Assembly (NCBI RefSeq): GCF_006351965.1
Contig: NZ_CP040932.1
Coordinates: forward strand, 558,001 to 622,000
Direction: 5' to 3'
From: Oceanicola sp. D3
Lineage (GTDB): Bacteria; Pseudomonadota; Alphaproteobacteria; Rhodobacterales; Rhodobacteraceae
Length of the DNA: 64,000 nucleotides
Numbering within the stretch: the first letter of the stretch is position 1; every line of letters starts with the position of its first letter. Of this stretch, positions 1 through 64,000 are shown in pieces. A model generated the notes under the pieces. It worked only from the letters and a program-made list of their open reading frames with translations, searched no databases and had not been told where the DNA came from. The position numbers were made by a program, and so were the translations under genes.

Positions 1-1373
1 TGCGCAACCTTTTGCAGCAGTTCCATCCCGGCCTCGTCGGGACGTGCCACCTCGTCGAGCAACTCGCCCTCGATATCGGCATTGGTGGTTGCGTCAACGC
101 CAAGCGCCTCGAAGCGTGCGCGCTGGATGCCCCGCGCTTCGGCGACGCGCGCCGCGATCTCTGCCGAGCCTTCCTTGGCGGGCGGCAGGTCGAGATCGGT
201 ATAGGCTACGGGCGGCACTTCGAGCCTCAGATCGAACCGGTCGAGCAGGGGGCCGGAGATGCGGCCAAGGTAATCCTCGCCGCAATTGGATGCACGCGAG
301 CAGGCGCGCCCGGGGTCTGTTAGGTGGCCGCATTTGCAGGGGTTAGCGGCGGCCACCAGCATGAAGCGGCAGGGGTAGGCCACGTGGGCATTGGCGCGGC
401 TGACCATGATTTCGCCGGTCTCGATCGGTTGGCGCAGGGTTTCCAGCACCGTGCGTGGGAACTCGGGAAATTCATCCATGAAGAGCACGCCATTATGCGC
501 CAGTGAAACTTCCCCGGGCTTTGCCTGCCGCCCACCGCCGACCACTGCGGCCATAGAGGCGGTGTGATGAGGCGCACGATAGGGGGCCGCGCGGCTGATT
601 CCGCCCTCTTGAAGCAAGCCAGCGAGGGAATGCACCGTTGAGGTGGAGAGGGCCTCGCGTGGGGTGAGCGGAGGCAGGATGCCGGGAAGGCGGGCGGCCA
701 GCATCGACTTTCCCGAGCCGGGCGGGCCAACCATCAGCAGATGGTGCCGCCCTGCCGCCGCCACTTCCAGCGCTCGTTTTGCTCGCTCTTGGCCCTTCAC
801 ATCACGCAGGTCTTTGCCAGCTGCGCGGTCTTGCACCTCGCCCGGCTGCGAAGGCTCAATCGGCGCATCGCCGGTGTAATGCCGCACCACTGCGCCAAGG
901 CTTGCGGCTGCGATCACCTCCGCCGCACCGACCCAGGCCGCCTCTGCCCCGCTGGCGCGCGGGCAAAGCAGCCGTCGCTCCTGCTCCGCCGCAGCCATCG
1001 CTGCGGGCAACGCGCCATTCACGGCCACCAGTTTGCCGTCGAGCGAGAGCTCGCCGAGCGCGACCACCTGAGCAATTTCCTCGCGCGGGAGAATTTCCAG
1101 CGCTGCCAGCAGCGCCAGTGCAATCGGCAGATCGAAATGGGAGCCTTCTTTGGGGAGGTCGGCAGGAGAGAGGTTTACGGTGATCTTTTTCGACGGCAGT
1201 GCAATGGCCATGGCTCCCAGCGCCGCCCGCACCCGCTCTCGCGCCTCGCTCACGGCTTTGTCGGGCAGGCCGACAATGGAAAAGGCGGGCATGCCGGGAG
1301 AGACGGCGCATTGCACTTCGACAGGACGCGCCTCGATGCCATCAAAGGCCACGGTATAGGCCGCCGCCAGCAT
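1..1373 (-). CDS. comM: YifB/ComM family AAA+ ATPase, C-terminus cut by window edge
   Basis: Magnesium-chelatase-like AAA+ ATPase of the YifB/ComM family. In naturally transformable bacteria ComM is a hexameric helicase that drives branch migration of incoming DNA; in Rhodobacter capsulatus competence-type genes serve uptake of gene-transfer-agent DNA. I translated most of the frame: an N-terminal ChlI-like domain (about residues 1-170), Walker A GPPGSGKS near 217-224, a Walker B region reading LFMDEFPEF near 294, then a Cys-rich segment beginning ANPCKCG. The reading frame runs off the left edge after 457 codons; the family is about 500 residues, so roughly 45 are missing. ATG at 1373 gives the usual family beginning (MLAAAYTVAF); an in-frame ATG at 1394 is an alternative. 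A CtrA-like site lies just upstream. Confidence 0.93.
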   Translation of the reverse strand, partial: MLAAAYTVAFDGIEARPVEVQCAVSPGMPAFSIVGLPDKAVSEARERVRAALGAMAIALPSKKITVNLSPADLPKEGSHFDLPIALALLAALEILPREEIAQVVALGELSLDGKLVAVNGALPAAMAAAEQERRLLCPRASGAEAAWVGAAEVIAAASLGAVVRHYTGDAPIEPSQPGEVQDRAAGKDLRDVKGQERAKRALEVAAAGRHHLLMVGPPGSGKSMLAARLPGILPPLTPREALSTSTVHSLAGLLQEGGISRAAPYRAPHHTASMAAVVGGGRQAKPGEVSLAHNGVLFMDEFPEFPRTVLETLRQPIETGEIMVSRANAHVAYPCRFMLVAAANPCKCGHLTDPGRACSRASNCGEDYLGRISGPLLDRFDLRLEVPPVAYTDLDLPPAKEGSAEIAARVAEARGIQRARFEALGVDATTNADIEGELLDEVARPDEAGMELLQKVA

Positions 1374-1444
1374 TCCTCCGCTTCCATCCAGCATAGCACA
1401 CGCACCCCGGCTACAGCACCTTGGTTAACGCTATCCGTGGATGG

Positions 1445-1459
1445 TTAGTGAATGGTTAA
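1445..1459 (-). promoter_or_regulatory. Candidate CtrA box upstream of comM/yifB
   Basis: On the minus strand, reading toward comM, there is TTAA, seven bases, then CTAA (TTAACCATTCACTAACC), one mismatch from the CtrA consensus TTAA-N7-TTAA. A further GTTAACC half-site lies at 1424-1430. The site sits in the 82 bp between the upstream glutathione transferase stop and the comM start. CtrA control of competence genes is established in Rhodobacter capsulatus; binding here is inferred. Confidence 0.45.
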
Positions 1460-2331
1460 CGCGCCTCGTAGAGCGCAGCGAATTTGGGCCATGCCAATGG
1501 ATCTGGCACTGTCTTGTCGCGGCAGAAGGCGTTGCAGAAGCCCCAGACCTTGCCACCAGCCTCCATGAAGTGGGTCACGGGCTTGCCGGAGTAGGGACAG
1601 GTCTCGTTTTCGGACGGGCCGGACTCTACCGGGCGTGCCGGTAGCGGGGTGGGGCCGGGCCACTCGCGCGTTGGCAGATCCTTTGCATACCAAGGCAGAT
1701 TCTCGCCTCTGGCAAAGCCCATTCCGCGCCAGCGCCGGAAGGCCGGGTCGGCGAGGTGAGCGGCGACATAGGTTGTGGAGGCTTCCGATAAGGGCAGCCC
1801 ATAGGTGGCTATTCTTGCGGCGACCGGGGCGAAGAAGGCATCTGCGGCGGAATATTCACCGCAGAGCCAAGGCCCTTCTCCTCCGACCGTGCGCCGAGCG
1901 TGCTCCCAGATAACCTCCAACCGCGACAGATCAGCCAAGACGTCATCAGAGGGGTCGAAGCCCTCGTAAGCGACGCGCAGCGCCATTGGACAGTCCGCCC
2001 GGAGCGCACCGAAGCCTGAGTGCATCTCGGCGGCCAGCGCACGCGCGGTTGCTCGTGCCCGGCTGTCATCCGGCCAGATCCCGGCTGAGGGAAAACGGCT
2101 CGCCAGTTCCTCGGCAATGGCCAGGCTCTCGCCCAGCACCGCGCCATCATCGAAAACCACTGCTGGCACGGTTTTGGCCGGCGCAATATCGGCCAGTTGT
2201 TCAGCCACGTTTTGATCGGCAAAGTCGATCCACTTGGTGCTGCGCTCCAGCCCGAATCTTTCGAACAGAAGCCAGCCCCGGAGGGACCACGAAGAGTAGG
2301 CGGGATCGCCAATGTAGAGAGTATTTTTCAT
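1456..2331 (-). CDS. Glutathione S-transferase family protein with C-terminal Cys-containing domain
   Basis: Cytosolic glutathione transferase-like protein, about 291 residues. The N-terminal thioredoxin-fold half begins TLYIGDPAYSSWSLRGWLLF, with Val-Pro (KTVPAVVF) and Glu-Ser (LGESLAIAEEL) as expected for glutathione binding; an all-helical half follows. A tail of about 50 residues follows that a standard GST (about 210-230 residues) lacks. It reads CPYSGKPVTHF and then GFCNAFCRDKT, giving one Cys, about 23 residues, Cys-x3-Cys and a nearby His, which looks like a small zinc-binding or YHS-like module. Start at ATG 2331 (MKNTLYIG) is preferred to ATG 2355 because the family begins there; neither has a clear ribosome site. 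Substrate unknown. It is divergent from rpoHII and upstream of comM on the same strand. Confidence 0.85.
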   Translation of the reverse strand: MKNTLYIGDPAYSSWSLRGWLLFERFGLERSTKWIDFADQNVAEQLADIAPAKTVPAVVFDDGAVLGESLAIAEELASRFPSAGIWPDDSRARATARALAAEMHSGFGALRADCPMALRVAYEGFDPSDDVLADLSRLEVIWEHARRTVGGEGPWLCGEYSAADAFFAPVAARIATYGLPLSEASTTYVAAHLADPAFRRWRGMGFARGENLPWYAKDLPTREWPGPTPLPARPVESGPSENETCPYSGKPVTHFMEAGGKVWGFCNAFCRDKTVPDPLAWPKFAALYEAR

Positions 2332-2439
2332 AACTGTGACGCTACGCACAGACATCGGGGTGTGACCAACGCAAAATTGCGCAGAAGTCCATCAAGAATC
2401 GTGATGGTTCGGCTTATATGTATTTTTCACACTTTCTTT

Positions 2440-2465
2440 TGAACCGATCGCTCCTAATCTTCGTT
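2440..2465 (+). promoter_or_regulatory. Candidate ECF-type stress promoter of rpoHII
   Basis: TGAAC at 2440-2444 and CGTT at 2462-2465 are 17 bases apart, close to the EcfG (general stress sigma) pattern GGAAC-N16/17-CGTT. In some alphaproteobacteria rpoH2 is transcribed by EcfG/RpoE4, and in Rhodobacter sphaeroides by RpoE (consensus near TGATCC with a TAAGA-type -10). A TAAGAC follows at 2471-2476, but its spacing does not fit the RpoE pattern well. The start codon lies 60 bp downstream. Confidence 0.35.
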
Positions 2466-2524
2466 TAGCATAAGACAAGGACGGTCGGCGCTCGGCCTCC
2501 TTGCCCGCGAAAAGGAGCTCCCCC

Positions 2525-3403
2525 ATGCCTTTGGACGGCGATATTGATACCTCCATGTCCCGCCACGCGCGTCAGGCAGAACTGCTTGATGCAGAGACTG
2601 AACAGCAATTGGCCCGCGCTTGGCGCGACCACCGCGACGAGCAGGCGCTGCACCGCCTGATCTCGGCCTACATGCGCCTCGCGATCTCCATGGCCGCGAA
2701 ATACAAGCGCTACGGTGCCCCGATGAATGACCTCATTCAGGAGGCATCGCTGGGCCTGATGAAAGCTGCCGACAAGTTCGACCCCGAACGCGGCGTGCGA
2801 TTCTCGACCTATGCGATGTGGTGGATCAAGGCCTCCGTACAGGAATTCGTGATGCGCAACTGGTCGATGGTGCGCACCGGCTCGACCTCTTCGCAGAAGT
2901 CGCTCTTCTTCAACATGCGCCGTGTGCAGGCGCAGCTGGAGCGGGAGGCGGCTGCGGCGGGCGAAAGCCTCGACAGTCAACAGCTGCGTCAGAAGATCGC
3001 CGTGGAAGTCGGGGTGCCGCTGGCTGATGTGGAGATGATGGAAGGCAGGCTCTCGGGCTCTGACTTCTCGCTCAATGTCACCCAGTCCTCCGAGGACGAT
3101 GGCCGCCAGTGGATTGACGCGCTGGAAGATGACGGCCCGCAGGCCGCCGAACAGGTTGAGGTGGAACACGACAAGGCCCAGCTCCGTGACTGGCTGGCCG
3201 AGGCCATGGACGCGCTGAACGATCGTGAGCAGTTCATCATCCGAGAGCGCCGTTTGGCCAAGGAGAAGCGCACGCTTGAGAGCCTTGGGGAGGAACTCGG
3301 GCTGTCCAAGGAGAGGGTGCGCCAGCTTGAGGCGGCGGCCTTCCAGAAGATGCGCCGCTCGCTGGAGCAGCAGTCTGACGAAGTGCTGGCGCTGATCTCC
3401 TGA
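2525..3403 (+). CDS. rpoH2: RNA polymerase sigma-32 factor, RpoHII type
   Basis: Alternative sigma factor of the RpoH group, 292 residues. Region 2 carries NDLIQEASLGLMKAADKFDPERGVRFSTYAMWWIKASVQEFVMRNWSMVRTGSTSSQK-type signatures of sigma-32 (shown here in part: core-binding DLIQEASLGL and -10 recognition near residues 95-125). Region 4 has the helix-turn-helix LESLGEELGLSKERVRQLE near the C-terminus. The N-terminus (MPLDGDIDTSMSRHARQAELL) matches RpoHII rather than RpoHI of Rhodobacteraceae. RpoHII governs the singlet-oxygen and photo-oxidative response in Rhodobacter sphaeroides. ATG 2525 is chosen because AAGGAG stands eight bases upstream; an upstream in-frame start at 2501 lacks this. 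A terminator hairpin follows. Confidence 0.92.
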   Translation: MPLDGDIDTSMSRHARQAELLDAETEQQLARAWRDHRDEQALHRLISAYMRLAISMAAKYKRYGAPMNDLIQEASLGLMKAADKFDPERGVRFSTYAMWWIKASVQEFVMRNWSMVRTGSTSSQKSLFFNMRRVQAQLEREAAAAGESLDSQQLRQKIAVEVGVPLADVEMMEGRLSGSDFSLNVTQSSEDDGRQWIDALEDDGPQAAEQVEVEHDKAQLRDWLAEAMDALNDREQFIIRERRLAKEKRTLESLGEELGLSKERVRQLEAAAFQKMRRSLEQQSDEVLALIS

Positions 3404-3431
3404 GGCTATAAGCCTTATCCAGAGGATATTG

Positions 3432-3456
3432 GGGCCGCGGTAACACGCGGCCCTTT
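3432..3456 (+). terminator. Intrinsic terminator after rpoHII
   Basis: GGGCCGCG (3432-3439) pairs perfectly with CGCGGCCC (3446-3453) around a six-base loop and is followed by TTT. It lies 29 bp past the rpoHII stop, separating it from coaBC. Confidence 0.7.
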
Positions 3457-3550
3457 CCTCGCGCTCTGCCCGGGTTCTGAAACCCCACCGCCAACAGTTG
3501 CCGCCCGGCCCGCCGCGCCCTACAACAGGGCTACGCGGAGGGCCAAACCC

Positions 3551-4744
3551 ATGCTGGCAGGCAAGAAAATCCTACTCGTCATCGCTGGGGGCATTGCTGC
3601 CTTCAAGTCGCTCGACCTGATCCGGCGGTTGCGCGAGCAGGGCGCGCATGTGACCCCGGTGCTGACCAAGGCGGCAGAAGAGTTTGTAACACCGCTTTCG
3701 GTGTCTGCGCTGGCAGCGGAGAAGGTTTATCGGGATCTCTTTGATCTGACTGACGAACGCGAGATGGGTCATATTGAGCTGTCGCGCGCCGCTGATCTGG
3801 TGGTCGTCGCGCCCGCAACCGCTGACCTGTTGGCGAAGATGGCGAATGGCCACGCTAATGACCTTGCCTCTACGCTCCTGATGGCCACCGACAAGCCGGT
3901 GCTGTGCGCGCCTGCGATGAATGTGCGCATGTGGCTGCACCCCGCCAATCAACGCAATGTTGCCACGCTGCGGGCCGATGGTGTGCGCTTTTCCGGACCA
4001 ACAGAGGGCGAGATGGCCTGCGGGGAGTATGGGCCGGGGCGAATGTCGGAAGTGCCCGAGATCGTCGCTGCCATCACCGAGGCCCTTGCCGACGGCCCGC
4101 TGAAAGGCAAGCATATCGTCGTCACCTCCGGCCCTACCCATGAGCCAATTGATCCGGTGCGTTACATCGCCAATCGCTCCTCGGGCGCACAAGGCACGGC
4201 GCTGGCCCGCTCGCTCATGGGCCTTGGCGCATCTGTTACCTTCGTCACAGGCCCGGCCACGGTGCCACCGCCGCAGGGAGCCAAGGTGGTGCAGGTGGAA
4301 ACCGCCGCGCAGATGCACGAGGCCGTCTTTGCCGCCCTCCCCGCCGATGCCGCCATTCTTGCCGCTGCAGTCGCGGATTGGCGCGTCACCTCGGAGAGTG
4401 CCTCGAAGATCAAGAAAGACGGTAGCGGCAAGATTGCGCCGCTGGAGTTTACCGAAAACCCTGACATCCTCGCGGAAGTCTCGAAATCCGAGCAACGCCC
4501 CGGTCTCGTTATCGGTTTTGCTGCCGAAACGGATGATCTTCTCGTGCACGCCGAGGCCAAGCTGAAGCGCAAGGGGTGTGACTGGATCATCGCCAACGAT
4601 GTGTCGCCGGAAACAGGCATTATGGGGGGTACAGAGAACGCCGTGACCATCCTCACCGCGAAGGAGGCGAAAGCCCTGCCGCGCATGAGCAAGGACCAAG
4701 TTGCCCAGCAGCTTGCCGCCCGAATTTGCGAGGCGCTGACGTGA
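3551..4744 (+). CDS. coaBC: Bifunctional phosphopantothenoylcysteine decarboxylase / phosphopantothenate-cysteine ligase
   Basis: Cytosolic coenzyme A biosynthesis enzyme (Dfp), 397 residues, the normal length. The CoaC half (about 1-185) has the flavin-binding start [14 protein letters not shown], the region [20 protein letters not shown] with the active-site His, the PAMN motif and the catalytic-Cys loop [11 protein letters not shown]. The CoaB half (about 190-397) starts [24 protein letters not shown] and carries the conserved [12 protein letters not shown] and GFAAET segments. GGAGGG precedes the ATG. The stop overlaps the start of dut by four bases, so the two are translationally coupled, a common arrangement in alphaproteobacteria. 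Confidence 0.95.
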
Positions 4745-5208
4745 GGCCTGAAGTCCGTTGCTTCCGCGATGATGGAGCCGACCCTGCGGTGCCTCTGCCC
4801 AGCTATGAAACGCACGGTGCTGCCGGGGCGGATGTGCGCGCGAACTTTCCCGAAGAGCAGCGCGCTAGTGGCCTGACCTTGGCCCCGGGTGCCCGCGCCA
4901 TCGTGCCCTCGGGACTGCGGGTGGAGATCCCTGAGGGGTTCGAAGTTCAGGTTCGCCCGCGCTCGGGCCTCGCGGCCAAGCACGGTGTTACTTTGGTCAA
5001 TACGCCGGGCACGATTGACAGCGATTATCGCGGGCCGCTTGGAATCCTCATGATCAACCTTGGGGACGAGCCTTTCACCGTTGCCCATGGCGACCGGATT
5101 GCGCAGTTGGTTGTCGCCCCCGTTGTGCAGGCCGCCTTCACGAAAGCCGATGTGATCTCCGACACAGCGCGGGGCACGGGCGGCTTTGGCTCTACGGGCC
5201 GCCGCTGA
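4741..5208 (+). CDS. dut: dUTP diphosphatase
   Basis: Hydrolyses dUTP to dUMP and pyrophosphate, keeping uracil out of DNA and feeding dTMP synthesis. 155 residues, as expected for the trimeric family. All five motifs are visible in order: AGADVRA (1), [12 protein letters not shown] (2), GTIDSDYRG with the catalytic Asp (3), [12 protein letters not shown] (4) and the C-terminal [12 protein letters not shown] (5). GTG at 4741 is chosen: GAGG lies about seven bases upstream and the GTGA overlaps the coaBC stop. A TTG start 15 bp further up is less likely. Ends in a one-base TGATG overlap with the next gene. Confidence 0.95.
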
Positions 5209-6371
5209 TGCTCCTTGTCCTTGCCCTCATGGCGCTGGTCTGGTGGGGCGGCGCGGCGCTGGGCGCGCGGCTCTGGCAGCGCCAGCTCGGCGTGGGCGCC
5301 GTGGTGGGCGCGGCGATTGCGATCAACCGCCTGCTCCCTGAGGGCAACGGGCTGCGCGAGATCACCGGCAAGCACTGGGAACTGTGGTTCATCGTCCTGC
5401 TCTTCGGGGTTGTCGCGGTGGGCTACGGCTACCTTCTCAAGTTCCTCCGGCGCGAGGCGGTGGTTATCGAGGTGGCGCAGGAAAAGCGCGATGCCGAGCG
5501 CGCGGCGCAGGCCGCCCGGTTCAATGCGCGCCGCGCGGTGCCATCCGAGTCTTCCGAGCCCGAGGCCGTGTCGAAGGAGGAGCAGGCAGACACCAGCCGC
5601 CTCACCCCTGACGAACTCAATCGTTATGCCCGTCACATCGTGCTGCGCGAGATCGGCGGGCCGGGGCAGAAGAAGCTGAAGGCGGCCCATGTTCTGGTGA
5701 TCGGGGCCGGAGGGCTTGGCTCGCCCGCGCTGCTTTATCTGGCCGCCGCCGGTGTGGGGCGTGTGACGGTGGTGGACGATGACACGGTTGAGGTTTCTAA
5801 CCTGCAGCGGCAGGTAATCCACCGCACCGATGGACAGGGCCGGGGCAAGGCGCAGAGCGCGGCGCAGGCAATGGTCGCTCTCAATCCGCATGTGAAGGTA
5901 ACGGCCCTTACCACAAGGCTGACACATGAGAATGGCCCCGAACTGGTGGCCCCGGTCGATATGATCCTTGATGGAACCGACAATTTTGCCACGCGCTACC
6001 TTGCCAATGAACTTGCGGTTGCCGCGCGGATTCCGCTGATTTCCGGTGCCCTCTCGCAATGGGAAGGGCAGCTTTCGGTCTTTGACCCGGCCAGCGGGGC
6101 ACCCTGCTATCGCTGCATCTTTCCCGAGCCGCCGGCAGAGGGTCTTGCGCCCTCCTGCGCAGAGGCGGGGGTGATGGGGCCGCTGCCGGGCGTGGTGGGC
6201 GCCATGATGGCGGCGGAGACGGTGAAGCTCATCACCGGAGCAGGCAGCCCGCTGCGCGGGGAAATGCTGATCTACGATGCGCTTTGGAGCGAAACCCGCA
6301 AGATCTCGCTCAAGCGGCGCGAGGATTGCGCAACCTGTGGCCCGCGCGAAGACGTCTCGAAGGACGGATGA
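5208..6371 (+). CDS. MoeB/ThiF/HesA-family adenylyltransferase with N-terminal membrane anchor
   Basis: E1-like enzyme that adenylates the C-terminal Gly of a small sulfur-carrier protein (MoaD or ThiS type), 387 residues. The enzymatic domain spans about 130-380: the nucleotide-binding loop GAGGLGS begins at residue 166, followed by VDDDTVEVSNLQRQV, LDGTDNFATRYL and the zinc-binding pairs CYRC and CATC. There is no C-terminal rhodanese domain. Unusually for MoeB, the first 80 residues contain two hydrophobic segments (about 1-20 and 58-78), followed by a charged linker of about 45 residues, so the enzyme is predicted to be tethered to the inner membrane. Overlaps dut by one base (TGATG). MoeB is the likeliest role; ThiF is possible. 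Confidence 0.85.
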   Translation: MLLVLALMALVWWGGAALGARLWQRQLGVGAVVGAAIAINRLLPEGNGLREITGKHWELWFIVLLFGVVAVGYGYLLKFLRREAVVIEVAQEKRDAERAAQAARFNARRAVPSESSEPEAVSKEEQADTSRLTPDELNRYARHIVLREIGGPGQKKLKAAHVLVIGAGGLGSPALLYLAAAGVGRVTVVDDDTVEVSNLQRQVIHRTDGQGRGKAQSAAQAMVALNPHVKVTALTTRLTHENGPELVAPVDMILDGTDNFATRYLANELAVAARIPLISGALSQWEGQLSVFDPASGAPCYRCIFPEPPAEGLAPSCAEAGVMGPLPGVVGAMMAAETVKLITGAGSPLRGEMLIYDALWSETRKISLKRREDCATCGPREDVSKDG

Positions 6372-6435
6372 GCGCACCCCTCTTCGCCTTCGTCCTCTCC
6401 GCCCCTATCTTCCCTCCCAAAGGAGACCGCGACAT

Positions 6436-8454
6436 ATGACAAACCCGCTGCTCACCCCCTCAGATCTGCCCTTTGACCTGCCCGATTTCGCAGCCATCAA
6501 CGACGATCACTTTGCCCCCGCCCTCGACGCCGCCGAGACCGAAACGCGCGCGATGATCGAAGAGATTGCCAGTGCCTCCGAGGCGCCCACTTTTGCCAAC
6601 ACGATCGAGGCGCTGGAAGAGGCAGACATGCCACTGCAAGAGGTGATGGGCCCGTTCTTTCTGCTTGCCGCTGTCGCCTCCACTCCAGCGCGGGAGAAGC
6701 TCCAGCGCAGCTTTTCGCCGCGCCTCTCCGCCCTCCACTCAGACATCATGCTCGATGCGCGGCTCTACGAGAGGGTGAACACGCTTTGGGATCAGCGGGA
6801 GACACTTGAGCTGACCGATGAGCAGGAGCGTGTGCTCTACCTTCATCACCGTGCCTTCCGGCGCTCTGGCGCCGGGCTGGATGACGCTGGCCGAGCGCGG
6901 CTGAAGGAGATCAACACGGCGCTTTCGGAAAAATCCACGTCCTTTGGCCTCAACCTGCTGGCCGATGAGCGCGACTGGTTCATGCCTGTGGCAGATCTAA
7001 CCGGCCTGCCTGATTTCCTTGTCAGTGCCATGAAGTCCGCCGCCGAAGAAAAGGAAAGCGCCGAGCCGGTCGTCACCCTTTCGCGGTCGCTCGTTGTGCC
7101 TTTCCTGCAGTTCTGCCCCAACCGGGATTATCGCCGCACCGCCTATGAGGCCTGGACCTCGCGTGGTGCGAACGGTGGCGAGACCGACAACCGGGCACTG
7201 GCGGCCGAGATGCTGGCGCTGAGGGCCGAGCGTGCGGCGCTGCTGGGATATGACAGCTTTGCCGACTACCGGCTGGAAACCGAAATGGCCAAAACTCCCG
7301 TTGCCGTACGCGGGCTGCTGCAAGCCGTCTGGTCTCCTGCCCGCGCCAAGGCTGAGGCCGACGCGAAGGTGCTGGAGCGCCGCCTCCATGCTGATGGTTT
7401 TGACGGACCGCTCGAGCCTTGGGATTGGCACTATTACTCCGAGGCCCGCCGCCGCGAGGAGCACGCGCTTGATGAGGCCGAGCTGAAGCCTTTCTTCCAG
7501 TTGGATCGGATGATCGAGGCCGCCTTTTCCTGCGCTCACCGGCTTTTCGGGCTGGAGTTTTCCCCCCTTAGCCTGCCGCTCCATCACCCGGACGCCCGTG
7601 CATGGGAGGTGACGCGTGGCGGAGAACATATCGCCGTTTTCATTGCCGACTATTTTGCGCGCGGCGGCAAGCGCTCTGGCGCGTGGTGCTCGGCCCTGCG
7701 CAGCCAGCAAAAGCTGGCGGGTGATCTGCGGCCTCATGTGATCAACGTCTGCAACTTCGCCAAGCCGCCTGCCGGCCAGCCAGCGTTGCTGAGTTATGAC
7801 GATGCGCGCACGCTGTTCCACGAGTTCGGCCATGCGCTGCATCAGATGCTTTCGGATGTGACCTATTCCAGCATTTCCGGCACTTCGGTTGCCCGCGATT
7901 TTGTGGAGCTGCCCTCGCAGCTTTATGAGCACTGGTTGGAGGTGCCCGAGGTGCTGCAGGAGTTTGCCACCCACGCTGAAACCGGCAAAGCGATGCCCGA
8001 AGACCTGCTGGAACGTGTGCTGAACGCGGCCACCTACGATATGGGTTACCAGACCTGCGAGTTTATCGGCTCGGCGCTGGTAGATCTGGAATTCCACGCA
8101 GGGCCGCCACCTGCCGATCCGATGCAAAGGCAGGCGCAGGTGCTTGAGGAGATCGGCATGCCCCGCGCCATACGGATGCGCCATGCCACGCCTCATTTCG
8201 CCCATATCTTCTCGGGTGGCTATGCCTCGGCCTATTACAGCTACATGTGGTCGGAGGTGATGGATGCCGATGCCTTCGCCGCCTTTGAGGAGGCCGGTGG
8301 CCCGTTCGATCCGGACATGGCCAAGAGCCTTGAGCGGCACATCCTCTCCGCCGGAGGAAGCGAGGAGCCGGAGGCGCTCTATACGGCGTTCCGCGGACGC
8401 CTTCCGGGGGTGGAGGCGCTCTTGAAGGGACGCGGCCTGGACGACGTGGCCTGA
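6436..8454 (+). CDS. M3 family metallopeptidase (oligopeptidase A / Dcp type)
   Basis: Cytosolic zinc peptidase degrading short peptides, 672 residues, the usual length of the M3A family. The zinc motif HEFGH is at residues 462-466 within LFHEFGHALHQML, with the third-ligand region (ARDFVELPSQLYEHW) 25-40 residues later; the substrate-binding FSGGYASAYYSYMWSEV segment near residue 595 is also typical. No signal peptide. ATG 6436 is preceded by AAGGAG. The open frame extends upstream into the MoeB-like gene, but that extension has no family similarity. Oligopeptidase A and peptidyl-dipeptidase Dcp cannot be separated by eye. Confidence 0.92.
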   Translation: MTNPLLTPSDLPFDLPDFAAINDDHFAPALDAAETETRAMIEEIASASEAPTFANTIEALEEADMPLQEVMGPFFLLAAVASTPAREKLQRSFSPRLSALHSDIMLDARLYERVNTLWDQRETLELTDEQERVLYLHHRAFRRSGAGLDDAGRARLKEINTALSEKSTSFGLNLLADERDWFMPVADLTGLPDFLVSAMKSAAEEKESAEPVVTLSRSLVVPFLQFCPNRDYRRTAYEAWTSRGANGGETDNRALAAEMLALRAERAALLGYDSFADYRLETEMAKTPVAVRGLLQAVWSPARAKAEADAKVLERRLHADGFDGPLEPWDWHYYSEARRREEHALDEAELKPFFQLDRMIEAAFSCAHRLFGLEFSPLSLPLHHPDARAWEVTRGGEHIAVFIADYFARGGKRSGAWCSALRSQQKLAGDLRPHVINVCNFAKPPAGQPALLSYDDARTLFHEFGHALHQMLSDVTYSSISGTSVARDFVELPSQLYEHWLEVPEVLQEFATHAETGKAMPEDLLERVLNAATYDMGYQTCEFIGSALVDLEFHAGPPPADPMQRQAQVLEEIGMPRAIRMRHATPHFAHIFSGGYASAYYSYMWSEVMDADAFAAFEEAGGPFDPDMAKSLERHILSAGGSEEPEALYTAFRGRLPGVEALLKGRGLDDVA

Positions 8455-8708
8455 GTTTCCACGAAGTTATCCACAGGTTTACCTCGGCGTCACGGGGATA
8501 ATCGCCCCATTCCACAGCCGCCGGTTGAGCAGGTGCCCAGATTGCGGGCGCAATAAAATAACTGAAAACCGGCGGTTCTGGCGCTTGACCCGGAGTGAAT
8601 ACAGGGGCGACTCGGATGCAGCGCCACTATGCCGCGCCGCCGCATTACAGGATTGCAAGCCTGCCTGCTGATTTTGTCCACACCGGCTCTGGATGACCCC
8701 GCGTCACG
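8455..8708. other. Non-coding region with DnaA-box sequences and a long inverted repeat
   Basis: A convergent intergenic stretch of about 250 bp. TTATCCACA, a perfect DnaA box, is at 8467-8475, and TTGTCCACA, one base different, is at 8674-8682. Between them CCGCCGGTT (8518-8526) and AACCGGCGG (8567-8575) form a 9-bp inverted repeat. It encloses an A/T-rich patch (caataaaataactgaaa). No dnaA, dnaN, hemE or parAB lies nearby, so origin function is not indicated by context. No convincing gene is present. Confidence 0.4.
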
Positions 8709-10118
8709 CTACAACCCTAGCAGGAGTCCCGGCAGGTAGAGCACAATGGCGGGAAAGGCGACCAGCCCGGCAATGGTGAGCGCGTCCGCGACGAAGAAGG
8801 GCGCAGCGCCCCGGAACACATCCTGCACGGAGAGTTCGGGCCGCACGCCTGCGACGACGAAGCAATTCAGCCCGATGGGCGGGGTGATCAGGCATAGTTC
8901 GGCCATCTTGACGACGATAATGCCGAACCAGATCGCGCAGCCCGTGGCGTTCATCCCGAAAGCTGAATCCGCCGCCGTTACCGCATCGCCGCCGTTAAGC
9001 GCGATCACCGCTGGATAGACGATGGGAAGCGTCAGCAGCAGCATGCCGATAGCATCCATGAACATGCCGAGCACCGCGTAGGCGGCGAGGATCATCAGCA
9101 GGGTGATCATGGGCGATTGTTCGAGCGTGCTGATCCAATCGGAGAAGGCGCCGGGCAGGTCGGCAAAGCCGAGGAAGCGCACGTAGATCAGCACGCCCCA
9201 GATGATGGTGAAGATCATCACCGAGAGTTTGGCGGTTTCCAGCAGCGCGTTCTTCAACTCTGGCCAGCGCATGCCCCGATAGAGCGCGATCAGGAACACC
9301 ACGAAGGCCCCCAGCGCCCCGCCCTCGGTGGGCGTGCCCCAAGCATCGCCACCGAAGGGGTTATAGATGAAGAAGATTATGATGAGCACGACGAAGAAGA
9401 TCGGCAGCGCGCCGGGCAGGGAGGCAAAGCGCTGGCCCCATGTGAAGCCGGTCACGGGCGGGCCGAGCTTTTTCCATACTATCGCCATGCCTACGACCAT
9501 GGAGCCGTAGATCAGCGCCGAGAAGGCGCCGGGGATGAAGCCTGCCAGCAGCAGCGCGCCTACGTCTTGCTCCACGATGATGGCGTAGATCACGAGGATC
9601 GCGGAGGGCGGGATCAGCGAGGCCAGCGTGCCAGCGGCAGCAACCACGCCGGCTGCAAAGCGCTTGTCATAGCCAACGGCGAGCATCTCGGGGATGGCGA
9701 TGCGGGCAAAGACGGCGGAGGTGGCCACGGAAGCCCCCGAAACGGCGGCGAAGCCCGCGGTGGCGAAGACGGTGGAGACGCCCAAGCCCCCCGGCAGCCA
9801 GCCGACCCAGCGTTTGGCAGCGGTGAAGAGCGCCTTGGTGAGCCCGGCGTAATAGGCGAGGTAGCCGATCAGGATGAAGGTGGGGATCAGTGAGAGCGCG
9901 TGGCTCGACACCTTGGAATGTGGCACCTGTCCGGCGGTTTTTACTGCAACGCCAAGTGCCCAGCCAAACTGCTCGGGGTCATAGCCCTTCTTCGACCAGA
10001 AGATCCAAAGCAAGCCCACGAGGCCCGCGATGGCGGCGGCAAAGGCGACGCGGGTGCCGATCAGCACCATCACAAGCAGGCCAGCAGTGACCCAGAGGCC
10101 GATTTCGATTGAGGTCAT
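8709..10118 (-). CDS. dctM: TRAP transporter large permease (DctM)
   Basis: Large membrane subunit of a tripartite ATP-independent periplasmic transporter, moving a carboxylate-type solute inward with Na+. 469 residues, with about 12-13 hydrophobic segments across the whole length. The family signature GGLGVSTVFATAGFAAVSGASVATSA and the SLIPPSAILVIYAIIVEQDVGALLLAG block are present, as is the late NATGCAIWFGIIVVKMAELCLITPPIGLN block. Its ATG overlaps the dctQ stop by four bases. It is slightly longer than the typical 425-430 residues, because of an extra loop around residues 45-70. Substrate cannot be told from sequence. Confidence 0.93.
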   Translation of the reverse strand: MTSIEIGLWVTAGLLVMVLIGTRVAFAAAIAGLVGLLWIFWSKKGYDPEQFGWALGVAVKTAGQVPHSKVSSHALSLIPTFILIGYLAYYAGLTKALFTAAKRWVGWLPGGLGVSTVFATAGFAAVSGASVATSAVFARIAIPEMLAVGYDKRFAAGVVAAAGTLASLIPPSAILVIYAIIVEQDVGALLLAGFIPGAFSALIYGSMVVGMAIVWKKLGPPVTGFTWGQRFASLPGALPIFFVVLIIIFFIYNPFGGDAWGTPTEGGALGAFVVFLIALYRGMRWPELKNALLETAKLSVMIFTIIWGVLIYVRFLGFADLPGAFSDWISTLEQSPMITLLMILAAYAVLGMFMDAIGMLLLTLPIVYPAVIALNGGDAVTAADSAFGMNATGCAIWFGIIVVKMAELCLITPPIGLNCFVVAGVRPELSVQDVFRGAAPFFVADALTIAGLVAFPAIVLYLPGLLLGL

Positions 10119-10756
10119 CGCGCGTCCTCCTCGAAGCCCGAAACGGTTTCGGCCTCATGGGCGGCCTGGGTGGCCGCGTCTTCGATGAGCGGCACGGCCA
10201 CCGGGTGCTCGGCGCCCTCAATGAGCGCCTTGGCGTAGGCATAGACGTGCAATGAGAGCCGCAAGCAAAGAACCCCGAAGGCGACCGGGACCACCAGCTT
10301 GGCGGGCCAAAGCGGCAGGCCGATGTCGATAGAACTGTCAGAGGACCAGAGCGGGCGGCCAAGGTCGAAGGAACGGTCGAAATGTGACCAGCTGCCCCAG
10401 ACGAGCAGCACCATCAGCAACAGCACCAGAAGGGTGGAGAGCAGCTCGAAGAGCCAAAGCGCCCGGCCCTTGAGGCGGCCCACCAGAATATCCATCCGGA
10501 TGTGCCCGCCGAGCCGGTGGCAGTAGCTCACGCCGAGGATGGCGATGAACGGCATCAGGAACTGGATCCAGTCGACATATCCCGGCAGGGGCTGGTTGAA
10601 GAGCTTGCGCCCGCCGACTGATCCGACCGCGAGGAGCATCAGTGAGAACACGACGATGCCGCCGATCAGCGCCAAAAGCGTTTCCACTCGGAACAGCGCC
10701 CTGTCGATGCGACTGAGCGTGCTGCCATCTTCAATGACGTTTGATGCGCCTGCCAT
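10115..10756 (-). CDS. dctQ: TRAP transporter small permease (DctQ)
   Basis: Small membrane subunit of the same TRAP transporter, 213 residues. Four hydrophobic segments are visible (about 30-52, 68-88, 108-130 and 155-175), with the conserved WIQFLMPFIAILGVSYCHRLGGHIRMDIL region of the DctQ family. A soluble tail of about 35 residues at the C-terminus is longer than usual. It overlaps dctM by four bases and lies 75 bp after dctP, in the order P-Q-M. Confidence 0.9.
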   Translation of the reverse strand: MAGASNVIEDGSTLSRIDRALFRVETLLALIGGIVVFSLMLLAVGSVGGRKLFNQPLPGYVDWIQFLMPFIAILGVSYCHRLGGHIRMDILVGRLKGRALWLFELLSTLLVLLLMVLLVWGSWSHFDRSFDLGRPLWSSDSSIDIGLPLWPAKLVVPVAFGVLCLRLSLHVYAYAKALIEGAEHPVAVPLIEDAATQAAHEAETVSGFEEDAR

Positions 10757-10776
10757 GCCTTGCCCCTCTTGCAGAG

Positions 10777-10808
10777 CGGCGGGCCAGGGTGTGCCCCGGC
10801 CCGCCGCT
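10777..10808 (-). terminator. Strong hairpin between dctP and dctQ
   Basis: GCGGCGGGCC (10777-10786) pairs perfectly with GGCCCGCCGC (10799-10808) around a 12-base loop. On the transcribed (minus) strand no T-run follows, so this looks more like an attenuating or mRNA-stabilising hairpin than a full terminator. Such a device would let the binding protein be made in excess over the permeases. Confidence 0.6.
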
Positions 10809-10831
10809 TTGGTTTTACAGTCCCTCCGGGA

Positions 10832-11842
10832 TCAGCTGTCGCCGCCGATCACGCCTTGAACAAGGTCCAGAAGCTCCTGTGCCGGGAGGCCCTTGGCGGC
10901 ATTCTCTTCAACCCAGGCCTCGGCAATCGGGCCGGCGGCCTGATCGCGGAAGGCTTGCAGCGCCTCGTCGGAGTAGGTCACTTGCTCGATGCCCTTTTCC
11001 TCCAGCAGCGGCCCCCACTTGGACATGGTGGCACCGTTATAGTTTTCGACGTAGTGGGCAATCGCCTCATCCACCGAGCCCATCAGCGCCTCGCGCTCGG
11101 AGTCCGAGAGCGCGTTGAGCGCGTCGGTGTTCACCACGATCGGGCATTGCACGGTGCCGGGGTTGAGGTTGGTCGTCCACCAGTTGGCGCCCTCGATGGT
11201 GCCGAAGCTCATGTGCGCGTGCGGGGCGAAGGCAACGCCCTTCACAACGCCACTGTCGAGCGCCTGACGGGCTTCGGAGGATGTGACCGATGTGGGCACG
11301 GCACCAACGGTTTCCATCGCCCGGCCAATGCCGCCGGTCGCCCGCACGGTGAGGCCCGAATAGTCCTCTAGCGTTTTGGGCGCGTCACCTACCCCGGCAA
11401 TATTATACTGGGGCATTGGCGATGGCATCAGCAGGGTGGCGTTCCAGCGGGCGAGGTCTTCTTTCACCGCCGGATGCTCGTAGAGCGCGAAGCTGACTTC
11501 GACTTCCTTGTCGAGACTATCGACGCCGAGGAAGGGCAGCTCGAGCACGGTGAGCGAGGGGTTTTTGTCGGGGTGGTAGCCCGCGCAGATTTGCGCCATC
11601 TCGAAGGCGCCTATCTCGATACCGTCGAGGTTTTCGGTGTTCTTCGAGAGGCCACCGTAGCTGATGTTCATGGTGAACTCGCCGCCGGTCTTTTCGCTGA
11701 CCAGCTCGGCCATCTTCTCGACGTGTTCGGTGAAGGCGCGGCGCTTGCCCCAGACGGACACGTTCCACTCGGTTGCGGCGGCTTCGCTGGCGATACCGCC
11801 TGTTATCAGGGCGGCCACGGCCACCTTCGTCATCATATGCAT
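10832..11842 (-). CDS. dctP: TRAP transporter substrate-binding protein (DctP)
   Basis: Periplasmic solute-binding protein of the TRAP transporter, 336 residues. The signal peptide (KVAVAALITGGIASEAAA, cut near residue 23) is followed by a DctP fold. The family segment with the carboxylate-binding Arg (GLTVRATGGIGRAME) is near residues 160-175, and SEARQALDSGVVKGV follows. GGGAGAG stands five bases before the ATG at 11842. First gene of the dctPQM operon, divergent from sitA. A palindrome GGAAC-TTG-GTTCC lies 38 bp upstream. The substrate is unknown; a C4-dicarboxylate or another organic acid is plausible. Confidence 0.92.
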   Translation of the reverse strand: MHMMTKVAVAALITGGIASEAAATEWNVSVWGKRRAFTEHVEKMAELVSEKTGGEFTMNISYGGLSKNTENLDGIEIGAFEMAQICAGYHPDKNPSLTVLELPFLGVDSLDKEVEVSFALYEHPAVKEDLARWNATLLMPSPMPQYNIAGVGDAPKTLEDYSGLTVRATGGIGRAMETVGAVPTSVTSSEARQALDSGVVKGVAFAPHAHMSFGTIEGANWWTTNLNPGTVQCPIVVNTDALNALSDSEREALMGSVDEAIAHYVENYNGATMSKWGPLLEEKGIEQVTYSDEALQAFRDQAAGPIAEAWVEENAAKGLPAQELLDLVQGVIGGDS

Positions 11843-11879
11843 GTTTCTCTCCCTGTTGTCGGCGGCTCTTTCGCGTCGC

Positions 11880-11892
11880 GGAACTTGGTTCC
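11880..11892 (-). promoter_or_regulatory. Palindrome upstream of dctP
   Basis: GGAAC, three bases, GTTCC: a perfect 13-bp palindrome 38 bp before the dctP start, positioned where a repressor could block transcription. The cognate regulator is unknown. Confidence 0.3.
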
Positions 11893-11990
11893 ATCGTAAG
11901 GCCGCAGATCGGGATCATCCTAGAAGCAGGCAATCCTTGATGTGAAGGTTTTTCTGACGGCGGGGCGAATGCTGCATCTGCACTTTAAAT

Positions 11991-12011
11991 TGCAAATCAT
12001 TCTCATTTGCA
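11991..12011. promoter_or_regulatory. Fur-family (Mur/Fur) operator of sitABCD
   Basis: TGCAAAT (11991-11997), seven bases, ATTTGCA (12005-12011): a perfect 7-7-7 inverted repeat, with a Fur-like core (AATGAGAATGATT on the minus strand). Alphaproteobacterial Mur represses sitABCD with manganese through such boxes. The repeat abuts a TTGACT -35 element, so binding would block polymerase. Confidence 0.75.
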
Positions 12012-12039
12012 TTGACTCGCGCCAAGCGCGCCATATCCT
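12012..12039 (+). promoter_or_regulatory. Sigma-70-type promoter of sitABCD
   Basis: TTGACT (12012-12017), 16 bases, TATCCT (12034-12039). The -35 element starts at the base after the Mur/Fur palindrome, and the sitA start codon is 30 bp past the -10. Confidence 0.5.
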
Positions 12040-12069
12040 CCACTCGAACAGCAAAGCAGGAAGGCTCCC

Positions 12070-12960
12070 ATGCGCTTCATCGCAGCTCTCGCTCTTTTCG
12101 CCCTCAGCTTCGTGCCCGGGACGGCGGGGGCCGAAAAATTCAAGGTCGCCACCACCTTCACGGTGATCGCAGACATGGCGCGCAATGTGGCGGGCGACGC
12201 GGCAGAGGTTGTGTCTGTCACGCCGCCGGGCGCAGAAATTCACAACTACTCCCCGAGCCCTCGCGACATTCTGGATGCACGGGATGCCGACTTGATTTTG
12301 TGGAATGGCCTCAACCTCGAACTCTGGTTTGAGAAATTCTTCCGCAATCTCGGAGGTATTCCTTCCGCCGTGGTCAGTGACGGGGTGGAGCCCATGTCTA
12401 TCTCTTCCGGTCCCTACGACGGCAAGCCGAACCCACACGCGTGGATGGCCCTCACTTCTGCCGAAATCTATGTAGACAATATCGCGGCCGCGATGTCTGA
12501 GCATGACCCGGAAAACGCGGCGACCTATGCGGCCAACGCTGAAGCCTACAAGGCAGAGATTGCGGCCACGATCGCTCCCATCCGCGAGGCTATTCTAGCT
12601 CTGACCGAGGAGGAGCGCTGGCTTGTTACCTCCGAGGGCGCGTTTTCGTATCTTGCGCGCGACTATGGGCTGCGGGAGCTTTACCTCTGGCCGATCAATG
12701 CCGACCAGCAGGGCACGCCGCAGCAGGTGCGGCAGGTGATAGACGCGATCCGAGAGAATGAGATTGCGGTGGTTTTCTCGGAAAGCACCATTTCCGACAA
12801 GCCCGCCCGGCAGGTGGCCCGGGAGACGGGTGCGCATTACGGGGGCGTGCTTTACGTCGACAGCCTGACAGAAGAGGACGGGCCAGTGCCAACTTACCTC
12901 GATCTGCTCCGCGTAACCTCGCAGACCATTCTCGATGGGTTGGAGGACGGGCGATCATGA
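12070..12960 (+). CDS. sitA: Manganese/iron ABC transporter substrate-binding protein
   Basis: Periplasmic cluster A-I (ZnuA/SitA type) metal-binding protein, 296 residues. A signal peptide ([19 protein letters not shown], cut near residue 22) is followed by the metal-site His region [15 protein letters not shown], the second His in NPHAWMAL, and the later Glu/Asp ligands ([20 protein letters not shown]). There is no His-rich loop of the kind typical of zinc-specific ZnuA, and two permeases follow, both favouring SitA (Mn2+/Fe2+). The start has AGGAAGGC upstream. It overlaps sitB by four bases. Confidence 0.92.
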
Positions 12961-13877
12961 GCCTTGCCACCGAGCCGCCAGAGGTTTTTGAGCCCGGCAC
13001 CGCAGAAGCGGGTGCCGGGCTTCGGGTGGATGACATCACAGTCACCTATCGTAACGGGCACACGGCCCTGCGCTCTGCCAGCTTCGAAATCCCGAAAGGG
13101 ACGATCACGGCGCTTGTTGGCGTCAACGGGGCAGGGAAGTCTACGCTCTTCAAGGCGATCATGGGCTTCTTGGGCCTCGCTGCGGGCAACATCAGCGTGC
13201 TTGGCCTTCCGGTACGCGACGCGCTGAAAAAGAACCTCGTCGCCTATGTGCCGCAGGCCGAAGAGGTGGATTGGGCCTTTCCCGTGCTGGTCGAAGACGT
13301 GGTGATGATGGGCCGCTATGGGCACATGGGCTTTCTGCGCCGACCCCGCGCCGCCGACCGCGAAGCGGTTACGGATGCGCTCGCCCGCGTCGGGATGTCG
13401 GAGTTTCGCCAGCGGCAGATTGGCGAGCTTTCTGGTGGGCAGCGCAAGCGGGTGTTCCTCGCCCGGGCTCTGGCGCAGGAGGGGCAAGTCATTCTGCTCG
13501 ACGAGCCCTTCACCGGCGTTGATGTGACGACAGAGGAAGAGATCATCAAACTGCTGCGCGAGTTGCGTGACGAAGGACGGGTGATGCTGGTTTCCACCCA
13601 CAACCTTGGCTCGGTGCCTGAGTTTTGTGACCGAACCGTGCTGGTGAAAAGCACCGTGCTGGCCTACGGGCCGACTTCCGAGGTCTTTACCACCGAGAAC
13701 CTCGAAGAAGCCTTTGGCGGTGTGCTGCGCCACTTCGTGCTCGGCGGCGCTGACCTGCACGACGACGAAGACACCCGCCGCGTTACCGTCATCACCGATG
13801 ATGAGCGCCCCTTCGTCATGTATCAGGAGCATAAGGAGGACGAAGTCGGGCCCGCGGAAGACGAGGATTGGGAATGA
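12957..13877 (+). CDS. sitB: Manganese/iron ABC transporter ATP-binding protein
   Basis: Cytosolic ATPase subunit of SitABCD, 306 residues. It has Walker [10 protein letters not shown], signature [15 protein letters not shown], Walker [13 protein letters not shown] and the switch His in [10 protein letters not shown]. The last roughly 40 residues are an unusually acidic extension (HDDEDTRR to the terminal AEDEDWE) beyond the ABC fold; a metal-sensing or regulatory role for it would be inference. Start ATGA overlaps sitA, and the stop overlaps sitC. Confidence 0.93.
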
Positions 13878-14722
13878 GCTGGCTGGAGCCCTTTTCCTAC
13901 GCCTATATGACCAACGCGATGTGGGTTTCGGCTTTGGTGGGCTGTGTCTGCGCCTTCCTCTCGGCCTTCCTCATGCTCAAGGGCTGGTCGCTGATTGGTG
14001 ACGCGCTCTCCCATGCGATCGTGCCGGGGGTGGCCGGGGCCTACATGCTGGGGCTGCCTTTTGCGCTAGGCGCGTTTCTATCGGGTGGGCTGGCAGCTGG
14101 GGCAATGCTGTTTCTCAACCAGCGAACCGGGCTGAAGGAAGACGCGATCATCGGGCTGATCTTTACCAGCTTCTTCGGCCTCGGCCTTTTCATGGTGTCG
14201 ATCTCGCCGGTGCCGGTGGATATCCAGACCATCACACTGGGCAACATTCTTGCCATCACGCCGGGAGACACACTGCAACTCGTCATCATCGGGGTGGTGA
14301 CGCTGGCGATCCTTACCGCCAAGTGGCGCGACCTGATGGTGACCTTCTTCGACGAAAGCCATGCCCGCTCTATCGGGCTCAACACGAATGGCTTGCGCAT
14401 CCTGTTCTTCACCCTGCTGGCGGCCTCCACTGTCGCCGCGCTGCAAACCGTGGGGGCCTTCCTTGTTATCTCGATGGTCGTCACCCCCGGTGCCACGGCC
14501 TACCTGCTGACCGACCGCTTTCATCGACTCATCTGGCTTTCCGTGGGCATTGGGGCAGGCACCGGCTTTTTCGGCGCTTACATCAGCTATTTCCTCAACG
14601 GGGCGACGGGTGGGGTGATCGTTCTGCTGCAAGTTGGCCTGTTTTTGATCGCCTTCTTCCTCGCTCCAACCCACGGGCTGTTGGCCGCCCGTCGGCGTGC
14701 GCGGGAGGCGCTGGACGCATGA
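13874..14722 (+). CDS. sitC: Manganese/iron ABC transporter permease
   Basis: First membrane subunit of the importer (ABC-3 family), 282 residues, with about eight hydrophobic helices. The ABC-3 signature [29 protein letters not shown] lies near residues 36-65, and the coupling-helix region is [22 protein letters not shown] 13874 overlaps the sitB stop (ATGA); a TTG two codons upstream is not preferred. Followed by a second permease of the same family, the hallmark of SitABCD as opposed to ZnuABC. Confidence 0.92.
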
Positions 14723-15570
14723 TGGAAGAGCTTCTCCTCCCGCTACAATTGCCGTTCATGCAGAACGCCCTTGCGGTGGCTGCTCTGATCTCTGTGCCTG
14801 CGGCGCTGCTGTCATGCTTTCTCGTTCTCAAGGGCTGGTCGCTGATGGGGGATGCTGTTTCTCATGCCGTCCTGCCCGGCGTTGTACTCGCTTATCTGAT
14901 CGGAATTCCGCTGGGCATCGGAGCCTTCGTCGCCGGGATGGGGTGCGCCTTGGCCACGGGATACCTGCAAGAAAACTCACGCATCAAGCAGGACACGGTG
15001 ATGGGCGTCGTCTTCTCGGGCATGTTCGCCCTCGGACTGGTGATCTACACGGCCATCTCTACAGATGTTCACCTCGACCACATCCTGTTTGGCGACATCC
15101 TTGGCATCGACGGCGCAGACCTTTGGGAGGCGGGAATTATCGGCGCGGTGGTGACATTGGCGCTTGTTTCAAAGTGGAAGGACTTGCTCCTCCATGCCTT
15201 CGATCCGACACAGGCCAAGGCGTCTGGCCTGCCTGTCGGCTGGCTGCACTATGGGCTGCTCGTTGCACTCTCGCTTACCGTGGTTGCCGCACTCAAGGCT
15301 GTGGGTATCATCCTTGCCATCGCGCTGCTCATTGCGCCCGGGGCAACGGCATTTCTGCTGACCCGGCGCTTTCATGCCATGCTGGCCGTCTCGGTGGCCC
15401 TAGCTCTGTTTTGCGCTCTGGCCGGCACCTACGCCAGCTTCTGGATCGACAGTGCTCCGGCCCCAACCATCGTGCTGGCCATGACACTCTGCTTTATCGC
15501 TGCCTTCGTTTTGACGGTGGTTCGAAACCGCAGCAGCAGCCCGCTTGCACCCAAGGGCACGGCCCCGTAA
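14719..15570 (+). CDS. sitD: Manganese/iron ABC transporter permease
   Basis: Second ABC-3 family membrane subunit, 283 residues, paralogous to sitC (compare FLVLKGWSLMGDAVSHAVLPGVVLAYLIG and KDLLLHAFDPTQAKASGLPV). About eight transmembrane helices. ATG 14719 overlaps the sitC stop by four bases; the frame stays open upstream within sitC but without family similarity. Last gene of the operon; no clear terminator before the next gene, 30 bp on. Confidence 0.92.
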   Translation: MMEELLLPLQLPFMQNALAVAALISVPAALLSCFLVLKGWSLMGDAVSHAVLPGVVLAYLIGIPLGIGAFVAGMGCALATGYLQENSRIKQDTVMGVVFSGMFALGLVIYTAISTDVHLDHILFGDILGIDGADLWEAGIIGAVVTLALVSKWKDLLLHAFDPTQAKASGLPVGWLHYGLLVALSLTVVAALKAVGIILAIALLIAPGATAFLLTRRFHAMLAVSVALALFCALAGTYASFWIDSAPAPTIVLAMTLCFIAAFVLTVVRNRSSSPLAPKGTAP

Positions 15571-15600
15571 CCCGGACAGACCGGCACCGGGACACCAATC

Positions 15601-16512
15601 ATGCTCATCCTCACGATCTGGCCGCTTTTCGCATTGATTTGCCTCGGCTTCCTGTTGGCGCGCAGGGGATGGCCGGACCCGGGCTTTTGGCCTGCGGCGG
15701 AGAAGCTGAATTACTTTCTGCTGTTCCCGGCTTTGCTGGTTTCGAGCCTTGCAAATGCGCCATTGTCCGACCCGGCAATCCTGCAGATGGGAGGCGCGGC
15801 ACTCGTCACGATCGCGCTCGCGGCGCTCGCCATGTGGGGCATTCGGCGTACCTTTCTGCCTGCCACGCCTGCGCGCTTCGGTCCGGCGTTTCAGGGCGTG
15901 GTGCGGTTCAACACCTATATAGGGCTCGCGGTCACTGCGGGGCTGACGGGAACGACCGGGCTGGGGCAGGCGGCGGTCTATCTCGCCGTTGCGGTGCCAT
16001 TTGTGAATGTGCTGTCGATCATGGCGCTATCAAAGAGCACGGGGCTGCGGGCAGCACCCGCCATGGCCCGCAGCATTCTTGCGAACCCACTGATACTCGC
16101 GTGCATCGTCGGTATCCTGCTCGCAATGCTCGGCACCGGGCTGCCCTATGGCCTTGACCGGTTTCTTGACCTCATGGGGCGCGCCAGCCTGCCGCTCGGG
16201 TTGCTCTGCGTCGGTGCAGCCTTGCGACCCGGTGCCCTGCGCCAAGACCTGACCCAGCTGGTCAGCATCAGCGCAGTGCGCCTGATTGCTATGCCGCTCT
16301 TCGCAGCGCTCATTGCCCGCGTCATGGGGCTTCAGGGGACCGAGGCACTGGTTCTGGTGACCTTCTCTGCCATACCGGTGGCCCCCACGGCCTATGTGTT
16401 GACACGCCAACTTGGCGGTGATGCCACGCTCATGGCCGGCCTTGTAACGGCTCAAACCCTTGCCGCTGTAGCAACGATACCGCTCATGCTCCGGCTGCTC
16501 GGTATGGGCTGA
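15601..16512 (+). CDS. AEC family transporter (auxin-efflux-carrier type)
   Basis: Integral membrane permease of the AEC/YfdV family, 303 residues with ten predicted helices in two five-helix halves. Recognisable features are the opening PLFALICLGFLLARRGW, the LNYFLLFPALLVSSLANAPL segment, VVRFNTYIGLAV with the conserved polar break, and the late VLVTFSAIPVAPTAYVLTRQLGGD block. Bacterial members export or exchange organic acids; the substrate here is unknown. It follows sitD by 30 bp, so read-through from the sit promoter is possible but not required. Confidence 0.85.
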   Translation: MLILTIWPLFALICLGFLLARRGWPDPGFWPAAEKLNYFLLFPALLVSSLANAPLSDPAILQMGGAALVTIALAALAMWGIRRTFLPATPARFGPAFQGVVRFNTYIGLAVTAGLTGTTGLGQAAVYLAVAVPFVNVLSIMALSKSTGLRAAPAMARSILANPLILACIVGILLAMLGTGLPYGLDRFLDLMGRASLPLGLLCVGAALRPGALRQDLTQLVSISAVRLIAMPLFAALIARVMGLQGTEALVLVTFSAIPVAPTAYVLTRQLGGDATLMAGLVTAQTLAAVATIPLMLRLLGMG

Positions 16513-16538
16513 TGGCCCGTCATATCTGTTGTGAAAAC

Positions 16539-16615
16539 TGGTCGGAGTGAGAGGATTCGAACCTCCGACCCCTGCCTCCCGAAGACAGTGCTCTACCAGG
16601 CTGAGCTACACTCCG
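16539..16615 (-). tRNA. tRNA-Pro (anticodon CGG)
   Basis: A 77-nt cloverleaf with CCA encoded. Acceptor CGGAGTG pairs with CACTCCG, discriminator A. D-arm GCTC/GAGC. Anticodon stem CTGTC/GGCAG with loop TTCGGGA, giving anticodon CGG. T-arm GGAGG TTCGAAT CCTCT. It lies between two convergently placed genes. Confidence 0.95.
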
Positions 16616-16665
16616 ACCGTGAGGCTGCGGGTTACAGCAAGACGGCGTTGTTTGGCAAGGCCCGA

Positions 16666-17652
16666 TCAGCGCAGCGAAGCGGAAAATTCTGCCGCCTTTC
16701 GGGTCCGCCGCAGCAGTGGACCAACCCGAAGGGTGGTGCCCGTGTCGGGGCGGATGCGGGTGCGTAGCACGGGGGTGTTTTCCGATGCGGTCGAGCGGCC
16801 TTCGCGCAGCACGATATAGAGGCCCGAGGCGATGATGATGGCGGCGCCGACCGAGGTCCAAAGGTCGATCGTTTCGTCAAACAGGAAGTACCCGAAGATG
16901 ACCGCCCAGATGATCTGGCTGTAATGCATCGGTGCGACGATCACCGCCTCGCCCACCTTGTAGGCGACGATCATGATGCCCGTTGCAACAAAGGCAAAGG
17001 CCGCAATTACGCCGAGCGCGCCGAGGTCCAGCGCCGGCATGGGCTCGTAGAAAAAGGGCATAGCCAGTGCCATGACGATGAAATTTGCCATCATCGGATA
17101 GAGCATGATCACCACGTTACGCTCGTCCCGACCGATCTTGCGCACCACGATCGAGCCTAGCGCGTGAAAGGTCGCCCCCACGATCGCCGCGAGGTGCCCC
17201 AGCCCAAGCTCCGTACTGCCGGGCCGCAACACCACAAGCACGCCCGCGAGGCCGACGACGACCGCTGCCCAGCGCCGCAAGCGCACTCTCTCGCCCAACA
17301 CCGGGATTGCGAGGATGGTGATCAGGAGCGGCGAGGCGAAGAGGATTGCGTAGGTTTGCGCCATCGGCAGGACCGAGAAGGCATAGAACACCGTGATCCC
17401 TGTCACCACCGTGGCGGCAGTCCGCAGGGCCACCCACCACGGGTGGCGCGGGCGCAGGTTGCCGTCGGTCGCGTCTCGCATCAGCATGAAGATCGCCAGC
17501 GGAAAGCCAATGAGCGTTGAGAAGAAGACGATCTGGAAGGGGCTGTAGCTTTCGCCGAGGTATTTCACCACCACGTCGTGCGTTGAGAAGATCGCGTAGC
17601 CGAGCAGAGCGAGAAGCGCCCCCTTGGTGTTGTTGGTGGTCGTGTCGGGCAT
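16666..17652 (-). CDS. DMT superfamily (EamA) transporter
   Basis: Inner-membrane drug/metabolite transporter, 328 residues, with ten hydrophobic helices arranged as two EamA repeats (about 10-145 and 155-285). The first repeat starts GALLALLGYAIFSTHDVVVKYLG. The YAFSVLPMAQTYAILFASPLLITILAIPVLGERVRLRRW segment and the equivalent VAPMHYSQIIWAVIFGYFLFDE in repeat two are typical. A basic hydrophilic tail of about 35 residues ends the protein. Substrate unknown. Confidence 0.88.
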   Translation of the reverse strand: MPDTTTNNTKGALLALLGYAIFSTHDVVVKYLGESYSPFQIVFFSTLIGFPLAIFMLMRDATDGNLRPRHPWWVALRTAATVVTGITVFYAFSVLPMAQTYAILFASPLLITILAIPVLGERVRLRRWAAVVVGLAGVLVVLRPGSTELGLGHLAAIVGATFHALGSIVVRKIGRDERNVVIMLYPMMANFIVMALAMPFFYEPMPALDLGALGVIAAFAFVATGIMIVAYKVGEAVIVAPMHYSQIIWAVIFGYFLFDETIDLWTSVGAAIIIASGLYIVLREGRSTASENTPVLRTRIRPDTGTTLRVGPLLRRTRKAAEFSASLR

Positions 17653-17725
17653 GGTCCGGGCCGGTCGTCAGGGGGGTAGCGTTGGCGCTAACAGTTGCAG
17701 GAAACTACCAAGCTGCAGCGCGGCG

Positions 17726-18070
17726 TCAATCGTGGGCGGCGCGACTGTCTGCCGGGGCCTCGTCGCGGTCTGTCATGCCATAGTCACGCAGCACCGCAGC
17801 CACTCGAAGGCGGTAATCGGCAAAGACGCCGCCGCGCCCTGCAGCTTGTTGCTTTCGGTGCCCGGCACGATTGCGCCATGCCTCCACCGCCGCTTCATTC
17901 TCGAAGAAGCTGAGCGAGAGCATCTTGCCTGGCGTGGTCAGGCTCTCAAAGCGCTCGACTGAAATGAACCCCGGGTGCCCCTCCAGGCTGTCGCGTAGCG
18001 CAGCCGCACGTTCCAGATACTCTGCCTTGCGACCTTCGGCCGGTTCTACCTCGAATAGGACGGCAATCAT
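17726..18070 (-). CDS. Antibiotic biosynthesis monooxygenase (ABM) domain protein
   Basis: Small cytosolic protein, 114 residues, with a ferredoxin-like ABM fold: strand IAVLFEVEPAEG, helix AEYLERAAALRDSLEGHPGFISVERFESL, strand KMLSLSFFENEAAVEAWRNRAGHRKQQAAGR and a later strand YRLRVAAVLRDYG. The conserved Trp-Arg/His stretch (EAWRNRAGH) is present. Members include quinol monooxygenases, haem-degrading enzymes and proteins of unknown role; no specific reaction can be assigned. An ArsR-type gene remnant lies just upstream on the opposite strand. Confidence 0.8.
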   Translation of the reverse strand: MIAVLFEVEPAEGRKAEYLERAAALRDSLEGHPGFISVERFESLTTPGKMLSLSFFENEAAVEAWRNRAGHRKQQAAGRGGVFADYRLRVAAVLRDYGMTDRDEAPADSRAAHD

Positions 18071-18108
18071 CGCGACCTCCCATATGGTTTAGATGCCAGC
18101 TTGAAGAA

Positions 18109-18291
18109 TGCCGGCTTTGCCGCGCTTGTCTCTACTGGTCAGAGCGGCGTACGCATGTGGCCGGTAGCCTTGGCGCGGTCATCCTCACCTACGCCACCAA
18201 CCATGGCTGGGCGACCCGCACAGAAGGCTCCCGCCTTCTGACCTTCAGCAAAAAAGGCGCCTCCGAATTCGAAAGCGCCTTTCCGGTTTGA
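18109..18291 (+). pseudogene. Remnant of an ArsR-family regulator (C-terminal end only)
   Basis: A 60-codon open stretch with no plausible start codon. Read in the frame ending at TGA 18289-18291, it gives CLYWSERRTHVAGSLGAVIL, then TYATNHGWATRTEGSRLLTF and a terminal SEFESAFPV. This matches the C-terminal end of ArsR-like regulators that carry the motif C-x-D/Y-WSERR-x-H-x-x-G-x-LG-A. The N-terminal winged-helix domain is absent: upstream sequence is the promoter side of the divergent ABM gene. I read it as a truncated gene left by a deletion. Confidence 0.6.
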
Positions 18292-18331
18292 TCCCGAAAG
18301 ATTTGACTAAAATTTTCCGCGCCCAGCCTGC

Positions 18332-18379
18332 ATTTTCTTGCTGAAAGTACTCCCGGGGGTGTGGGGGCAGCGCCCCCAC
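18332..18379. repeat. GC-rich hairpin of REP-like appearance
   Basis: A TTTTCTTGCTGAAAGTACTC lead-in is followed by CCCGGGGG and a perfect stem GTGGGGGC-AGC-GCCCCCAC (18361-18379). From memory, similar units (AAAGTACTCC then a G/C-rich stem ending GCAGCGCCCCC) recur between genes in many Rhodobacteraceae genomes. Only one copy is in this window, so its repeat status is not shown here. It may also act as the 3' end of leuB. Confidence 0.4.
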
Positions 18380-18392
18380 TCCGACGCCAGCC

Positions 18393-19499
18393 TTAGAGCG
18401 ACTCATCCAAAGCGGCGACAATCGCATCGCCCATCTCGGCGGTGCTCACGGGCTGTTTGCCCTCTTCGCCCAGCAGGTCCGCCGTGCGCAGGCCCTTGGC
18501 CAGCACCGCGTTCACTGCCTCTTCCAGCCGGGTCGCCTCTTCGCCTTCGTCGAACGAATAACGCAGCGCCATGGCAAAGCTGAGGATACAGGCGATCGGG
18601 TTGGCCTTGCCGGTGCCCGCGATGTCAGGCGCGGAGCCGTGGACCGGCTCGTAGAGCGCCTTCGGGCGGCCGTTGGCCATCGGCAGGCCGAGCGAGGCGG
18701 AGGGCAGCATGCCCAGCGATCCGGTAAGCATGGCCGCGAGGTCCGACAGGAGGTCGCCAAAGAGGTTATCGGTGACGATCACGTCAAACTGCTTGGGCCA
18801 GCGGGTCAACTGCATCGCGCCCGCGTCGGCGTACATGTGGCTCAGTTCCACGTCCGGATACTCAGCGTCATGGATCTCCTGCACCACGTCGCGCCAGAGG
18901 ATGCCGCTTTCCATCACATTGGCCTTCTCCATCGAGCAGACCTTGTTGCCCCGCTTGCGGGCCAGTTCGAAGGCCGAGCGCGCTACGCGGGCGATTTCGC
19001 TCTCGGTGTAGCGCTGGGTGTTGATGCCCACGCGCTCGTTGCCTTCCTTGATGATGCCGCGCGGCTCACCGAAGTAGACGCCGGAGGTGAGCTCACGGAT
19101 GATCATGATGTCGAGGCCGGCCACCACGTCCTTCTTCAGCGAGGAGAAATCGGCAAGGGCGTCGAAGCACTGGGCCGGGCGGAGGTTGGAGAACAGGTCC
19201 ATCTCCTTGCGCAGCCGCAGCAACCCGCGCTCGGGCTTCACCGAGAAGTCGAGGGTGTCGTACTTCGGGCCGCCCACGGCACCGAGCAGCACTGCGTCTA
19301 CCTCCTGGGCCTTTGCCATGGTGTCATCGTGCAGCGGGGTGCCGTGCTTGTCATAGGCGCAGCCGCCTACGAGATCTTCTGACACGTCGAACTTGAGATC
19401 ACGCTTGGCGCCATACCAATCGATCACCTTGCGGACCTCGGCCATGACTTCGGGGCCAATGCCGTCACCGGGCAAGATCAGAAGGGAAGGGGTGCTCAT
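18393..19499 (-). CDS. leuB: 3-isopropylmalate dehydrogenase
   Basis: Oxidises and decarboxylates 3-isopropylmalate to 2-oxoisocaproate with NAD+, third step of leucine synthesis. 368 residues, full length. Motifs in order: [14 protein letters not shown] at the start, [29 protein letters not shown] (substrate-binding Arg residues), [14 protein letters not shown], the catalytic Tyr region [19 protein letters not shown] with the catalytic Lys, the Asp cluster [19 protein letters not shown], and the NAD loop [18 protein letters not shown]. leuC and leuD lie 6 kb away in the same orientation, so the pathway genes are dispersed. Confidence 0.97.
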
Positions 19500-19534
19500 C
19501 GCGGTCTCCTCGCAGAATACGGTCGCGCGAGGGC

Positions 19535-20449
19535 CTACGCGCTCCCGGTCAAAGGGTCAAGCAGCGGCGGTAGCGCCTCGGCCAGCATGTCCCACACCCG
19601 GGCCACGCGCGGCACGCGGCGCACCTCCTCATGGGCGGCCAGCCACATCGGCAGGGGCGGCACCGGCGGGCCGCGCAGCAGCGCAACCACGCCCGGTTCG
19701 GCATCGCCCACAATGCAAGGGCCAAAGCCCAGCCCGCAGCCTGCGCAGACAAGCGCCCAATAGACCGTCTGGTCATCGACCCGGGTCGCGAAGCTGTGCC
19801 TGTCGGCGGCGATGCCCTGTTGCCGAAGGCCGAGGATAATGCGCTCCTCCCGGTCGTTGCCGACGAGGTCCATTTGCAACAGGCCTTCGAGGCTGGTGGG
19901 CAATTCCCGGCCCGCGAGATAGCTCTCGGCGGCATAGAGCCCCATTTTCATTTCCCCGAGCTGTCGGGATACGAGATCAAGCTGGGTCGGGCGATACATG
20001 CGCACAGCGATGTCGGCCTCGCGGAAGAGCAGGTTATCGCTGGCGTCATTCGGCACCAGCTCGATTTGGATCTCGGGTTCGGCGGCGCGGATGCGGGCGA
20101 CGATCGGGGGCAACATCCAATGGGTGACGGCAACCGGCGCGGTGATCCTGACGGTGCCCGCCAGCTCTTCCTCACGCCCGGCGGCAGTGAGTTGAAGCCG
20201 CATTGCTGCTTCCTGCATGGCACGCGCGGGCTCCACCAGTGCCTCGCCCGCCTCGGTGAGGGACAGCCCCTTGGCTGCGCGCTTGAAGAGCCGGGTGGCC
20301 AACTCGTCTTCCAGCGCTTTGACCTGCCGCCCCAGCGTGGGTTGGCTGGTGCCGAGCTGCCGCGCTGCCCCCGAGAGTGAGCCCGTTTCGACCACTGCGA
20401 GAAAAGCCTGAACGCGGGACCAATCAAGGGAGGAAAGGGAGCTTGCCAT
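19535..20449 (-). CDS. LysR family transcriptional regulator
   Basis: DNA-binding regulator of 304 residues. The winged helix-turn-helix occupies about 10-68 ([38 protein letters not shown]), followed by an inducer-binding domain of the periplasmic-binding fold. It is divergent from an NAD-dependent epimerase gene with a 96-bp spacer holding two inverted repeats, one of which spans its own start codon. LysR regulators usually control the divergent neighbour and themselves, so the epimerase is the likely target. Effector unknown. Confidence 0.92.
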
Positions 20450-20461
20450 TCAAATATGAAT
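20448..20461. promoter_or_regulatory. Inverted repeat over the LysR start codon
   Basis: ATTCA, AATA, TGAAT: a 5-4-5 inverted repeat covering the first bases of the LysR gene, suitable for autorepression. A related ATTCA...TGAAT arrangement occurs at 23677-23692, upstream of an unrelated membrane protein gene. Confidence 0.35.
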
Positions 20462-20483
20462 ACATGACCTTCATGTTTATACA

Positions 20484-20503
20484 ATTCACATTTGCCTGTG
20501 AAT
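20484..20503. promoter_or_regulatory. Candidate LysR operator upstream of the epimerase gene
   Basis: ATTCACA (20484-20490), six bases, TGTGAAT (20497-20503): a perfect 7-6-7 inverted repeat that contains the T-N11-A core of LysR boxes. It lies 43 bp before the epimerase start and 35 bp before the LysR start. Confidence 0.55.
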
Positions 20504-20545
20504 AGCAGAATGTCCTCGCGTCAACCGCTGACACGGAGAAAGCAG

Positions 20546-21466
20546 ATGTCCCAGACTGCCCTCATACTTGGTGCCAATGGCCGCTTTGGGCGCAACGTGC
20601 ATATGGCCTTTTGCGAGGCCGGGTGGCGCGTGCGCTTGTTCGACCGGGCACGTGATGACCTGTGGGAAGCGGCATGGGGCGCGGATGTCATTGTGAATGG
20701 TTGGAACCCGCCCTACCAGCATTGGTCTCGGGATCTTCCGGCGCAGACCGCTCAGATCATCGAGGTCGCCCAAGCCACGCGAGCCACCGTTCTGATCCCG
20801 GGCAACGTTTATCCCTATGGGTATGCGGCGCCGTCCCTCCTTTCACCCTCCACACCCCATGAGGCGACCAACACGCTCGGATGGCTGCGCTCGCAGATGG
20901 AGGCCGAATATGCCGCGTCGGATGTGCGCACCATTCTCCTGCGGGCAGGGGACTTTCTCGACACCGAGCCGTCGGGCAACTGGTTTGACAAGATCATGGT
21001 GTCGCAACTCGCAAGAGCCCGCTTCACATACCCGGGGCCAACCGACCGCGCGCACGCCTGGGCCTATTTGCCCGATTTGGCGCGTGCCGCCGTGGCGCTG
21101 CTGGAGAAGCGTGACAGGTTGCCAAGGTTCGCTGACGTGCCCTTTGCGGGCTACACGCTCACGGGCGCCGAACTGCATGCAGCGCTGGAGCGAGCAACGG
21201 GACGTCGCCTTTCGTTGCGTCGGATGCAATGGTGGCCGCTGCGCTCGCTTGCACCGATTTGGCCGATGGCGCGCCACTTGGTGGAAATGTCCTATCTCTG
21301 GAAGCAGCCGCACCGGCTCGACCCGGCACCGTTGGCCGAGGTTCTGCCAGAGTTCGAGCCCACGCCGCTTGTTGAAGCTCTTGCGTCAGCGGTCGAGCAC
21401 CAGATCGACCCAGACGAGCCGGTGGCGCGAGGCCGCTCGCGCTGTGGCAAGGCTCAGCCCGTTTAG
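20546..21466 (+). CDS. NAD(P)-dependent epimerase/dehydratase family protein
   Basis: Extended short-chain dehydrogenase-type protein, 306 residues. The Rossmann start ALILGANGRFGRNV carries the GxxGxxG loop. The central LIPGNVYPYGY segment places the conserved Tyr, and the FDKIMVSQLARARFTYPGPTDRAHAWAYLPDLARAAVALLE region resembles nucleoside-sugar epimerase-like proteins. ATG 20546 has GGAG about eight bases upstream; an earlier in-frame start at 20492 falls inside the operator region. Substrate unknown. Its 3' end overlaps the convergent gene by 81 bp. Confidence 0.85.
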   Translation: MSQTALILGANGRFGRNVHMAFCEAGWRVRLFDRARDDLWEAAWGADVIVNGWNPPYQHWSRDLPAQTAQIIEVAQATRATVLIPGNVYPYGYAAPSLLSPSTPHEATNTLGWLRSQMEAEYAASDVRTILLRAGDFLDTEPSGNWFDKIMVSQLARARFTYPGPTDRAHAWAYLPDLARAAVALLEKRDRLPRFADVPFAGYTLTGAELHAALERATGRRLSLRRMQWWPLRSLAPIWPMARHLVEMSYLWKQPHRLDPAPLAEVLPEFEPTPLVEALASAVEHQIDPDEPVARGRSRCGKAQPV

Positions 21467-22576
21467 CGGCTGCCCCTCCACTGGCCAGAGCACGCCCGCC
21501 CCCGCCACCTCCAACCCGGCTTGCGGAAGCACATAGTCCACCCGGAGGTTGCCGGGGCCATCCCAATCGACGGTATCCTGCCCCGGGGGGCCATTGTGGC
21601 GGGCGTCTGCCTCGGCCATTCCGCCGGGCCCTTCGGGGGCCGGGTCTTGCAATGGCCCGCTGCGCATTGCGCGCAGCACCGTGCGACGGCCCTCGCCATC
21701 CACCGGATCCACGTTGATCCGCCCAGCGATCACTGCAGGCCCGTCAGGTGGGCCGCTCAAACCTCCATCGAGATACACCTGCCAAACCCTCAACTCATCC
21801 TCCGCCCGGCGGCCATTTCGGTCTTCCTCCCCGTCGAACACCGGGGGCGTGGCGGAGAAGGCGAGTAGGTGAAGCGGGCCGCCGGGCGCCTCCACCCGCA
21901 CGTCCCAATGTGCGACGCTGGAAAGCCGCTGCACCGCTGCGGCCTCATCAGAGGCAAACCAAGGATCGCCGCCCGGCAGATCGCGCCAAAGGAGATCGGT
22001 CAGCTCTTGCACCGGTGCTAGCGGGTAGCGGCTGAGCACTGCCATGCTGCCCTCACCCGGAAAGCGGCCGAAGCCCTGTGCATCTTCGGGTTCTTCCAGC
22101 CTGCCATCGCCATCAAGATCGACGCCAGTGCGCAGGCCGGTGTTGCCCATGGTCGTGAAGCTGTGAGGGTAAGCGATGCCTGACTCTGACAAGCGGTCGG
22201 TGAGCGCCGCAAGTGTGGCACCCTCCCTGTCCATGTCCATGCCGGTCAGTAGCAGCACATCAGCGCTTGCAGCGCGGATCACCTCCACCACCGCGTCAAC
22301 CTGATCATCGCCGCGCAGGATATCACGCAGGAGCAAGCCCGGCCCTTTGCGTGTCAGCTCAGGGGAGAAAGTGGCGATCCGGAGCGTTTCCGCCCCGGCG
22401 GGACAAGTCAGGAGAGCCGCGACTGCGGCGACTGTCAGGCGGCGGCCAGTGTGTCGGAAACGCCGGAAGCGGCCTGTTTTGCTTCGCTGGTGCGGCGGCG
22501 CTTTTGCTCGATCATCGAAGCGATGCGCCCCATGGCGATACCACGCATGAAGAGCGAGGAAGGAAGGAAAGCCCAT
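21386..22576 (-). CDS. Endonuclease/exonuclease/phosphatase-fold protein, probably exported
   Basis: DNase I-like fold protein found in Rhodobacteraceae. The recognisable part starts with a hydrophobic segment (LTVAAVAALLTCPAGA, probable signal peptide) and ETLRIATFSPELTRKGPGLLLRDILRG. It continues through NTGLRTGVDLDGDGRL and LLAFSATPPVFDGEEDRNGRR and ends NLRVDYVLP and ASRHRLVWVDL. The motif that is normally GDxN reads GRIN here, so the usual Asp is missing. Start is uncertain: the only canonical in-frame start, ATG 22576, lies 142 bp inside the upstream membrane-protein gene. A CTG at 22438 overlapping that gene's stop (CTGA) would give a neater 350-residue product. The 3' end overlaps the epimerase gene on the other strand. 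Confidence 0.78.
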   Translation of the reverse strand: MGFPSFLALHAWYRHGAHRFDDRAKAPPHQRSKTGRFRRFRHTGRRLTVAAVAALLTCPAGAETLRIATFSPELTRKGPGLLLRDILRGDDQVDAVVEVIRAASADVLLLTGMDMDREGATLAALTDRLSESGIAYPHSFTTMGNTGLRTGVDLDGDGRLEEPEDAQGFGRFPGEGSMAVLSRYPLAPVQELTDLLWRDLPGGDPWFASDEAAAVQRLSSVAHWDVRVEAPGGPLHLLAFSATPPVFDGEEDRNGRRAEDELRVWQVYLDGGLSGPPDGPAVIAGRINVDPVDGEGRRTVLRAMRSGPLQDPAPEGPGGMAEADARHNGPPGQDTVDWDGPGNLRVDYVLPQAGLEVAGAGVLWPVEGQPLNGLSLATARAASRHRLVWVDLVLDR

Positions 22577-23289
22577 GCCGCCATCGTCCAGATCAGGGTT
22601 TGCGGAGCTTCCATGGCAAGCGGGCTGAACACCACTGCCGCCATCTTGGCCACCGCTGGTGCGATGAAGGGTAGCAGAAAACCGAGGCCAATGTTGAGCC
22701 GTGCGTCGCGGTTGAGACGATCCACCACGTCACCGCCCGTTGTCGGGTCGAAGGTTGGGAGATTTACCCAGACATTGAAGGCACCCGAGCGGGTGGGCCA
22801 GCCACCGGCGCGGATGTAGATGACGAAGATCGCCAGAGAGATCAGGGAGGTCAGGTATGCGATGCCCGCGGCGGAGCGGACCAACTCCACATGTTCTGGG
22901 CTTACTGACGGCGGCAAGCTTAAGATCACCAGTTGCACCGGGCTGTAGGGGAAATCGATGATGCCACCGATCAGCCGCCCCACCGCTTCAGTGAAAATCG
23001 TCAGCCCGTTTTCGTCCACCTGACCACGACAAAGCATGGTCAGCAGGAACACGGTGATGAACAGGGAGCCAAAACGCAGCCGGTTGAACGGTGGTGCATC
23101 GCGGAACTCCACGAGGCTGGGGTAGTTTGACGCGTATTCAAAGATTGTAAGGCCAGCAGCAAACAGCGCTAGAAGGGCTGTGACCTGCGCCGCATCAGGC
23201 CCGACGCGGGGCACAAGCAGAGAGGGCGTTGCAATCAGCAACGCGACCAGTCCTGCGCGCACCAAGGCGCCTGTGATCCGTGTGATCAC
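22435..23289 (-). CDS. Conserved membrane protein of unknown function
   Basis: I do not recognise a named family. 284 residues, GTG start. About six hydrophobic segments are visible (near 8-27, 33-50, 70-88, 140-160, 195-215 and 225-245), separated by loops rich in charged residues. The C-terminal 30 residues (MIEQKRRRTSEAKQAASG) are basic and probably cytosolic. It is immediately upstream of, and translationally close to, the exported DNase I-fold protein, which suggests a shared role in the envelope. Confidence 0.75.
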   Translation of the reverse strand: MITRITGALVRAGLVALLIATPSLLVPRVGPDAAQVTALLALFAAGLTIFEYASNYPSLVEFRDAPPFNRLRFGSLFITVFLLTMLCRGQVDENGLTIFTEAVGRLIGGIIDFPYSPVQLVILSLPPSVSPEHVELVRSAAGIAYLTSLISLAIFVIYIRAGGWPTRSGAFNVWVNLPTFDPTTGGDVVDRLNRDARLNIGLGFLLPFIAPAVAKMAAVVFSPLAMEAPQTLIWTMAAWAFLPSSLFMRGIAMGRIASMIEQKRRRTSEAKQAASGVSDTLAAA

Positions 23290-23657
23290 TGCTCAATCCC
23301 TTCCCGACGGCCAGCCTCGATACATTGCCGATGGCCCGTTTCCGCGGAGTTCCGCCGATTGTGACGGTATGCCTCAAACTTGCCCAATTTTTGCCGTCTT
23401 TCATTCCGCGCTACAAGCTTCGGTTAAGGTTAACGAAACCAATGGGGCGGTTTCGCGGGCCAACTGGTGCGGCTTTGCATCAAATTGCGGGCAGAAAGGT
23501 GGCCACCCGAGGCGAGATCGCAAGATGTTGTGGATGCTGCATAATCCAACGCAAGCGCCCTGTTGGAATGCCTCTGTTTGCCAGAATTGGTTGCGCCTCC
23601 AGGATAGCCCATCGCCATGGTCGAGCCGATGACCCTTGCCCCGCGGTGCAAGGCGGG
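23290..23657. other. Intergenic stretch without a recognisable gene
   Basis: About 370 bp between a minus-strand membrane protein and a plus-strand membrane protein. Short overlapping frames exist in several directions but none has a ribosome site or family-like composition. A GGTTAAGGTTAACG run is at 23413-23426. The informative promoter sequence begins at 23658. Confidence 0.4.
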
Positions 23658-23706
23658 TTGACATGGATCAAATCACATTCATGAATATGAATGTATAAAT
23701 CGGGAA
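23658..23706 (+). promoter_or_regulatory. Class II FNR/FnrL-type promoter
   Basis: TTGACATGGATCAA (23658-23671) matches the FNR consensus TTGAT-N4-ATCAA at nine of ten fixed bases. A -10 hexamer TATAAA stands at 23694-23699. Placing the box centre at -41.5 puts the start site at about 23706, and then TATAAA falls exactly at -12 to -7, the class II activation geometry. An AAGGAG ribosome site follows at 23715-23720, before ATG 23728. Confidence 0.7.
23675..23694. promoter_or_regulatory. Inverted repeat between FNR box and -10
   Basis: ACATTCAT (23675-23682), GAAT, ATGAATGT (23687-23694): a perfect 8-4-8 inverted repeat filling the spacer between the FNR box and the -10. A protein bound here would exclude polymerase, so a second, repressing regulator is likely. 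Confidence 0.5.
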
Positions 23707-23727
23707 ACTCGTTTAAGGAGACCCGAC

Positions 23728-24927
23728 ATGCAAACCCAGTCCCGCACGGGCTATGTGCCCCTCTATTTCCTTGCCGCTCTCGGCGCTGGCGGCCTAACCG
23801 TAACCTTCTTCCTCTACCTCATGTTTTGGGTGCCGCACCCCGGCCAGTCGGTGCCGGTGTTCGAAGATATCATGGCGGCCTTCGCCACAGGCACTCCGAT
23901 TGAGCAGGCGATGATCGTCACCGCGTGGGTGGGAATCGCCATCTTCGCGTTCCAAATGTTCAAACTGCTGATCTGGAACCTGCGCACCCTCGCCCAATTC
24001 CGCCGCACAGAGGCCTATTCCAAGTTGCTGCACTCCAACGCGGGAACCCAACTCATGGCGGTGCCTCTGGCGCTGGCCATGGCAGTGAACGGCAGCTTCA
24101 TCCTCGGCCTGGTATTTGTGCCTGGTCTCTGGTCGGTGGTTGAATATCTCTTCCCGCTCGCCATGCTGGCCTTCTTGGCCATCGGCATCTACGGGCTCAA
24201 GCTCTACGGCGCCTTCCTTTCCGAAAGGCTGACCAAGGGCGGCTTCGATTGCGCCGCCAACAACAGCTTTGCACAGAAGCTTCCGGGCTTCGCCTTCGCC
24301 ATGATCGGCGTCGGGCTCGCCGCCCCCGCTGCGATGAGCGCGGTCAAGGCCACGGTTGCGATTTCGCTGATGCTGTCGAGCTTCTTTATCCTCTTAGCCA
24401 TCGTCATCGCTGCGGTCACGTTCCTGCTCGGCATGCGCGCGATGATGGAGCATGGCACCAACGCCGAGGCCGCGCCCACTCTCTGGGTCGCCATCCCGCT
24501 GCTGACGGTCATCGCCATTGCCTGGTTGCGGCAGGCCCATGGTCTGCACGTCCACTTCGATGTGCACAGCGGCCCGGCTTCCAGCTTCCTTCTGCTGCTG
24601 CCCCTGCTGGCGCTGCAACTCATCACCGCGCTCTTTGGCTGGGTCGTGCTCAAAGGGCACGGCTATTTCGGCCGCTTCGTTTCTGGCCCCGAGCGCTCGC
24701 CCGTTAGCTACGCGCTGGTTTGTCCCGGCGTCGCGCTCTCGGTGATGCTCCAATTCTTCGTGAACAAGGGCCTCGTCGGCTCGGGCGTGATCGAAAAGTT
24801 CTCGGCCGTCTATTGGGCGGCCACCGTACCGGCGTTGATCCTGCAGGTCGCCACCATCGCCCTCGTGCTCAAGCTCAATGCCAAGCACTTCGGTGGCGAG
24901 AAGACCCCGGTTGCACTGGTCGCCTGA
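23728..24927 (+). CDS. Multi-pass membrane protein, SLAC1/TDT-like topology, function unknown
   Basis: Integral membrane protein of 399 residues with about ten to eleven hydrophobic helices spread evenly over its length, beginning YVPLYFLAALGAGGLTVTFFLYLMFWVPHPG. The layout (paired helices, Gly/Ala-rich, a hydrophilic His segment AHGLHVHFDVHSG near residue 275) resembles SLAC1/TehA-type anion channels, and I recall similar Rhodobacteraceae proteins annotated TsoY, but I cannot confirm either. There is no in-frame UGA that would indicate selenocysteine. The FNR-type promoter implies induction at low oxygen; a role in anion or sulfur/nitrogen oxide movement would be inference. Closed by a bidirectional terminator. 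Confidence 0.72.
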   Translation: MQTQSRTGYVPLYFLAALGAGGLTVTFFLYLMFWVPHPGQSVPVFEDIMAAFATGTPIEQAMIVTAWVGIAIFAFQMFKLLIWNLRTLAQFRRTEAYSKLLHSNAGTQLMAVPLALAMAVNGSFILGLVFVPGLWSVVEYLFPLAMLAFLAIGIYGLKLYGAFLSERLTKGGFDCAANNSFAQKLPGFAFAMIGVGLAAPAAMSAVKATVAISLMLSSFFILLAIVIAAVTFLLGMRAMMEHGTNAEAAPTLWVAIPLLTVIAIAWLRQAHGLHVHFDVHSGPASSFLLLLPLLALQLITALFGWVVLKGHGYFGRFVSGPERSPVSYALVCPGVALSVMLQFFVNKGLVGSGVIEKFSAVYWAATVPALILQVATIALVLKLNAKHFGGEKTPVALVA

Positions 24928-24948
24928 CCCGAGCCGCAAGACAAAAAG

Positions 24949-24973
24949 AAAGGGGGCCCAAAAGGCCCCCTTT
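24949..24973. terminator. Bidirectional intrinsic terminator
   Basis: AAAGGGGGCC (24949-24958) and GGCCCCCTTT (24964-24973) form a perfect 10-bp stem with a five-base loop, with A-run on one side and T-run on the other. It serves both the upstream plus-strand gene and the converging leuCD operon. Confidence 0.85.
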
Positions 24974-24993
24974 CTCGTATCTGTGCCGGCTCG

Positions 24994-25599
24994 TCAGACC
25001 CAGGGCCGCGCCTGTGCGGCCTTCTCTTCGAAGCTTTCGATGCTTGCTGCCTTCTCAAGCGTCAGGCCGATGTCATCCAGCCCGTTCAGCAGGCAATGCT
25101 TCTTGAAGGCATCCAATTCGAAGGTCACCGTGCCGCCATCCGGTCCGGTGATCTCCTGCTTCTCAAGGTCAACCGTCACTACCGCATTGGCCCCGCGCTC
25201 GGCGTCGTCCATCAGCTTGTCGACGTCTTCCTGTGGCAGAACGATGGGCAAGATCCCGTTCTTGAAGCAGTTGTTATAGAAGATGTCGGCAAAGCTGGTG
25301 GAGATCACGCAGCGAATGCCAAAGTCGGCCAGCGCCCAGGGGGCGTGCTCGCGCGACGAGCCACAGCCGAAGTTGTCGCCCGCCACGATGATCTTGGCGT
25401 CGCGGTAGGCCGGCTTGTTCAGCACGAAATCTTCGATCTCGTTGCCCTGTCGGTCATAGCGCATCTCGTCGAAGAGGTTTACCCCGAGGCCCGACCGCTT
25501 GATCGTCTTCAGGAAGACCTTGGGGATGATCATGTCGGTGTCGATATTCACCAGCGGCATGGGCGCCGCGATGCCGGTGAGCTTGTCGAATTTTTCCAT
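24994..25599 (-). CDS. leuD: 3-isopropylmalate dehydratase, small subunit
   Basis: Forms the aconitase swivel domain of isopropylmalate isomerase with LeuC, second step of leucine synthesis. 201 residues, full length. Signatures: [23 protein letters not shown] at the start, [17 protein letters not shown] near residue 75-90, and [17 protein letters not shown]. Its start codon shares one base with the leuC stop (TAATG), so the subunits are translationally coupled. Confidence 0.97.
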
Positions 25600-27005
25600 T
25601 ACATCATCTCCCGCACGTCAGTCAGCTTTCCGGTGACCGCCGCCGCGGCCGCCATGGCCGGGCTCACCAGATGGGTGCGGCCCTTGTAGCCCTGCCGCCC
25701 CTCGAAGTTACGGTTCGAGGTGGAAGCACAGCGCTCGCCCTCGGCCAGTTGGTCGGGGTTCATCGCGAGGCACATCGAGCAGCCCGCAAGGCGCCACTCA
25801 AACCCGGCCTCCTTGAAGATTTCCGCCAGCCCCTCTTCCTCGGCCTGTGCGCGCACAAGGCCCGAGCCGGGCACGATCATGGCACGCATCCCGTCCTTGA
25901 TCTTCTTGCCCTTGAGGATGGCAGCTGCTGCCCGCAGGTCTTCGATCCGCCCGTTGGTGCAGGAGCCGATGAAAACGGTGTCGATCTCGATATCGCTCAG
26001 CTTCTGGCCGGGCGTGAGGCCCATGTATTCGATCGAGCGCTTTGCTGCCTCGACCTTGCCGCCAGAAAAGCTGGACGGGTCTGGCACGACCTCTGTGATT
26101 GGCAGAACGTCTTCGGGCGAGGTACCCCATGTGACGACCGGGGCGATGTCTTCGCCCTTGATGGTGATCACCTTGTCCCATGCCGCGTCATCATCGGAAT
26201 AGAGGGTCTTCCACCAGTCCAGCGCGGCCGCCCATTGGGCACCCTTCGGCGCATGCGGGCGGCCTTTGACGTATTCGTAGGTGGTCTCGTCGGGCGCGAT
26301 CAAGCCGGCGCGCGCGCCGCCCTCGATCGCCATGTTGCAAACCGTCATGCGGCCTTCCATCGAAAGGTCGCGGATCGCCTCGCCGCAGTATTCGATCACG
26401 TAGCCGGTGCCGCCGGCGGTGCCGGTCTCGCCGATCACCGACAGGGTGATGTCCTTGGCGGTCACGCCGGGGCGCAGCTTGCCGGTGATCTCCACCTTCA
26501 TGTTCTTGGATTTCTTCTGGATCAGCGTCTGCGTGGCCAGAACATGCTCCACCTCGGAGGTGCCGATCCCGTGGGCCAGCGCCCCGAAGGCGCCGTGGGT
26601 CGCCGTGTGGCTGTCACCACAAACCACCGTCATCCCCGGAAGGGTCCAGCCCTGCTCGGGGCCGACGATATGCACGATACCCTGCCGCACGTCGCTGACG
26701 GGGTAGTAGTGTACGCCAAACTCCTTGGCGTTCTTGTCGAGCGCATCCACCTGAATGCGGCTGTCCTCGGTCATCTGCGCGGGGTCATCGCGGCCTTCGG
26801 TGGTTGGCACGTTGTGATCGGGCACGGCGATGGTCTTGTCGGGCGCGTGCACCTTGCGGCCAGCCATGCGAAGCCCTTCAAAGGCCTGCGGGCTGGTGAC
26901 CTCGTGCACCAGGTGCCGGTCGATGTAGAGCAGGCAGGTGCCATCCTCGGCCTCATGGGCCAGATGGGCATCCCATATCTTGTCATAGAGTGTCTTGGGG
27001 GACAT
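25599..27005 (-). CDS. leuC: 3-isopropylmalate dehydratase, large subunit
   Basis: Aconitase-family [4Fe-4S] enzyme isomerising 2- to 3-isopropylmalate. 468 residues, full length. Visible are [10 protein letters not shown] at the start, the [13 protein letters not shown] region, [32 protein letters not shown], and the cluster Cys residues in IGSCTNGR and [15 protein letters not shown] 27005 has GGGAGAGG just upstream; an earlier in-frame start at 27065 lacks family similarity. The 190-bp leader contains two small GC hairpins (around 27065-27081 and just after) but no leucine-rich leader peptide, so classical attenuation is not evident. Confidence 0.97.
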
Positions 27006-27197
27006 TGGTCCTCTCCCTTGATGTGCGTGGGGGTTCGACTGTGGAGGGCGCACAGAGGGCGCCACGCCTCATAGCGAGGCGAGAATCGTCAGGGTCGCGC
27101 CAAAGAACCGCCACGGCAGGCGGGCCCGGTCGTCCATATCGAAAACCTGCGTCATGGGCCGGGAGATACACCTGCCCGCGCCCTGCGGCAAGAGGAC

Positions 27198-27407
27198 TCA
27201 CGGTGTTGCGACCGCCTCCAGCAAGTCGCCCGGCTGGCAGTCGAGCACCTCACAGATGCGCGCGAGCGTTTCGAAGCGGATGCCTTTTACCTTGCCCGAT
27301 TTCAGCAGGCTGATGTTTTGCTCGGTGATGCCAACCCGCTCGGCCAGTTCCCGGCTCTTCATTTTGCGCAGGGCCAACATCACGTCGAGCCGCACTACGA
27401 TTTCCAT
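27198..27407 (-). CDS. XRE/Cro-type small transcriptional regulator
   Basis: Helix-turn-helix protein of 69 residues, of the YozG-like group. The whole protein is one HTH domain: VRLDVMLALRKMKSRELAERVGITEQNISLLKSGKVKGIRFETLARICEVLDCQPGDLLE. Its start overlaps the stop of the DUF2975 gene by one base (TGATG). XRE/DUF2975 pairs are common and usually autoregulated. A palindrome upstream of the pair is the likely binding site. Confidence 0.9.
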   Translation of the reverse strand: MEIVVRLDVMLALRKMKSRELAERVGITEQNISLLKSGKVKGIRFETLARICEVLDCQPGDLLEAVATP

Positions 27408-27937
27408 CAGATGAAGCCCCTGTTCTCTTCCGCCACCACGGCAGCCTCGCGCATGGCCCAGCCGATCACCACCATCAGCCCGCCGGCAAGCACCTGCCCA
27501 AGATCGGCGCCCTCCAGCGAGATGGCCAGCACCCGTTCGCCCGGTGGGTTGGCGAGGCTGGCCAGCGTGGTTTGAAGTGGGCGGGCCAGAAGCTCTAACG
27601 CCACTGCCACCAGCAGGCCGGTGCCGATCCGCAGGATATGAGCAGCACAGTGGTGGGTTAGCGTTTCACCCTGCGCGTAGCGCCCGAACAGCCGCGCCAT
27701 CTCACGCAGGACGTAGAGCAGGGCGAGGGAAGGTAGGGCGCCGAGCGCTGCCACGCTCGCCCTGTGCAGCGGCGAAAGCTCCACTCCCGGCTCAATCCCC
27801 GCTGCGCGGCGCAGCTCGGCAGGCAATGCAGCCCATACAATGGCGAAGACGAGCGCGGCTATCAGGATGCCCATCGCGATGAATGTCAGAACGCGGAGCA
27901 CAGCGGCCCAACGGCTAACAGAGAGAGTGTTGCTCAC
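27407..27937 (-). CDS. DUF2975 family membrane protein
   Basis: Four-helix membrane protein of 176 residues: hydrophobic segments near 15-38, 62-82, 105-125 and 145-165. The pairing with a downstream YozG-like XRE regulator is characteristic of DUF2975. Biochemical function is not known; by analogy with other membrane protein/XRE pairs the membrane protein may modulate the regulator. Divergent from a lipoprotein gene. Confidence 0.82.
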   Translation of the reverse strand: MSNTLSVSRWAAVLRVLTFIAMGILIAALVFAIVWAALPAELRRAAGIEPGVELSPLHRASVAALGALPSLALLYVLREMARLFGRYAQGETLTHHCAAHILRIGTGLLVAVALELLARPLQTTLASLANPPGERVLAISLEGADLGQVLAGGLMVVIGWAMREAAVVAEENRGFI

Positions 27938-27960
27938 CTGAAAATACCCCTTTTCACATC

Positions 27961-27982
27961 TAATGTTTATCGTAATACATTA
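27961..27982. promoter_or_regulatory. Operator palindrome between DUF2975/XRE and the lipoprotein gene
   Basis: TAATGT (27961-27966) and ATACATTA (27975-27982) give a 6-10-6 inverted repeat (TAATGT...ACATTA) within an A/T-rich spacer of 73 bp between divergent genes. Placement suits a dimeric XRE repressor controlling one or both transcripts. Confidence 0.45.
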
Positions 27983-28010
27983 AAAATATCTCGAATCAAG
28001 GAGAATCCAG

Positions 28011-28571
28011 ATGAAGCGCCTTCTCACTGTGATCTGCCTCGCCGCGTCCCTCGCGGCTTGCACCACCCTTAACCCCGTCACCGCCGCGCGCCTCTCACGG
28101 CTCGATCCGCTCACCGCCGACCCTGCGGCCATTGCGGCGCGGCTGCGCCTGCCGGAGGGGCTTGCGATCCAGCCGGGCGGGGCGGTGTTGTCCATCTCCG
28201 CCATTCGCAAAGACACCGGCGAACGTTTGGCCGAAACCTTTGAGTTGGAGCCGAGCGGCACCCTGTGGCGCCTGTCCGAACCGGATATCGCAACCATGCG
28301 CGAGGCCCAGGACCGGGCAGCTCGTTGGAAGCGAGAGGCGCCTGACCAGTCCTCTGGCGCATTGTCGCTCAGCCTCACCGGATGCAGCAGGAGCACCGGG
28401 GCAAGGTCTGGCCCAGATCCGGAGGCCCCCATCTCTGCCGACGTTAGCCTCGACGGCGGCGCGAGCTTCTTGCCGCTGATCCGCGGGCTGACGGTGGCTG
28501 ACCTCGCAAAAGCAGCAGGCACCGGCACCGCCATCGGGCCCTGCACCACTGCACCGCCCAAGCCACGCTGA
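28011..28571 (+). CDS. Putative lipoprotein of unknown function
   Basis: 186 residues starting MKRLLTVICLAASLAACTTL, with a lipobox LAAC placing the lipidated Cys at residue 17. The mature part has a region resembling a beta-rich domain (about 45-90, ending RLSEPDIATMREAQDRA) and two further Cys residues that could pair. I do not recognise a family. AAGGAG stands six bases before the ATG. Divergent from the XRE/DUF2975 pair and 78 bp ahead of an MscS-type channel. Confidence 0.75.
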   Translation: MKRLLTVICLAASLAACTTLNPVTAARLSRLDPLTADPAAIAARLRLPEGLAIQPGGAVLSISAIRKDTGERLAETFELEPSGTLWRLSEPDIATMREAQDRAARWKREAPDQSSGALSLSLTGCSRSTGARSGPDPEAPISADVSLDGGASFLPLIRGLTVADLAKAAGTGTAIGPCTTAPPKPR

Positions 28572-28649
28572 AGTGAAAAGCCCGGGGATCGCGGGCACTT
28601 GCCCGATCGACGGACGCCATGCAACCATGGCAACGAAGGGCGGAGCACA

Positions 28650-30017
28650 ATGGATCCCGAACAACAGTCGCTGCAACTGGGGCAACTGCACAGCGAAGTG
28701 ACCGGCCTGCTGGGGCGGGCCGAGGCGCTGTTGACGACGATGCTCCAGCCGTGGCGGCTCTACCAACTCGGCATCATCGTTGCTCTCGTCGTCTTGGCCT
28801 TCCTCCTGCGGGTCTGGCTCTCGCCCCGCATGAAAGCCTGGATGCGCTCGCTGGAAGGCCGGCCCAAGTGGCAGCTGCGGCTGCTTCTGATCATTCACAA
28901 CCGGTTGACGTTGATCTTCTTCGTCCTTGCGACTTGGGGCACGGTGGCAGTGATGCAGCAGGTCACATGGCCATCGCGCAGCTACATCGTCAGCATCGCT
29001 GCCACAATCGCCACCGCTTGGCTGCTCATCAGCCTTACGACACGTTTCATCCGCAACACCTTCTTGCAAAGGCTGGTGCGTTGGGGCGCTTGGATCTGGG
29101 TGACGCTCTATTTCCTAGGCCTCTGGTCGAGCACTGAAACGGTGCTCGACAGCGTCGCCTTCGAGGTGGGCGAGTTCCGCCTGTCCATCCTTGGCCTGTT
29201 GCAGGCGCTCATCATCACCGGGCTGCTGTTCTTCTTCGCCCGCATCATCCTGAAGGCCGCGCAGGGCAAGATCCGCACGAACAAAGACATCTCGCCCTCG
29301 ATGCAGGAACTGATCATCAAGGTCTTGCAAATCGTTCTTTTTGGGGCTGCCTTTTTCCTCGGTCTCAAGGCCGTAGGCTTCGACCTCACCGGCTTTGCCG
29401 TGCTTTCGGGCGCCATTGGTATCGGCCTTGGTTTCGGCCTGCAAAAGGTGGTCTCCAACCTCGTGTCGGGCGTCATCATCTTGCTCGACAAGTCAATCAA
29501 GCCGGGTGACGTGATTACCGTGGGTGAAACCTTCGGTTGGATCAATTCGCTGGGCGCGCGCTACGTTTCGATTACCACGCGCAATGGCAAGGAATATCTG
29601 ATCCCGAATGAAGACCTGATCACCCAACAGGTGGTGAACTGGTCGCATTCCAACGATTTTGTAAGGCTCGATATCTTTTTTGGCACCGCATATCACGATG
29701 ATCCGCACGAGGTCCGCCGCATTGCCATCGAGGCCGCGAAATCGGTGGACCGCGTGCTCAGCTGGCGCCCGCCCGTGTGCCATATCGTCGGCTTCGGGGA
29801 CAGTTCGGTGGACTACATCCTACGCTTCTGGATCGAAGACCCGACAGGCGGACTGACCAACATCCGGGGCAATGTCTATCTGGCGCTCTGGGATGGCTTT
29901 AAGGAACACAACATTTCCATCCCCTTCCCCCAGCGCGAAGTGCGGATGCTGGAAGATGAAGACCCGTCACAGCCCGCCGATGCGGTGGCAAGGGAGGCGG
30001 CGGGCAAGGCAGACTGA
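28650..30017 (+). CDS. MscS-family mechanosensitive ion channel
   Basis: Inner-membrane channel, 455 residues, that would open on hypo-osmotic shock. About six helices precede the pore. The pore-lining segment is GFDLTGFAVLSGAIGIGLGFGLQKVVSNLVSGVIIL (about 245-285), followed by the beta domain beginning DKSIKPGDVITVG. Then comes TRNGKEYLIPNEDLITQQVVNWS, a clear MscS signature. ATG 28650 follows GGGCGGAG at good spacing; the frame is open upstream from 28599 but without a ribosome site. A small hairpin follows the stop. Confidence 0.92.
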   Translation: MDPEQQSLQLGQLHSEVTGLLGRAEALLTTMLQPWRLYQLGIIVALVVLAFLLRVWLSPRMKAWMRSLEGRPKWQLRLLLIIHNRLTLIFFVLATWGTVAVMQQVTWPSRSYIVSIAATIATAWLLISLTTRFIRNTFLQRLVRWGAWIWVTLYFLGLWSSTETVLDSVAFEVGEFRLSILGLLQALIITGLLFFFARIILKAAQGKIRTNKDISPSMQELIIKVLQIVLFGAAFFLGLKAVGFDLTGFAVLSGAIGIGLGFGLQKVVSNLVSGVIILLDKSIKPGDVITVGETFGWINSLGARYVSITTRNGKEYLIPNEDLITQQVVNWSHSNDFVRLDIFFGTAYHDDPHEVRRIAIEAAKSVDRVLSWRPPVCHIVGFGDSSVDYILRFWIEDPTGGLTNIRGNVYLALWDGFKEHNISIPFPQREVRMLEDEDPSQPADAVAREAAGKAD

Positions 30018-30024
30018 GCATGGG

Positions 30025-30041
30025 GTGGGCAACTTGCCCAC
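30025..30041 (+). terminator. Short hairpin after the MscS gene
   Basis: GTGGGC (30025-30030), five bases, GCCCAC (30036-30041), in the 35-bp gap between two converging genes. There is no T-run, so termination here is only suggested. Confidence 0.35.
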
Positions 30042-30052
30042 TATCCTATGCG

Positions 30053-30592
30053 TCACGCAGTGCGCTCCGGTGGCCATGGCCGGGCATCTTCTGCCGCGAT
30101 CCAGGCCTTTACCCAATCGGGGAGAGCCATTTCAGGCACTGCTGCCACGTCCAATTCCGCCAGTATTTCCTGCGGCGGCACGATGCCCTTTGGCCCGGTG
30201 ACCGCACCGCGAAATACCGCTTGGCCGCAGCACGTGTCGCCGCGCCACATACTCTGCTCGATATAAACAAAGCGATGGTCCCACCCGATCATCCGGCTGT
30301 GGGTGGCAAACCGTTGAAACGCGGTGATCCGTTTGCGGTAGCGCACCACCGACCCGGCGATGGTCAGGCCCCAGCGCTTTTTGCGCAGCACAGTCACCAG
30401 CCCGGTGCGCCGCGCCAAAGGGATGCGGCCAAGGTCATAAAGCGTAAGGGTGCGCCCGTTGTTCAACTCCATCCAGAAATCCAGATCCCACGGCCAGCAG
30501 CGATGGTGGCTGATGTGGGTGCCGGTCAGGGGCAGGGCGGGCTGGCGGCCTGCGAGCCAAAGCTCCTTGGCCATACGGACAAATGGATACAT
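30053..30592 (-). CDS. 4HBT-fold acyl-CoA thioesterase family protein
   Basis: Hotdog-fold protein, 179 residues. It has the start MYPFVRMAKELW, the catalytic-type segment WPWDLDFWMELNNGRTLTLYDLGRIPLARRTGL, and strands VVRYRKRITAFQRFATHSRMIGWDHRFVYIEQSMWRG, as in THEM6-like thioesterases. Ends with a Pro/Trp-rich tail. ATG 30592 is preferred to TTG 30601. Probable substrate is an acyl-CoA; identity unknown. Confidence 0.8.
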   Translation of the reverse strand: MYPFVRMAKELWLAGRQPALPLTGTHISHHRCWPWDLDFWMELNNGRTLTLYDLGRIPLARRTGLVTVLRKKRWGLTIAGSVVRYRKRITAFQRFATHSRMIGWDHRFVYIEQSMWRGDTCCGQAVFRGAVTGPKGIVPPQEILAELDVAAVPEMALPDWVKAWIAAEDARPWPPERTA

Positions 30593-30713
30593 GCCGCGCA
30601 AACTGCGCTGCCGAACGCCAGCGTCAACCGCGACGTCACGGCACGTTTAACCCGGTTGCAACCTTGCGCGCCCATGAATACCTCTGTCGCGGCCCATAAA
30701 GAGGAACCCGCCC

Positions 30714-31004
30714 ATGCTGATGCTCTATCAAGTGCTCGACCTGATCCTCGGGGTCGTCTTTTTCATCATGTTGGCCCACGTCATCATGAGCTGGCTGATT
30801 TCCTTCCAGATCCTCAACCTGCGTCAGCCGTTGGTGTATCAGCTCTGGGATGGTCTCAACCGGCTGCTTGAGCCAGTATACCGCCCAATCCGCCGGGTGC
30901 TGCCCGACACAGGCGCACTAGACCTTGCGCCGCTGATTGCCTTCATCATCGTAATCGCGCTTCGCAACATCATCCTGCCGGGCGTGTTTCAGCAGTTGGT
31001 CTGA
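30714..31004 (+). CDS. YggT family membrane protein
   Basis: 96 residues with two hydrophobic helices, near 6-25 and 70-88. The conserved middle is NRLLEPVYRPIRRVLPDTGALDLAPLIAFI, diagnostic for YggT/CcmB3-like proteins. Family members have been linked to osmotic stress and cell-shape or division phenotypes; the molecular role is unsettled. AGAGGA precedes the start. Confidence 0.9.
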   Translation: MLMLYQVLDLILGVVFFIMLAHVIMSWLISFQILNLRQPLVYQLWDGLNRLLEPVYRPIRRVLPDTGALDLAPLIAFIIVIALRNIILPGVFQQLV

Positions 31005-31047
31005 CTGGCCGCTTGAGTCCCGTGCGGTGACAAGGGTATGGGACGCC

Positions 31048-33105
31048 ATGCCCTCTGCCTCCCCTTCAGATCTTCTGCACTCTGTCTTCGGGTTCCCCGA
31101 GTTTCGGCCTGGGCAGGAGGAGATCGTCAGCGCGGTGCTCGCTGGGGAGCCAACCCTCGCGATTATGCCCACCGGCGGTGGCAAATCGCTCTGCTACCAG
31201 CTTCCCGCGCTGTGCCGCGAGGGGGCGACGCTGGTTGTGTCACCGCTGATCGCCCTGATGCGCGATCAGGTGGCGGCGTTGCGTGGCCTCGGGGTGGAGG
31301 CCGGTGCGCTTTGCTCGGCCAACACCGAAGAAGAGACAGATGCGGTGTTTGCCGCCATCGACGCGGGCAGCCTCAAGATACTTTACATGGCGCCAGAACG
31401 GCTGCGCTCTTCGGGCACCGAACGCTTGCTGCGCCGGGCGGGCGTGCAGCTGATCGCCGTCGACGAGGCTCACTGCGTCAGCCAGTGGGGCCACGATTTT
31501 CGCCCTGACTACCTCGAAATTGGCCCGCTTTGCGCTCGCATGGGCGTGCCGCTCGCCGCCTTCACCGCCACGGCGGATGCTGAAACGCAGGAAGAGATCG
31601 TCACCCGGCTCTTCGGAGGCAAAGCCCCCCGCGCCTTCCTGCGTGGCTTCGATCGGCCCAACATCCGCCTCGCCTTCGAAGCCAAGGACAAGCCGCGCAA
31701 CCAGATGCTCGCCTTCGCCGCCGCTCGGCGCGGTCAGGCAGGCATAATTTATTGTGGCACGCGTGCGCGCACCGAGAGCATCGCCGCCGCCCTGGCCGCG
31801 GAGGGTCACACGGCCGTGGCCTATCATGCCGGGATGGAGGCTGAGCCGCGCCGCGAGGTCGAGCGCCGCTTTCAGGCCGAGGATGGGCTGATTGTGGTGG
31901 CCACGGTCGCTTTTGGCATGGGGGTAGATAAGCCGGATATCCGCTGGGTGCTCCACGCGGACCTGCCCAAGTCGATCGAAAGCTATTATCAGGAAATTGG
32001 TCGCGCCGGGCGCGATGGCCTGCCCGCCGATACGCTCACACTATATGGCCCCGATGATATCCGCCTGCGCCGGTCTCAGGTGGATGAATCCCTCGCTCCC
32101 CCGGAGCGCCGCGTGGCGGACCATGGCAGGCTCAACGCGCTTCTGGGGCTGGCAGAGGCGCAGGGATGCCGCCGCAAGCTGCTGCTAGGATACTTCGGCG
32201 AAGAGAGCGGCGATTGCGGGAATTGCGACCTTTGCGAAAAGCCGCCGGAGGTGTTTGATGGCACCGAAGCCGTCCGCATGGCGCTCTCTGCCGCCCTGCG
32301 TACCGGCGAATGGTTTGGCGCTGGGCACCTGATCGACATTCTGCTGGGCATCGAAACCGACAAGGTTCGTCAACGCGGCCACGCGGACCTCCCCACCTTT
32401 GGCGTCGGCACCAAGCACAATCGCAAGGTCTGGCAGGCGGTGTTTCGGCAGATGATGGGGCTCGACCTGATGCGCCCGGACCCCGAGCGCCACGGTGCGC
32501 TGCGGATGACAGAATCGGCACGACCAATCTTGCGGGGCGAGGCCACAATCACACTGCGTCGCGACTCGCTGACTCGGGCCGACACGTCGCGCCGCCCGGC
32601 GGTGAAGGCGCTGGTGAGCGAGGAGGACGCGCCGCTGCTCTCCGCCCTTAAGGCCAAGCGCCGAGCATTGGCCGAGGCGCAGCGCGTGCCCGCCTATGTG
32701 GTGTTTCCTGATCGGACGCTGATTGAAATGGTCGAGAAGCGGCCTGAAACGCTTGACCAGATGGCGCAGGTGAGCGGCATCGGGGCCAAGAAGCTGGAGC
32801 GCTACGGCGCCGACTTCCTTGCTGTGCTGACGGGGCAGGATGCGCCGCAGATGCACCCGGCCCGGCGCGAGCTGGCGGCGCGTGGGCAGGGTGATGCGTT
32901 TGATCGACTCCAAGCGGCGGCTCAGCAATTGTATCGGGGCGAGGATGGCACCGAGAAGCCACTGTCCTGTGATACGGCGCTGCTTCGGCGCATCGTCAAG
33001 GCGCAGCCTGCCGGGATTGAACAAATCGCGCGGGTGCAGGGCATGACCGAGCGTCACGTCGAGCGATTTGGCCGGGCGTTTCTGGCTGTGATGGCTTCAG
33101 AGTAG
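31048..33105 (+). CDS. recQ: ATP-dependent DNA helicase RecQ
   Basis: 3'-5' DNA helicase of recombination and fork repair, 685 residues. Walker A MPTGGGKSLCYQLPA is near 41-50, DEAH box AVDEAHCVSQWGHDFRPDY near 139, and motif VI QEIGRAGRDG near 315. The zinc-binding Cys set CRRKLLLGYFGEESGDCGNCDLC is near 373-395, then RQC. Two C-terminal HRDC-like repeats are visible: FPDRTLIEMVEKRPETLDQMAQVSGIGAKKLERYG (about 551-590) and LRRIVKAQPAGIEQIARVQGMTERHVERFG (about 646-680). The second is not present in E. coli RecQ. ATG 31048 has AAGGG upstream; GTG 31027 in frame is an alternative. Confidence 0.95.
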   Translation: MPSASPSDLLHSVFGFPEFRPGQEEIVSAVLAGEPTLAIMPTGGGKSLCYQLPALCREGATLVVSPLIALMRDQVAALRGLGVEAGALCSANTEEETDAVFAAIDAGSLKILYMAPERLRSSGTERLLRRAGVQLIAVDEAHCVSQWGHDFRPDYLEIGPLCARMGVPLAAFTATADAETQEEIVTRLFGGKAPRAFLRGFDRPNIRLAFEAKDKPRNQMLAFAAARRGQAGIIYCGTRARTESIAAALAAEGHTAVAYHAGMEAEPRREVERRFQAEDGLIVVATVAFGMGVDKPDIRWVLHADLPKSIESYYQEIGRAGRDGLPADTLTLYGPDDIRLRRSQVDESLAPPERRVADHGRLNALLGLAEAQGCRRKLLLGYFGEESGDCGNCDLCEKPPEVFDGTEAVRMALSAALRTGEWFGAGHLIDILLGIETDKVRQRGHADLPTFGVGTKHNRKVWQAVFRQMMGLDLMRPDPERHGALRMTESARPILRGEATITLRRDSLTRADTSRRPAVKALVSEEDAPLLSALKAKRRALAEAQRVPAYVVFPDRTLIEMVEKRPETLDQMAQVSGIGAKKLERYGADFLAVLTGQDAPQMHPARRELAARGQGDAFDRLQAAAQQLYRGEDGTEKPLSCDTALLRRIVKAQPAGIEQIARVQGMTERHVERFGRAFLAVMASE

Positions 33106-33204
33106 CTGCTCTTCGACTGCATCGCAGGTGCTGGGCGGATCACAACGGGTCCGCAGTGTTACCGCCTGTTTCCCTCCTTCGCACCAGCCGCTAAAAGCCC
33201 TCTC

Positions 33205-33981
33205 ATGCTTTTTGTCATATCCCCCGCCAAGCGGCTCGACTGGCAGCCGCGCGATCTAGCCCAGTCCTCTCTGGCCTTCCCTGACGATGCCGCAAAGCTG
33301 GCTCGGGCCGGGGCGAAACTGTCGCGTGCTGATCTGCAAAAATTGATGGGTCTCTCGCCCGATCTCGCCAAGTTGACCCAAGAGCGGTTCCGGGCCTATG
33401 CGCCGGAACCCGAGGCGGAAGCGACCCGGCCTGCAGCGCTGGCTTTTGCGGGCGACACCTACACCGGGCTTGAGGCCGCATCGCTAGATCCTGATGAGAT
33501 GGATTGGGCGCAGGAGCACCTGCGCATACTCTCCGGCCTCTATGGCCTGCTGCGCCCACTTGACGGGATTCAACCCTACCGGCTGGAAATGGGATCCAAG
33601 CTGAAAGTCGGCCGGTCGGCCAACCTCTATGACTATTGGGGTGATCGCCTCGCGCAGCAGCTGTCGGCTCAGGCCAGCGCGCTTGGCACCGATACGTTGG
33701 TCAACTGCGCCAGTCAGGAATACTTCGGCGCGGTGGACGCCTCGGCACTAAACGGGCTTCGCGTTGTCACCCCGCGGTTTCTTGAAGAAAAGCCGGGCGG
33801 CCCCAAACAAGTGAGCTTCTTTGCCAAGCAGGCGCGCGGTGCCATGGCTCGTTTTGTCATTCGTCATCGTCTGATGGATCCCTCTGCGCTTGAGGGGTTT
33901 GATACCGGCGGCTATCGCTTCCGCCCCGACCTGTCCGAGCCGGGTGCCCCCACCTTCTCGCGACCCGATACGACGGCCTGA
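33205..33981 (+). CDS. yaaA: Peroxide stress protein YaaA
   Basis: UPF0246/DUF328 protein, 258 residues. It has the family opening MLFVISPAKRLDW, then LALTF-type segment ALAFAGDTYTGLEAASLD, LRILSGLYGLLRPLDGIQPYRLEMGSKL, and VNCASQEYFGAVD, ending with the basic FFAKQARGAMARF. In E. coli YaaA lowers free iron and protects DNA from peroxide. Converges on the histidine kinase gene with a 34-bp gap. Confidence 0.93.
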   Translation: MLFVISPAKRLDWQPRDLAQSSLAFPDDAAKLARAGAKLSRADLQKLMGLSPDLAKLTQERFRAYAPEPEAEATRPAALAFAGDTYTGLEAASLDPDEMDWAQEHLRILSGLYGLLRPLDGIQPYRLEMGSKLKVGRSANLYDYWGDRLAQQLSAQASALGTDTLVNCASQEYFGAVDASALNGLRVVTPRFLEEKPGGPKQVSFFAKQARGAMARFVIRHRLMDPSALEGFDTGGYRFRPDLSEPGAPTFSRPDTTA

Positions 33982-34015
33982 CCCCAACCTGTCGCAGCGT
34001 TTCACCTCCTGGACT

Positions 34016-36328
34016 TTAGCCGGCCATGGCACCCTCAACCGCTTCGCTAGCGGTCAGTGGAGGGTCAAACGGCTCAACGCCAGCGGGCGCATGGATGGCA
34101 ATTTGCTCGTGGATCAGCTGCTTCTTCAGAGGTTTTGTGAGATAGTGATCAAGGCCCGCGGCCAAGATATCGTCGCTATCCCCTGCAAGGGCGTGGGCCG
34201 TCATTGCTACAACTGGAACACGATGCCAGCCCTGCGCATCTTCCAAGTCTCGGATCGCCCGGGTGGCGGCCTTCCCGTCCATCTCGGGCATCGAGATATC
34301 CATGAAAACAAGGTCGGGACGCTCTGATTTATAAAGCTCTACCGCTTGCCGCCCATTTTCCGCGAAGATCAGATCTACCGAAAGACTCTTCAGCATTTTG
34401 GAGAAGACGAACCGGTTGGTCTTATTGTCTTCCGCGGCCAGAATTCGCATCACCTTCGCAGGCGCACGGGGGGGCGTTGGATCACTGCTGCACGGCGCAT
34501 TGGCGTTCTCTTCTTCCGGCGGCGCCTCAGGCGCGAAACGGAGCGGTGGTTCGCTTAGGGCGGCATAGATTTCGGCGATTTCGGCATTGCGATAGGGATA
34601 GTGCAGCACGTGATCGACACCGCTGCCCGCAAGCGCTGTCCGCACGCCTTGTTGACCCTGCCGGACCACGCAAAGAAACTGGCTGCGAGGGCACATCCCG
34701 CGCATTTCCCGCACAAGGGCGGCCGGGTCGCTGTCACAAAAGTCACTGTCGATTGCAACCATATCTGGTTCGGCACCCTCTGCCAGAATGCTGCGCAACA
34801 CATCGGGCGATCGTGCCACCTCGATCTCCATCCCGGTCATGGCCGATCTGTTCTTAGCCATGCGAACGCCGGCCCGGGAGGCGGTGGCGACCACGATGCG
34901 TGGGCCTGCGTCTGCCGGCCACGGCGTTAACCCGAAAGCTGGCGCTTCGGCTTCGAGCGAGAGATCGACAGTAAATGTTGTGCCGCGGCCCGTTTCGGTG
35001 ACGAGGCCAATCTGCCCGCCCATCAGCTCTACCAGCTGACGGGTAATGGCCAGCCCAAGCCCGGTGCCCTCAAAACGGCGGTTCTTCTCGTCCTGGACTT
35101 GATTGAATTGGCCAAAGATGTGGCTGCGCATGTCTTCGGGAATACCAATGCCGGTGTCTTCCACCGCAATCTGCAAGCCCCAGTGCTGGCCGTCCTGCCT
35201 TGGAGGTGCCGCCCGCACGCCAATGCGCACATAGCCTTTTTCAGTAAACTTGATTGCATTGCCCAGCAGGTTCACCACGACCTGCCGCAGCCGTTTTGGG
35301 TCTGCCGTAACTATCACCGGCGCGTCAGGTGCGTAGTCGAGCAGCAGATCCAGCCCCCGGTCTCTTGCGACGGGAAGCGACAGGGTGATCACCTCGCATA
35401 GCATCCCTTCAAGGTCGAACGACTCGGGGAACAGTTCCATCTTCTCGGCCTCGGCGCGGGAGAAATCCAGCACATCGTTGATAATTTCCAACAGCGCCTC
35501 GCCTGAGTTGCGGATGGTGCGGATGAACAGCGCCTGCTCTTCATCCACATCCGTATCCAGAAGAAGATCAGCCATGCCGACAACACCGTTCATCGGGGTG
35601 CGCAACTCGTGGCTCATCTTTGCCAAGAAGGCAGACTTTGCCCGGGTCGCGGCTTCTGCAGCGTCGCGGGCCTCTCGCAGTTCCTTCTGGCGCCGCATTT
35701 CGCCCGTGACGTCGATACCAAGGCAGACCATGTCGCCATTGGCGCTGCGGCGGTCATGCAGGCGCATGTGCCGCCCGTCCCATGTGCGAATTGTAATGTC
35801 GGGAATCTCGGGTGTGTCCCAGCGATCAAGCATCTCGATGATCCAGTCGCCGGGCGGCTTTTCGCCCGGGTCCACCAGCCCCTCCTCCATCATCAGGCGC
35901 AACATATCCATGTAGGTCAGGCCCGGGCGCGCATCTTCAAGGCCGTCAAACAGGTTCAGCCAGGCGGCATTTGCGGCGACCAGCCTGTCTTCCGCGTCAA
36001 ATACGGCGAAGTTGTCAGTGATCGTTTCGACAGAATCCCACAGCCGCCGCTCAGCAATCGTCACCGCCTTTTCGGCCTTCACGAGGTTGGCGCGGGTTTC
36101 CTGCGCCACGCCCTTCATGGTTTCGGCTTCTTCCTTCAGCGCGTGGGCCTGTGCCCGGGTGGTGGCCACAACTTCGCGCTGTGCGATGATGGTATCGGAA
36201 AGTTTGAGAGCGTGATCCGAGAGCTTCCGGTTTGCTGCCATCAGCTCCCGGCTCTTCAACTCAAGCATCCGCTCGGCGGCAAGGCGGCCGCGCCTTTCTC
36301 TCGCTAGCTTGTCTGTCAATGACATCAC
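34016..36328 (-). CDS. Soluble hybrid sensor histidine kinase / response regulator
   Basis: 770 residues with no transmembrane segment, so it should sense a cytosolic signal. Order: coiled-coil N-terminus (about 1-95); PAS domain (about 95-215, WDSVETITDNFAVFDAEDRLVAANAA); HisKA with phospho-acceptor His240 in SHELRTPMNG; HATPase with NLLGNAIKFTEKG, DTGIGIP and GTGLGLAI. Next is a degenerate receiver-like module (about 470-590) and a full C-terminal receiver with phospho-acceptor Asp677 in FMDISMPEMDG. No HPt domain or output regulator is adjacent, so the phosphorelay partners are unknown. It is divergent from the A2M operon with nested inverted repeats between them. Confidence 0.92.
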   Translation of the reverse strand: MMSLTDKLARERRGRLAAERMLELKSRELMAANRKLSDHALKLSDTIIAQREVVATTRAQAHALKEEAETMKGVAQETRANLVKAEKAVTIAERRLWDSVETITDNFAVFDAEDRLVAANAAWLNLFDGLEDARPGLTYMDMLRLMMEEGLVDPGEKPPGDWIIEMLDRWDTPEIPDITIRTWDGRHMRLHDRRSANGDMVCLGIDVTGEMRRQKELREARDAAEAATRAKSAFLAKMSHELRTPMNGVVGMADLLLDTDVDEEQALFIRTIRNSGEALLEIINDVLDFSRAEAEKMELFPESFDLEGMLCEVITLSLPVARDRGLDLLLDYAPDAPVIVTADPKRLRQVVVNLLGNAIKFTEKGYVRIGVRAAPPRQDGQHWGLQIAVEDTGIGIPEDMRSHIFGQFNQVQDEKNRRFEGTGLGLAITRQLVELMGGQIGLVTETGRGTTFTVDLSLEAEAPAFGLTPWPADAGPRIVVATASRAGVRMAKNRSAMTGMEIEVARSPDVLRSILAEGAEPDMVAIDSDFCDSDPAALVREMRGMCPRSQFLCVVRQGQQGVRTALAGSGVDHVLHYPYRNAEIAEIYAALSEPPLRFAPEAPPEEENANAPCSSDPTPPRAPAKVMRILAAEDNKTNRFVFSKMLKSLSVDLIFAENGRQAVELYKSERPDLVFMDISMPEMDGKAATRAIRDLEDAQGWHRVPVVAMTAHALAGDSDDILAAGLDHYLTKPLKKQLIHEQIAIHAPAGVEPFDPPLTASEAVEGAMAG

Positions 36329-36364
36329 ACGCTCCCCATCGCTCAGGCGGCCTTGGGAATCATG

Positions 36365-36418
36365 GTTAAGACACGCCTCACAAAGGTTCTGCCCGGATAC
36401 AGTTTAAACTGTCTTAAC
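36365..36418. promoter_or_regulatory. Nested inverted repeats between the kinase and A2M genes
   Basis: GTTAAGACA (36365-36373) and TGTCTTAAC (36410-36418) are perfect complements 36 bases apart. Inside, and overlapping the right arm, is a perfect 14-bp palindrome ACAGTTTAAACTGT (36399-36412). The element is in the 195-bp spacer between divergent genes. It may be a double operator or form a cruciform; regulator unknown. Confidence 0.45.
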
Positions 36419-36523
36419 GTCAGAAAGACCGTTCACATCCGCGCGCCGCCACTGGACTCGAACGCGGGGCGCATGTCACCATCACGTTGGATTATCCGCA
36501 TTTCAGATCCGAGGTCATTTCCC

Positions 36524-39500
36524 ATGCGTCGCATACTTGCGCCCTTCCTCTGCCTTCTCGCTATTGCCACCACCGCTTTGCCCGCCGCCGCGCAGCAGGG
36601 GCCAACATCTCCCGCGCCGATCCCCGAGCGCAGGCTGGTGCCCGAGAAGGACGTAGACTTCTATGGGGCCGATCTGCGCGCACTCTTCGACACCACCTAT
36701 GACGCCTGCCGCACCGCCTGCATGGCCGATGCCGCCTGCACGGCCTTTACCTTCAACGCCCGCTCGAATTCCTGTTTTCCAAAGCGGGCGGTAGAGCGGC
36801 GCGAGCCCTATGAGGGCGCCCAATCGGCCACGGTCATCACCGAGCCAGACGGCCGCGTGGCGCTGGCCCGCACCCGGGCAGATGAGCTGGATTTTCTCCG
36901 GTCTGGCGATATCCCGAGCGCCCGCAGTTTCGCCGCTGGTATGGCCAGCCTCCATTCGCCTGCCGGGTGGACCATCGACAGGCTTGAGACGGGGGCGCTG
37001 GAGGCTGCCCGCAGCGGCAATCTGCGCGAGGCCATGGTGTGGATGGGCCCGGCCATCGTGTTGGCCGACCGTGACGACCAGTGGATTGACTACGCAGGCT
37101 ACGCGCTCGACGCAAAAGCCGAGAACAATACCAGTTCTCGCAAGCGCCAGTATGAGCGCCGGGCTCTGGATGCAGCCATTAACGGCTACCTGCGTGCAGA
37201 CACTCCGGTAGATCAATCCGCCGCGCTCACCATCCTCGCCTCCGCATTGGAGCGCGCGCGCCGTGGCCGCGATATGATCCCGACCCTGCGGCTCGCACAG
37301 TCGGTGTTGCCCAGCCCGGGTACACAGGCCGCATTGGACAATGCACTTGGCAAATATGGCTTCCGTGTCACTGAGCATCAGGTGGACCCGAACCCCGAAG
37401 TGCCTCGCGTCTGCGCAACCTTTTCCGAGCGATTGGCTGAAAGCGGCACCGATTATGCGCCCTATGTGCAGCTCCACGGCACCTCCTTCACCGCTGAGCC
37501 TTCTGGCAATCAACTTTGCATCGAAGGGCTGACCCATGGTGAGCGCTATCGCGTGGTGCTTCGCGCTGGCCTCCCCTCGGCTTCGGGCGAGCGGATGGCC
37601 AAGGATGTTGAGCTTTCCTTTTACGTCCGCGACCGCGATCCGCAGGTGCGCTTCCCCGGTCGGGCGTATGTTCTGCCAAAGACCGCAGATGCAGGCATTC
37701 CCATCGTCACGGTTAACGCTGAAGAGGTAGACCTTACTCTCAACCGTGTCTCCGACCGGAACCTCCTGCGCGTGATCCAGGAAAGTTACTTTGGCCGCCC
37801 GTTGAACGAGTGGGAAGAAGACTACTTCGACGGCAACATTGCCGAGACCGTGTGGACGGGCACCGGCCATATGGAACGCCGCTTGAACGAGGATGTCACA
37901 ACGCGCCTGCCCATGGCCGAGGCCATCGCCGATCTGCCCCCCGGCGTCTACGCCCTGAAGGCCGCCATCCGTGGCTCCGATCCCTACGACAACCCGGCGG
38001 CCACTCAGTGGTTCGTGATCTCCGACATCGGCCTTGCCTCCATGTCTGGTGCGGACGGGCTGCACATCTTCACCCGTTCGCTCACCTCGGCAGACCCGCT
38101 CGCTGGCCTCACCGTCACCCTTCTGTCGCGCTCCAACCGCGAATTGGGAACGGCCACGACTGACGCACAGGGGTATGCCATGTTTGAGCCGGGCCTCACG
38201 CTGGGCCGCGGCGGCGCAGCGCCTGCGATGGTGCTGGTGAAGAACGGCGAGGACGACATGGGCTTCCTGTCGCTGACCGATCCTTCTTTTGACCTGTCCG
38301 ACCGGGGCGTTGAAGGCCGCGAGCCGGCGGGGGCGGTCGATGCCTTCCTAACAACGGATCGAGGGGCTTACCGCGCGGGGGAAACCATCTATGCCACCGC
38401 GCTCCTGCGCGATGCCACGGCCACCGCCATCGACGGGTTGCCGCTGACGGCTATCCTCACCCGCCCCGATGGCGTGGAATACGCCCGCCACTTCTCTCCC
38501 GGGGGTGTGAATGGCGGCCATGTGTTCTCTATGCCGACCTCGGGCGTCGCCCCGCGCGGCGCATGGAAAATCGCCCTTCACAGCGACCCGAAAGCGCCGC
38601 CGATCGCGACGCAAACTGTCTTGGTTGAGGATTTCCTGCCGGAACGTATCGACTTCTCGCTGGAGCTGCCCATCGAAGGGCTGACCGAAGGCGAAGCCGT
38701 GGCGGATGTGGACGTGCGCTATCTCTTTGGCGCGCCCGGTGCCAACCTGCCCGTCGAGGGCGAGCTGCGCATTGCGCCACGTCGTCAGATTGCGGGTTTC
38801 CCAAATGTGTACTTCGGTACCGAGAACAATGGCACCGGCCCGCAAACCAGCTATCTGAACGGCACCACCACGGGCGAGGATGGCAAGGCGACGCTGGCAT
38901 TGACCATGCCCGATGACATGGATGGCTTCGACGGCCCCATCGAAGCGCGCCTCACCGTTCGCGTGGCGGAAGGTTCTGGCCGTCCCGTGGAGCGCCGCGA
39001 GGCAATCGTCACGGGCCCCGGCAAACCGATGATCGGTATCAAGCCCGCCAGCGAAGGCGTGGTGCCTGAAGGCAGCGAGGCCGCTTTCTCTGTCATCGCG
39101 TTGGGGGCCGACCTTGAGCCAACCGAGATGCAGGTGAAATGGACGCTAAACCGCATCTCGCGCCGCTACCAGTGGTACTCCTCTTATGGAGCATGGAACT
39201 GGGAGCCGATCACCCGCCGCACACGTATCGCCGTGGGCGAGGGAAGGTTGGGCGAGGCACCGCTGGAGGTGTCTGGCTCGGTTGACTGGGGCACCTACGA
39301 ACTGGTCGTCGAGCGGCTGGATGGCGAATTTATCTCTGCCTCCTATGAGTTTTATGCCGGCTGGTATGCGCCGGTGGATGTGTCCTCCACCCCGGATACG
39401 CTGGAGGTGTCGCTCGACGCCGAAAGCTACAAGCCCGGCGACACGGCCACACTACGGATCGTGCCGCGCTACTCAGGCAAGGCGCTGGTCACGGTTGTCT

Positions 39501-41992
39501 CCAACCGCTTGATCGACATGAAGACGGTTGAGGTGGATGCCGAGACCGATACACTGGTGCAACTCCCCGTCACTGACGACTGGGGCGCGGGTGCCTATGT
39601 AACCGCCACCGTGATCCGCCCGATGGATGTGGCCGACAAGCGCGGCCCCGCTCGGGCGCTGGGCTTGTCTCACGCCTCGGTCGATCCGGGTGACAAGGCG
39701 CTTTCCGTGGCCTTCGACGTGCCCGCCGAATCCCAACCCCGCAGCCCGCTTGAGGTGGCGCTGAAGGTTGAGGGCGTGGCCCCGGGCGACACCGCCCACG
39801 TCACCATCGCCGCCGTGGATCAGGGCATCCTCAACCTCACAGGTTTCACCCCGCCGGACCCGTCCGGCCATTACTTCGGTCAGCGCCGCCTCGGTATGGG
39901 GATGCGCGACATCTACGGGCGGCTTATCGACGGGATGAATGGCGCCATGGGCGAGATCCGCTCCGGCGGTGACGCGGCGGCCAACGCTCGCATGCAATCT
40001 CCGCCTCCGACCGAGGAACTGGTTGCCTATTTCTCCGGCCCGCTCGAAGTCGGCCCAGATGGCTACGCCCGCACCTCCTTCGATATGCCCTCCTTCAACG
40101 GCACCGTTAAGCTGATGGCCGTCGCATGGTCAAAGACCGGCGTTGGCGAAGCCTCTGCCGATGTGCTTGTGCGTGATCCGGTGGTGCTGCAAGCCTCCCT
40201 GCCGCGTTTCATGGCGCCGGGCGACGAGGGGCGGATGCTGCTCGAAATCACCCACGCTTCCGGCGAAACAGGCCAAATCGGCCTTTCCATCACCGGCAGT
40301 GGTGTGACCTTGCCCACCGGCGCGACCTCCACGATGGAACTCGCGGAGGGGCAGACCATCCGCCTTCCGCTCACCGTGGTGGCGGGCAACCCGGGGCTGG
40401 CGACGATCGACATCGCGCTCACCACGCCCTCAGGCAAGGTGCTCAGCAAGCCGCTGAACCTGCCAATCCAGGTGAACGACCCCGAAATCTCGCGGACATC
40501 GCGCTTCGAGCTTGCCTCGGGCCAGAGTTTCACCTTCTCGCGCGATGTCTTTACCGGGCTTCAAACCGGCACCGGCAAGGCCACTCTGGCCCTCGGGCCG
40601 CTTGGCCGGTTCGACGTGCCCGGCCTGCTGGCTTCGCTCGACCGTTACCCCTACGGCTGCACCGAGCAAACAACCTCGCGCGCCATGCCGCTGCTTTATT
40701 TCGACGAGGTGTCTCGCGCGATGGGCTTGGAAGAACGCGGCGACACCCGCCAGCGGGTGGAAGGGGCGATCACCCGTATCCTCGCGCGGCAGGCGGCCTC
40801 GGGAAGCTTCGGCCTGTGGTACGCGGGCGATGGCGACTTCTGGCTCGACGCCTACGTCACCGATTTCCTCAGTCGCGCACGGGCGCAGGGCTACGATGTG
40901 CCCGCAATCGCCTTCCGCAATGCGCTCGACAACCTGCGCAACAAGGTCAACTACGCACCAGACTTCGACGAGGGCGGCGAGAGCATTGCCTATGCGCTGA
41001 TGGTGCTGGCCCGCGAGGGCGCGGCCTCGATGGGGGATCTGCGCTACTATGCCGATGTGAAGGCCGAAGCCTTCACCACGCCACTCGGGGCGGCCCAATT
41101 GGCCACTGCGCTTTCGCTCTATGGAGACCCGACGCGCGCGGATTCAATGTTCACCCGTGCCGCTGCGCAGATGGTGGCCGATACCGGCACAGAACCTGCA
41201 AGCTATTGGCGTGACGACTACGGCACCAAGCTGCGCGATGCGGCTGCGGTGCTGGCGCTTGCGGCAGAAGCGGGCACGCAGGTCATCAACCGCGAAGCGC
41301 TTTCAGTTCGGGTGACGGGCCAAACCGGCTATCGCTCAACGCAAGAGAAGGTTTGGACGTTGATGGCCGCGAAGGCGCTAATTTCCGCTGCACCGCGCGA
41401 TGGTTTCACCCGTAACGGACAGCCGGTGAACGGCCCACTGGTGGAGGTGCTGGCCGACGAAACGGCAAGCCAGCCGGTGGACATCCGCAACGACAGCGGG
41501 CAGACCACCACGCTCACCCTCACCACCTTTGGCGTGCCGACAGAGCCTGAGCCCGCAGGCGGCAACGGTTACGCAATCGAGCGCGAGTATTACACCATGG
41601 ACGGCATGGGGGTGGACCTCGGCGCCGTGCCCTCGGGCGAGCGCATGGTGGTGGTGCTCACCGTCACACCCTTCGGGCGGCGCGACGCGCGCCTGATGGT
41701 GGATGATGCCCTGCCTGCCGGTTTTGAGATCGACAACCCCTCTCTGATCCGCTCCGGTGATATCCGCGAGCTGAGCTGGCTCAAGACGGTTTCGGCGCGG
41801 CACTCCGAGTTTCGGCAGGAGCGATTCCTCTCGGCGGTGGACTGGCGCAGCGACAAGCCCTTCAAGCTGGCCTATATCGTCCGCGCGATCTCGCCGGGCC
41901 ACTATCACCACCCGGCGGCATCGGTTGAGGATATGTACCGCCCCGCCTTCCGTGCCCGCACTGATGCTGGCCGGGTGACGGTGGTGGAGTGA
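36524..41992 (+). CDS. Alpha-2-macroglobulin family protein with PAN-like N-terminal domain
   Basis: Giant exported protein, 1822 residues. Signal peptide RILAPFLCLLAIATTALPAAAQQ is cut after Ala and has no lipobox Cys, so unlike E. coli YfhM it should be soluble in the periplasm. A PAN/Apple-like Cys domain (about 45-90: YDACRTACMADAACTAFTFNARSNSC) precedes a long series of macroglobulin domains. The thioester motif is intact: Cys1379-Thr-Glu-Gln1382 in YGCTEQTTSRAMP, followed by an alpha/alpha-barrel region. Bacterial A2Ms trap invading proteases and are usually coupled to PBP1C. ATG 36524 has GAGG upstream and begins the signal peptide; an open extension to 36353 crosses the regulatory repeats and is rejected. 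Confidence 0.93.
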   Translation: MRRILAPFLCLLAIATTALPAAAQQGPTSPAPIPERRLVPEKDVDFYGADLRALFDTTYDACRTACMADAACTAFTFNARSNSCFPKRAVERREPYEGAQSATVITEPDGRVALARTRADELDFLRSGDIPSARSFAAGMASLHSPAGWTIDRLETGALEAARSGNLREAMVWMGPAIVLADRDDQWIDYAGYALDAKAENNTSSRKRQYERRALDAAINGYLRADTPVDQSAALTILASALERARRGRDMIPTLRLAQSVLPSPGTQAALDNALGKYGFRVTEHQVDPNPEVPRVCATFSERLAESGTDYAPYVQLHGTSFTAEPSGNQLCIEGLTHGERYRVVLRAGLPSASGERMAKDVELSFYVRDRDPQVRFPGRAYVLPKTADAGIPIVTVNAEEVDLTLNRVSDRNLLRVIQESYFGRPLNEWEEDYFDGNIAETVWTGTGHMERRLNEDVTTRLPMAEAIADLPPGVYALKAAIRGSDPYDNPAATQWFVISDIGLASMSGADGLHIFTRSLTSADPLAGLTVTLLSRSNRELGTATTDAQGYAMFEPGLTLGRGGAAPAMVLVKNGEDDMGFLSLTDPSFDLSDRGVEGREPAGAVDAFLTTDRGAYRAGETIYATALLRDATATAIDGLPLTAILTRPDGVEYARHFSPGGVNGGHVFSMPTSGVAPRGAWKIALHSDPKAPPIATQTVLVEDFLPERIDFSLELPIEGLTEGEAVADVDVRYLFGAPGANLPVEGELRIAPRRQIAGFPNVYFGTENNGTGPQTSYLNGTTTGEDGKATLALTMPDDMDGFDGPIEARLTVRVAEGSGRPVERREAIVTGPGKPMIGIKPASEGVVPEGSEAAFSVIALGADLEPTEMQVKWTLNRISRRYQWYSSYGAWNWEPITRRTRIAVGEGRLGEAPLEVSGSVDWGTYELVVERLDGEFISASYEFYAGWYAPVDVSSTPDTLEVSLDAESYKPGDTATLRIVPRYSGKALVTVVSNRLIDMKTVEVDAETDTLVQLPVTDDWGAGAYVTATVIRPMDVADKRGPARALGLSHASVDPGDKALSVAFDVPAESQPRSPLEVALKVEGVAPGDTAHVTIAAVDQGILNLTGFTPPDPSGHYFGQRRLGMGMRDIYGRLIDGMNGAMGEIRSGGDAAANARMQSPPPTEELVAYFSGPLEVGPDGYARTSFDMPSFNGTVKLMAVAWSKTGVGEASADVLVRDPVVLQASLPRFMAPGDEGRMLLEITHASGETGQIGLSITGSGVTLPTGATSTMELAEGQTIRLPLTVVAGNPGLATIDIALTTPSGKVLSKPLNLPIQVNDPEISRTSRFELASGQSFTFSRDVFTGLQTGTGKATLALGPLGRFDVPGLLASLDRYPYGCTEQTTSRAMPLLYFDEVSRAMGLEERGDTRQRVEGAITRILARQAASGSFGLWYAGDGDFWLDAYVTDFLSRARAQGYDVPAIAFRNALDNLRNKVNYAPDFDEGGESIAYALMVLAREGAASMGDLRYYADVKAEAFTTPLGAAQLATALSLYGDPTRADSMFTRAAAQMVADTGTEPASYWRDDYGTKLRDAAAVLALAAEAGTQVINREALSVRVTGQTGYRSTQEKVWTLMAAKALISAAPRDGFTRNGQPVNGPLVEVLADETASQPVDIRNDSGQTTTLTLTTFGVPTEPEPAGGNGYAIEREYYTMDGMGVDLGAVPSGERMVVVLTVTPFGRRDARLMVDDALPAGFEIDNPSLIRSGDIRELSWLKTVSARHSEFRQERFLSAVDWRSDKPFKLAYIVRAISPGHYHHPAASVEDMYRPAFRARTDAGRVTVVE

Positions 41993-42014
41993 TGCACTGG
42001 CAGGCGGGGTATCC

Positions 42015-42575
42015 GTGAAACATGGCAAACCCCATGCCACCGCCTATTGGCGCCGCCTCGACCGGCTGGGCGATGACAGCTGTAGGCTGATCGAGGAGCC
42101 CGGCGGGTGGATGCTTTGCGGCCACGCTCGTTATGACCAAGGCGGTCAGCGCACCGCGTTGGATTACGTCGTGCGCTGTAACGCTGCGTGGGAAACCCGC
42201 TCAGCGGATGTAACAGGCGTGATCGGCGGGCAAGAGGTGGCTTGGCGCGTGGTGCGCGGTCCGTTGGGCTGGCACCTTGGCGATGGCCCGGCGACGCTTG
42301 ATGATTGTACGGACATTGACCTTGCCTTTACCCCGGCCACCAATCTTCTGCCGCTCCGCAGGCTGGCATTTGAAGGCACGGAAGAGGTGGCGGCTGCCTG
42401 GTTTCGGGAGGGCGAGGAGGCCACGCTGGAACGCCTTGCCCAGCGCTACACGCAAAAGGGCGCGGGGCGGTTCACCTATGCCTCCCCGGGGTTTGAAGCC
42501 GAGCTTCAGGTGCATCCGACGGGCTTTGTGACCCACTACCCCGGCCTCTGGGAGGGATCCGTCGATGTTGCGTGA
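42015..42575 (+). CDS. Putative glycolipid-binding domain protein
   Basis: 186 residues, GTG start, matching the putative glycolipid-binding family (PF06475, formerly DUF1089). Recognisable stretches are YWRRLDRLGDDSCRLIEE, LDYVVRCNAAWETRSADVTG, IDLAFTPATNLLPLRRLAF and FTYASPGFEAELQVHPTGFVTHYPGLWEG. No signal peptide, so the product should be cytosolic. It begins 22 bp after the A2M stop and overlaps the pbpC start by 11 bp, so it is part of the same operon. What it does there is not known. Confidence 0.82.
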   Translation: MKHGKPHATAYWRRLDRLGDDSCRLIEEPGGWMLCGHARYDQGGQRTALDYVVRCNAAWETRSADVTGVIGGQEVAWRVVRGPLGWHLGDGPATLDDCTDIDLAFTPATNLLPLRRLAFEGTEEVAAAWFREGEEATLERLAQRYTQKGAGRFTYASPGFEAELQVHPTGFVTHYPGLWEGSVDVA

Positions 42576-44622
42576 GCGGCTCATCGCCCGCATTGCGGTT
42601 ATCACCGCCATCGCCCTCTTCGCCTTCGCACTGGGGCGCGACAAACTCGACGATTGGGTCTCTGCAACGGTGTTGCCGCCCTTAGTGGCCGAAACCTCGC
42701 CCGAGGTGTTGGCCCGCGATGGCAGCCTGCTGCGGGCCTATACCGTTTCGGATGGTCGCTGGCGGCTTCACACTACGTTGGCCGAAGTCGATGCGCGCTA
42801 TGTAGACATGCTGTTGGCCTATGAAGACAAGCGTTTCCGCAGTCACCCCGGAGTGGATTGGCGCGCGACGCTCCGCGCTGTAGGGCAGGCGGTTTGGAAT
42901 GGGCGTGTCATCTCCGGCGGCTCTACGTTGTCGATGCAAGTGGCTCGCATTCTCGAAGATGGCCCAACCGGGCAATGGGAGGGCAAGGTTCGGCAGGTGC
43001 GCGTGGCACTGGCCATGGAGCGGCGATTGGGGAAGGAGGCGATTCTTGAACTCTACCTCAACCGAGCGCCCTTCGGAGGCAACCTCGAAGGTGTGCGCGC
43101 AGCTTCGCTTGCCTATTTCGGCAAAGAGCCTCGCCGCCTGACCCCGGCGGAGGCCGCGCTTCTGGTGGCCTTGCCGCAATCACCCGAACGCCGCCGCCCC
43201 GACCGGCAGAATGATGCGGCAACCGCCGCGAGGGGCCGGGTGCTTGACAGGATGGTAGGCAAGGCCCTGATCACCGAGGCAGAAGCCCGAGCGGCCCGGC
43301 GCGACCCTGTGCCTGCGCGCCGCCGCGACTTTCCCGCGCTTGCGCCCCACCTTTCTGATTACTTGCTGTCTGAAAACCCGATCGGCACGCGCCACGCGAC
43401 GACGATCGACAAGCGGCTGCAATCGGCGCTTGAGCCACTGGCCAGACAGGCCGCCCGCGAAATTGACAAGAGCGTCTCTGTCGCAATCGTTGTCGCCGAC
43501 CACCAGACCGGTGAAATCCTCGCCACCGTTGGCTCCGCAGGCTACCTTGACGACACGCGCGCAGGCTGGATCGACATGACCCGTGCCCTGCGCTCGCCCG
43601 GCTCCACGCTGAAGCCTCTGGTGTACGGCCTCGCCTTCGACCAAGGGCTGGCCCACCCCGAAACGCTCATCGAAGACCGACCAATGGCCTTCGGCAGCTA
43701 CGCGCCGCAAAACTTCGACAATCGCTACAGGGGCACCATCCGCCTGTCGGAAGCGCTGCGCCAATCGCTCAACATCCCCGTGGTGCAACTCACCGAAGCG
43801 CTGACACCCGAGCGCTTGCTCGTTCATATGCGCCGTGCCGGGATGGAGCCCAAGCTTCCGCGCGGCCGCCCCGGCCTAGCGGTGGCGCTAGGCGGGGTGG
43901 GCGTAACGCTCACCGACCTTACCCAGCTCTATGCCGGCATCGCCCGCGGCGGGGAGAGCATTGAGCTTTCGGCAATGCGGAGCCCTGCGCGGCCCGTGAC
44001 CCGACAGGTGCTCTCGCCTGAGGCCGCTTGGCAGGTGACACATATCCTCGCAGGGCTCGCCCCACCGCCACGCGCCTCGCACGGGCCAATGGCCTGGAAG
44101 ACCGGCACGAGCTACGGCCACCGAGATGCTTGGGCGGTGGGCTATGACGCGCGCCATGTGGTTGGAGTTTGGATCGGTCGCCCCGATGGCACCTCCGTTC
44201 CCGGCGCATTCGGCGCAGACATAGCCGGGCCATTGCTGTTTTCCGCCTTCGATCGGCTGAAGGACAGGCGTGAGGCCTTCGCGCCGCCGCCCCCGTCGGT
44301 GTTGATGGTGACCAACCCCGAATTGCCCCAGCCGCTCCGCCACTTTGCCTCGCGCTCTGCGGCCCTTTCCTCCACACAGCCCGACGCGCCCAAGCTTGCC
44401 TATCCGCCCGATGGTGCCGAGCTGGAAACTGGCGGTGCCTTGGTGGTGAAGCTCCGCGACGGAAACCCGCCGTTCACCCTTCTGGCAAACGGTGCCCCCC
44501 TCGCCACCGGCTTGCGCAGCCGAGAGGCGCAGTTTGATTGGGAAGCCCACGGTTACCTCCAGTTGACGGTTATCGACGCAACCGGGCGCACGGCACGCGC
44601 TTCAATCCGCGTGCTTGATTGA
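42565..44622 (+). CDS. pbpC: Penicillin-binding protein 1C
   Basis: Bifunctional peptidoglycan synthase anchored by one N-terminal helix (about 10-24), 685 residues. The glycosyltransferase-51 domain has catalytic Glu87 in AYEDKRFRSHPGVD and the GGSTLSMQVAR motif. The transpeptidase domain has Ser347 in the SxxK motif (STLK), SLN, and KTGTS at 512-516. A C-terminal BiPBP_C domain (about 600-685) marks it as PBP1C. PBP1C is the regular partner of alpha-2-macroglobulin; together they are thought to mend the wall and trap proteases after envelope breach. The RNA overlaps the preceding gene. Confidence 0.96.
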   Translation: MLRERLIARIAVITAIALFAFALGRDKLDDWVSATVLPPLVAETSPEVLARDGSLLRAYTVSDGRWRLHTTLAEVDARYVDMLLAYEDKRFRSHPGVDWRATLRAVGQAVWNGRVISGGSTLSMQVARILEDGPTGQWEGKVRQVRVALAMERRLGKEAILELYLNRAPFGGNLEGVRAASLAYFGKEPRRLTPAEAALLVALPQSPERRRPDRQNDAATAARGRVLDRMVGKALITEAEARAARRDPVPARRRDFPALAPHLSDYLLSENPIGTRHATTIDKRLQSALEPLARQAAREIDKSVSVAIVVADHQTGEILATVGSAGYLDDTRAGWIDMTRALRSPGSTLKPLVYGLAFDQGLAHPETLIEDRPMAFGSYAPQNFDNRYRGTIRLSEALRQSLNIPVVQLTEALTPERLLVHMRRAGMEPKLPRGRPGLAVALGGVGVTLTDLTQLYAGIARGGESIELSAMRSPARPVTRQVLSPEAAWQVTHILAGLAPPPRASHGPMAWKTGTSYGHRDAWAVGYDARHVVGVWIGRPDGTSVPGAFGADIAGPLLFSAFDRLKDRREAFAPPPPSVLMVTNPELPQPLRHFASRSAALSSTQPDAPKLAYPPDGAELETGGALVVKLRDGNPPFTLLANGAPLATGLRSREAQFDWEAHGYLQLTVIDATGRTARASIRVLD

Positions 44623-44694
44623 AGCGGTGCGCCCAAGATGCTGTGGAAGGTTGGGGCAGAAAAACGTCGAAGTGGCGTTAGCCTGACGGTGCCT

Positions 44695-46242
44695 TTACCC
44701 GCGCTTCCGCCGCATAGCAGATTTCAGTTCGGCCAGCCGTAGCGCTCCGGTGACATGAGCGATGGCGAAGTAGCTCACGATGCCGCTGGCGACCAGCGCG
44801 AGAAGGGCCCAATAGCGCACGCCGGCGGTATAAAGCGCCTCGCCCAAGGCCCATTCGGCAGAGAGCAGCACAGCGCCCATCAGCGCCGCCGAAATGGCAA
44901 TGCGGGGCAGGCGAGCCAGCAGGCGCGCGTCCAGTTGCGCCGCGCTGCCCATCTTGCGGGAGCCCTGCCAGAGCAGCAGCACCATGACCCATCCCGCCAC
45001 GGTGGTGCCGAGAGCTGCGCCGACGAAACCGAAGGCCAGTGCAAGGCCAACGGCGGCCACGGCGTTCACGACCATGGCAACGAGCGCATAGTTCATCGGG
45101 CGGCGCGTGTCGTGGCGGGCGTAGTAGAGCGGTTGCAGCACCTTTTGCAGCACGAAGGCCGGCAGGCCCAGCCCATAGGCCGCTGTGGCCAGCGCGGTAG
45201 CGGAGGCTGCGTCTGCATCGAACGCTCCACGTTGGTACAGCACCGAGCAGATAGGGCCGGCCACCAGCACCAGCGCGACGGCGGCGGGCACGGTGAGAAC
45301 AAGCGCAAACTCGGTGGCCCGGTTGAAACCATCCTGCCCGGCCTGTTCATCGCCAGCCGCGAGGCGACGAGAGAGTTCCGGCAGAAGCACAACGCCAATG
45401 GCTATGGCCACCACACCCAGCGGCAGTTGATAGAGCCGGTCCGCGAGGTTGAGATACTGGATTGCCCCGTCATAGAAGCTCGCCACCTGTCGGCTGACCA
45501 GCAGGTTCACCTGCAGCACGCCGCCCGCTAACGCCGCAGGGGCGGCAATGACCGCGAGCCGCTTCAGTTCTGGCGTCATCCGCGGCATCCGAGGCACCAG
45601 CCGAAAGCCTGCGCGTGAGGCCGCAACCCAAACCAACGCCATCTGCACCACCCCCGCCACGGGCACCGCCCATGAAAGCGCGAGGCCAAAGTCCCAGCCC
45701 TGTGCCGTGGCCAGCAGCATCGTGCCAACAAGGATCAAGTTCAGCAGCACTGGAGCGGCTGCGGCAGCGGCAAAGCGACCTGTGGCATTGAGCACACCGG
45801 AAAGCAGTGCAGCTAGGGAGATGAACAGGATGTAAGGAAAACAGATCCGCCCGAAGGTGGTGGCAAGGTCAAAGCGCCCGTCCTCTGCAAAGCCGCTTGC
45901 CATCGCCAGCACCAGCCAAGGCATGACAAGTTGAGCGAGCAGGGTGAAGAGAATGAGAACGCCCGCAAGCCCGGCGAACGCATCGCGGGCAAAGCCGAGC
46001 GCGTCATCGTCGTTCTCCAGCTTCTTGGAGAACAGCGGAATGAAGGCGAGGTTAAAGGCCCCTTCGGCGAAGAAGCGACGGAACATGTTGGGCAGGGTGA
46101 AGGCGACCACGAAAGCCTCCGCCACCGGCCCGTCGCCCAGCCGCGCCGCGATCAGGATGTCACGGGCAAACCCCATGACGCGGCTCATCAGCGTCCAGAG
46201 GCCGACGGTCAGAAAGCCTTTTATCAGGCGGATGGGTTGCAT
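44695..46242 (-). CDS. murJ: Lipid II flippase MurJ
   Basis: Integral membrane flippase of the MOP superfamily (MviN), moving lipid II outward for cell-wall synthesis. 515 residues with 14 predicted helices. Typical segments: LIKGFLTVGLWTLMSRVMGFARDILIAARLG at the start, TLPNMFRRFFAEGAFNLAFIPLFS (with the functional Arg), and YQLPLGVVAIAIGVVLLPELSR. ATG 46242 places the protein start at MQPIRL; an ATG 30 bp further up is possible. glnD lies upstream, 156 bp away on the same strand. Confidence 0.95.
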   Translation of the reverse strand: MQPIRLIKGFLTVGLWTLMSRVMGFARDILIAARLGDGPVAEAFVVAFTLPNMFRRFFAEGAFNLAFIPLFSKKLENDDDALGFARDAFAGLAGVLILFTLLAQLVMPWLVLAMASGFAEDGRFDLATTFGRICFPYILFISLAALLSGVLNATGRFAAAAAAPVLLNLILVGTMLLATAQGWDFGLALSWAVPVAGVVQMALVWVAASRAGFRLVPRMPRMTPELKRLAVIAAPAALAGGVLQVNLLVSRQVASFYDGAIQYLNLADRLYQLPLGVVAIAIGVVLLPELSRRLAAGDEQAGQDGFNRATEFALVLTVPAAVALVLVAGPICSVLYQRGAFDADAASATALATAAYGLGLPAFVLQKVLQPLYYARHDTRRPMNYALVAMVVNAVAAVGLALAFGFVGAALGTTVAGWVMVLLLWQGSRKMGSAAQLDARLLARLPRIAISAALMGAVLLSAEWALGEALYTAGVRYWALLALVASGIVSYFAIAHVTGALRLAELKSAMRRKRG

Positions 46243-46398
46243 GGCGCTGCTCGCTTGTTTTGTGGCGACCATACAGGCAGGCGAGAATGGAGGAAATGCA
46301 GTTGTGGGGGCGCGCGCACGGCGTCTTGTTTAGGCGGCGGTCTTTCGTATCCTGCCGGTGGGGAGGCTTGAACCGGCCGACTTTCTTCAGGTGCGCGC

Positions 46399-49134
46399 CT
46401 ACCCGTTCGCCCTGTCCGTTCCCGCCTGCACCGCTTCCGTCAGCTTGGCTTCAATCGACTTCTGCTTGCTCTCGGAGTGGATTTTCAGCCCGAACATGTC
46501 TTTCACATAAAAGCTGTCCACCGCCTGTGCGCCATAGGTGGCGATCACCGCTGATGCGATCTGCAGGTTGCGCTCTGACAGCGTGCGAGCAAGGTCATAA
46601 AGCAGGCCGGGCCTGTCACGCGTGTCGACCTCGATGATGGTGTAAATCTCCGAGCCCTCGTTGTCGAAGCTGACCGTGGTGGGAAAGCGGAAGCTCCGTT
46701 CGCGCTTCTTGAACTTATCCTTCTTGGTCAGCTCCGCGCGGGCCAGCACCTCGCCCTTCAGCGTGCGAGAAATCATTGCGCGGAGACGGTCGAGTTTGTT
46801 CATCGAGTAGGGGTTGCCATCAGCGTCCTGTATCCAGAACACGCAGGTCGCATAGCCGTCCTTGGTGGTATAGGTCCGCGCATCCACCACGTTGGCCCCC
46901 ACCAGGGCCAGCGCCCCGGCAACGCGGGCGAAGATGCCCGGGTGATCGGAGAGGGCGAAGGCGGCGCGCGTTGCATCGCGGTCGTCGTCCGGCGTCAGGT
47001 CGATCCGAATTTCATCCGTGCCGATGCCCTGAAGCAACTCGGCCATGATAACCTGTGTGGCCGTCGAAAGGCCCTGCAGGTAAGGGTCGTAGTGGCGGGC
47101 AAGCTCCGTGCGAACGGCGGCTTTGTCCCACCCTGCGAGCGCTTCGCGCAGTTGGCGGCGCGCCTCGGCGGACTGCTTGTCGCGGTTGAGGTCTTCCAGC
47201 CCGTTCTCAAGCCCGTCAGCGGTTTGCCGGTAGAGGTTACGCAGCAGCTGTGCCTTCCAGTTGTTCCAAGTGCTCGGACCGACGCCGCGAATGTCGCAGA
47301 CAGTGAGCACGGTCAAAAGGTCGAGCCGTTTCTTGGTTTTGACGGCACGGGCAAAGCTGCGGATGGTGCGCGGGTCCGAGAGGTCGCGTTTTTGCGCCAT
47401 GTCCGACATCAGCAGGTGATAGCGCACCAGCCACTCCACATCCTCCGCCTCACGCGGCTTGAGGTGAAAGCGCGGCAGCACGGCGCGGGCGATCTTGGCG
47501 CCCAGCACGGAATGGTCTTCTTTGCGGCCCTTGCCAATATCGTGAAGCAACAACGCAAGGTAGAGAACCTTGCGGTTCACGCCTTTCTTGAGGATGCGGG
47601 AGGCCACTGGAAGGTCTTCCAGAAGTTCCTCGCGCTCAATCTGGGCAAGCTGGGAGATGCATTGAATGGTGTGCTCGTCCACCGTGTAGCTGTGGTAGAT
47701 GTTAAACTGCATCATCGCCACAATAGGGGCGAACTCGGGGATGAAGGCCGAGAGCACGCCGAGCTCGTTCATGCGGCGCAACGCGCGCTCGGGGTTGCCG
47801 TGCTTCACCAGCAGATCAAGGAAAATGCGGGCTGCTTCCTTGTCGTTGCGCATATCGTCGTCGATCAGGTCGAGATTTGCGGTCACAAGGCGCATGGCGT
47901 CGGGGTGAATGAGCAGGCCGGTGCGCAGCGCTTCTTCGAAGATGCGCAGCAGGTTTAGCTTGTTGGCGAGAAACGTCTCTTCATCTTTCACATCCAGCCG
48001 GTTTTGCCGAACTTCGTAGCCGGCTTTCACCTTGCGGCGGCGCAGCATTCCCACCAGATTTGGCAGCCGCTTGGCGTGATCGGCCTCCAGCGCGGTAAGG
48101 AAAATGCGGGTTAGCTCGCCCACCATCGTGGCGTGGCGAAAGTAATCCTGCATGAAGAGCTCCACGCCCCGACGCCCCGGGCTGTCGGTGTAGCCCATCC
48201 GTTCGGCCACTTCGATTTGCATATCAAAGGTCAATTGGTCGGCCGGTCGGCCCGCGATCAGGTGAAGGTGGGCGCGGACAGCCCAGAGAAAATTTTCGGC
48301 CTGTTCGAAGGCCCAGTACTCCTCGGCGGTGAACACTCCAAGCGGCACCAGTTCTTCGATCTTGTCGACGTGGTGAATGTACTTGGCAATCCAGAACAGG
48401 CTCTGCAGGTCACGGAGGCCGCCTTTGCCCTCCTTGACGTTGGGCTCCAGCATGTAGCGCTGGCCCCCCTGCTTCTTGTGGCGCTCACTGCGCTCTTCCA
48501 GCTTGGCTTCGATAAATTCCTTGCCGGTGCCCGCAAAGAGGTTTTGCTGCAGCTTGTCGTGCAGCTCTTCCTCAAGTCCCTTGTCTCCGGCGAGAAAGCG
48601 CAGTTCGATCAGCGCGGTGCGGATGGTGTAATCTTGTTTTCCGAGGCGCAGGCAATCCTTCACCGTTCGGCTGGCGTGGCCCACCTTGAGGTGCAAATCC
48701 CACAGAATGTAGAGCGTGGTTTCAATCACGCTCTCCGCCCAGGGGGTGATCTTGTAGGGCGTGAGGAACAGCAGGTCGACGTCCGACTGCGGGCTCATCT
48801 CGGCGCGCCCGTAGCCGCCAACGGCGCAGAGCGCGAGCTGTTCGGCGGTGGTGGGGTTGTGCAACGGGTGCAAGAAGCGCCGGGCGGCCCAAAAGGCCGT
48901 CACCACGAGGCCATCGGTCAGATAGGCATAGGCATGCACCATCTCGCGGGCGCGCAGCGGGTGTTCCTCAAAGGCGGCACCAATGATGGACCGGCCCGCT
49001 TTTGCCGCCGCGTTAAGCCGGGACGTGATCAGGCCGCGCAGCGCCATGGCATCGCTGCCCGCTTCGGCGCAGTCGGCCTCAAGGGCTTGCGCGAGCGCAA
49101 TAGGGTCCACGATCTCCTCCGGCGCACATAGCAT
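46399..49134 (-). CDS. glnD: Bifunctional uridylyltransferase/uridylyl-removing enzyme
   Basis: Nitrogen sensor that uridylylates or deuridylylates PII in response to glutamine. 911 residues from ATG 49134. Nucleotidyltransferase motif GGYGRAEMSPQSDVDLL is near 104-120; the HD hydrolase domain has LLHDIGKGRKEDHS near 528; two ACT domains begin near 725 (DHPGIFARVAGALALVGANV) and 831 (DRPGLLYDLARTLSERNLQI). The open frame continues to 49311 inside the preceding lipoprotein gene, but the extra residues look unlike the family, so the later ATG is used. Located between an LpoA-like gene and murJ. Confidence 0.95.
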   Translation of the reverse strand: MLCAPEEIVDPIALAQALEADCAEAGSDAMALRGLITSRLNAAAKAGRSIIGAAFEEHPLRAREMVHAYAYLTDGLVVTAFWAARRFLHPLHNPTTAEQLALCAVGGYGRAEMSPQSDVDLLFLTPYKITPWAESVIETTLYILWDLHLKVGHASRTVKDCLRLGKQDYTIRTALIELRFLAGDKGLEEELHDKLQQNLFAGTGKEFIEAKLEERSERHKKQGGQRYMLEPNVKEGKGGLRDLQSLFWIAKYIHHVDKIEELVPLGVFTAEEYWAFEQAENFLWAVRAHLHLIAGRPADQLTFDMQIEVAERMGYTDSPGRRGVELFMQDYFRHATMVGELTRIFLTALEADHAKRLPNLVGMLRRRKVKAGYEVRQNRLDVKDEETFLANKLNLLRIFEEALRTGLLIHPDAMRLVTANLDLIDDDMRNDKEAARIFLDLLVKHGNPERALRRMNELGVLSAFIPEFAPIVAMMQFNIYHSYTVDEHTIQCISQLAQIEREELLEDLPVASRILKKGVNRKVLYLALLLHDIGKGRKEDHSVLGAKIARAVLPRFHLKPREAEDVEWLVRYHLLMSDMAQKRDLSDPRTIRSFARAVKTKKRLDLLTVLTVCDIRGVGPSTWNNWKAQLLRNLYRQTADGLENGLEDLNRDKQSAEARRQLREALAGWDKAAVRTELARHYDPYLQGLSTATQVIMAELLQGIGTDEIRIDLTPDDDRDATRAAFALSDHPGIFARVAGALALVGANVVDARTYTTKDGYATCVFWIQDADGNPYSMNKLDRLRAMISRTLKGEVLARAELTKKDKFKKRERSFRFPTTVSFDNEGSEIYTIIEVDTRDRPGLLYDLARTLSERNLQIASAVIATYGAQAVDSFYVKDMFGLKIHSESKQKSIEAKLTEAVQAGTDRANG

Positions 49135-49186
49135 CGCGCCGGAGGGGGTAATCGGACCTGGCAGGGTGGTGTCGGTGGGGAGCTGG

Positions 49187-50374
49187 TCAGAAACCGGCGC
49201 CACCAAAGCTTCTGGGGGCTGGGTCAATGACAACGACCTGATTATTGCGGATTTGTGCGATGGCGAGGCCACGCTGGTTGGTGCCGTCACCGCGCAGACG
49301 GAAGATCCCACCGGTGCCGACGAAGCCGGACCCTTGGGTCAGGGCGCTGCGGGTAAGCGCGTCGGAGCCACGGCGCTCGACAAGGGCGCCGATGGCGGCG
49401 ATCCCGTCGAAGGCGAGGCCCGCAATCGGGTGCGGGCTGCCACCGTAGCGGGCACCGTAGCGGCGCTGGAAGCTGCTGTAGAGATTGTTGTCGGGCAGCG
49501 CGAACCATGCGCCTTGGAGGCCCGGCTGGGTGAGCGCCTCAGCGGGGATGTCGAGGCGTCCAAGCCCGATGTATTGCGTGGCGGATGGCGAGAGGCCCGC
49601 TTCGGGCAGCAGCTGCGCGAGGAAAGGCATGGCCCCGTCGTTGGTTGACGTAAAGAACACCGACTGTGCGCCCGAGGCCTTCGCCTGCGAAACGATTGTC
49701 GGCACTGCACTCACGAGGCCCTGCTGACTGAGCTCGAAAGACACCGAGCCGGCGTTGCTGGCCCCGTTCGCGCGAATCGCATTGGCGATGGCATCCCGGC
49801 CAATCTCCTCGGCAACCGAGCGGGCGTGGACGGTGAAGATGCTTCCTTTGCCCTGGCGGCGCGCATAGCTCACCAGCCGGTTGGCGGTGTTCTCGAAGGT
49901 CGGTCCGAGCACAAAGACGTTGCCGCCAGCGATGTCTGGGTTGTTTGAGAAGGCCAGCACGTTCACGCCTTCGTCGGCCACAGCAACGCCGGCCGCGTTT
50001 GCGGCTTCGGAGTACACCGGGCCGAGGATGATCTTAGCACCAGCATCCACAGCGGCCTGCGCCTGCCGTGCGGCGTTGGCGGCGCTCCCGGCAGTGTTGT
50101 AAACGCGCAGGTCGATCTGAACGCCCTCAAGATCGGCCATTGCCAACCTGGCGGCGTTCTCCAGCGCCTTGGCCAATACATCATCGCCGCTGCGTCCGGA
50201 GCCACCGGGCACGAGCAGGGCCACCGGAACGGCGCGGCTGGCATCGATCTTGGGGCCGGAATTGCCGCCGACCCCGCCAAGAGCGGAAGGGTCACAGGCG
50301 GCGAGCAGGGCGATGGCCCCTGCGGCAAACAGCTTGGCCGCCATACGGCGGGGTGTCGTCAGCGCGGCAAACAT
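49187..50374 (-). CDS. Penicillin-binding protein activator (LpoA-like) lipoprotein
   Basis: 395 residues with a lipoprotein signal (FAAGAIALLAAC, lipidated Cys near 27) and a periplasmic type 1 binding fold like that of LivJ and LpoA C-domain: PVALLVPGGSGRSGDD, KIILGPVYSEAANAAGVAVADEGVNVLAFSNNPDIAGGNVFVLGPT, and AFDGIAAIGAL. In gammaproteobacteria LpoA activates PBP1A and sits beside yraL/rsmI and yraN; here rsmI-yraN are divergent neighbours, supporting the assignment. AAGGAG lies seven bases before ATG. LpoA's N-terminal TPR domain is missing. Confidence 0.85.
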   Translation of the reverse strand: MFAALTTPRRMAAKLFAAGAIALLAACDPSALGGVGGNSGPKIDASRAVPVALLVPGGSGRSGDDVLAKALENAARLAMADLEGVQIDLRVYNTAGSAANAARQAQAAVDAGAKIILGPVYSEAANAAGVAVADEGVNVLAFSNNPDIAGGNVFVLGPTFENTANRLVSYARRQGKGSIFTVHARSVAEEIGRDAIANAIRANGASNAGSVSFELSQQGLVSAVPTIVSQAKASGAQSVFFTSTNDGAMPFLAQLLPEAGLSPSATQYIGLGRLDIPAEALTQPGLQGAWFALPDNNLYSSFQRRYGARYGGSPHPIAGLAFDGIAAIGALVERRGSDALTRSALTQGSGFVGTGGIFRLRGDGTNQRGLAIAQIRNNQVVVIDPAPRSFGGAGF

Positions 50375-50454
50375 GGGATACTCCTTCAGGGCCTCGGGGC
50401 CTCGGTGTCAACGGCCGGGTCCGGACAATTCTAACATCTGCAGGAGCCAAGTAA

Positions 50455-51345
50455 ATGTCTGAGCCTCCGCGAGGAAGCCCTTGGCGCAAGACGCCGCTGG
50501 CTGCCGGGCTTTATTTTGTCGCCACCCCGATCGGATCGGCCCGGGATATCACGCTCAGAGCGCTCGATGTGCTGGCCTCGGCAGATGTAATCGCAGCCGA
50601 AGATACCCGCACCGCGCGCAAGCTTTTAGAGCTTCACGGCGTCCCCTTGGAGGGCCGTCGGGTGATTGCCTACCATGATCATTCCTCGCCGGCTGCCCGT
50701 GATGGCGTGCTGAAACTCGCCGCCGAAGGCGCCTCTGTTGCCTATGTCAGCGAGGCCGGGTCGCCCTTGGTCGCCGATCCCGGCTTTGCGCTGGGGCGTG
50801 CGGCAGCGGAGCAGGGGATTGCGACAACCACCGCACCCGGCCCCTCCGCCGCAATCGCGGCGCTTACCCTCTCCGGGCTGCCCTCCGACAGATTTACCTT
50901 CGCAGGCTTCCCGCCTTCCACCGGCGGCGCTCGCAAACGATTTGTCGAAGAGATCGCCGCGTTACAGTCCACAGTCATCCTCTTCGAATCGCCCAAGCGC
51001 ATAAACACTTTGCTAACCCTTTTGCGTGACACTGCCGGAGAAACCCGCCCCGCCGCGCTCGCTCGCGAACTCACCAAAAAGTTCGAGGAGGTCCGCCGGG
51101 GCACATTGGCCGAGCTCTGTGACTCGGTTGCCGATGACCCGCCGCGGGGCGAGATCGTTCTTGTCCTCGGGCGCGCTGAGCGCTTGGAGGCCGCGCCCGA
51201 GGACATTGATGCCGCGCTGAGCGCTGCGCTCGGGCGACTTAGGGTCAAGGAGGCCGCCGCCGAGGTGGCAGCCGCTTACGGGCGGCCAAAGAGAGAGATG
51301 TATCAGCGCGCCCTTGAGTTGGCGCGCGACGATGGAGATGGCTGA
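50455..51345 (+). CDS. rsmI: 16S rRNA (cytidine(1402)-2'-O)-methyltransferase
   Basis: Tetrapyrrole-methylase-fold enzyme that 2'-O-methylates C1402 in the ribosomal decoding centre. 296 residues. Motifs: AAGLYFVATPIGSARDITLRALDVLASADVIAAEDTR, VAYVSEAGSPLVADPGF, APGPSAAIAALTLSGLPSDRFTFAGFPP, and ARELTKKFEEVRRGTLAEL. GGAG lies upstream at nine bases. Ends in a one-base TGATG overlap with yraN. Confidence 0.95.
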   Translation: MSEPPRGSPWRKTPLAAGLYFVATPIGSARDITLRALDVLASADVIAAEDTRTARKLLELHGVPLEGRRVIAYHDHSSPAARDGVLKLAAEGASVAYVSEAGSPLVADPGFALGRAAAEQGIATTTAPGPSAAIAALTLSGLPSDRFTFAGFPPSTGGARKRFVEEIAALQSTVILFESPKRINTLLTLLRDTAGETRPAALARELTKKFEEVRRGTLAELCDSVADDPPRGEIVLVLGRAERLEAAPEDIDAALSAALGRLRVKEAAAEVAAAYGRPKREMYQRALELARDDGDG

Positions 51346-51734
51346 TGCCCTTTGACCTTGCGCCAAACCCCGCCCGCCGCCAGCGCGGTCGCCGCAACTA
51401 TCATGCCGGCGCTATGGCCGAAGAGAGCGTTGCCCGCGTTTATTCTGATGGCGGAAGCGTGGTTGCTGAGAAGCGATGGCGCGGTGAAGGCGGCGAGATT
51501 GATCTTGTTGTCGAAGAGCCCGATACCGTGGTGTTCGTAGAGGTAAAGCAAAGCCGCACGTTCGATCAGGCCGCTGAAGCCATAACGCCGCGCCAGGTAG
51601 CTCGCATAATGGCTGCGGCTTCCGAGTATGTCGGCCGGTATCCCACCGCGCTCTCCACGCCCATGCGTTTTGATCTTGCCCTCGTCAACGGGCATGGCGA
51701 GGTGCGCATTCTTGAAGGCGCGCTCTGCACCTGA
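51345..51734 (+). CDS. yraN: YraN family protein (UPF0102)
   Basis: Small endonuclease-fold protein, 129 residues. It has the opening GRRNYHAGAMAEESVAR and the restriction-endonuclease-like core AEKRWRGEGGEIDLVVEEPDTVVFVEVKQSRTFDQAAEAITPRQVARI, including the E-x-D...E-V-K catalytic pattern. The cellular role is unknown. Coupled to rsmI as in many proteobacteria; gshB follows 62 bp later. Confidence 0.93.
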   Translation: MPFDLAPNPARRQRGRRNYHAGAMAEESVARVYSDGGSVVAEKRWRGEGGEIDLVVEEPDTVVFVEVKQSRTFDQAAEAITPRQVARIMAAASEYVGRYPTALSTPMRFDLALVNGHGEVRILEGALCT

Positions 51735-51796
51735 GCCGTTGCAACTCCCTGCCTGCTCCGCCATGAGAGGGGAGCTGAGAAAAAGGGGGACGCGCC

Positions 51797-52741
51797 ATGA
51801 AGGTCGCCTTTCAGATGGACCCGATCGGTGGCGTTGATATCAACGCCGACAGTAGCTTTCGCCTTGCCGAAGAGGCACAGACGAGGGGGTGGGAGCTTTT
51901 CTTTTACACCCCCGACAAGCTGAGTTGGAAAGAGGGCCGGGTTGTGGGCCAAGGCTGGCCACTGGAGGTGCGCCGGGTGCAGGGGGACCATTTTACCCTT
52001 GGCGAGCCGCAGGAAATCGACCTGTCAGAAATGGATGTGATCTGGCTCCGGCAGGATCCGCCTTTCGACATGGGCTACATAACCACCACTCACATTCTTG
52101 AGCAGATCGGCGGCAAGACGCTGGTGGTGAATGATCCTTTTTGGGTGCGCAACAGCCCCGAAAAGCTGCTGGTTCTGAACTTCCCCGATCTAACACCGCC
52201 CACCGTCATCGCCCGTGATCTGGAGGCATTGAAGGCCTTCAAGGCCCAGCATGGCGACATCATCGTCAAGCCGCTCTACGGCAATGGCGGTGCTGGCGTG
52301 TTCCGCCTCGGCCCGGAGGATCGCAACCTCGCCTCGCTGCATGAGCTCTTCACCGGCATCAACCGCGAGCCGCTCATCGCGCAGCAATTCCTGCCCGCTG
52401 TTTCGAAGGGCGATAAACGGGTGATACTCGTCGACGGTGCACCGATTGGCGCCATCAACCGCGTGCCGCTGGCGGGGGAGACCCGCTCTAACATGCACGT
52501 GGGTGGAAAACCGGTGAAGGTTGAGCTGACCGAACGCGACCGAGAGATTTGCGCCGCCATCGGCCCGCTCCTGCGCGAGCGCGGGCAGGTTTTTGTGGGC
52601 ATTGATATCATCGGAGATTGGCTGACCGAGATCAACGTGACCTCGCCCACAGGCATTCAGGAACTGGAACGCTTTGATGGAATCAACGTCGCAGGTGCAA
52701 TCTGGGACGCCATCGACCGCCGGATTGCCGAGCGGGGCTGA
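51797..52741 (+). CDS. gshB: Glutathione synthase
   Basis: ATP-grasp ligase joining gamma-glutamylcysteine and glycine to make glutathione. 314 residues. The N-terminal [59 protein letters not shown] (ATP-binding) and the C-terminal [27 protein letters not shown] are all typical. AGGGGGA precedes the ATG. Supplies the co-substrate for the glutathione transferase at the left end of the window. Confidence 0.96.
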
Positions 52742-52752
52742 TTGCGTCTGCC

Positions 52753-53562
52753 TCAGTGCGCCGGTGCGCCCACCGGATCCAACAATGAGCGTCCGCCGTC
52801 CATCGTCACCACCTGTCCGGTAATAAAGCCAGCGCTTTCGGAGGCCAGAAACTGCACCACTTCGGCCACTTCTGAAGGCTGGGCGATGCGGGCCATTGGC
52901 GTGTGGCTCACGATGTCTTCTCTGTAGCCCTCGTTCTCGTTGACCGCTTTGTTCAGCGAGGTCGTCAACACCGAGCCAAAGCTCACTGCGTTGACCCTAA
53001 TCCGCTGCGCTGCCAGTGCCACCGCCATCGAGCGGGTCATCTGGTCGAGTGCGGCGGTCGAGACCGAATAGGCCAGCAGCCGGGGATGCGTCCGCCGGGC
53101 GGCGATCGAGCTGAGGTTTACAACACAACCGATACCACCCTCACCTTCACTGCCCTCGGCCTGTTTGGTGAAGCGCTTGGCCACAAGCTGGGTCATTCGC
53201 AAGGCAGTCAGCAAGTTCTGTTGCAACAGTTCCTCTACCGCATCCTCATCCGGGTCGTCGGGAACCGAGGGCATCACCACCCGGTAGGCGTTCACCAGCA
53301 CATCGACCCGGTCAAAGGCGTCAATTGCGGCCGATAGCAGATTGGCCTGACATAACCGTTGGCGCAGATCCCCGGCAAAGTAGCGCAACTGGCTGCCTTC
53401 AGCCTCGGCCTCGGCGGCGAACTCCTCGGCCAGCTTCTTGTCGTCATTGTCCGCAGCCATCACGTTGGCACCGTGGGCCGCAAAATGCCGGGCAATCGCC
53501 AACCCCAGCCCGTGGCTGGCCCCGGTGACGATGCAGGTCTTGCCCTTGATCGAAAAGCTCAT
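52753..53562 (-). CDS. SDR family protein lacking the usual catalytic Lys
   Basis: Short-chain dehydrogenase/reductase fold, 269 residues. The cofactor loop TGASHGLGLAIA is intact, and MAADNDD suggests NAD preference. The usual NNAG motif reads NAYR (VLVNAYRVV), and the active-site segment reads NLSSIAARRTHPRLLAYSVSTAALDQ: Ser and Tyr are present, but the Tyr-x-x-x-Lys becomes Tyr-Ser-Val-Ser-Thr. Without Lys the proton relay is compromised, so the protein may have altered or no reductase activity. The C-terminal FITGQVVTMDGGRSL is normal. Confidence 0.88.
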   Translation of the reverse strand: MSFSIKGKTCIVTGASHGLGLAIARHFAAHGANVMAADNDDKKLAEEFAAEAEAEGSQLRYFAGDLRQRLCQANLLSAAIDAFDRVDVLVNAYRVVMPSVPDDPDEDAVEELLQQNLLTALRMTQLVAKRFTKQAEGSEGEGGIGCVVNLSSIAARRTHPRLLAYSVSTAALDQMTRSMAVALAAQRIRVNAVSFGSVLTTSLNKAVNENEGYREDIVSHTPMARIAQPSEVAEVVQFLASESAGFITGQVVTMDGGRSLLDPVGAPAH

Positions 53563-53604
53563 GTGCGCTCCCTCTCGGCGGCCTGTGAAGCCGCAGCTTA
53601 GTGC

Positions 53605-54573
53605 CTATCTGCGCCCTTGGCGAGCGGGTCGGGCGGCGGAGAAAAGCTTGAAGCGTGTATCCCCGCCGATCTCGCTCACCTCGCCAAAATGGGCGGCAAG
53701 GGCGGCCTCATAGGGCAAATGACGGTTGGCCACCATCCAGAGTTTGCCCGAAGGTTTCAATGACGCGGCGGCAGAAGCGATAAACGCGGTGCCCAAGCCC
53801 GGGTTGGCGGCACGCGCCGGGTGGAAGGGCGGGTTCATCACCACGTGGTCTAAAGGATCTCCGAGCGGCGCAGTGGCATCGCCCCAAGTGAAACGCGCAC
53901 GTGGGTCGTCAAGGTTTTTGCGCGCGGCCTCGAGGGCCGCCCATTCGGCTTCCACGAGTTCCACGGCTACAACGCCCTCACGCTTTAGCACAGCGGCTGA
54001 AAGGTAGCCCCAGCCGGCACCCAGATCCGCCACCCGGCCTTTCATCTGCGCAGGCAACGCTGCGGCAAGCAGTTCCGAGCCGGCATCGGGCCCATCCGCC
54101 GAGAACACGCCCGCAGCCGTTATCCATCCGCCCTCGGCCTCGCTCACCTCCTGCAAACGCCAGGCCGAAAAATCTCCGCCCGTGACAGCAAACACCTTGC
54201 CATGCGCTTTCGAGAATGCCGCCGAGGCGTCGCCCTGTTTGCGGGCGGCCTTCCAGAGGCTTTCTATCCCATCGGTCTTGGCCCCATCCACCAGCACCGG
54301 CCCGCCCAAGGCGGCAGCCTGTGCCAGCAAGTCCTTCGCCAGCGCTTTGGATCTTGGCACAAAGACGATTGCACCTGAAAATTCGCCTTTTGGGGCTTGC
54401 GAGACAGAAAAGCCCCGGCCTTCCCAAGCGACGACATCGGGGTAGAAGCCCGTCACCACCTCGGCGCCTTCGGGCAGCCACGCCTCGCCCGCGCCGGGTC
54501 GAAACACGGCCAGCCGGCCCTCAGGCAGCTCAACTGCGCCCGCATCGAGCGCCATTTTCAAACGGGAGGTCAT
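53605..54573 (-). CDS. Class I SAM-dependent methyltransferase, RsmC-like
   Basis: 322 residues. The C-terminal half is an RsmC/RlmG-type catalytic domain: MKGRVADLGAGWGYLSAAVLK (SAM loop), VELVEAEWAALEAARKNL, and the N6/N2 methyltransferase tetrapeptide in VMNPPFHPARAANPGLGTAFI. The N-terminal half is the degenerate duplicate typical of RsmC. Probably methylates guanine N2 in rRNA (G1207 of 16S in E. coli). ATG 54573 is used; the frame opens upstream through clpS in a different frame, without similarity. An AAGGAG lies about 24 bases upstream, overlapping the clpS end. Confidence 0.85.
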   Translation of the reverse strand: MTSRLKMALDAGAVELPEGRLAVFRPGAGEAWLPEGAEVVTGFYPDVVAWEGRGFSVSQAPKGEFSGAIVFVPRSKALAKDLLAQAAALGGPVLVDGAKTDGIESLWKAARKQGDASAAFSKAHGKVFAVTGGDFSAWRLQEVSEAEGGWITAAGVFSADGPDAGSELLAAALPAQMKGRVADLGAGWGYLSAAVLKREGVVAVELVEAEWAALEAARKNLDDPRARFTWGDATAPLGDPLDHVVMNPPFHPARAANPGLGTAFIASAAASLKPSGKLWMVANRHLPYEAALAAHFGEVSEIGGDTRFKLFSAARPARQGRR

Positions 54574-54592
54574 CGGGGCAAGGACCGGGGCC

Positions 54593-54940
54593 CTACTCCT
54601 TTTCCATGGTGCATTGGAGGGGGTGTTGATGGCGCCGGGCAAAATCCATCACCTGCGCCACCTTGGTTTCGGCCACCTCGTGGCTGAACACGCCAACAAC
54701 GGCGAGGCCCTTTTTATGCACTGCAAGCATGATCTCGAAGGCCTGCGCGTGGGTCATGTTGAAGAACCGCTCGAGTACATGCACCACAAATTCCATCGGC
54801 GTGTAATCGTCGTTCAGAAGCATCACCTTGTACATCGGAGGCTTCTTGGTTTTGGGCTTGGTCTTGAGCGCAATCGCCGGATCGCCGCCAATGACGTCGT
54901 CTTCGTCGTCCTGCGACATGGTAATGGGCTCAAGGCGCAT
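54593..54940 (-). CDS. clpS: ATP-dependent Clp protease adaptor ClpS
   Basis: N-end-rule adaptor delivering substrates with bulky hydrophobic N-termini to ClpA(P). About 115 residues from ATG 54940, which has GGAG five bases upstream; ATG 54919 (MSQDDEDD) is an alternative. Core: [69 protein letters not shown], with the Asn-Asp-Asp-Tyr-Thr and His residues of the N-degron pocket. A methyltransferase gene follows 19 bp later. Confidence 0.95.
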
Positions 54941-55039
54941 GGCGCTCCGTGGTCTCTGTCTGGTGCATGGGATATCGGAGCCGTTATATATGGCCCGTGA
55001 CCGCCCTGAAAAGGGTGAGATGGGAGAGAAACACGCAAA

Positions 55040-55756
55040 ATGCCTGCCAAGACGTCGCAGAAACTCCGCACCATCGGCTTCGATGCCGACGATACGCTGT
55101 GGCACAACGAGCGTTTTTTCCAGATGACGCAGAGCAGATTCGCAGAGCTCTTGGCAGATTTCACCGACGCCGAAGAGCTCGATGCGCGGCTACTGGAGGC
55201 CGAAAAGCGTAACATCGGCCACTATGGCTTCGGGATCAAAGGCTTCATGCTTTCGATGATCGAAACTGCGCTGGAGGTAACCGAGCACCGTGTTCCCGGC
55301 GAGGTCATCAGCCAGATTCTCGCTGCCGGGCAGGACATGCTCTCGCATCCAATTGAGCTGCTCCCGCACGCGCGCGCGGCGGTGGAGGAGCTTTCGGGCC
55401 GTCACCACATCGCTCTCATTACAAAGGGAGATCTTCTCGATCAGGAGCGCAAGCTGGCCCAGTCCGGGCTGGGTGACCTGTTCGATGCGGTCGAGATCGT
55501 CAGCCACAAGACGCCGCACACCTATGCCCGAATCTTCGGTGGGCACGCGCCGGGCGAGGCGATGATGGTAGGCAACTCGATGAAATCCGATGTTCTGCCC
55601 GCTCTCGAAGTCGGAGCTTGGGGAATCTTTGTGCCGCAAGAGCTTGGCTGGGCGCTTGAGCATGCCGAACCGCCACAAGCGCAAAGCCGCTTCCGCGAAA
55701 TTGCAGATTTGGGCAAACTTCCGGCGCTCGTCGATGAGATCGGACAAAGCATCTAG
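55040..55756 (+). CDS. HAD family hydrolase
   Basis: Haloacid-dehalogenase-type phosphatase of 238 residues. Motif I FDADDTLW gives nucleophile Asp15 and acid/base Asp17; motif II is LITKGD; motif III Lys is in [10 protein letters not shown]; motif IV is [24 protein letters not shown]. An alpha-helical cap lies between motifs I and II (about 25-100). Substrate not identifiable. GGGAGAG is upstream of the start. Confidence 0.88.
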
Positions 55757-55831
55757 CGGAAGGCCCCCTGGTCGCCCGCTAGATGTTGCGCATGTGGCTT
55801 CGCTGCAACCTTAAAAAACCTCTCAAATGCC

Positions 55832-55851
55832 ATGTTTTCGCACGAAAATTC
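55832..55851. repeat. Imperfect copy of a palindrome, upstream of dacA
   Basis: TTTTCGCACGAAAATTC (55835-55851) matches 16 of 20 bases of the perfect palindrome at 57801-57820. The two copies flank the D,D-carboxypeptidase gene. It lies about 80-100 bp before the gene's start, in a position fit for an operator. Confidence 0.45.
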
Positions 55852-55933
55852 CTGTGCTAGCGTGGTATCAAATCAGAACAAAAATTGCCGACCGGAAAAA
55901 TCCGGCGGCCTGAGGCAGTAAAAGGCAAGCGAC

Positions 55934-57730
55934 GTGAGCACGCTCTCCACCAGGGGCCGATTCGGCCTTCTTATCGGACTATTCCTGATCACGCTCATGG
56001 GCATCTCGCTGCGCGCAAACGCGGCGCCCTATGCAGCCATGGTGATCGACGCACGCACCGGCGAGGTGCTGCACTCCCGCAATGCGGATACGCGGCTCCA
56101 CCCCGCGTCTCTGACCAAGATGATGACGCTCTATGTCGCCTTTCAGGCGGTCGAGCATGGCGAGCTTTCGCTTGATTCCAAGATACTCATCTCCAAGAAG
56201 GCCGCCGCTGAGCCGCCGTCGAAGATTGGGCTCAAGGCTGGTCAGCGCGTGGCCCTGCGCTATCTGATCCGCGCAGCGTCAGTGAAATCGGCGAATGATG
56301 CCGCCACCGCCATCGGTGAGGGAATCTCTGGTTCCGAGGCGGCTTTCGCCCGCCGGATGAACCGCACCGCCGCTGCGCTCGGCATGTCTCGGACAACCTT
56401 CAAAAACGCGCATGGTCTCACGGAGTCGGGCCACCTTTCGACCGCGTCCGACATGACCAAGCTGGGCCGTCACCTGTTTTATGACTATCCGGACTACTAC
56501 AACCTGTTCTCGCGCATGAGCACCTCGACCATGGGCAAGACGGTGAACAACACCAACCGTCGCCTGCTCTCCGCCTACAAAGGGGCCGATGGGATCAAGA
56601 CGGGCTACACCCGCGCTGCCGGGTTCAACCTCGTCGCCTCCGCCGAGCGCGGCAACGAGCGCATCATCGCTACCGTCTTCGGTGGGCGCAGCTCTGCCTC
56701 ACGCAATGCCAAGGTGGCGGAACTGCTCGATCTTGGCTTTCGCCGTGCCCCCTCGCGCGTGGCGGTTCGCAAGCCAGCCAAGCCTGCCTACACACCCAAT
56801 GACAACGGCCCCGCGCCGGTGATGACGGCCGCGCTGGAGTCGCCCACGCCAGCACCCAAAACGGGCGATGGCATCTACAAGGGCAAGACGATTCGTCTGC
56901 AACGTGCCGTTGCGAAATCCCTCCGGCCACGCCGTCGTCCGGGGTCTGAGCCCGCTGCGCCGTCGACAGATGTCACTGACGAGCTTCTGCTCGCCGCGCT
57001 GTCCGAAGAGATCGATTCTGCCGTCGCCGCTGTCGTTAGCGAAACCGATGTCGATCCGAAGGCGGAGGCAGCAAAGCTTGCAAGCATCACACCGGCGACA
57101 ACTCTTGAAACAGAGGAACAAGTGGCCGAGGCACTTGCCGAGCTGAAGGAAGAGCCGGCGGCTGAAGAAAAGACCGCAAAGCTCACTCTCGCCTCTGTCA
57201 GCCCCGTTGCTCGCCCCACGCTCGATGACGAGCCGGGCGAGGTGCGTGGCTCTGCTGGCGATCTGGAAATGGCCGTGGCGGAAGAACCGGGCACCTTCAC
57301 CGCCGCTGGTGGACCCGCCATTTCGCCCTCTCTGCTGCCCAAGCCGCGCCCGGTTCGCAGCGCGCGCCCGGCGCCTGAGGGCGTTCAACTGGCGTCAGCC
57401 GAGGCAGCCCCAGCCGCAGTGGCCGCAGCCCCGGCCCGTGTTCAGCCGGAAGAGCCTGTTGTCATTACCCGCGCTTCCACCTCGGGCGGCAAGCTCTGGG
57501 CGATCTCGCTGGGCAAGTATCCGTCGCGCTTCTCCGCCGAGAAGGTGCTGCTGAAGACGGCCTTGAAAGAGATGGAAACGCTCGACGGTTCGCTGCGCAA
57601 GGTGAACAACCGCAAGGGTGGCTTCGAGGCGATTTTCGTCGGCCTCTCCGCCGACAAGGCGAAGCTTGCCTGTGCCCGCCTCGAGGCGCGCGGCACCACC
57701 TGCACCGCGCTCGAGCCCGGCCAGGGCTGA
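55934..57730 (+). CDS. D-alanyl-D-alanine carboxypeptidase with C-terminal SPOR domain
   Basis: Periplasmic penicillin-binding protein (PBP5/6 class, peptidase S11) of 598 residues, GTG start. Signal peptide FGLLIGLFLITLMGISLRANA. Active-site SxxK is Ser59 (SLTK), SxN is Ser119-Ala-Asn121, KTG begins at Lys222. The catalytic domain ends near residue 270; a long Ala/Pro/Glu-rich linker (about 280-500) leads to a SPOR-like domain (about 515-595, WAISLGKYPSRFSAEKVLLKTAL) that should bind denuded glycan at the division septum. Such DacA-SPOR fusions are common in alphaproteobacteria. Flanked by related palindromes and followed by a terminator. Confidence 0.93.
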   Translation: MSTLSTRGRFGLLIGLFLITLMGISLRANAAPYAAMVIDARTGEVLHSRNADTRLHPASLTKMMTLYVAFQAVEHGELSLDSKILISKKAAAEPPSKIGLKAGQRVALRYLIRAASVKSANDAATAIGEGISGSEAAFARRMNRTAAALGMSRTTFKNAHGLTESGHLSTASDMTKLGRHLFYDYPDYYNLFSRMSTSTMGKTVNNTNRRLLSAYKGADGIKTGYTRAAGFNLVASAERGNERIIATVFGGRSSASRNAKVAELLDLGFRRAPSRVAVRKPAKPAYTPNDNGPAPVMTAALESPTPAPKTGDGIYKGKTIRLQRAVAKSLRPRRRPGSEPAAPSTDVTDELLLAALSEEIDSAVAAVVSETDVDPKAEAAKLASITPATTLETEEQVAEALAELKEEPAAEEKTAKLTLASVSPVARPTLDDEPGEVRGSAGDLEMAVAEEPGTFTAAGGPAISPSLLPKPRPVRSARPAPEGVQLASAEAAPAAVAAAPARVQPEEPVVITRASTSGGKLWAISLGKYPSRFSAEKVLLKTALKEMETLDGSLRKVNNRKGGFEAIFVGLSADKAKLACARLEARGTTCTALEPGQG

Positions 57731-57754
57731 GGCTCACAAGAGATAACGAGGGAC

Positions 57755-57782
57755 GCGCCCGGTGGAGTGATCCGCCGGGCGC
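57755..57782 (+). terminator. Hairpin terminator after the carboxypeptidase gene
   Basis: GCGCCCGG (57755-57762) pairs with CCGGGCGC (57775-57782), and the 12-base loop has inner GGA/TCC pairing. It is followed by AAATCATT, so it is a moderately good terminator. Confidence 0.5.
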
Positions 57783-57800
57783 AAATCATTCCGGGGCAAC

Positions 57801-57820
57801 GAATTTTCGTACGAAAATTC
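57801..57820. repeat. Perfect 20-bp palindrome between dacA and ccoS
   Basis: GAATTTTCGTACGAAAATTC, perfectly self-complementary, in the gap between two converging genes. A near copy is at 55832-55851. A/T-rich arms with a CGTACG centre make a protein-binding site more likely than a terminator. Confidence 0.6.
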
Positions 57821-57826
57821 GGGGTG

Positions 57827-57985
57827 CTACGGCTTCGGCTGGTCGTCCCACTCGTCCGAGAGGATGCGGCGGCTGTCGCCCTCCGGGTCGTCGAACTGGC
57901 GGCTCTTCACCGCCCACCAGAAGGCGCCGAGGCCGAGGCCGCCGAGGATCAGCGAGATCGGGATGAGGTAGACGAGAATTTCCAT
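57827..57985 (-). CDS. ccoS: cbb3-type cytochrome oxidase assembly protein CcoS
   Basis: A 52-residue single-helix membrane protein: MEILVYLIPISLILGGLGLG, then AFWWAVKSRQFDDPEGDSRR and a short acidic tail ending SDEWDDQPKP. This is the CcoS family pattern (helix, FWW, QFDDLEGDA-like). It is required for haem and copper insertion into CcoN. Too short for the usual size cut-off. Start overlaps the ccoI stop by one base (TAATG); last gene of ccoGHIS. Confidence 0.93.
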   Translation of the reverse strand: MEILVYLIPISLILGGLGLGAFWWAVKSRQFDDPEGDSRRILSDEWDDQPKP

Positions 57986-60171
57986 TACCGCAGCCTCAGC
58001 GCGTTGAGCGACACCGTGATCGAGCTGGCCGACATGGCCAGCGCCGCCACCAGCGGCGTGGCCATTCCGGCCACCGCCAGCGGCACCGCGATGACGTTGT
58101 AGGCCGTGGCGATCTGGAAGTTCTCGCGGATCCGTTTCACCGCCCTGCGCGACATGGTCACCGCATCGGCCACCGGCGCCACGCTTTCGCCCAGCAGCAC
58201 GATGTCCGAGGCCACGCGCGCCGCGTCGAGCGCGGTCGCCGGGCTCACGCTGGCATGGGCTGCGGCCAAGGCTGCAGTATCGTTCAGCCCGTCACCCACC
58301 ATCAGCACCTTCGCGCCCCCGGCCTGCAACGCCTCCACCCGCGCCGCCTTCTCGGCGGGCAGCACGCCCGCGCGGAAGGTGTCAATGCCCAGTGCCTTGG
58401 CAAAACGCGCCACCGCCCGCGGCGCGTCGCCCGAGAGCAGTTCTACCTCGCAGCCCGCCGCCGTCAGCGCCGCCACGGCCTCCGCCGCGCCGGGGCGCAG
58501 CCGGTCGGCGAAGGTGAAGGCCACCGGCGCCGCACCTTCGAGGGAAAGCCACGTCGCCGTGTCCTCGCCCGCCTCCGCACCAACCCATTCCGCCCGGCCC
58601 AGCCGCAGCGCCCTGCCGTCGGCCATCGCCTCGGTGCCATAGCCGGGCACTTCGCGCAGCCCTTCCACCGGCAGCGGCAACACGCCCTCGGCCCGCAGCG
58701 CGCCCGTCAGCGCCACCGCCAGCGGGTGGCTCGAGCCCATGGCGAGCGAAAGTGCCGCCCGCTTTGCGGCCTCGGGTACGTCGCTCAGGTTCACCGGATC
58801 CGGCGTGCCCATCGTCAGCGTGCCCGTCTTGTCGAACACCACGTGGCTCACCTCCGCCAGCCGCTCCAGCGCCGTGCCGTCCTTGATGAGCAGCCCCTTG
58901 CGGAAGAGCTTGCCCGAGGCCGCCGTCACAACCGCGGGTACGGCGAGGCCAAGCGCGCAAGGGCAGGTGATGATAAGCACGGCGGCGGCAATGTTCAGCG
59001 CCACCCGCGCATCCATCGTCGCCACGAACCAGCCGATCCCCGCCAGCGCCGAGAGGATGTGCACCCCCGGCGCATAAAGCCCCGCCGCCCGGTCGGCCAG
59101 CGAGGTGTATTTGTTCTTCGCGCTCTCCGCGACGGCCACCAGATCGGCCATGCGGTGCAGCGAGCTGTCCTTGCCCGCCGCCGTCACCCGCACGGTGAGC
59201 GGGCCGGTCAGGTTGACTTCCCCCGCGCTCACCACCTGACCCACCTCGGCGGCCACAGGCCGGGTCTCGCCGGTCAGCAGGGCGCGATCCAACTCGCTTG
59301 CGCCTTCCACGATTACACCGTCCACCGGCATCCGCCCGCCCGGGCGCACCAGCACCACGTCGCCCGGCACCAGCTCGCCCACGCCCACCGTCTCTTCCGC
59401 GCCGTCCACCAGCCGCACCGCGCGGGGCACCTCCAGCGCGGCCAGCTCCTCAGCGGCAGAGCGGGCCACGGCCCGCGTGCGGTAGTCGAGGTAACGCCCC
59501 GCCAACAGGAAGAAGGTGAGCGATAGGGCGGCGTCGAAATAGGCATGCGCGCCGGAATGGATCGTCTCGTAAAGCGAAGTGCCCAGCGCCAGCAGGATCG
59601 CCAGCGTGATTGGCACGTCCATGTTCAGCCGCCGCGCCTTCAACGCCACGGCGGCGGAGGCAAAGAAGGGCCGCCCGGCGAACCCCACGGCGGGGAAGGC
59701 GATTGCCGCGCTGATCCAGTGAAACAGGTCGCGTGTCGCCCCCTCGGCCCCGCTCCAAACGGCGACCGAAAGCAGCATGACGTTCATCATGGCAAACCCG
59801 GCGACGGCGAGGCGCATCAACAGGTCGCGGCCTGCTTTGTCAGCCTCGGTGCTGCTCAGTAGGCCTGCATCAAGCTCCTGCGCCTTGAACCCCGCCGCGC
59901 CAAGGGCGGCCACCAGCGCGCCGGGTTCAACAGCATCTTCAGCGTCCACGGTCGCGCGCTTTAGCGTCAGGTTCACCCGCGCTGAGGCCACGCCCGGCTG
60001 TGCGGCGAGCACGCGCTCAACGCCGCTGATACAGGCAGCGCAATGGATCTCGGGCAGCGAGAGCAAAAGCTCCTTCTCCGCCACGCCACCTGCCGCCACG
60101 TCCCCCATGCCGGGCAGTGCAACGCAGGCCGGGCAGGCCGCAAGGCCGCCACGTTCCACGCTGCCGTCCAT
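57985..60171 (-). CDS. ccoI: Cu+-exporting P-type ATPase CcoI
   Basis: P1B-type ATPase moving copper to the periplasm for the CuB site of cbb3 oxidase, 728 residues. It has an N-terminal CPAC pair and a heavy-metal-associated domain with HCAAC (about 43-47), and eight helices. Metal-site Cys403-Pro-Cys405 lies in ITCPCALGLAVP, phospho-acceptor Asp447 in DKTGT, with SSHPLAVA and GDGLNDTAAL further on. The extra N-terminal Cys motif and the ccoGHIS context distinguish it from CopA. It begins one base after the ccoH stop. Confidence 0.95.
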   Translation of the reverse strand: MDGSVERGGLAACPACVALPGMGDVAAGGVAEKELLLSLPEIHCAACISGVERVLAAQPGVASARVNLTLKRATVDAEDAVEPGALVAALGAAGFKAQELDAGLLSSTEADKAGRDLLMRLAVAGFAMMNVMLLSVAVWSGAEGATRDLFHWISAAIAFPAVGFAGRPFFASAAVALKARRLNMDVPITLAILLALGTSLYETIHSGAHAYFDAALSLTFFLLAGRYLDYRTRAVARSAAEELAALEVPRAVRLVDGAEETVGVGELVPGDVVLVRPGGRMPVDGVIVEGASELDRALLTGETRPVAAEVGQVVSAGEVNLTGPLTVRVTAAGKDSSLHRMADLVAVAESAKNKYTSLADRAAGLYAPGVHILSALAGIGWFVATMDARVALNIAAAVLIITCPCALGLAVPAVVTAASGKLFRKGLLIKDGTALERLAEVSHVVFDKTGTLTMGTPDPVNLSDVPEAAKRAALSLAMGSSHPLAVALTGALRAEGVLPLPVEGLREVPGYGTEAMADGRALRLGRAEWVGAEAGEDTATWLSLEGAAPVAFTFADRLRPGAAEAVAALTAAGCEVELLSGDAPRAVARFAKALGIDTFRAGVLPAEKAARVEALQAGGAKVLMVGDGLNDTAALAAAHASVSPATALDAARVASDIVLLGESVAPVADAVTMSRRAVKRIRENFQIATAYNVIAVPLAVAGMATPLVAALAMSASSITVSLNALRLR

Positions 60172-60172
60172 C

Positions 60173-60631
60173 TTAGCCCCGCACCGTCAGGATGAGCCGC
60201 TGCTCAAACGGCGTGCCATCCACGGCATTGGCCTTCACCCGCACCTCCCAGCGCCCTTGGGCAAGGTCTACCGGTGCCACAAATCGCCCGCCTTCATAGG
60301 TAAACTCCGGCATCCGATCCTGATTGCGCACGGTGGTGCGGCCCACCATCACTTCAAAATTCTCCACCACAGCTGGCCGCCCCTCCGGCCCGGTGACGGC
60401 AATTGCCAAAACACCGCCTTCGTACTGCGGCGCAACGTTCCACCCCAAAGCCTCTTGCGCTTCTCGCTTGGCGTCAAACTGCTGGCTCGCAACGTAGGAG
60501 TTTTTAACTTCCAGCCCGGGGAAAGTGCTGACCGCCTTGTAAGCCATCACCAAGTTCACACCGATGATCACGGCAAAGGCCCCCGCTGTCACCGCAAACA
60601 CCTGCCTTCCGGTAATCTCGCCCATGCTCAC
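60173..60631 (-). CDS. ccoH: cbb3 oxidase biogenesis protein CcoH/FixH
   Basis: 152 residues with one N-terminal helix (about 10-30, FAVTAGAFAVIIGVNLVMAYKAV) and a periplasmic domain of immunoglobulin-like strands. Family pieces: FPGLEVKNSYVASQQFDAKR and GRWEVRVKANAVDGTPFEQRLIL. CcoH is a structural/assembly partner of the cbb3 complex. Its start overlaps the ccoG stop by four bases. Confidence 0.93.
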   Translation of the reverse strand: MSMGEITGRQVFAVTAGAFAVIIGVNLVMAYKAVSTFPGLEVKNSYVASQQFDAKREAQEALGWNVAPQYEGGVLAIAVTGPEGRPAVVENFEVMVGRTTVRNQDRMPEFTYEGGRFVAPVDLAQGRWEVRVKANAVDGTPFEQRLILTVRG

Positions 60632-62055
60632 TGTCCCTTCCCGTTAAAGCTGCTGTCCTTGTGTACCCGGTCGCCATTGCTGAGGTCTTCTACCCAGAAG
60701 CGAAACTCCGTCAAATCGCCCTCCGCGGCGGCCGAGCCTGCTGGGGCAAACACGTGCACCCGTTGCAGCATGGTTTCGTCGGCGGGCACCATGACCGAGC
60801 CGTAGGGTGTGCCCTCAATCGCCACGCGCAGCACCGGGTCGCCCGTGATGGCAATGCCAAAGCGTCGGTCTTCGCCGTGCTTGTTGCGCAGGCGCAGCTC
60901 GTAGGTGTTGCGAATGGTTCCGTCCGACATGGTTACAAACACCGGGTTTCGCACGGGTGCGACCGTCAGGCTGATGTCATCACGAATGAACAACGCCACC
61001 ACCAGACCAAGGCCCACAAGCGCCCAGAGAGCGGAGTAAAGGATCGTGCGCGGGCGGAAGATGTGGTGCTTCCACACGCTCCTCGCTTTATTCCCGGTGG
61101 TCTCCCATGCCTCATCCGAGATTGCGAGGTAACCAACCAGCCCGCGCGGGCGGCCCAGTTTGTCCATCATCTCGTCGCAGGCGTCGATGCACAGCCCGCA
61201 GGTGATGCACTCCATTTGCTGCCCGTTGCGGATGTCGATGCCCATCGGGCAGACGTTCACACAGGCAAAGCAGTCCACGCAGTCCCCTGCCGCCGGGTCT
61301 TTCGGCTTGCCGCGAGGCTCGCCGCGCCAATCGCGGTAGCCGATGGTCAGGGTGTTCTCGTCCATCATCGCGCCCTGAATGCGCGGCCACGGGCACATGT
61401 AGATGCAAACCTGCTCGCGCATGAAACCGCCGAAGACAAAGGTGGTGGCGGTAAGCACGGCGATGGTGGTGTAGGCCACCGGGTGGGCGTTCAGCGTGGC
61501 GAGATCGCGCAGCAGGGTCGGGGCATCGGTGAAGTAGAACACCCAAGCCCCGCCAGTCGCCAGAGCGATCAGCAGCCAAGTGACCCACTTCGTCGCTCTC
61601 AGCCGCGCCTTGCGGAAGTCCAGCTTTTTTTGCCGATGAAGGCGCAGCCGCGCGTTGCGGTCGCCTTCGATCCAGCGCTCAACAAGGATAAAGAGGTCGG
61701 TCCATACCGTCTGCGGGCAAGCATAGCCGCACCACACCCGCCCAAGCGCGGAGGTGAACAGGAACAGGCCCAGCCCGGCCATGATGAGCAGACCCGCGAT
61801 GAAGTAAAACTCATGCGGCCAAATCTCGATCCAGAAAAAGAAAAACCGGCGATTGGCGAGGTCTACCAGCACAGCCTGATCGGGAAGGTTGGGGCCTCTG
61901 TCCCAGCGGATCCACGGAGTGAGGTAGTAGACGCCGAGGGTGGCCAGCATGATCACCCATTTCAGAGTGCGGAAACTTCCTTTTACCCGACGCGGGAAAA
62001 TCGGTTCCCGCGCGGCATAGAGGCTCTTTGGCTCTTCCGGCTCAACTGTGCTCAC
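60628..62055 (-). CDS. ccoG: Cytochrome c oxidase accessory protein CcoG (FixG/RdxA)
   Basis: Membrane Fe-S protein of 475 residues, GTG start, with five helices. It reduces Cu2+ for cbb3 oxidase maturation. The two [4Fe-4S] motifs are CVDCFACVNVCPMGID and CITCGLCIDACDEM (about 255-300), plus the upstream CGYACPQTVWTDLF. The C-terminal 120 residues form a periplasmic immunoglobulin-like domain. First gene of ccoGHIS; an FNR-type box is centred 69 bp before the start. Confidence 0.95.
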   Translation of the reverse strand: MSTVEPEEPKSLYAAREPIFPRRVKGSFRTLKWVIMLATLGVYYLTPWIRWDRGPNLPDQAVLVDLANRRFFFFWIEIWPHEFYFIAGLLIMAGLGLFLFTSALGRVWCGYACPQTVWTDLFILVERWIEGDRNARLRLHRQKKLDFRKARLRATKWVTWLLIALATGGAWVFYFTDAPTLLRDLATLNAHPVAYTTIAVLTATTFVFGGFMREQVCIYMCPWPRIQGAMMDENTLTIGYRDWRGEPRGKPKDPAAGDCVDCFACVNVCPMGIDIRNGQQMECITCGLCIDACDEMMDKLGRPRGLVGYLAISDEAWETTGNKARSVWKHHIFRPRTILYSALWALVGLGLVVALFIRDDISLTVAPVRNPVFVTMSDGTIRNTYELRLRNKHGEDRRFGIAITGDPVLRVAIEGTPYGSVMVPADETMLQRVHVFAPAGSAAAEGDLTEFRFWVEDLSNGDRVHKDSSFNGKGQ

Positions 62056-62117
62056 GATTCACGCCCTTTCGCGCATACATCCCGGATTGTGAATGTCATG
62101 GCGCGGGCCGGGCGACA

Positions 62118-62131
62118 TTGACCTGAATCAA
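62118..62131 (-). promoter_or_regulatory. FNR/FnrL box of ccoGHIS
   Basis: TTGACCTGAATCAA matches TTGAT-N4-ATCAA at nine of ten fixed bases, with the same first-arm variant (TTGAC) as the box at 23658. With the centre at -41.5 the start site would be near 62083 and the -10 would read CATTCA. This indicates activation at low oxygen, as for cbb3 genes elsewhere. Confidence 0.75.
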
Positions 62132-62344
62132 CAAAGCTGATTCTTCACTGCGAGTTTTCGCGCTGGATTTCGGGGAGGCCAGATGCACTTGGCCCCGACC
62201 CTTCCAAGGAAACGCGCGAACAGGAAGGAGGGCCGGGGCCTATCCGGTCGAGCCGGAAGTGCGGAGCTTCGGCGGAAGGGAGGTTGCCTTGGCTCGCTAT
62301 GTCTCCCTTCTACGCCTCGCGCGACTCACCGGCTTTGATCTGGG
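62132..62344. other. Non-coding stretch with a large hairpin between two FNR-type sites
   Basis: No gene with a ribosome site is visible here. GGCCCCG (62191-62197) pairs with CGGGGCC (62234-62240), and the inner CCCTTCC pairs with GGAAGG-a-GGG, giving a 50-nt stem-loop. FNR-type sequences flank the stretch at 62118 and 62335. A small RNA or an untranslated leader is possible; nothing else supports it. Confidence 0.35.
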
Positions 62345-62348
62345 TCAA
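62335..62348 (-). promoter_or_regulatory. Second FNR-like site overlapping the LysR stop codon
   Basis: TTGATCTGGGTCAA: TTGAT-N4-GTCAA, nine of ten consensus bases. Its last four bases overlap the 3' end of the LysR gene. It is 280 bp upstream of ccoG, too far for class II activation of that gene; it may drive a separate transcript or be chance. Confidence 0.4.
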
Positions 62349-63226
62349 GCGGCGGCGGTTTTATGGGCCCGCAGCCATTTGACGAACTTCGCCGCAGGCG
62401 GGCGCAGCGGACCGGGCCGGGTGACGATGTGATAGCCCTCTGCCACCGGTCCCCGGTTGAACAGAACCGTGAGCGTCCCTGCTTCAATATCCTCCTCGAT
62501 CAACGCGCGGGTGGTGGCGGCCACGCCCTCTCCTCTGCGGGCCGCATCCAGCAGGAAATTACCAGGCAGATGGCTGTGAAGTTTTGCCCGCGCCTCCGTC
62601 ACCCCTTGGCTCTTCAGCCACTCATCCACCTCATTTGTGCCGAACTCCTGAAGCCACGGCAGCTCCAACAGGTCTTCGGCGCGGCCAATCTTTCGGCCCG
62701 CCAAAAGCTCCGGCGCGGCGACGATCACATATTCTGACGCAATGAGCATCTCCGTAACAACGCCCGGCCAGTCGCCCTTGCCGTGGCGAATGGCAATATC
62801 CACGCCGCCAGGCGAAAGTGTTGCGAGCTGGGGTGATGGGTTCAGCATCAGTTCCACCTCCGGAAAACGTTCGCGAAACCCGGCAAGACGCGGCATCAGC
62901 CAATGAGCTGCAAACATCGGCGTGGTGGTGATTTGTACCGGTCGCCCTTCACCCTGCCCGGTGATCCGGGTCACGGCGTCGCCAATGAGCGCAAACCCCC
63001 CGCTAACGGCTGCGCCCAGTTCTTCGCCAGCTTCGGTTAGCCGCACTGAGCGGCCATCGCGCTGCACGAGCGCTACGCCAAGGTGGCTCTCCAGCGCCCT
63101 GATCTGTTGGCTGATCGCAGCATGTGTCACGCCCAGGGCCTCCCCCGCAGCCGTAATAGAGCCCGCCTCGGCCAGTGCCGCGAAGGCGCGGAGCATAGCA
63201 GGTGGGGGCAGGTCGCGAAGGGGCAT
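62345..63226 (-). CDS. LysR family transcriptional regulator (GcvA-like)
   Basis: 293 residues. The N-terminal HTH (about 5-65: AMLRAFAALAEAGSITAAGEALGVTHAAISQQIRALESHL) and the PMFAAHWLMPRLAGFRERFPEVEL segment place it in the GcvA-like subgroup. An effector domain follows. The divergent neighbour is a 42-codon ORF with its own terminator, the likely target; the effector is unknown. Its stop codon overlaps an FNR-like site. Confidence 0.92.
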   Translation of the reverse strand: MPLRDLPPPAMLRAFAALAEAGSITAAGEALGVTHAAISQQIRALESHLGVALVQRDGRSVRLTEAGEELGAAVSGGFALIGDAVTRITGQGEGRPVQITTTPMFAAHWLMPRLAGFRERFPEVELMLNPSPQLATLSPGGVDIAIRHGKGDWPGVVTEMLIASEYVIVAAPELLAGRKIGRAEDLLELPWLQEFGTNEVDEWLKSQGVTEARAKLHSHLPGNFLLDAARRGEGVAATTRALIEEDIEAGTLTVLFNRGPVAEGYHIVTRPGPLRPPAAKFVKWLRAHKTAAA

Positions 63227-63325
63227 GCGTTAGTATTCCTTACATACGGATATCTATTAAACTCGCGAATCCGCGCCGAGGCGTCAATGATCATGGGGTA
63301 ACCGATGCACGAGAGGAGGCGCGAG

Positions 63326-63454
63326 ATGTTCATGATTCTTTCAAAGGCCCTGTTCACGGCCACCCGGACGGGCAAGGGCCTTCCGCCCGCCGCGTGTCCT
63401 ACGGCTCCCTGGCGGCTCACGCTGCCGCGGCTCACCGCGTTCCCCGACGCCTGA
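63326..63454 (+). CDS. Small protein of 42 residues, divergent from the LysR gene
   Basis: Starts at ATG 63326 with a strong GAGGAGG site eight bases upstream and ends at TGA 63452-63454. The product begins MFMILSKALFTATRTGKGLP and ends LTAFPDA; it has no helix or signal peptide and is rich in Pro, Thr and Arg. A clear terminator follows 20 bp later, so the unit promoter-ORF-terminator is complete. I do not recognise it. It could be a small protein controlled by the LysR regulator, or a chance frame in a small RNA. Confidence 0.5.
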   Translation: MFMILSKALFTATRTGKGLPPAACPTAPWRLTLPRLTAFPDA

Positions 63455-63473
63455 TTGGTCAGCCGCATGATCG

Positions 63474-63510
63474 AAGGGCCGCCCCGGCAATCCGGGTGCG
63501 GCCCTTCTTT
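63474..63510 (+). terminator. Strong intrinsic terminator after the small ORF
   Basis: AAGGGCCGC (63474-63482) pairs with GCGGCCCTT (63498-63506), with a nested CCCGG-CAAT-CCGGG stem inside, followed by CTTTAT. It isolates zinT from the upstream unit. Confidence 0.85.
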
Positions 63511-63562
63511 ATGTCCAGGCCTTCGGGTTGCAACGTCCTTCACGCCGGTCTAGGTAGCAGTC

Positions 63563-63580
63563 GTTATGTTATAACATAAC
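63563..63580. promoter_or_regulatory. Zur-type operator of zinT
   Basis: GTTATGTTATAACATAAC: a perfect 18-bp palindrome, matching the alphaproteobacterial Zur pattern (GTTATAN-type A/T-rich dyad with GTTAT ... ATAAC ends). It lies 22 bp before the zinT start, where Zur with zinc would repress. Confidence 0.8.
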
Positions 63581-63602
63581 CATCCAACCAAAGAGGACTT
63601 CA

Positions 63603-64000
63603 ATGCAACCCAACCTCCTCGGCGCAGCCTTCGCCGCTCTCCTCATCGCCATGCCTGCCGTCGCCGAAACCAAGCACGACCACGCCCATGATGCGGAGGC
63701 CGAGCAGATCTACAAAGGCTATTTTGAAGACAGCCAGATCGCCGATCGTCCGCTGTCGGACTGGGCGGGTGACTGGCAGTCGGTCTACCCGCTGCTCACC
63801 TCCGGCCAACTCGACGAGGTCATGGAACACAAGGCCGCGAATGGGGATAAGTCGGCGGAAGAGTATCGCGCCTATTACGAGACCGGCTACGTTACTGATG
63901 TGGATCGCATCGTGATCGAGGGCGACACTGTCACCTTCCACGGCGAAAACGGCCCACTTCAGGCCCGCTACGCCTACGACGGCTACGAAGTGCTGAACTA
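63603..64000 (+). CDS. zinT: Zinc-binding protein ZinT, C-terminus cut by window edge
   Basis: Periplasmic zinc-scavenging lipocalin-like protein that hands zinc to ZnuA. Signal peptide AAFAALLIAMPAVAE is followed by a His-containing start (KHDHAHDAEAEQIYKGYF), then the family core DRPLSDWAGDWQSVYPLLTSGQLDEVMEHKA, EEYRAYYETGYVTDVDRIVIEGDTVTFHG and RYAYDGYEVL. The window holds 132 codons of about 190-215. AGAGGA lies six bases before the ATG. A Zur-type palindrome stands 22 bp upstream. Confidence 0.92.
   Translation, partial: MQPNLLGAAFAALLIAMPAVAETKHDHAHDAEAEQIYKGYFEDSQIADRPLSDWAGDWQSVYPLLTSGQLDEVMEHKAANGDKSAEEYRAYYETGYVTDVDRIVIEGDTVTFHGENGPLQARYAYDGYEVLN

Follow-up and report, generated by a model that had tools for sequence, protein, structure and literature searches.

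The closest described relatives of the locus reported here are the type I A2M-pbpC operons, exemplified by E. coli yfhM-pbpC and Salmonella Sa-A2M, in which an A2M with a CxEQ thioester is encoded beside PBP1C. The passages devoted to them describe a proposed periplasmic trap-and-repair pair (PMC4498604, PMC3328433, PMC5764988), which occurs in other bacteria as well (PMC4498604, PMC5764988). According to this hypothesis, the exported A2M would trap proteases in the periplasm, and PBP1C would mend the peptidoglycan there. Type II A2Ms lack the thioester; the P. aeruginosa representative is likewise found in an operon with extra proteins, described in PMC5764988 as magA-F and not as A2M-PBP1C.

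Glycolipid binding has been proposed for the PF06475 family solely on crystallographic and genome-context grounds (PMC2954207), and no proven function was found for it. Its one solved structure in the structure search is that of P. aeruginosa PA1994 (PDB 2h1t), whose gene is not placed beside an A2M gene in the relevant part of the source text. A spiral beta architecture has also been linked to envelope integrity for EipB, in the part of a review that deals with it (PMC10787603). The two-gene A2M-PBP1C operon is already known; some marine Roseobacters have an extra PF06475 gene inside it. No description of a PF06475 gene within an A2M-pbpC operon was found among the papers searched; the preliminary description of this DNA had suggested a module with a lipid-sensing component not usually described.

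The A2M-pbpC locus of Oceanicola sp. D3

The window, i.e. the whole stretch of 64,000 nucleotides that was analysed, comes from a Vannielia-like Roseobacter and contains a thioester A2M, a PF06475 protein (encoded by what is referred to below as the middle gene) and PBP1C, in that order. Coordinates, Pfam matches and the TIGR02073 model confirmed all three genes where they had been placed. The relevant features are as follows.

34016-36328, minus strand: hybrid histidine kinase (Pfam), upstream flank and synteny anchor
36329-36523, no strand assigned: intergenic region from the divergent histidine kinase to A2M, presumed operon promoter, with TGTCACCAT at 36474
36524-41992, plus strand: type I (thioester) A2M with N-terminal signal peptide, lipobox absent (Pfam, CxEQ motif); start ATG 36524, stop TGA 41990-41992
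36653-36802, plus strand: PAN-like Cys domain of A2M, aa 44-93 (PAN_1 and PAN_4 scores)
40649-40669, plus strand: thioester motif PYGCTEQ of A2M (motif)
42015-42575, plus strand: middle gene, PF06475 (DUF1089, 'putative glycolipid-binding'), product predicted to be cytosolic (Pfam, AF2 model, no hydrophobic N-terminus); start GTG 42015, stop 42573-42575
42312-42353, plus strand: pocket segment of the middle protein, DIDLAFTPATNLLP (Asp100, Asp102, Thr109, Asn110, Leu111)
42565-44622, plus strand: PBP1C with transglycosylase, transpeptidase and BiPBP_C domains, overlapping the middle gene by 11 bp (TIGR02073, motifs); start ATG 42565, stop 44620-44622

The three genes had been described as an overlapping operon. 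This is accurate for the 11-bp overlap between the PF06475 and PBP1C genes; the A2M and PF06475 genes are separated by a 22-bp gap. Among the 20 loci with a linked middle gene in a 292-genome sample of the order, an overlap of 8-29 bp with pbpC was observed at all 20 junctions, with starts placed by BLAST. This spacing suggests that the middle gene is co-expressed with A2M and pbpC; a functional link would also explain such coupling.

The window A2M has the attributes of type I proteins. The bMG2/3/5/6/10, MG2, A2M_BRD, TED and A2M domains all scored above their Pfam cut-offs, the bMG domains and the bait region being thereby accounted for; the CxEQ thioester is present, as it is in 90 of 90 distinct A2Ms of the family; and pbpC is adjacent, one inserted gene aside. 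In comparison with the E. coli and Salmonella proteins, the Roseobacter A2M carries a PAN-like domain at an N-terminus that lacks a lipobox, and the window A2M begins with a signal-peptide-like segment. The lipobox and inner-membrane anchor described for E. coli, which need not be universal, were not found, and no lipobox-like motif was detected in any of the 90 distinct A2Ms. The PAN-like domain is weak in the window (PAN_1, 23.9 bits against a cut-off of 21.4; PAN_4, 25.2 bits against 27), but its Cys motif is present in 85 of the 90 in a strict form and in all 90 in a slightly looser one. PAN_1 matches were also obtained for two Rhizobiales A2Ms. The PAN-like Cys domain and the absent lipid anchor noted earlier are therefore both real, but neither is special to this strain, as both are the rule among these A2Ms (PAN in the looser motif).

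For PBP1C, TIGR02073 was matched with 668 bits (curated cut-off, 494), the three Pfam domains listed above are present, and SxxK, SxN and KTGT motifs are located at 43603, 43765 and 44098, respectively. Both A2M and PBP1C were found in 162 of the 292 genomes, A2M alone in 4, PBP1C alone in none and neither in 126. Within one family, these counts lend quantitative weight to the long-standing idea that the two proteins act together. The idea of their pairing reportedly originated with Budd et al. in 2004.

Distribution, descent and loss of the middle gene

Of the 292 sampled genomes, 20 have the middle gene flanked by A2M and pbpC, and so do 66 of the 80 best named loci, which represent about 29 genera; 14 of the 20 sampled loci are the same as named ones. 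Recurrence of this gene order excludes a chance arrangement, and the possibility of a strain-specific or chance ORF was rejected on the same grounds. Confinement of the gene to a single strain, which had been raised as an argument against the original reading, was not observed in this neighbourhood survey, and the tight, conserved placement of a PF06475 gene inside the operon was borne out in many Roseobacters. It is, nevertheless, a minority arrangement: only 20 of the 162 pair-bearing genomes contain the middle gene, the other 142 lacking it, as compared with 2 of the 126 genomes with neither partner. In 20 loci without it, chosen from the 142 across genera, A2M and pbpC adjoin directly. Some Roseobacters differ from E. 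coli and Salmonella by the extra gene.

A single clade, with support of 100/100, contains the 20 linked genes and two from A2M-less genomes. The middle gene and PBP1C are co-inherited, as judged from 65 of the 66 named linked loci (one with a truncated pbpC was dropped). The Mantel r for patristic distances was 0.851, whereas none of 999 shuffles exceeded 0.129, and 32 of 62 splits were common to the two trees, against a shuffled mean of 0.21. These trees show a single entry of the PF06475 gene into the A2M-pbpC operon, in an ancestor within the Roseobacter group, followed by inheritance with the operon.

The same operon was not found outside the family, either among 24 genomes of the class that contain a middle-gene relative or in four non-Roseobacter named loci. 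Eight of the 24, several of which are fragmented assemblies, contain A2M, on another contig in six and more than 2 Mb away in two (G484, G648). In the four named matches (L156, L173, L174 and L176), A2M is present in the genome and not in the fetched locus, and the PF06475 genes fall outside the clade. The neighbours of other PF06475 genes, e.g. a methyltransferase gene in Mesorhizobium L174 and an AAA ATPase gene in L075, were of no use in suggesting a function, as the contexts are mixed.

In nine named genomes, the middle gene has been kept between the same neighbours and the pair is absent. Neither A2M nor PBP1C above the cut-off was found in any of the nine genomes, and no remnants of either gene were found in the nine loci. 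One of them, L175, comes from a MAG that may be incomplete, which makes the pair's absence elsewhere in that genome weaker. A long-branch gene of uncertain tree position, L096 (G235), with an altered pocket segment, was left out of the nine. The lone genes are nested at at least four places within the linked ones, in the trees of both the middle gene and the kinase, and so represent at least four independent events. The upstream kinase and a downstream thiolase flank all nine; the thiolase also occurs in 21 of the 66 named linked loci. Of ten recurring neighbour ORFs at the lone loci, a Pfam scan assigned three to families (YaaA, thiolase and hybrid kinase); the seven others, at least some of which appear to lie on the wrong strand, were not used.

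Purifying selection on the lone genes is similar to that on the linked ones, with dN/dS values of 0.077-0.152 for five lone pairs and 0.104-0.200 for seven linked pairs. Retention without the partners is a minority outcome, since only 2 of the 14 pair-less sampled genomes from clade-holding genera have kept the middle gene.

The middle protein and its probable role

The middle protein matched PF06475 with 125.5 bits (gathering cut-off, 25), and its AF2 model (pLDDT 94) has the spiral beta-roll of 2h1t, the best fold match (Z 20.7 and 27% identity; 161 residues superposed with an rmsd of 2.0). EipB (DUF1849, PDB 6ntr) was second (Z 13.6, 9% identity) and is periplasmic, unlike the middle protein, which lacks a signal peptide. 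Matches to VioE-like proteins (Z 8.0) and LolA (Z 7.7 over 121 residues, in the range of common arrangements) were lower; the protein may be a VioE-like enzyme or a LolA-like carrier, but neither is supported beyond the fold. None of 77 middle proteins reached the N-terminal hydrophobicity of 40 A2Ms (scores of -0.12 to 1.65 and 2.08 to 3.22, respectively), whereas a signal peptide would be expected of a periplasmic lipoprotein carrier of the LolA/LolB type.

PA1994 and the middle protein have in common two pocket aspartates, Thr, Asn, Gln and Tyr, and the residues of the acidic pocket of PA1994 (Asp101, Asp103 and Tyr147) are present in the window protein. Asp100 and Asp102 were conserved in 68 of 68 operon-linked proteins and Tyr145 in 67 of 68. 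Phe105 (68/68) replaces cis-Pro106 of PA1994, and Leu111 (67/68) replaces its pocket Thr112, Thr being found at this site in 21 of 28 other PF06475 proteins. Isolated exceptions, such as L137, with Thr at position 111, and L103, which is truncated at a contig end and has Val at position 145, were retained in all counts. From the predicted model and the solved homologue, the product would be a cytosolic spiral beta-roll with a conserved acidic, polar pocket, and the family makes an amphipathic small molecule, for instance a lipid-linked sugar, its most likely ligand or substrate.

The preliminary description took the middle protein to be a lipid-sensing component of an envelope-defence module. 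'Lipid-sensing' derives from nothing but the PF06475 family name, and membership of an envelope module is not supported, because A2M and PBP1C function in the periplasm and the middle protein lacks a signal peptide. Having outlived both partners in several lineages, the middle gene seems, therefore, to have a job of its own and not to be part of a defence machine. It is separable in both directions: some lineages have lost it and retained the pair, and others have retained it after losing the pair. We favour, with moderate confidence, the view that the middle protein is a cytosolic binder or enzyme, that its gene came into the operon a single time and is expressed together with it, and that its function is independent of A2M and PBP1C. 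In the simplest picture, the cytosolic product would perform a separate task outside the A2M-PBP1C machine, and its gene would profit from the operon promoter, probably under the same envelope stress. The conserved place in a cell-envelope operon offers a testable setting for PF06475, and the genomes in which the pair was lost and the middle gene kept separate its role from that of A2M and PBP1C without the construction of mutants.

Two other proposals seem rather unlikely, to a similar degree. The first, a tentative one, places the middle gene in the envelope-stress response as its cytosolic, Roseobacter-specific arm: the PF06475 protein, its pocket altered by Leu in place of Thr, would handle a lipid-linked cell-wall or glycolipid intermediate upon induction of A2M and PBP1C. 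It would be of such value that the middle gene alone was retained, near the operon's own upstream region, in several lineages that deleted both envelope genes. If true, this would be the first genetic function for PF06475. The second, somewhat doubtful, is that a housekeeping or metabolic gene unrelated to the envelope was inserted into the operon a single time and has simply been inherited since then, its removal from overlapping genes being awkward. The mixed contexts of other PF06475 genes (Mesorhizobium L174, L075) and repeated loss from the operon are compatible with such a passenger, but the clade is almost confined to the operon or its remnants (among the best 80 named loci, 66 with the operon, one cut by a contig end and 9 remnants), and the clade-specific change to Leu111 suggests a specialized ligand.

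A single module of all three proteins is improbable. In it, the middle protein would act on the cytosolic face, where it would sense or supply a lipid (e.g. lipid II or an undecaprenyl-linked sugar) and thereby tune PBP1C, and A2M would serve as the outer protease trap. The substrate of PBP1C is lipid-linked, gene order and the pbpC overlap (20/20 sampled linked loci) are conserved, and one middle-gene clade is tied to this operon. In addition, two of the nine lone genes have a changed pocket residue that is invariant in linked proteins: L175 encodes Val in place of Asp100, and L133 encodes Ser in place of Asn110. The module fails the test best suited to it, however, because 142 of 162 pair-bearing genomes lack the middle gene and because this gene persists, at similar dN/dS, in at least four lineages that have neither partner. 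That the lone loci are ancestral, A2M and pbpC having been added later on either side, would fit their shared flanks and clean junctions but is very improbable, given the nesting of lone within linked genes at at least four places, the direct adjacency of A2M and pbpC in the 20 chosen loci without the middle gene, and the occurrence of the pair in other bacteria, as cited above.

Upstream region and divergent kinase

A consensus promoter and terminator scan of the window operon gave results at or below chance. The window upstream region contains TGTCACCAT only, without the two motifs that recur in other loci. Among loci with enough upstream DNA, TGAA-N6-8-TTAA was found upstream of 50 of 64 linked A2Ms (and inside the operon in 0 of 64), at 9 of 20 loci without the middle gene and at 8 of 9 lone loci. 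Both motifs were found together and in order in five of the nine lone loci, a combination not found in the two Roseovarius and two Roseivivax ones. A homologue of the kinase was found in 60 of the 66 named linked loci, in all nine lone loci and in 12 of the 20 linked loci of the 292-genome sample, where flanks were shorter. This divergent kinase, itself kept in the lone loci, may be the gene to which the shared motif belongs.

The operon and its distribution

The window covers positions 558001–622000 of a genome made up of one 4.05-Mb contig. Among named relatives, Vannielia litorea and Oceanicola sp. m2 are the closest (middle-gene identity 83–84%). The locus is composed of the following genes.

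34016–36328, minus strand: hybrid histidine kinase, upstream of and divergent from the operon
36524–41992, plus strand: type I alpha-2-macroglobulin (A2M), with bacterial MG domains, a bait region and the thioester PYGCTEQ
42015–42575, plus strand: PF06475 protein (the middle gene)
42565–44622, plus strand: penicillin-binding protein 1C (PBP1C, pbpC), with both catalytic domains and the SxxK, SxN and KTGT motifs
downstream of pbpC, convergent: MurJ

The term 'overlapping operon', used in the preliminary description, is accurate for the junction of the middle gene and pbpC, which overlap by 11 bp, but not for that of A2M and the middle gene, which are separated by 22 bp.

The A2M–PBP1C pair and the trap-and-repair hypothesis are already known (PMC4498604, PMC3328433 and PMC5764988). 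Literature joining 'putative glycolipid-binding' with alpha-2-macroglobulin was not found, and a search for Roseobacter and alpha-2-macroglobulin yielded work on proteases in host defence. PF06475 and DUF1089 are mentioned in four and three papers of that literature, the structure paper among them. A2M–PF06475–pbpC is a real, conserved variant of the known operon, with no description in the literature searched.

Genomes of the order were sampled (292, every one from one family). PF06475 was present in 45 (46 matches), bMG10 in 166 and PBP1C above cut-off in 162. The order A2M–PF06475–pbpC, established from gene coordinates and then checked, recurs in 20 genomes of 10 genera, so that the middle gene is not confined to this strain. 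Among the best 80 of 374 middle-gene relatives in a species-named collection, all three genes were found together ('linked' loci) in 66, from about 29 genera as judged by record title, and one more locus ends at a contig edge; 14 of the 20 linked loci of the first sample are also in this set. Outside the family, the arrangement was observed in none of the 24 genomes of the class with a relative, several of which are fragmented.

A typical Roseobacter locus, nested among Roseobacters, is titled Enemella evansiae, an actinobacterium (L137); the likeliest cause is a wrong label or an assembly of mixed origin. In Variovorax (L176, G304:C12), a PF06475 gene outside the clade apparently shares a contig with PBP1C (~10 kb away) and A2M (~24 kb), a proximity that may be due to chance. 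Six unlinked loci (L075, L077, L079, L080, L088 and L091) hold another PF06475 gene with a common run of conserved neighbours; in L075 these include one AAA ATPase (643 aa) and two proteins without a convincing Pfam family.

Inheritance and separability of the middle gene

In the tree built from all 46 PF06475 proteins, a single clade (support 100/100) is made up of the 20 operon genes together with two from genomes lacking A2M. The middle-gene and PBP1C trees of 65 species-named linked loci, drawn from the best 80 of 374 relatives, show correlated distances (Mantel r 0.851; at most 0.129 in 999 shuffles), and 32 of 62 splits are common to both (shuffled mean 0.21). As judged from these sequence comparisons, the middle gene has one origin in the operon, followed by descent. 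A long-branch clade member with an altered pocket segment, FTPAWMAVP, comes from a genome that has neither A2M nor PBP1C (L096, G235).

A2M and PBP1C occur together in 162 of the 292 genomes; A2M is alone in four (two of them weak matches), PBP1C is alone in none and 126 have neither, indicating that the pair is close to inseparable. Rare exceptions are G190 and G272, with a strong A2M (bMG10 E values 2e-28 and 8e-26) and no PBP1C above cut-off. Of the 162 genomes with the pair, only 20 have the middle gene. In the kinase tree, which holds the 16 of 20 chosen loci lacking the middle gene ('mid-less') that had a kinase, the mid-less state needs eight changes, at least seven of them forced by well-supported branches; a PBP1C tree built from 20 loci of each kind, linked and mid-less, requires nine changes for the linked state, at least six of them forced.

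The converse state was found in nine 'lone' loci among the best 80 of 374 relatives: two each from Alloyangia pacifica, Primorskyibacter, Roseivivax and Roseovarius, and one from Salipiger mangrovisoli. Neither A2M nor PBP1C above cut-off was found in these genomes, nor remnants of either at the loci by tblastn; the absence is weaker evidence for L175, which is a MAG, the other eight not being MAG records by title. The same kinase adjoins the lone gene in all nine (a homologue is present in 60 of the 66 linked loci), and a thiolase lies downstream in all nine, at 7 to 1256 bp, as well as in 21 of the 66 linked loci, Roseovarius, Roseivivax and Salipiger among them. Within the linked clade, lone genes are nested at four or more distinct positions, in both the middle-gene and kinase trees. 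The two loci named Primorskyibacter flagellatus, one linked (L113) and one lone (L129), are far apart in both trees, and one of the names is probably wrong.

Pairwise dN/dS was 0.077–0.152 for five lone pairs, one with near-saturated dS, and 0.104–0.200 for seven linked pairs; selection is therefore not visibly relaxed once the partners are gone. By our own tally, 14 sampled genomes of clade-holding genera lack the pair and only two of these keep the middle gene. Retention after loss of the pair is possible, not the rule.

It had been proposed that the middle gene is part of an envelope-defence module. Its presence in only 20 of the 162 genomes with the pair, and the nine lone loci, do not bear this out. 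Most likely, its cytosolic product is separable from the A2M–PBP1C machine, sharing its expression without being a working part of it.

The upstream region

The motif TGAA-N6-8-TTAA was found upstream of 50 of 64 linked A2Ms, nine of 20 mid-less A2Ms and eight of nine lone middle genes, and ahead of none of 64 in-operon middle genes; TTG-N19-21-CA(C/A)(C/G/A)AT was found in 26, three, six and none, respectively. Shuffled sequences gave an expectation of at most 0.4 per group for both patterns, which were picked after viewing alignments that included the lone loci; linked and lone loci came from the best 80 of 374 relatives. In the Salipiger–Alloyangia set, upstream sequence can be aligned over the span between the kinase N-terminus and approximately the start of the operon. 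From these motifs and this alignment, the deletions in several lineages appear to have brought the middle gene close to the upstream region that belongs to the operon. TGAA-N6-8-TTAA, conserved and situated in many loci between the kinase and the operon or lone gene, could be a common regulatory site; it may equally serve the divergent kinase. The window's own upstream region has only a TGTCACCAT match.

The middle protein and the A2M N-terminus

An N-terminal hydrophobic segment resembling that of the A2Ms was seen in none of 77 middle proteins, from which a cytosolic location is predicted. The AF2 model (pLDDT 94) has its best fold match in P. aeruginosa PA1994 (2h1t; Z 20.7) and its second best in EipB/DUF1849 (Z 13.6); VioE (Z 8.0) and LolA (Z 7.7) score lower, at about the level reached by common arrangements. 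All 68 of the linked genes examined retain the two pocket aspartates. Position 111 (numbered on the window's middle protein) is Leu in 67 of these and in all nine lone genes; among 28 other PF06475 genes, 21 have Thr. L137 is the sole linked row with Thr. A pocket residue invariant in linked genes is changed in two of the nine lone genes: Asp100 (L175) and Asn110 (L133). The suggested 'lipid-sensing component' of a defence module is not supported: glycolipid binding is a proposal that the PA1994 authors based on the pocket, on local similarities and on genomic context, with no ligand shown (PMC2954207). The reasonable guess is a cytosolic protein that either binds an amphipathic molecule or acts on one as an enzyme.

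The A2M had been described as having an added PAN-like domain and no lipid anchor. Both features are present, but they are not special to the Oceanicola strain, being ordinary among 90 distinct A2Ms (104 rows with complete N-termini, 14 loci present twice). The thioester occurs in all 90, the PAN Cys motif in 85 in strict form and in all 90 in a slightly looser form, and a lipobox-like motif in none. The PAN-type N-terminus may be an alternative way of holding A2M in the envelope. The Rhizobiales A2Ms L204 and L205 have an N-terminal PAN_1 above cut-off and no obvious lipobox; PAN may stand in for the lipid anchor over a broader range of Alphaproteobacteria. The PAN score was positive in two Rhizobiales A2Ms and negative in two from other Alphaproteobacteria.
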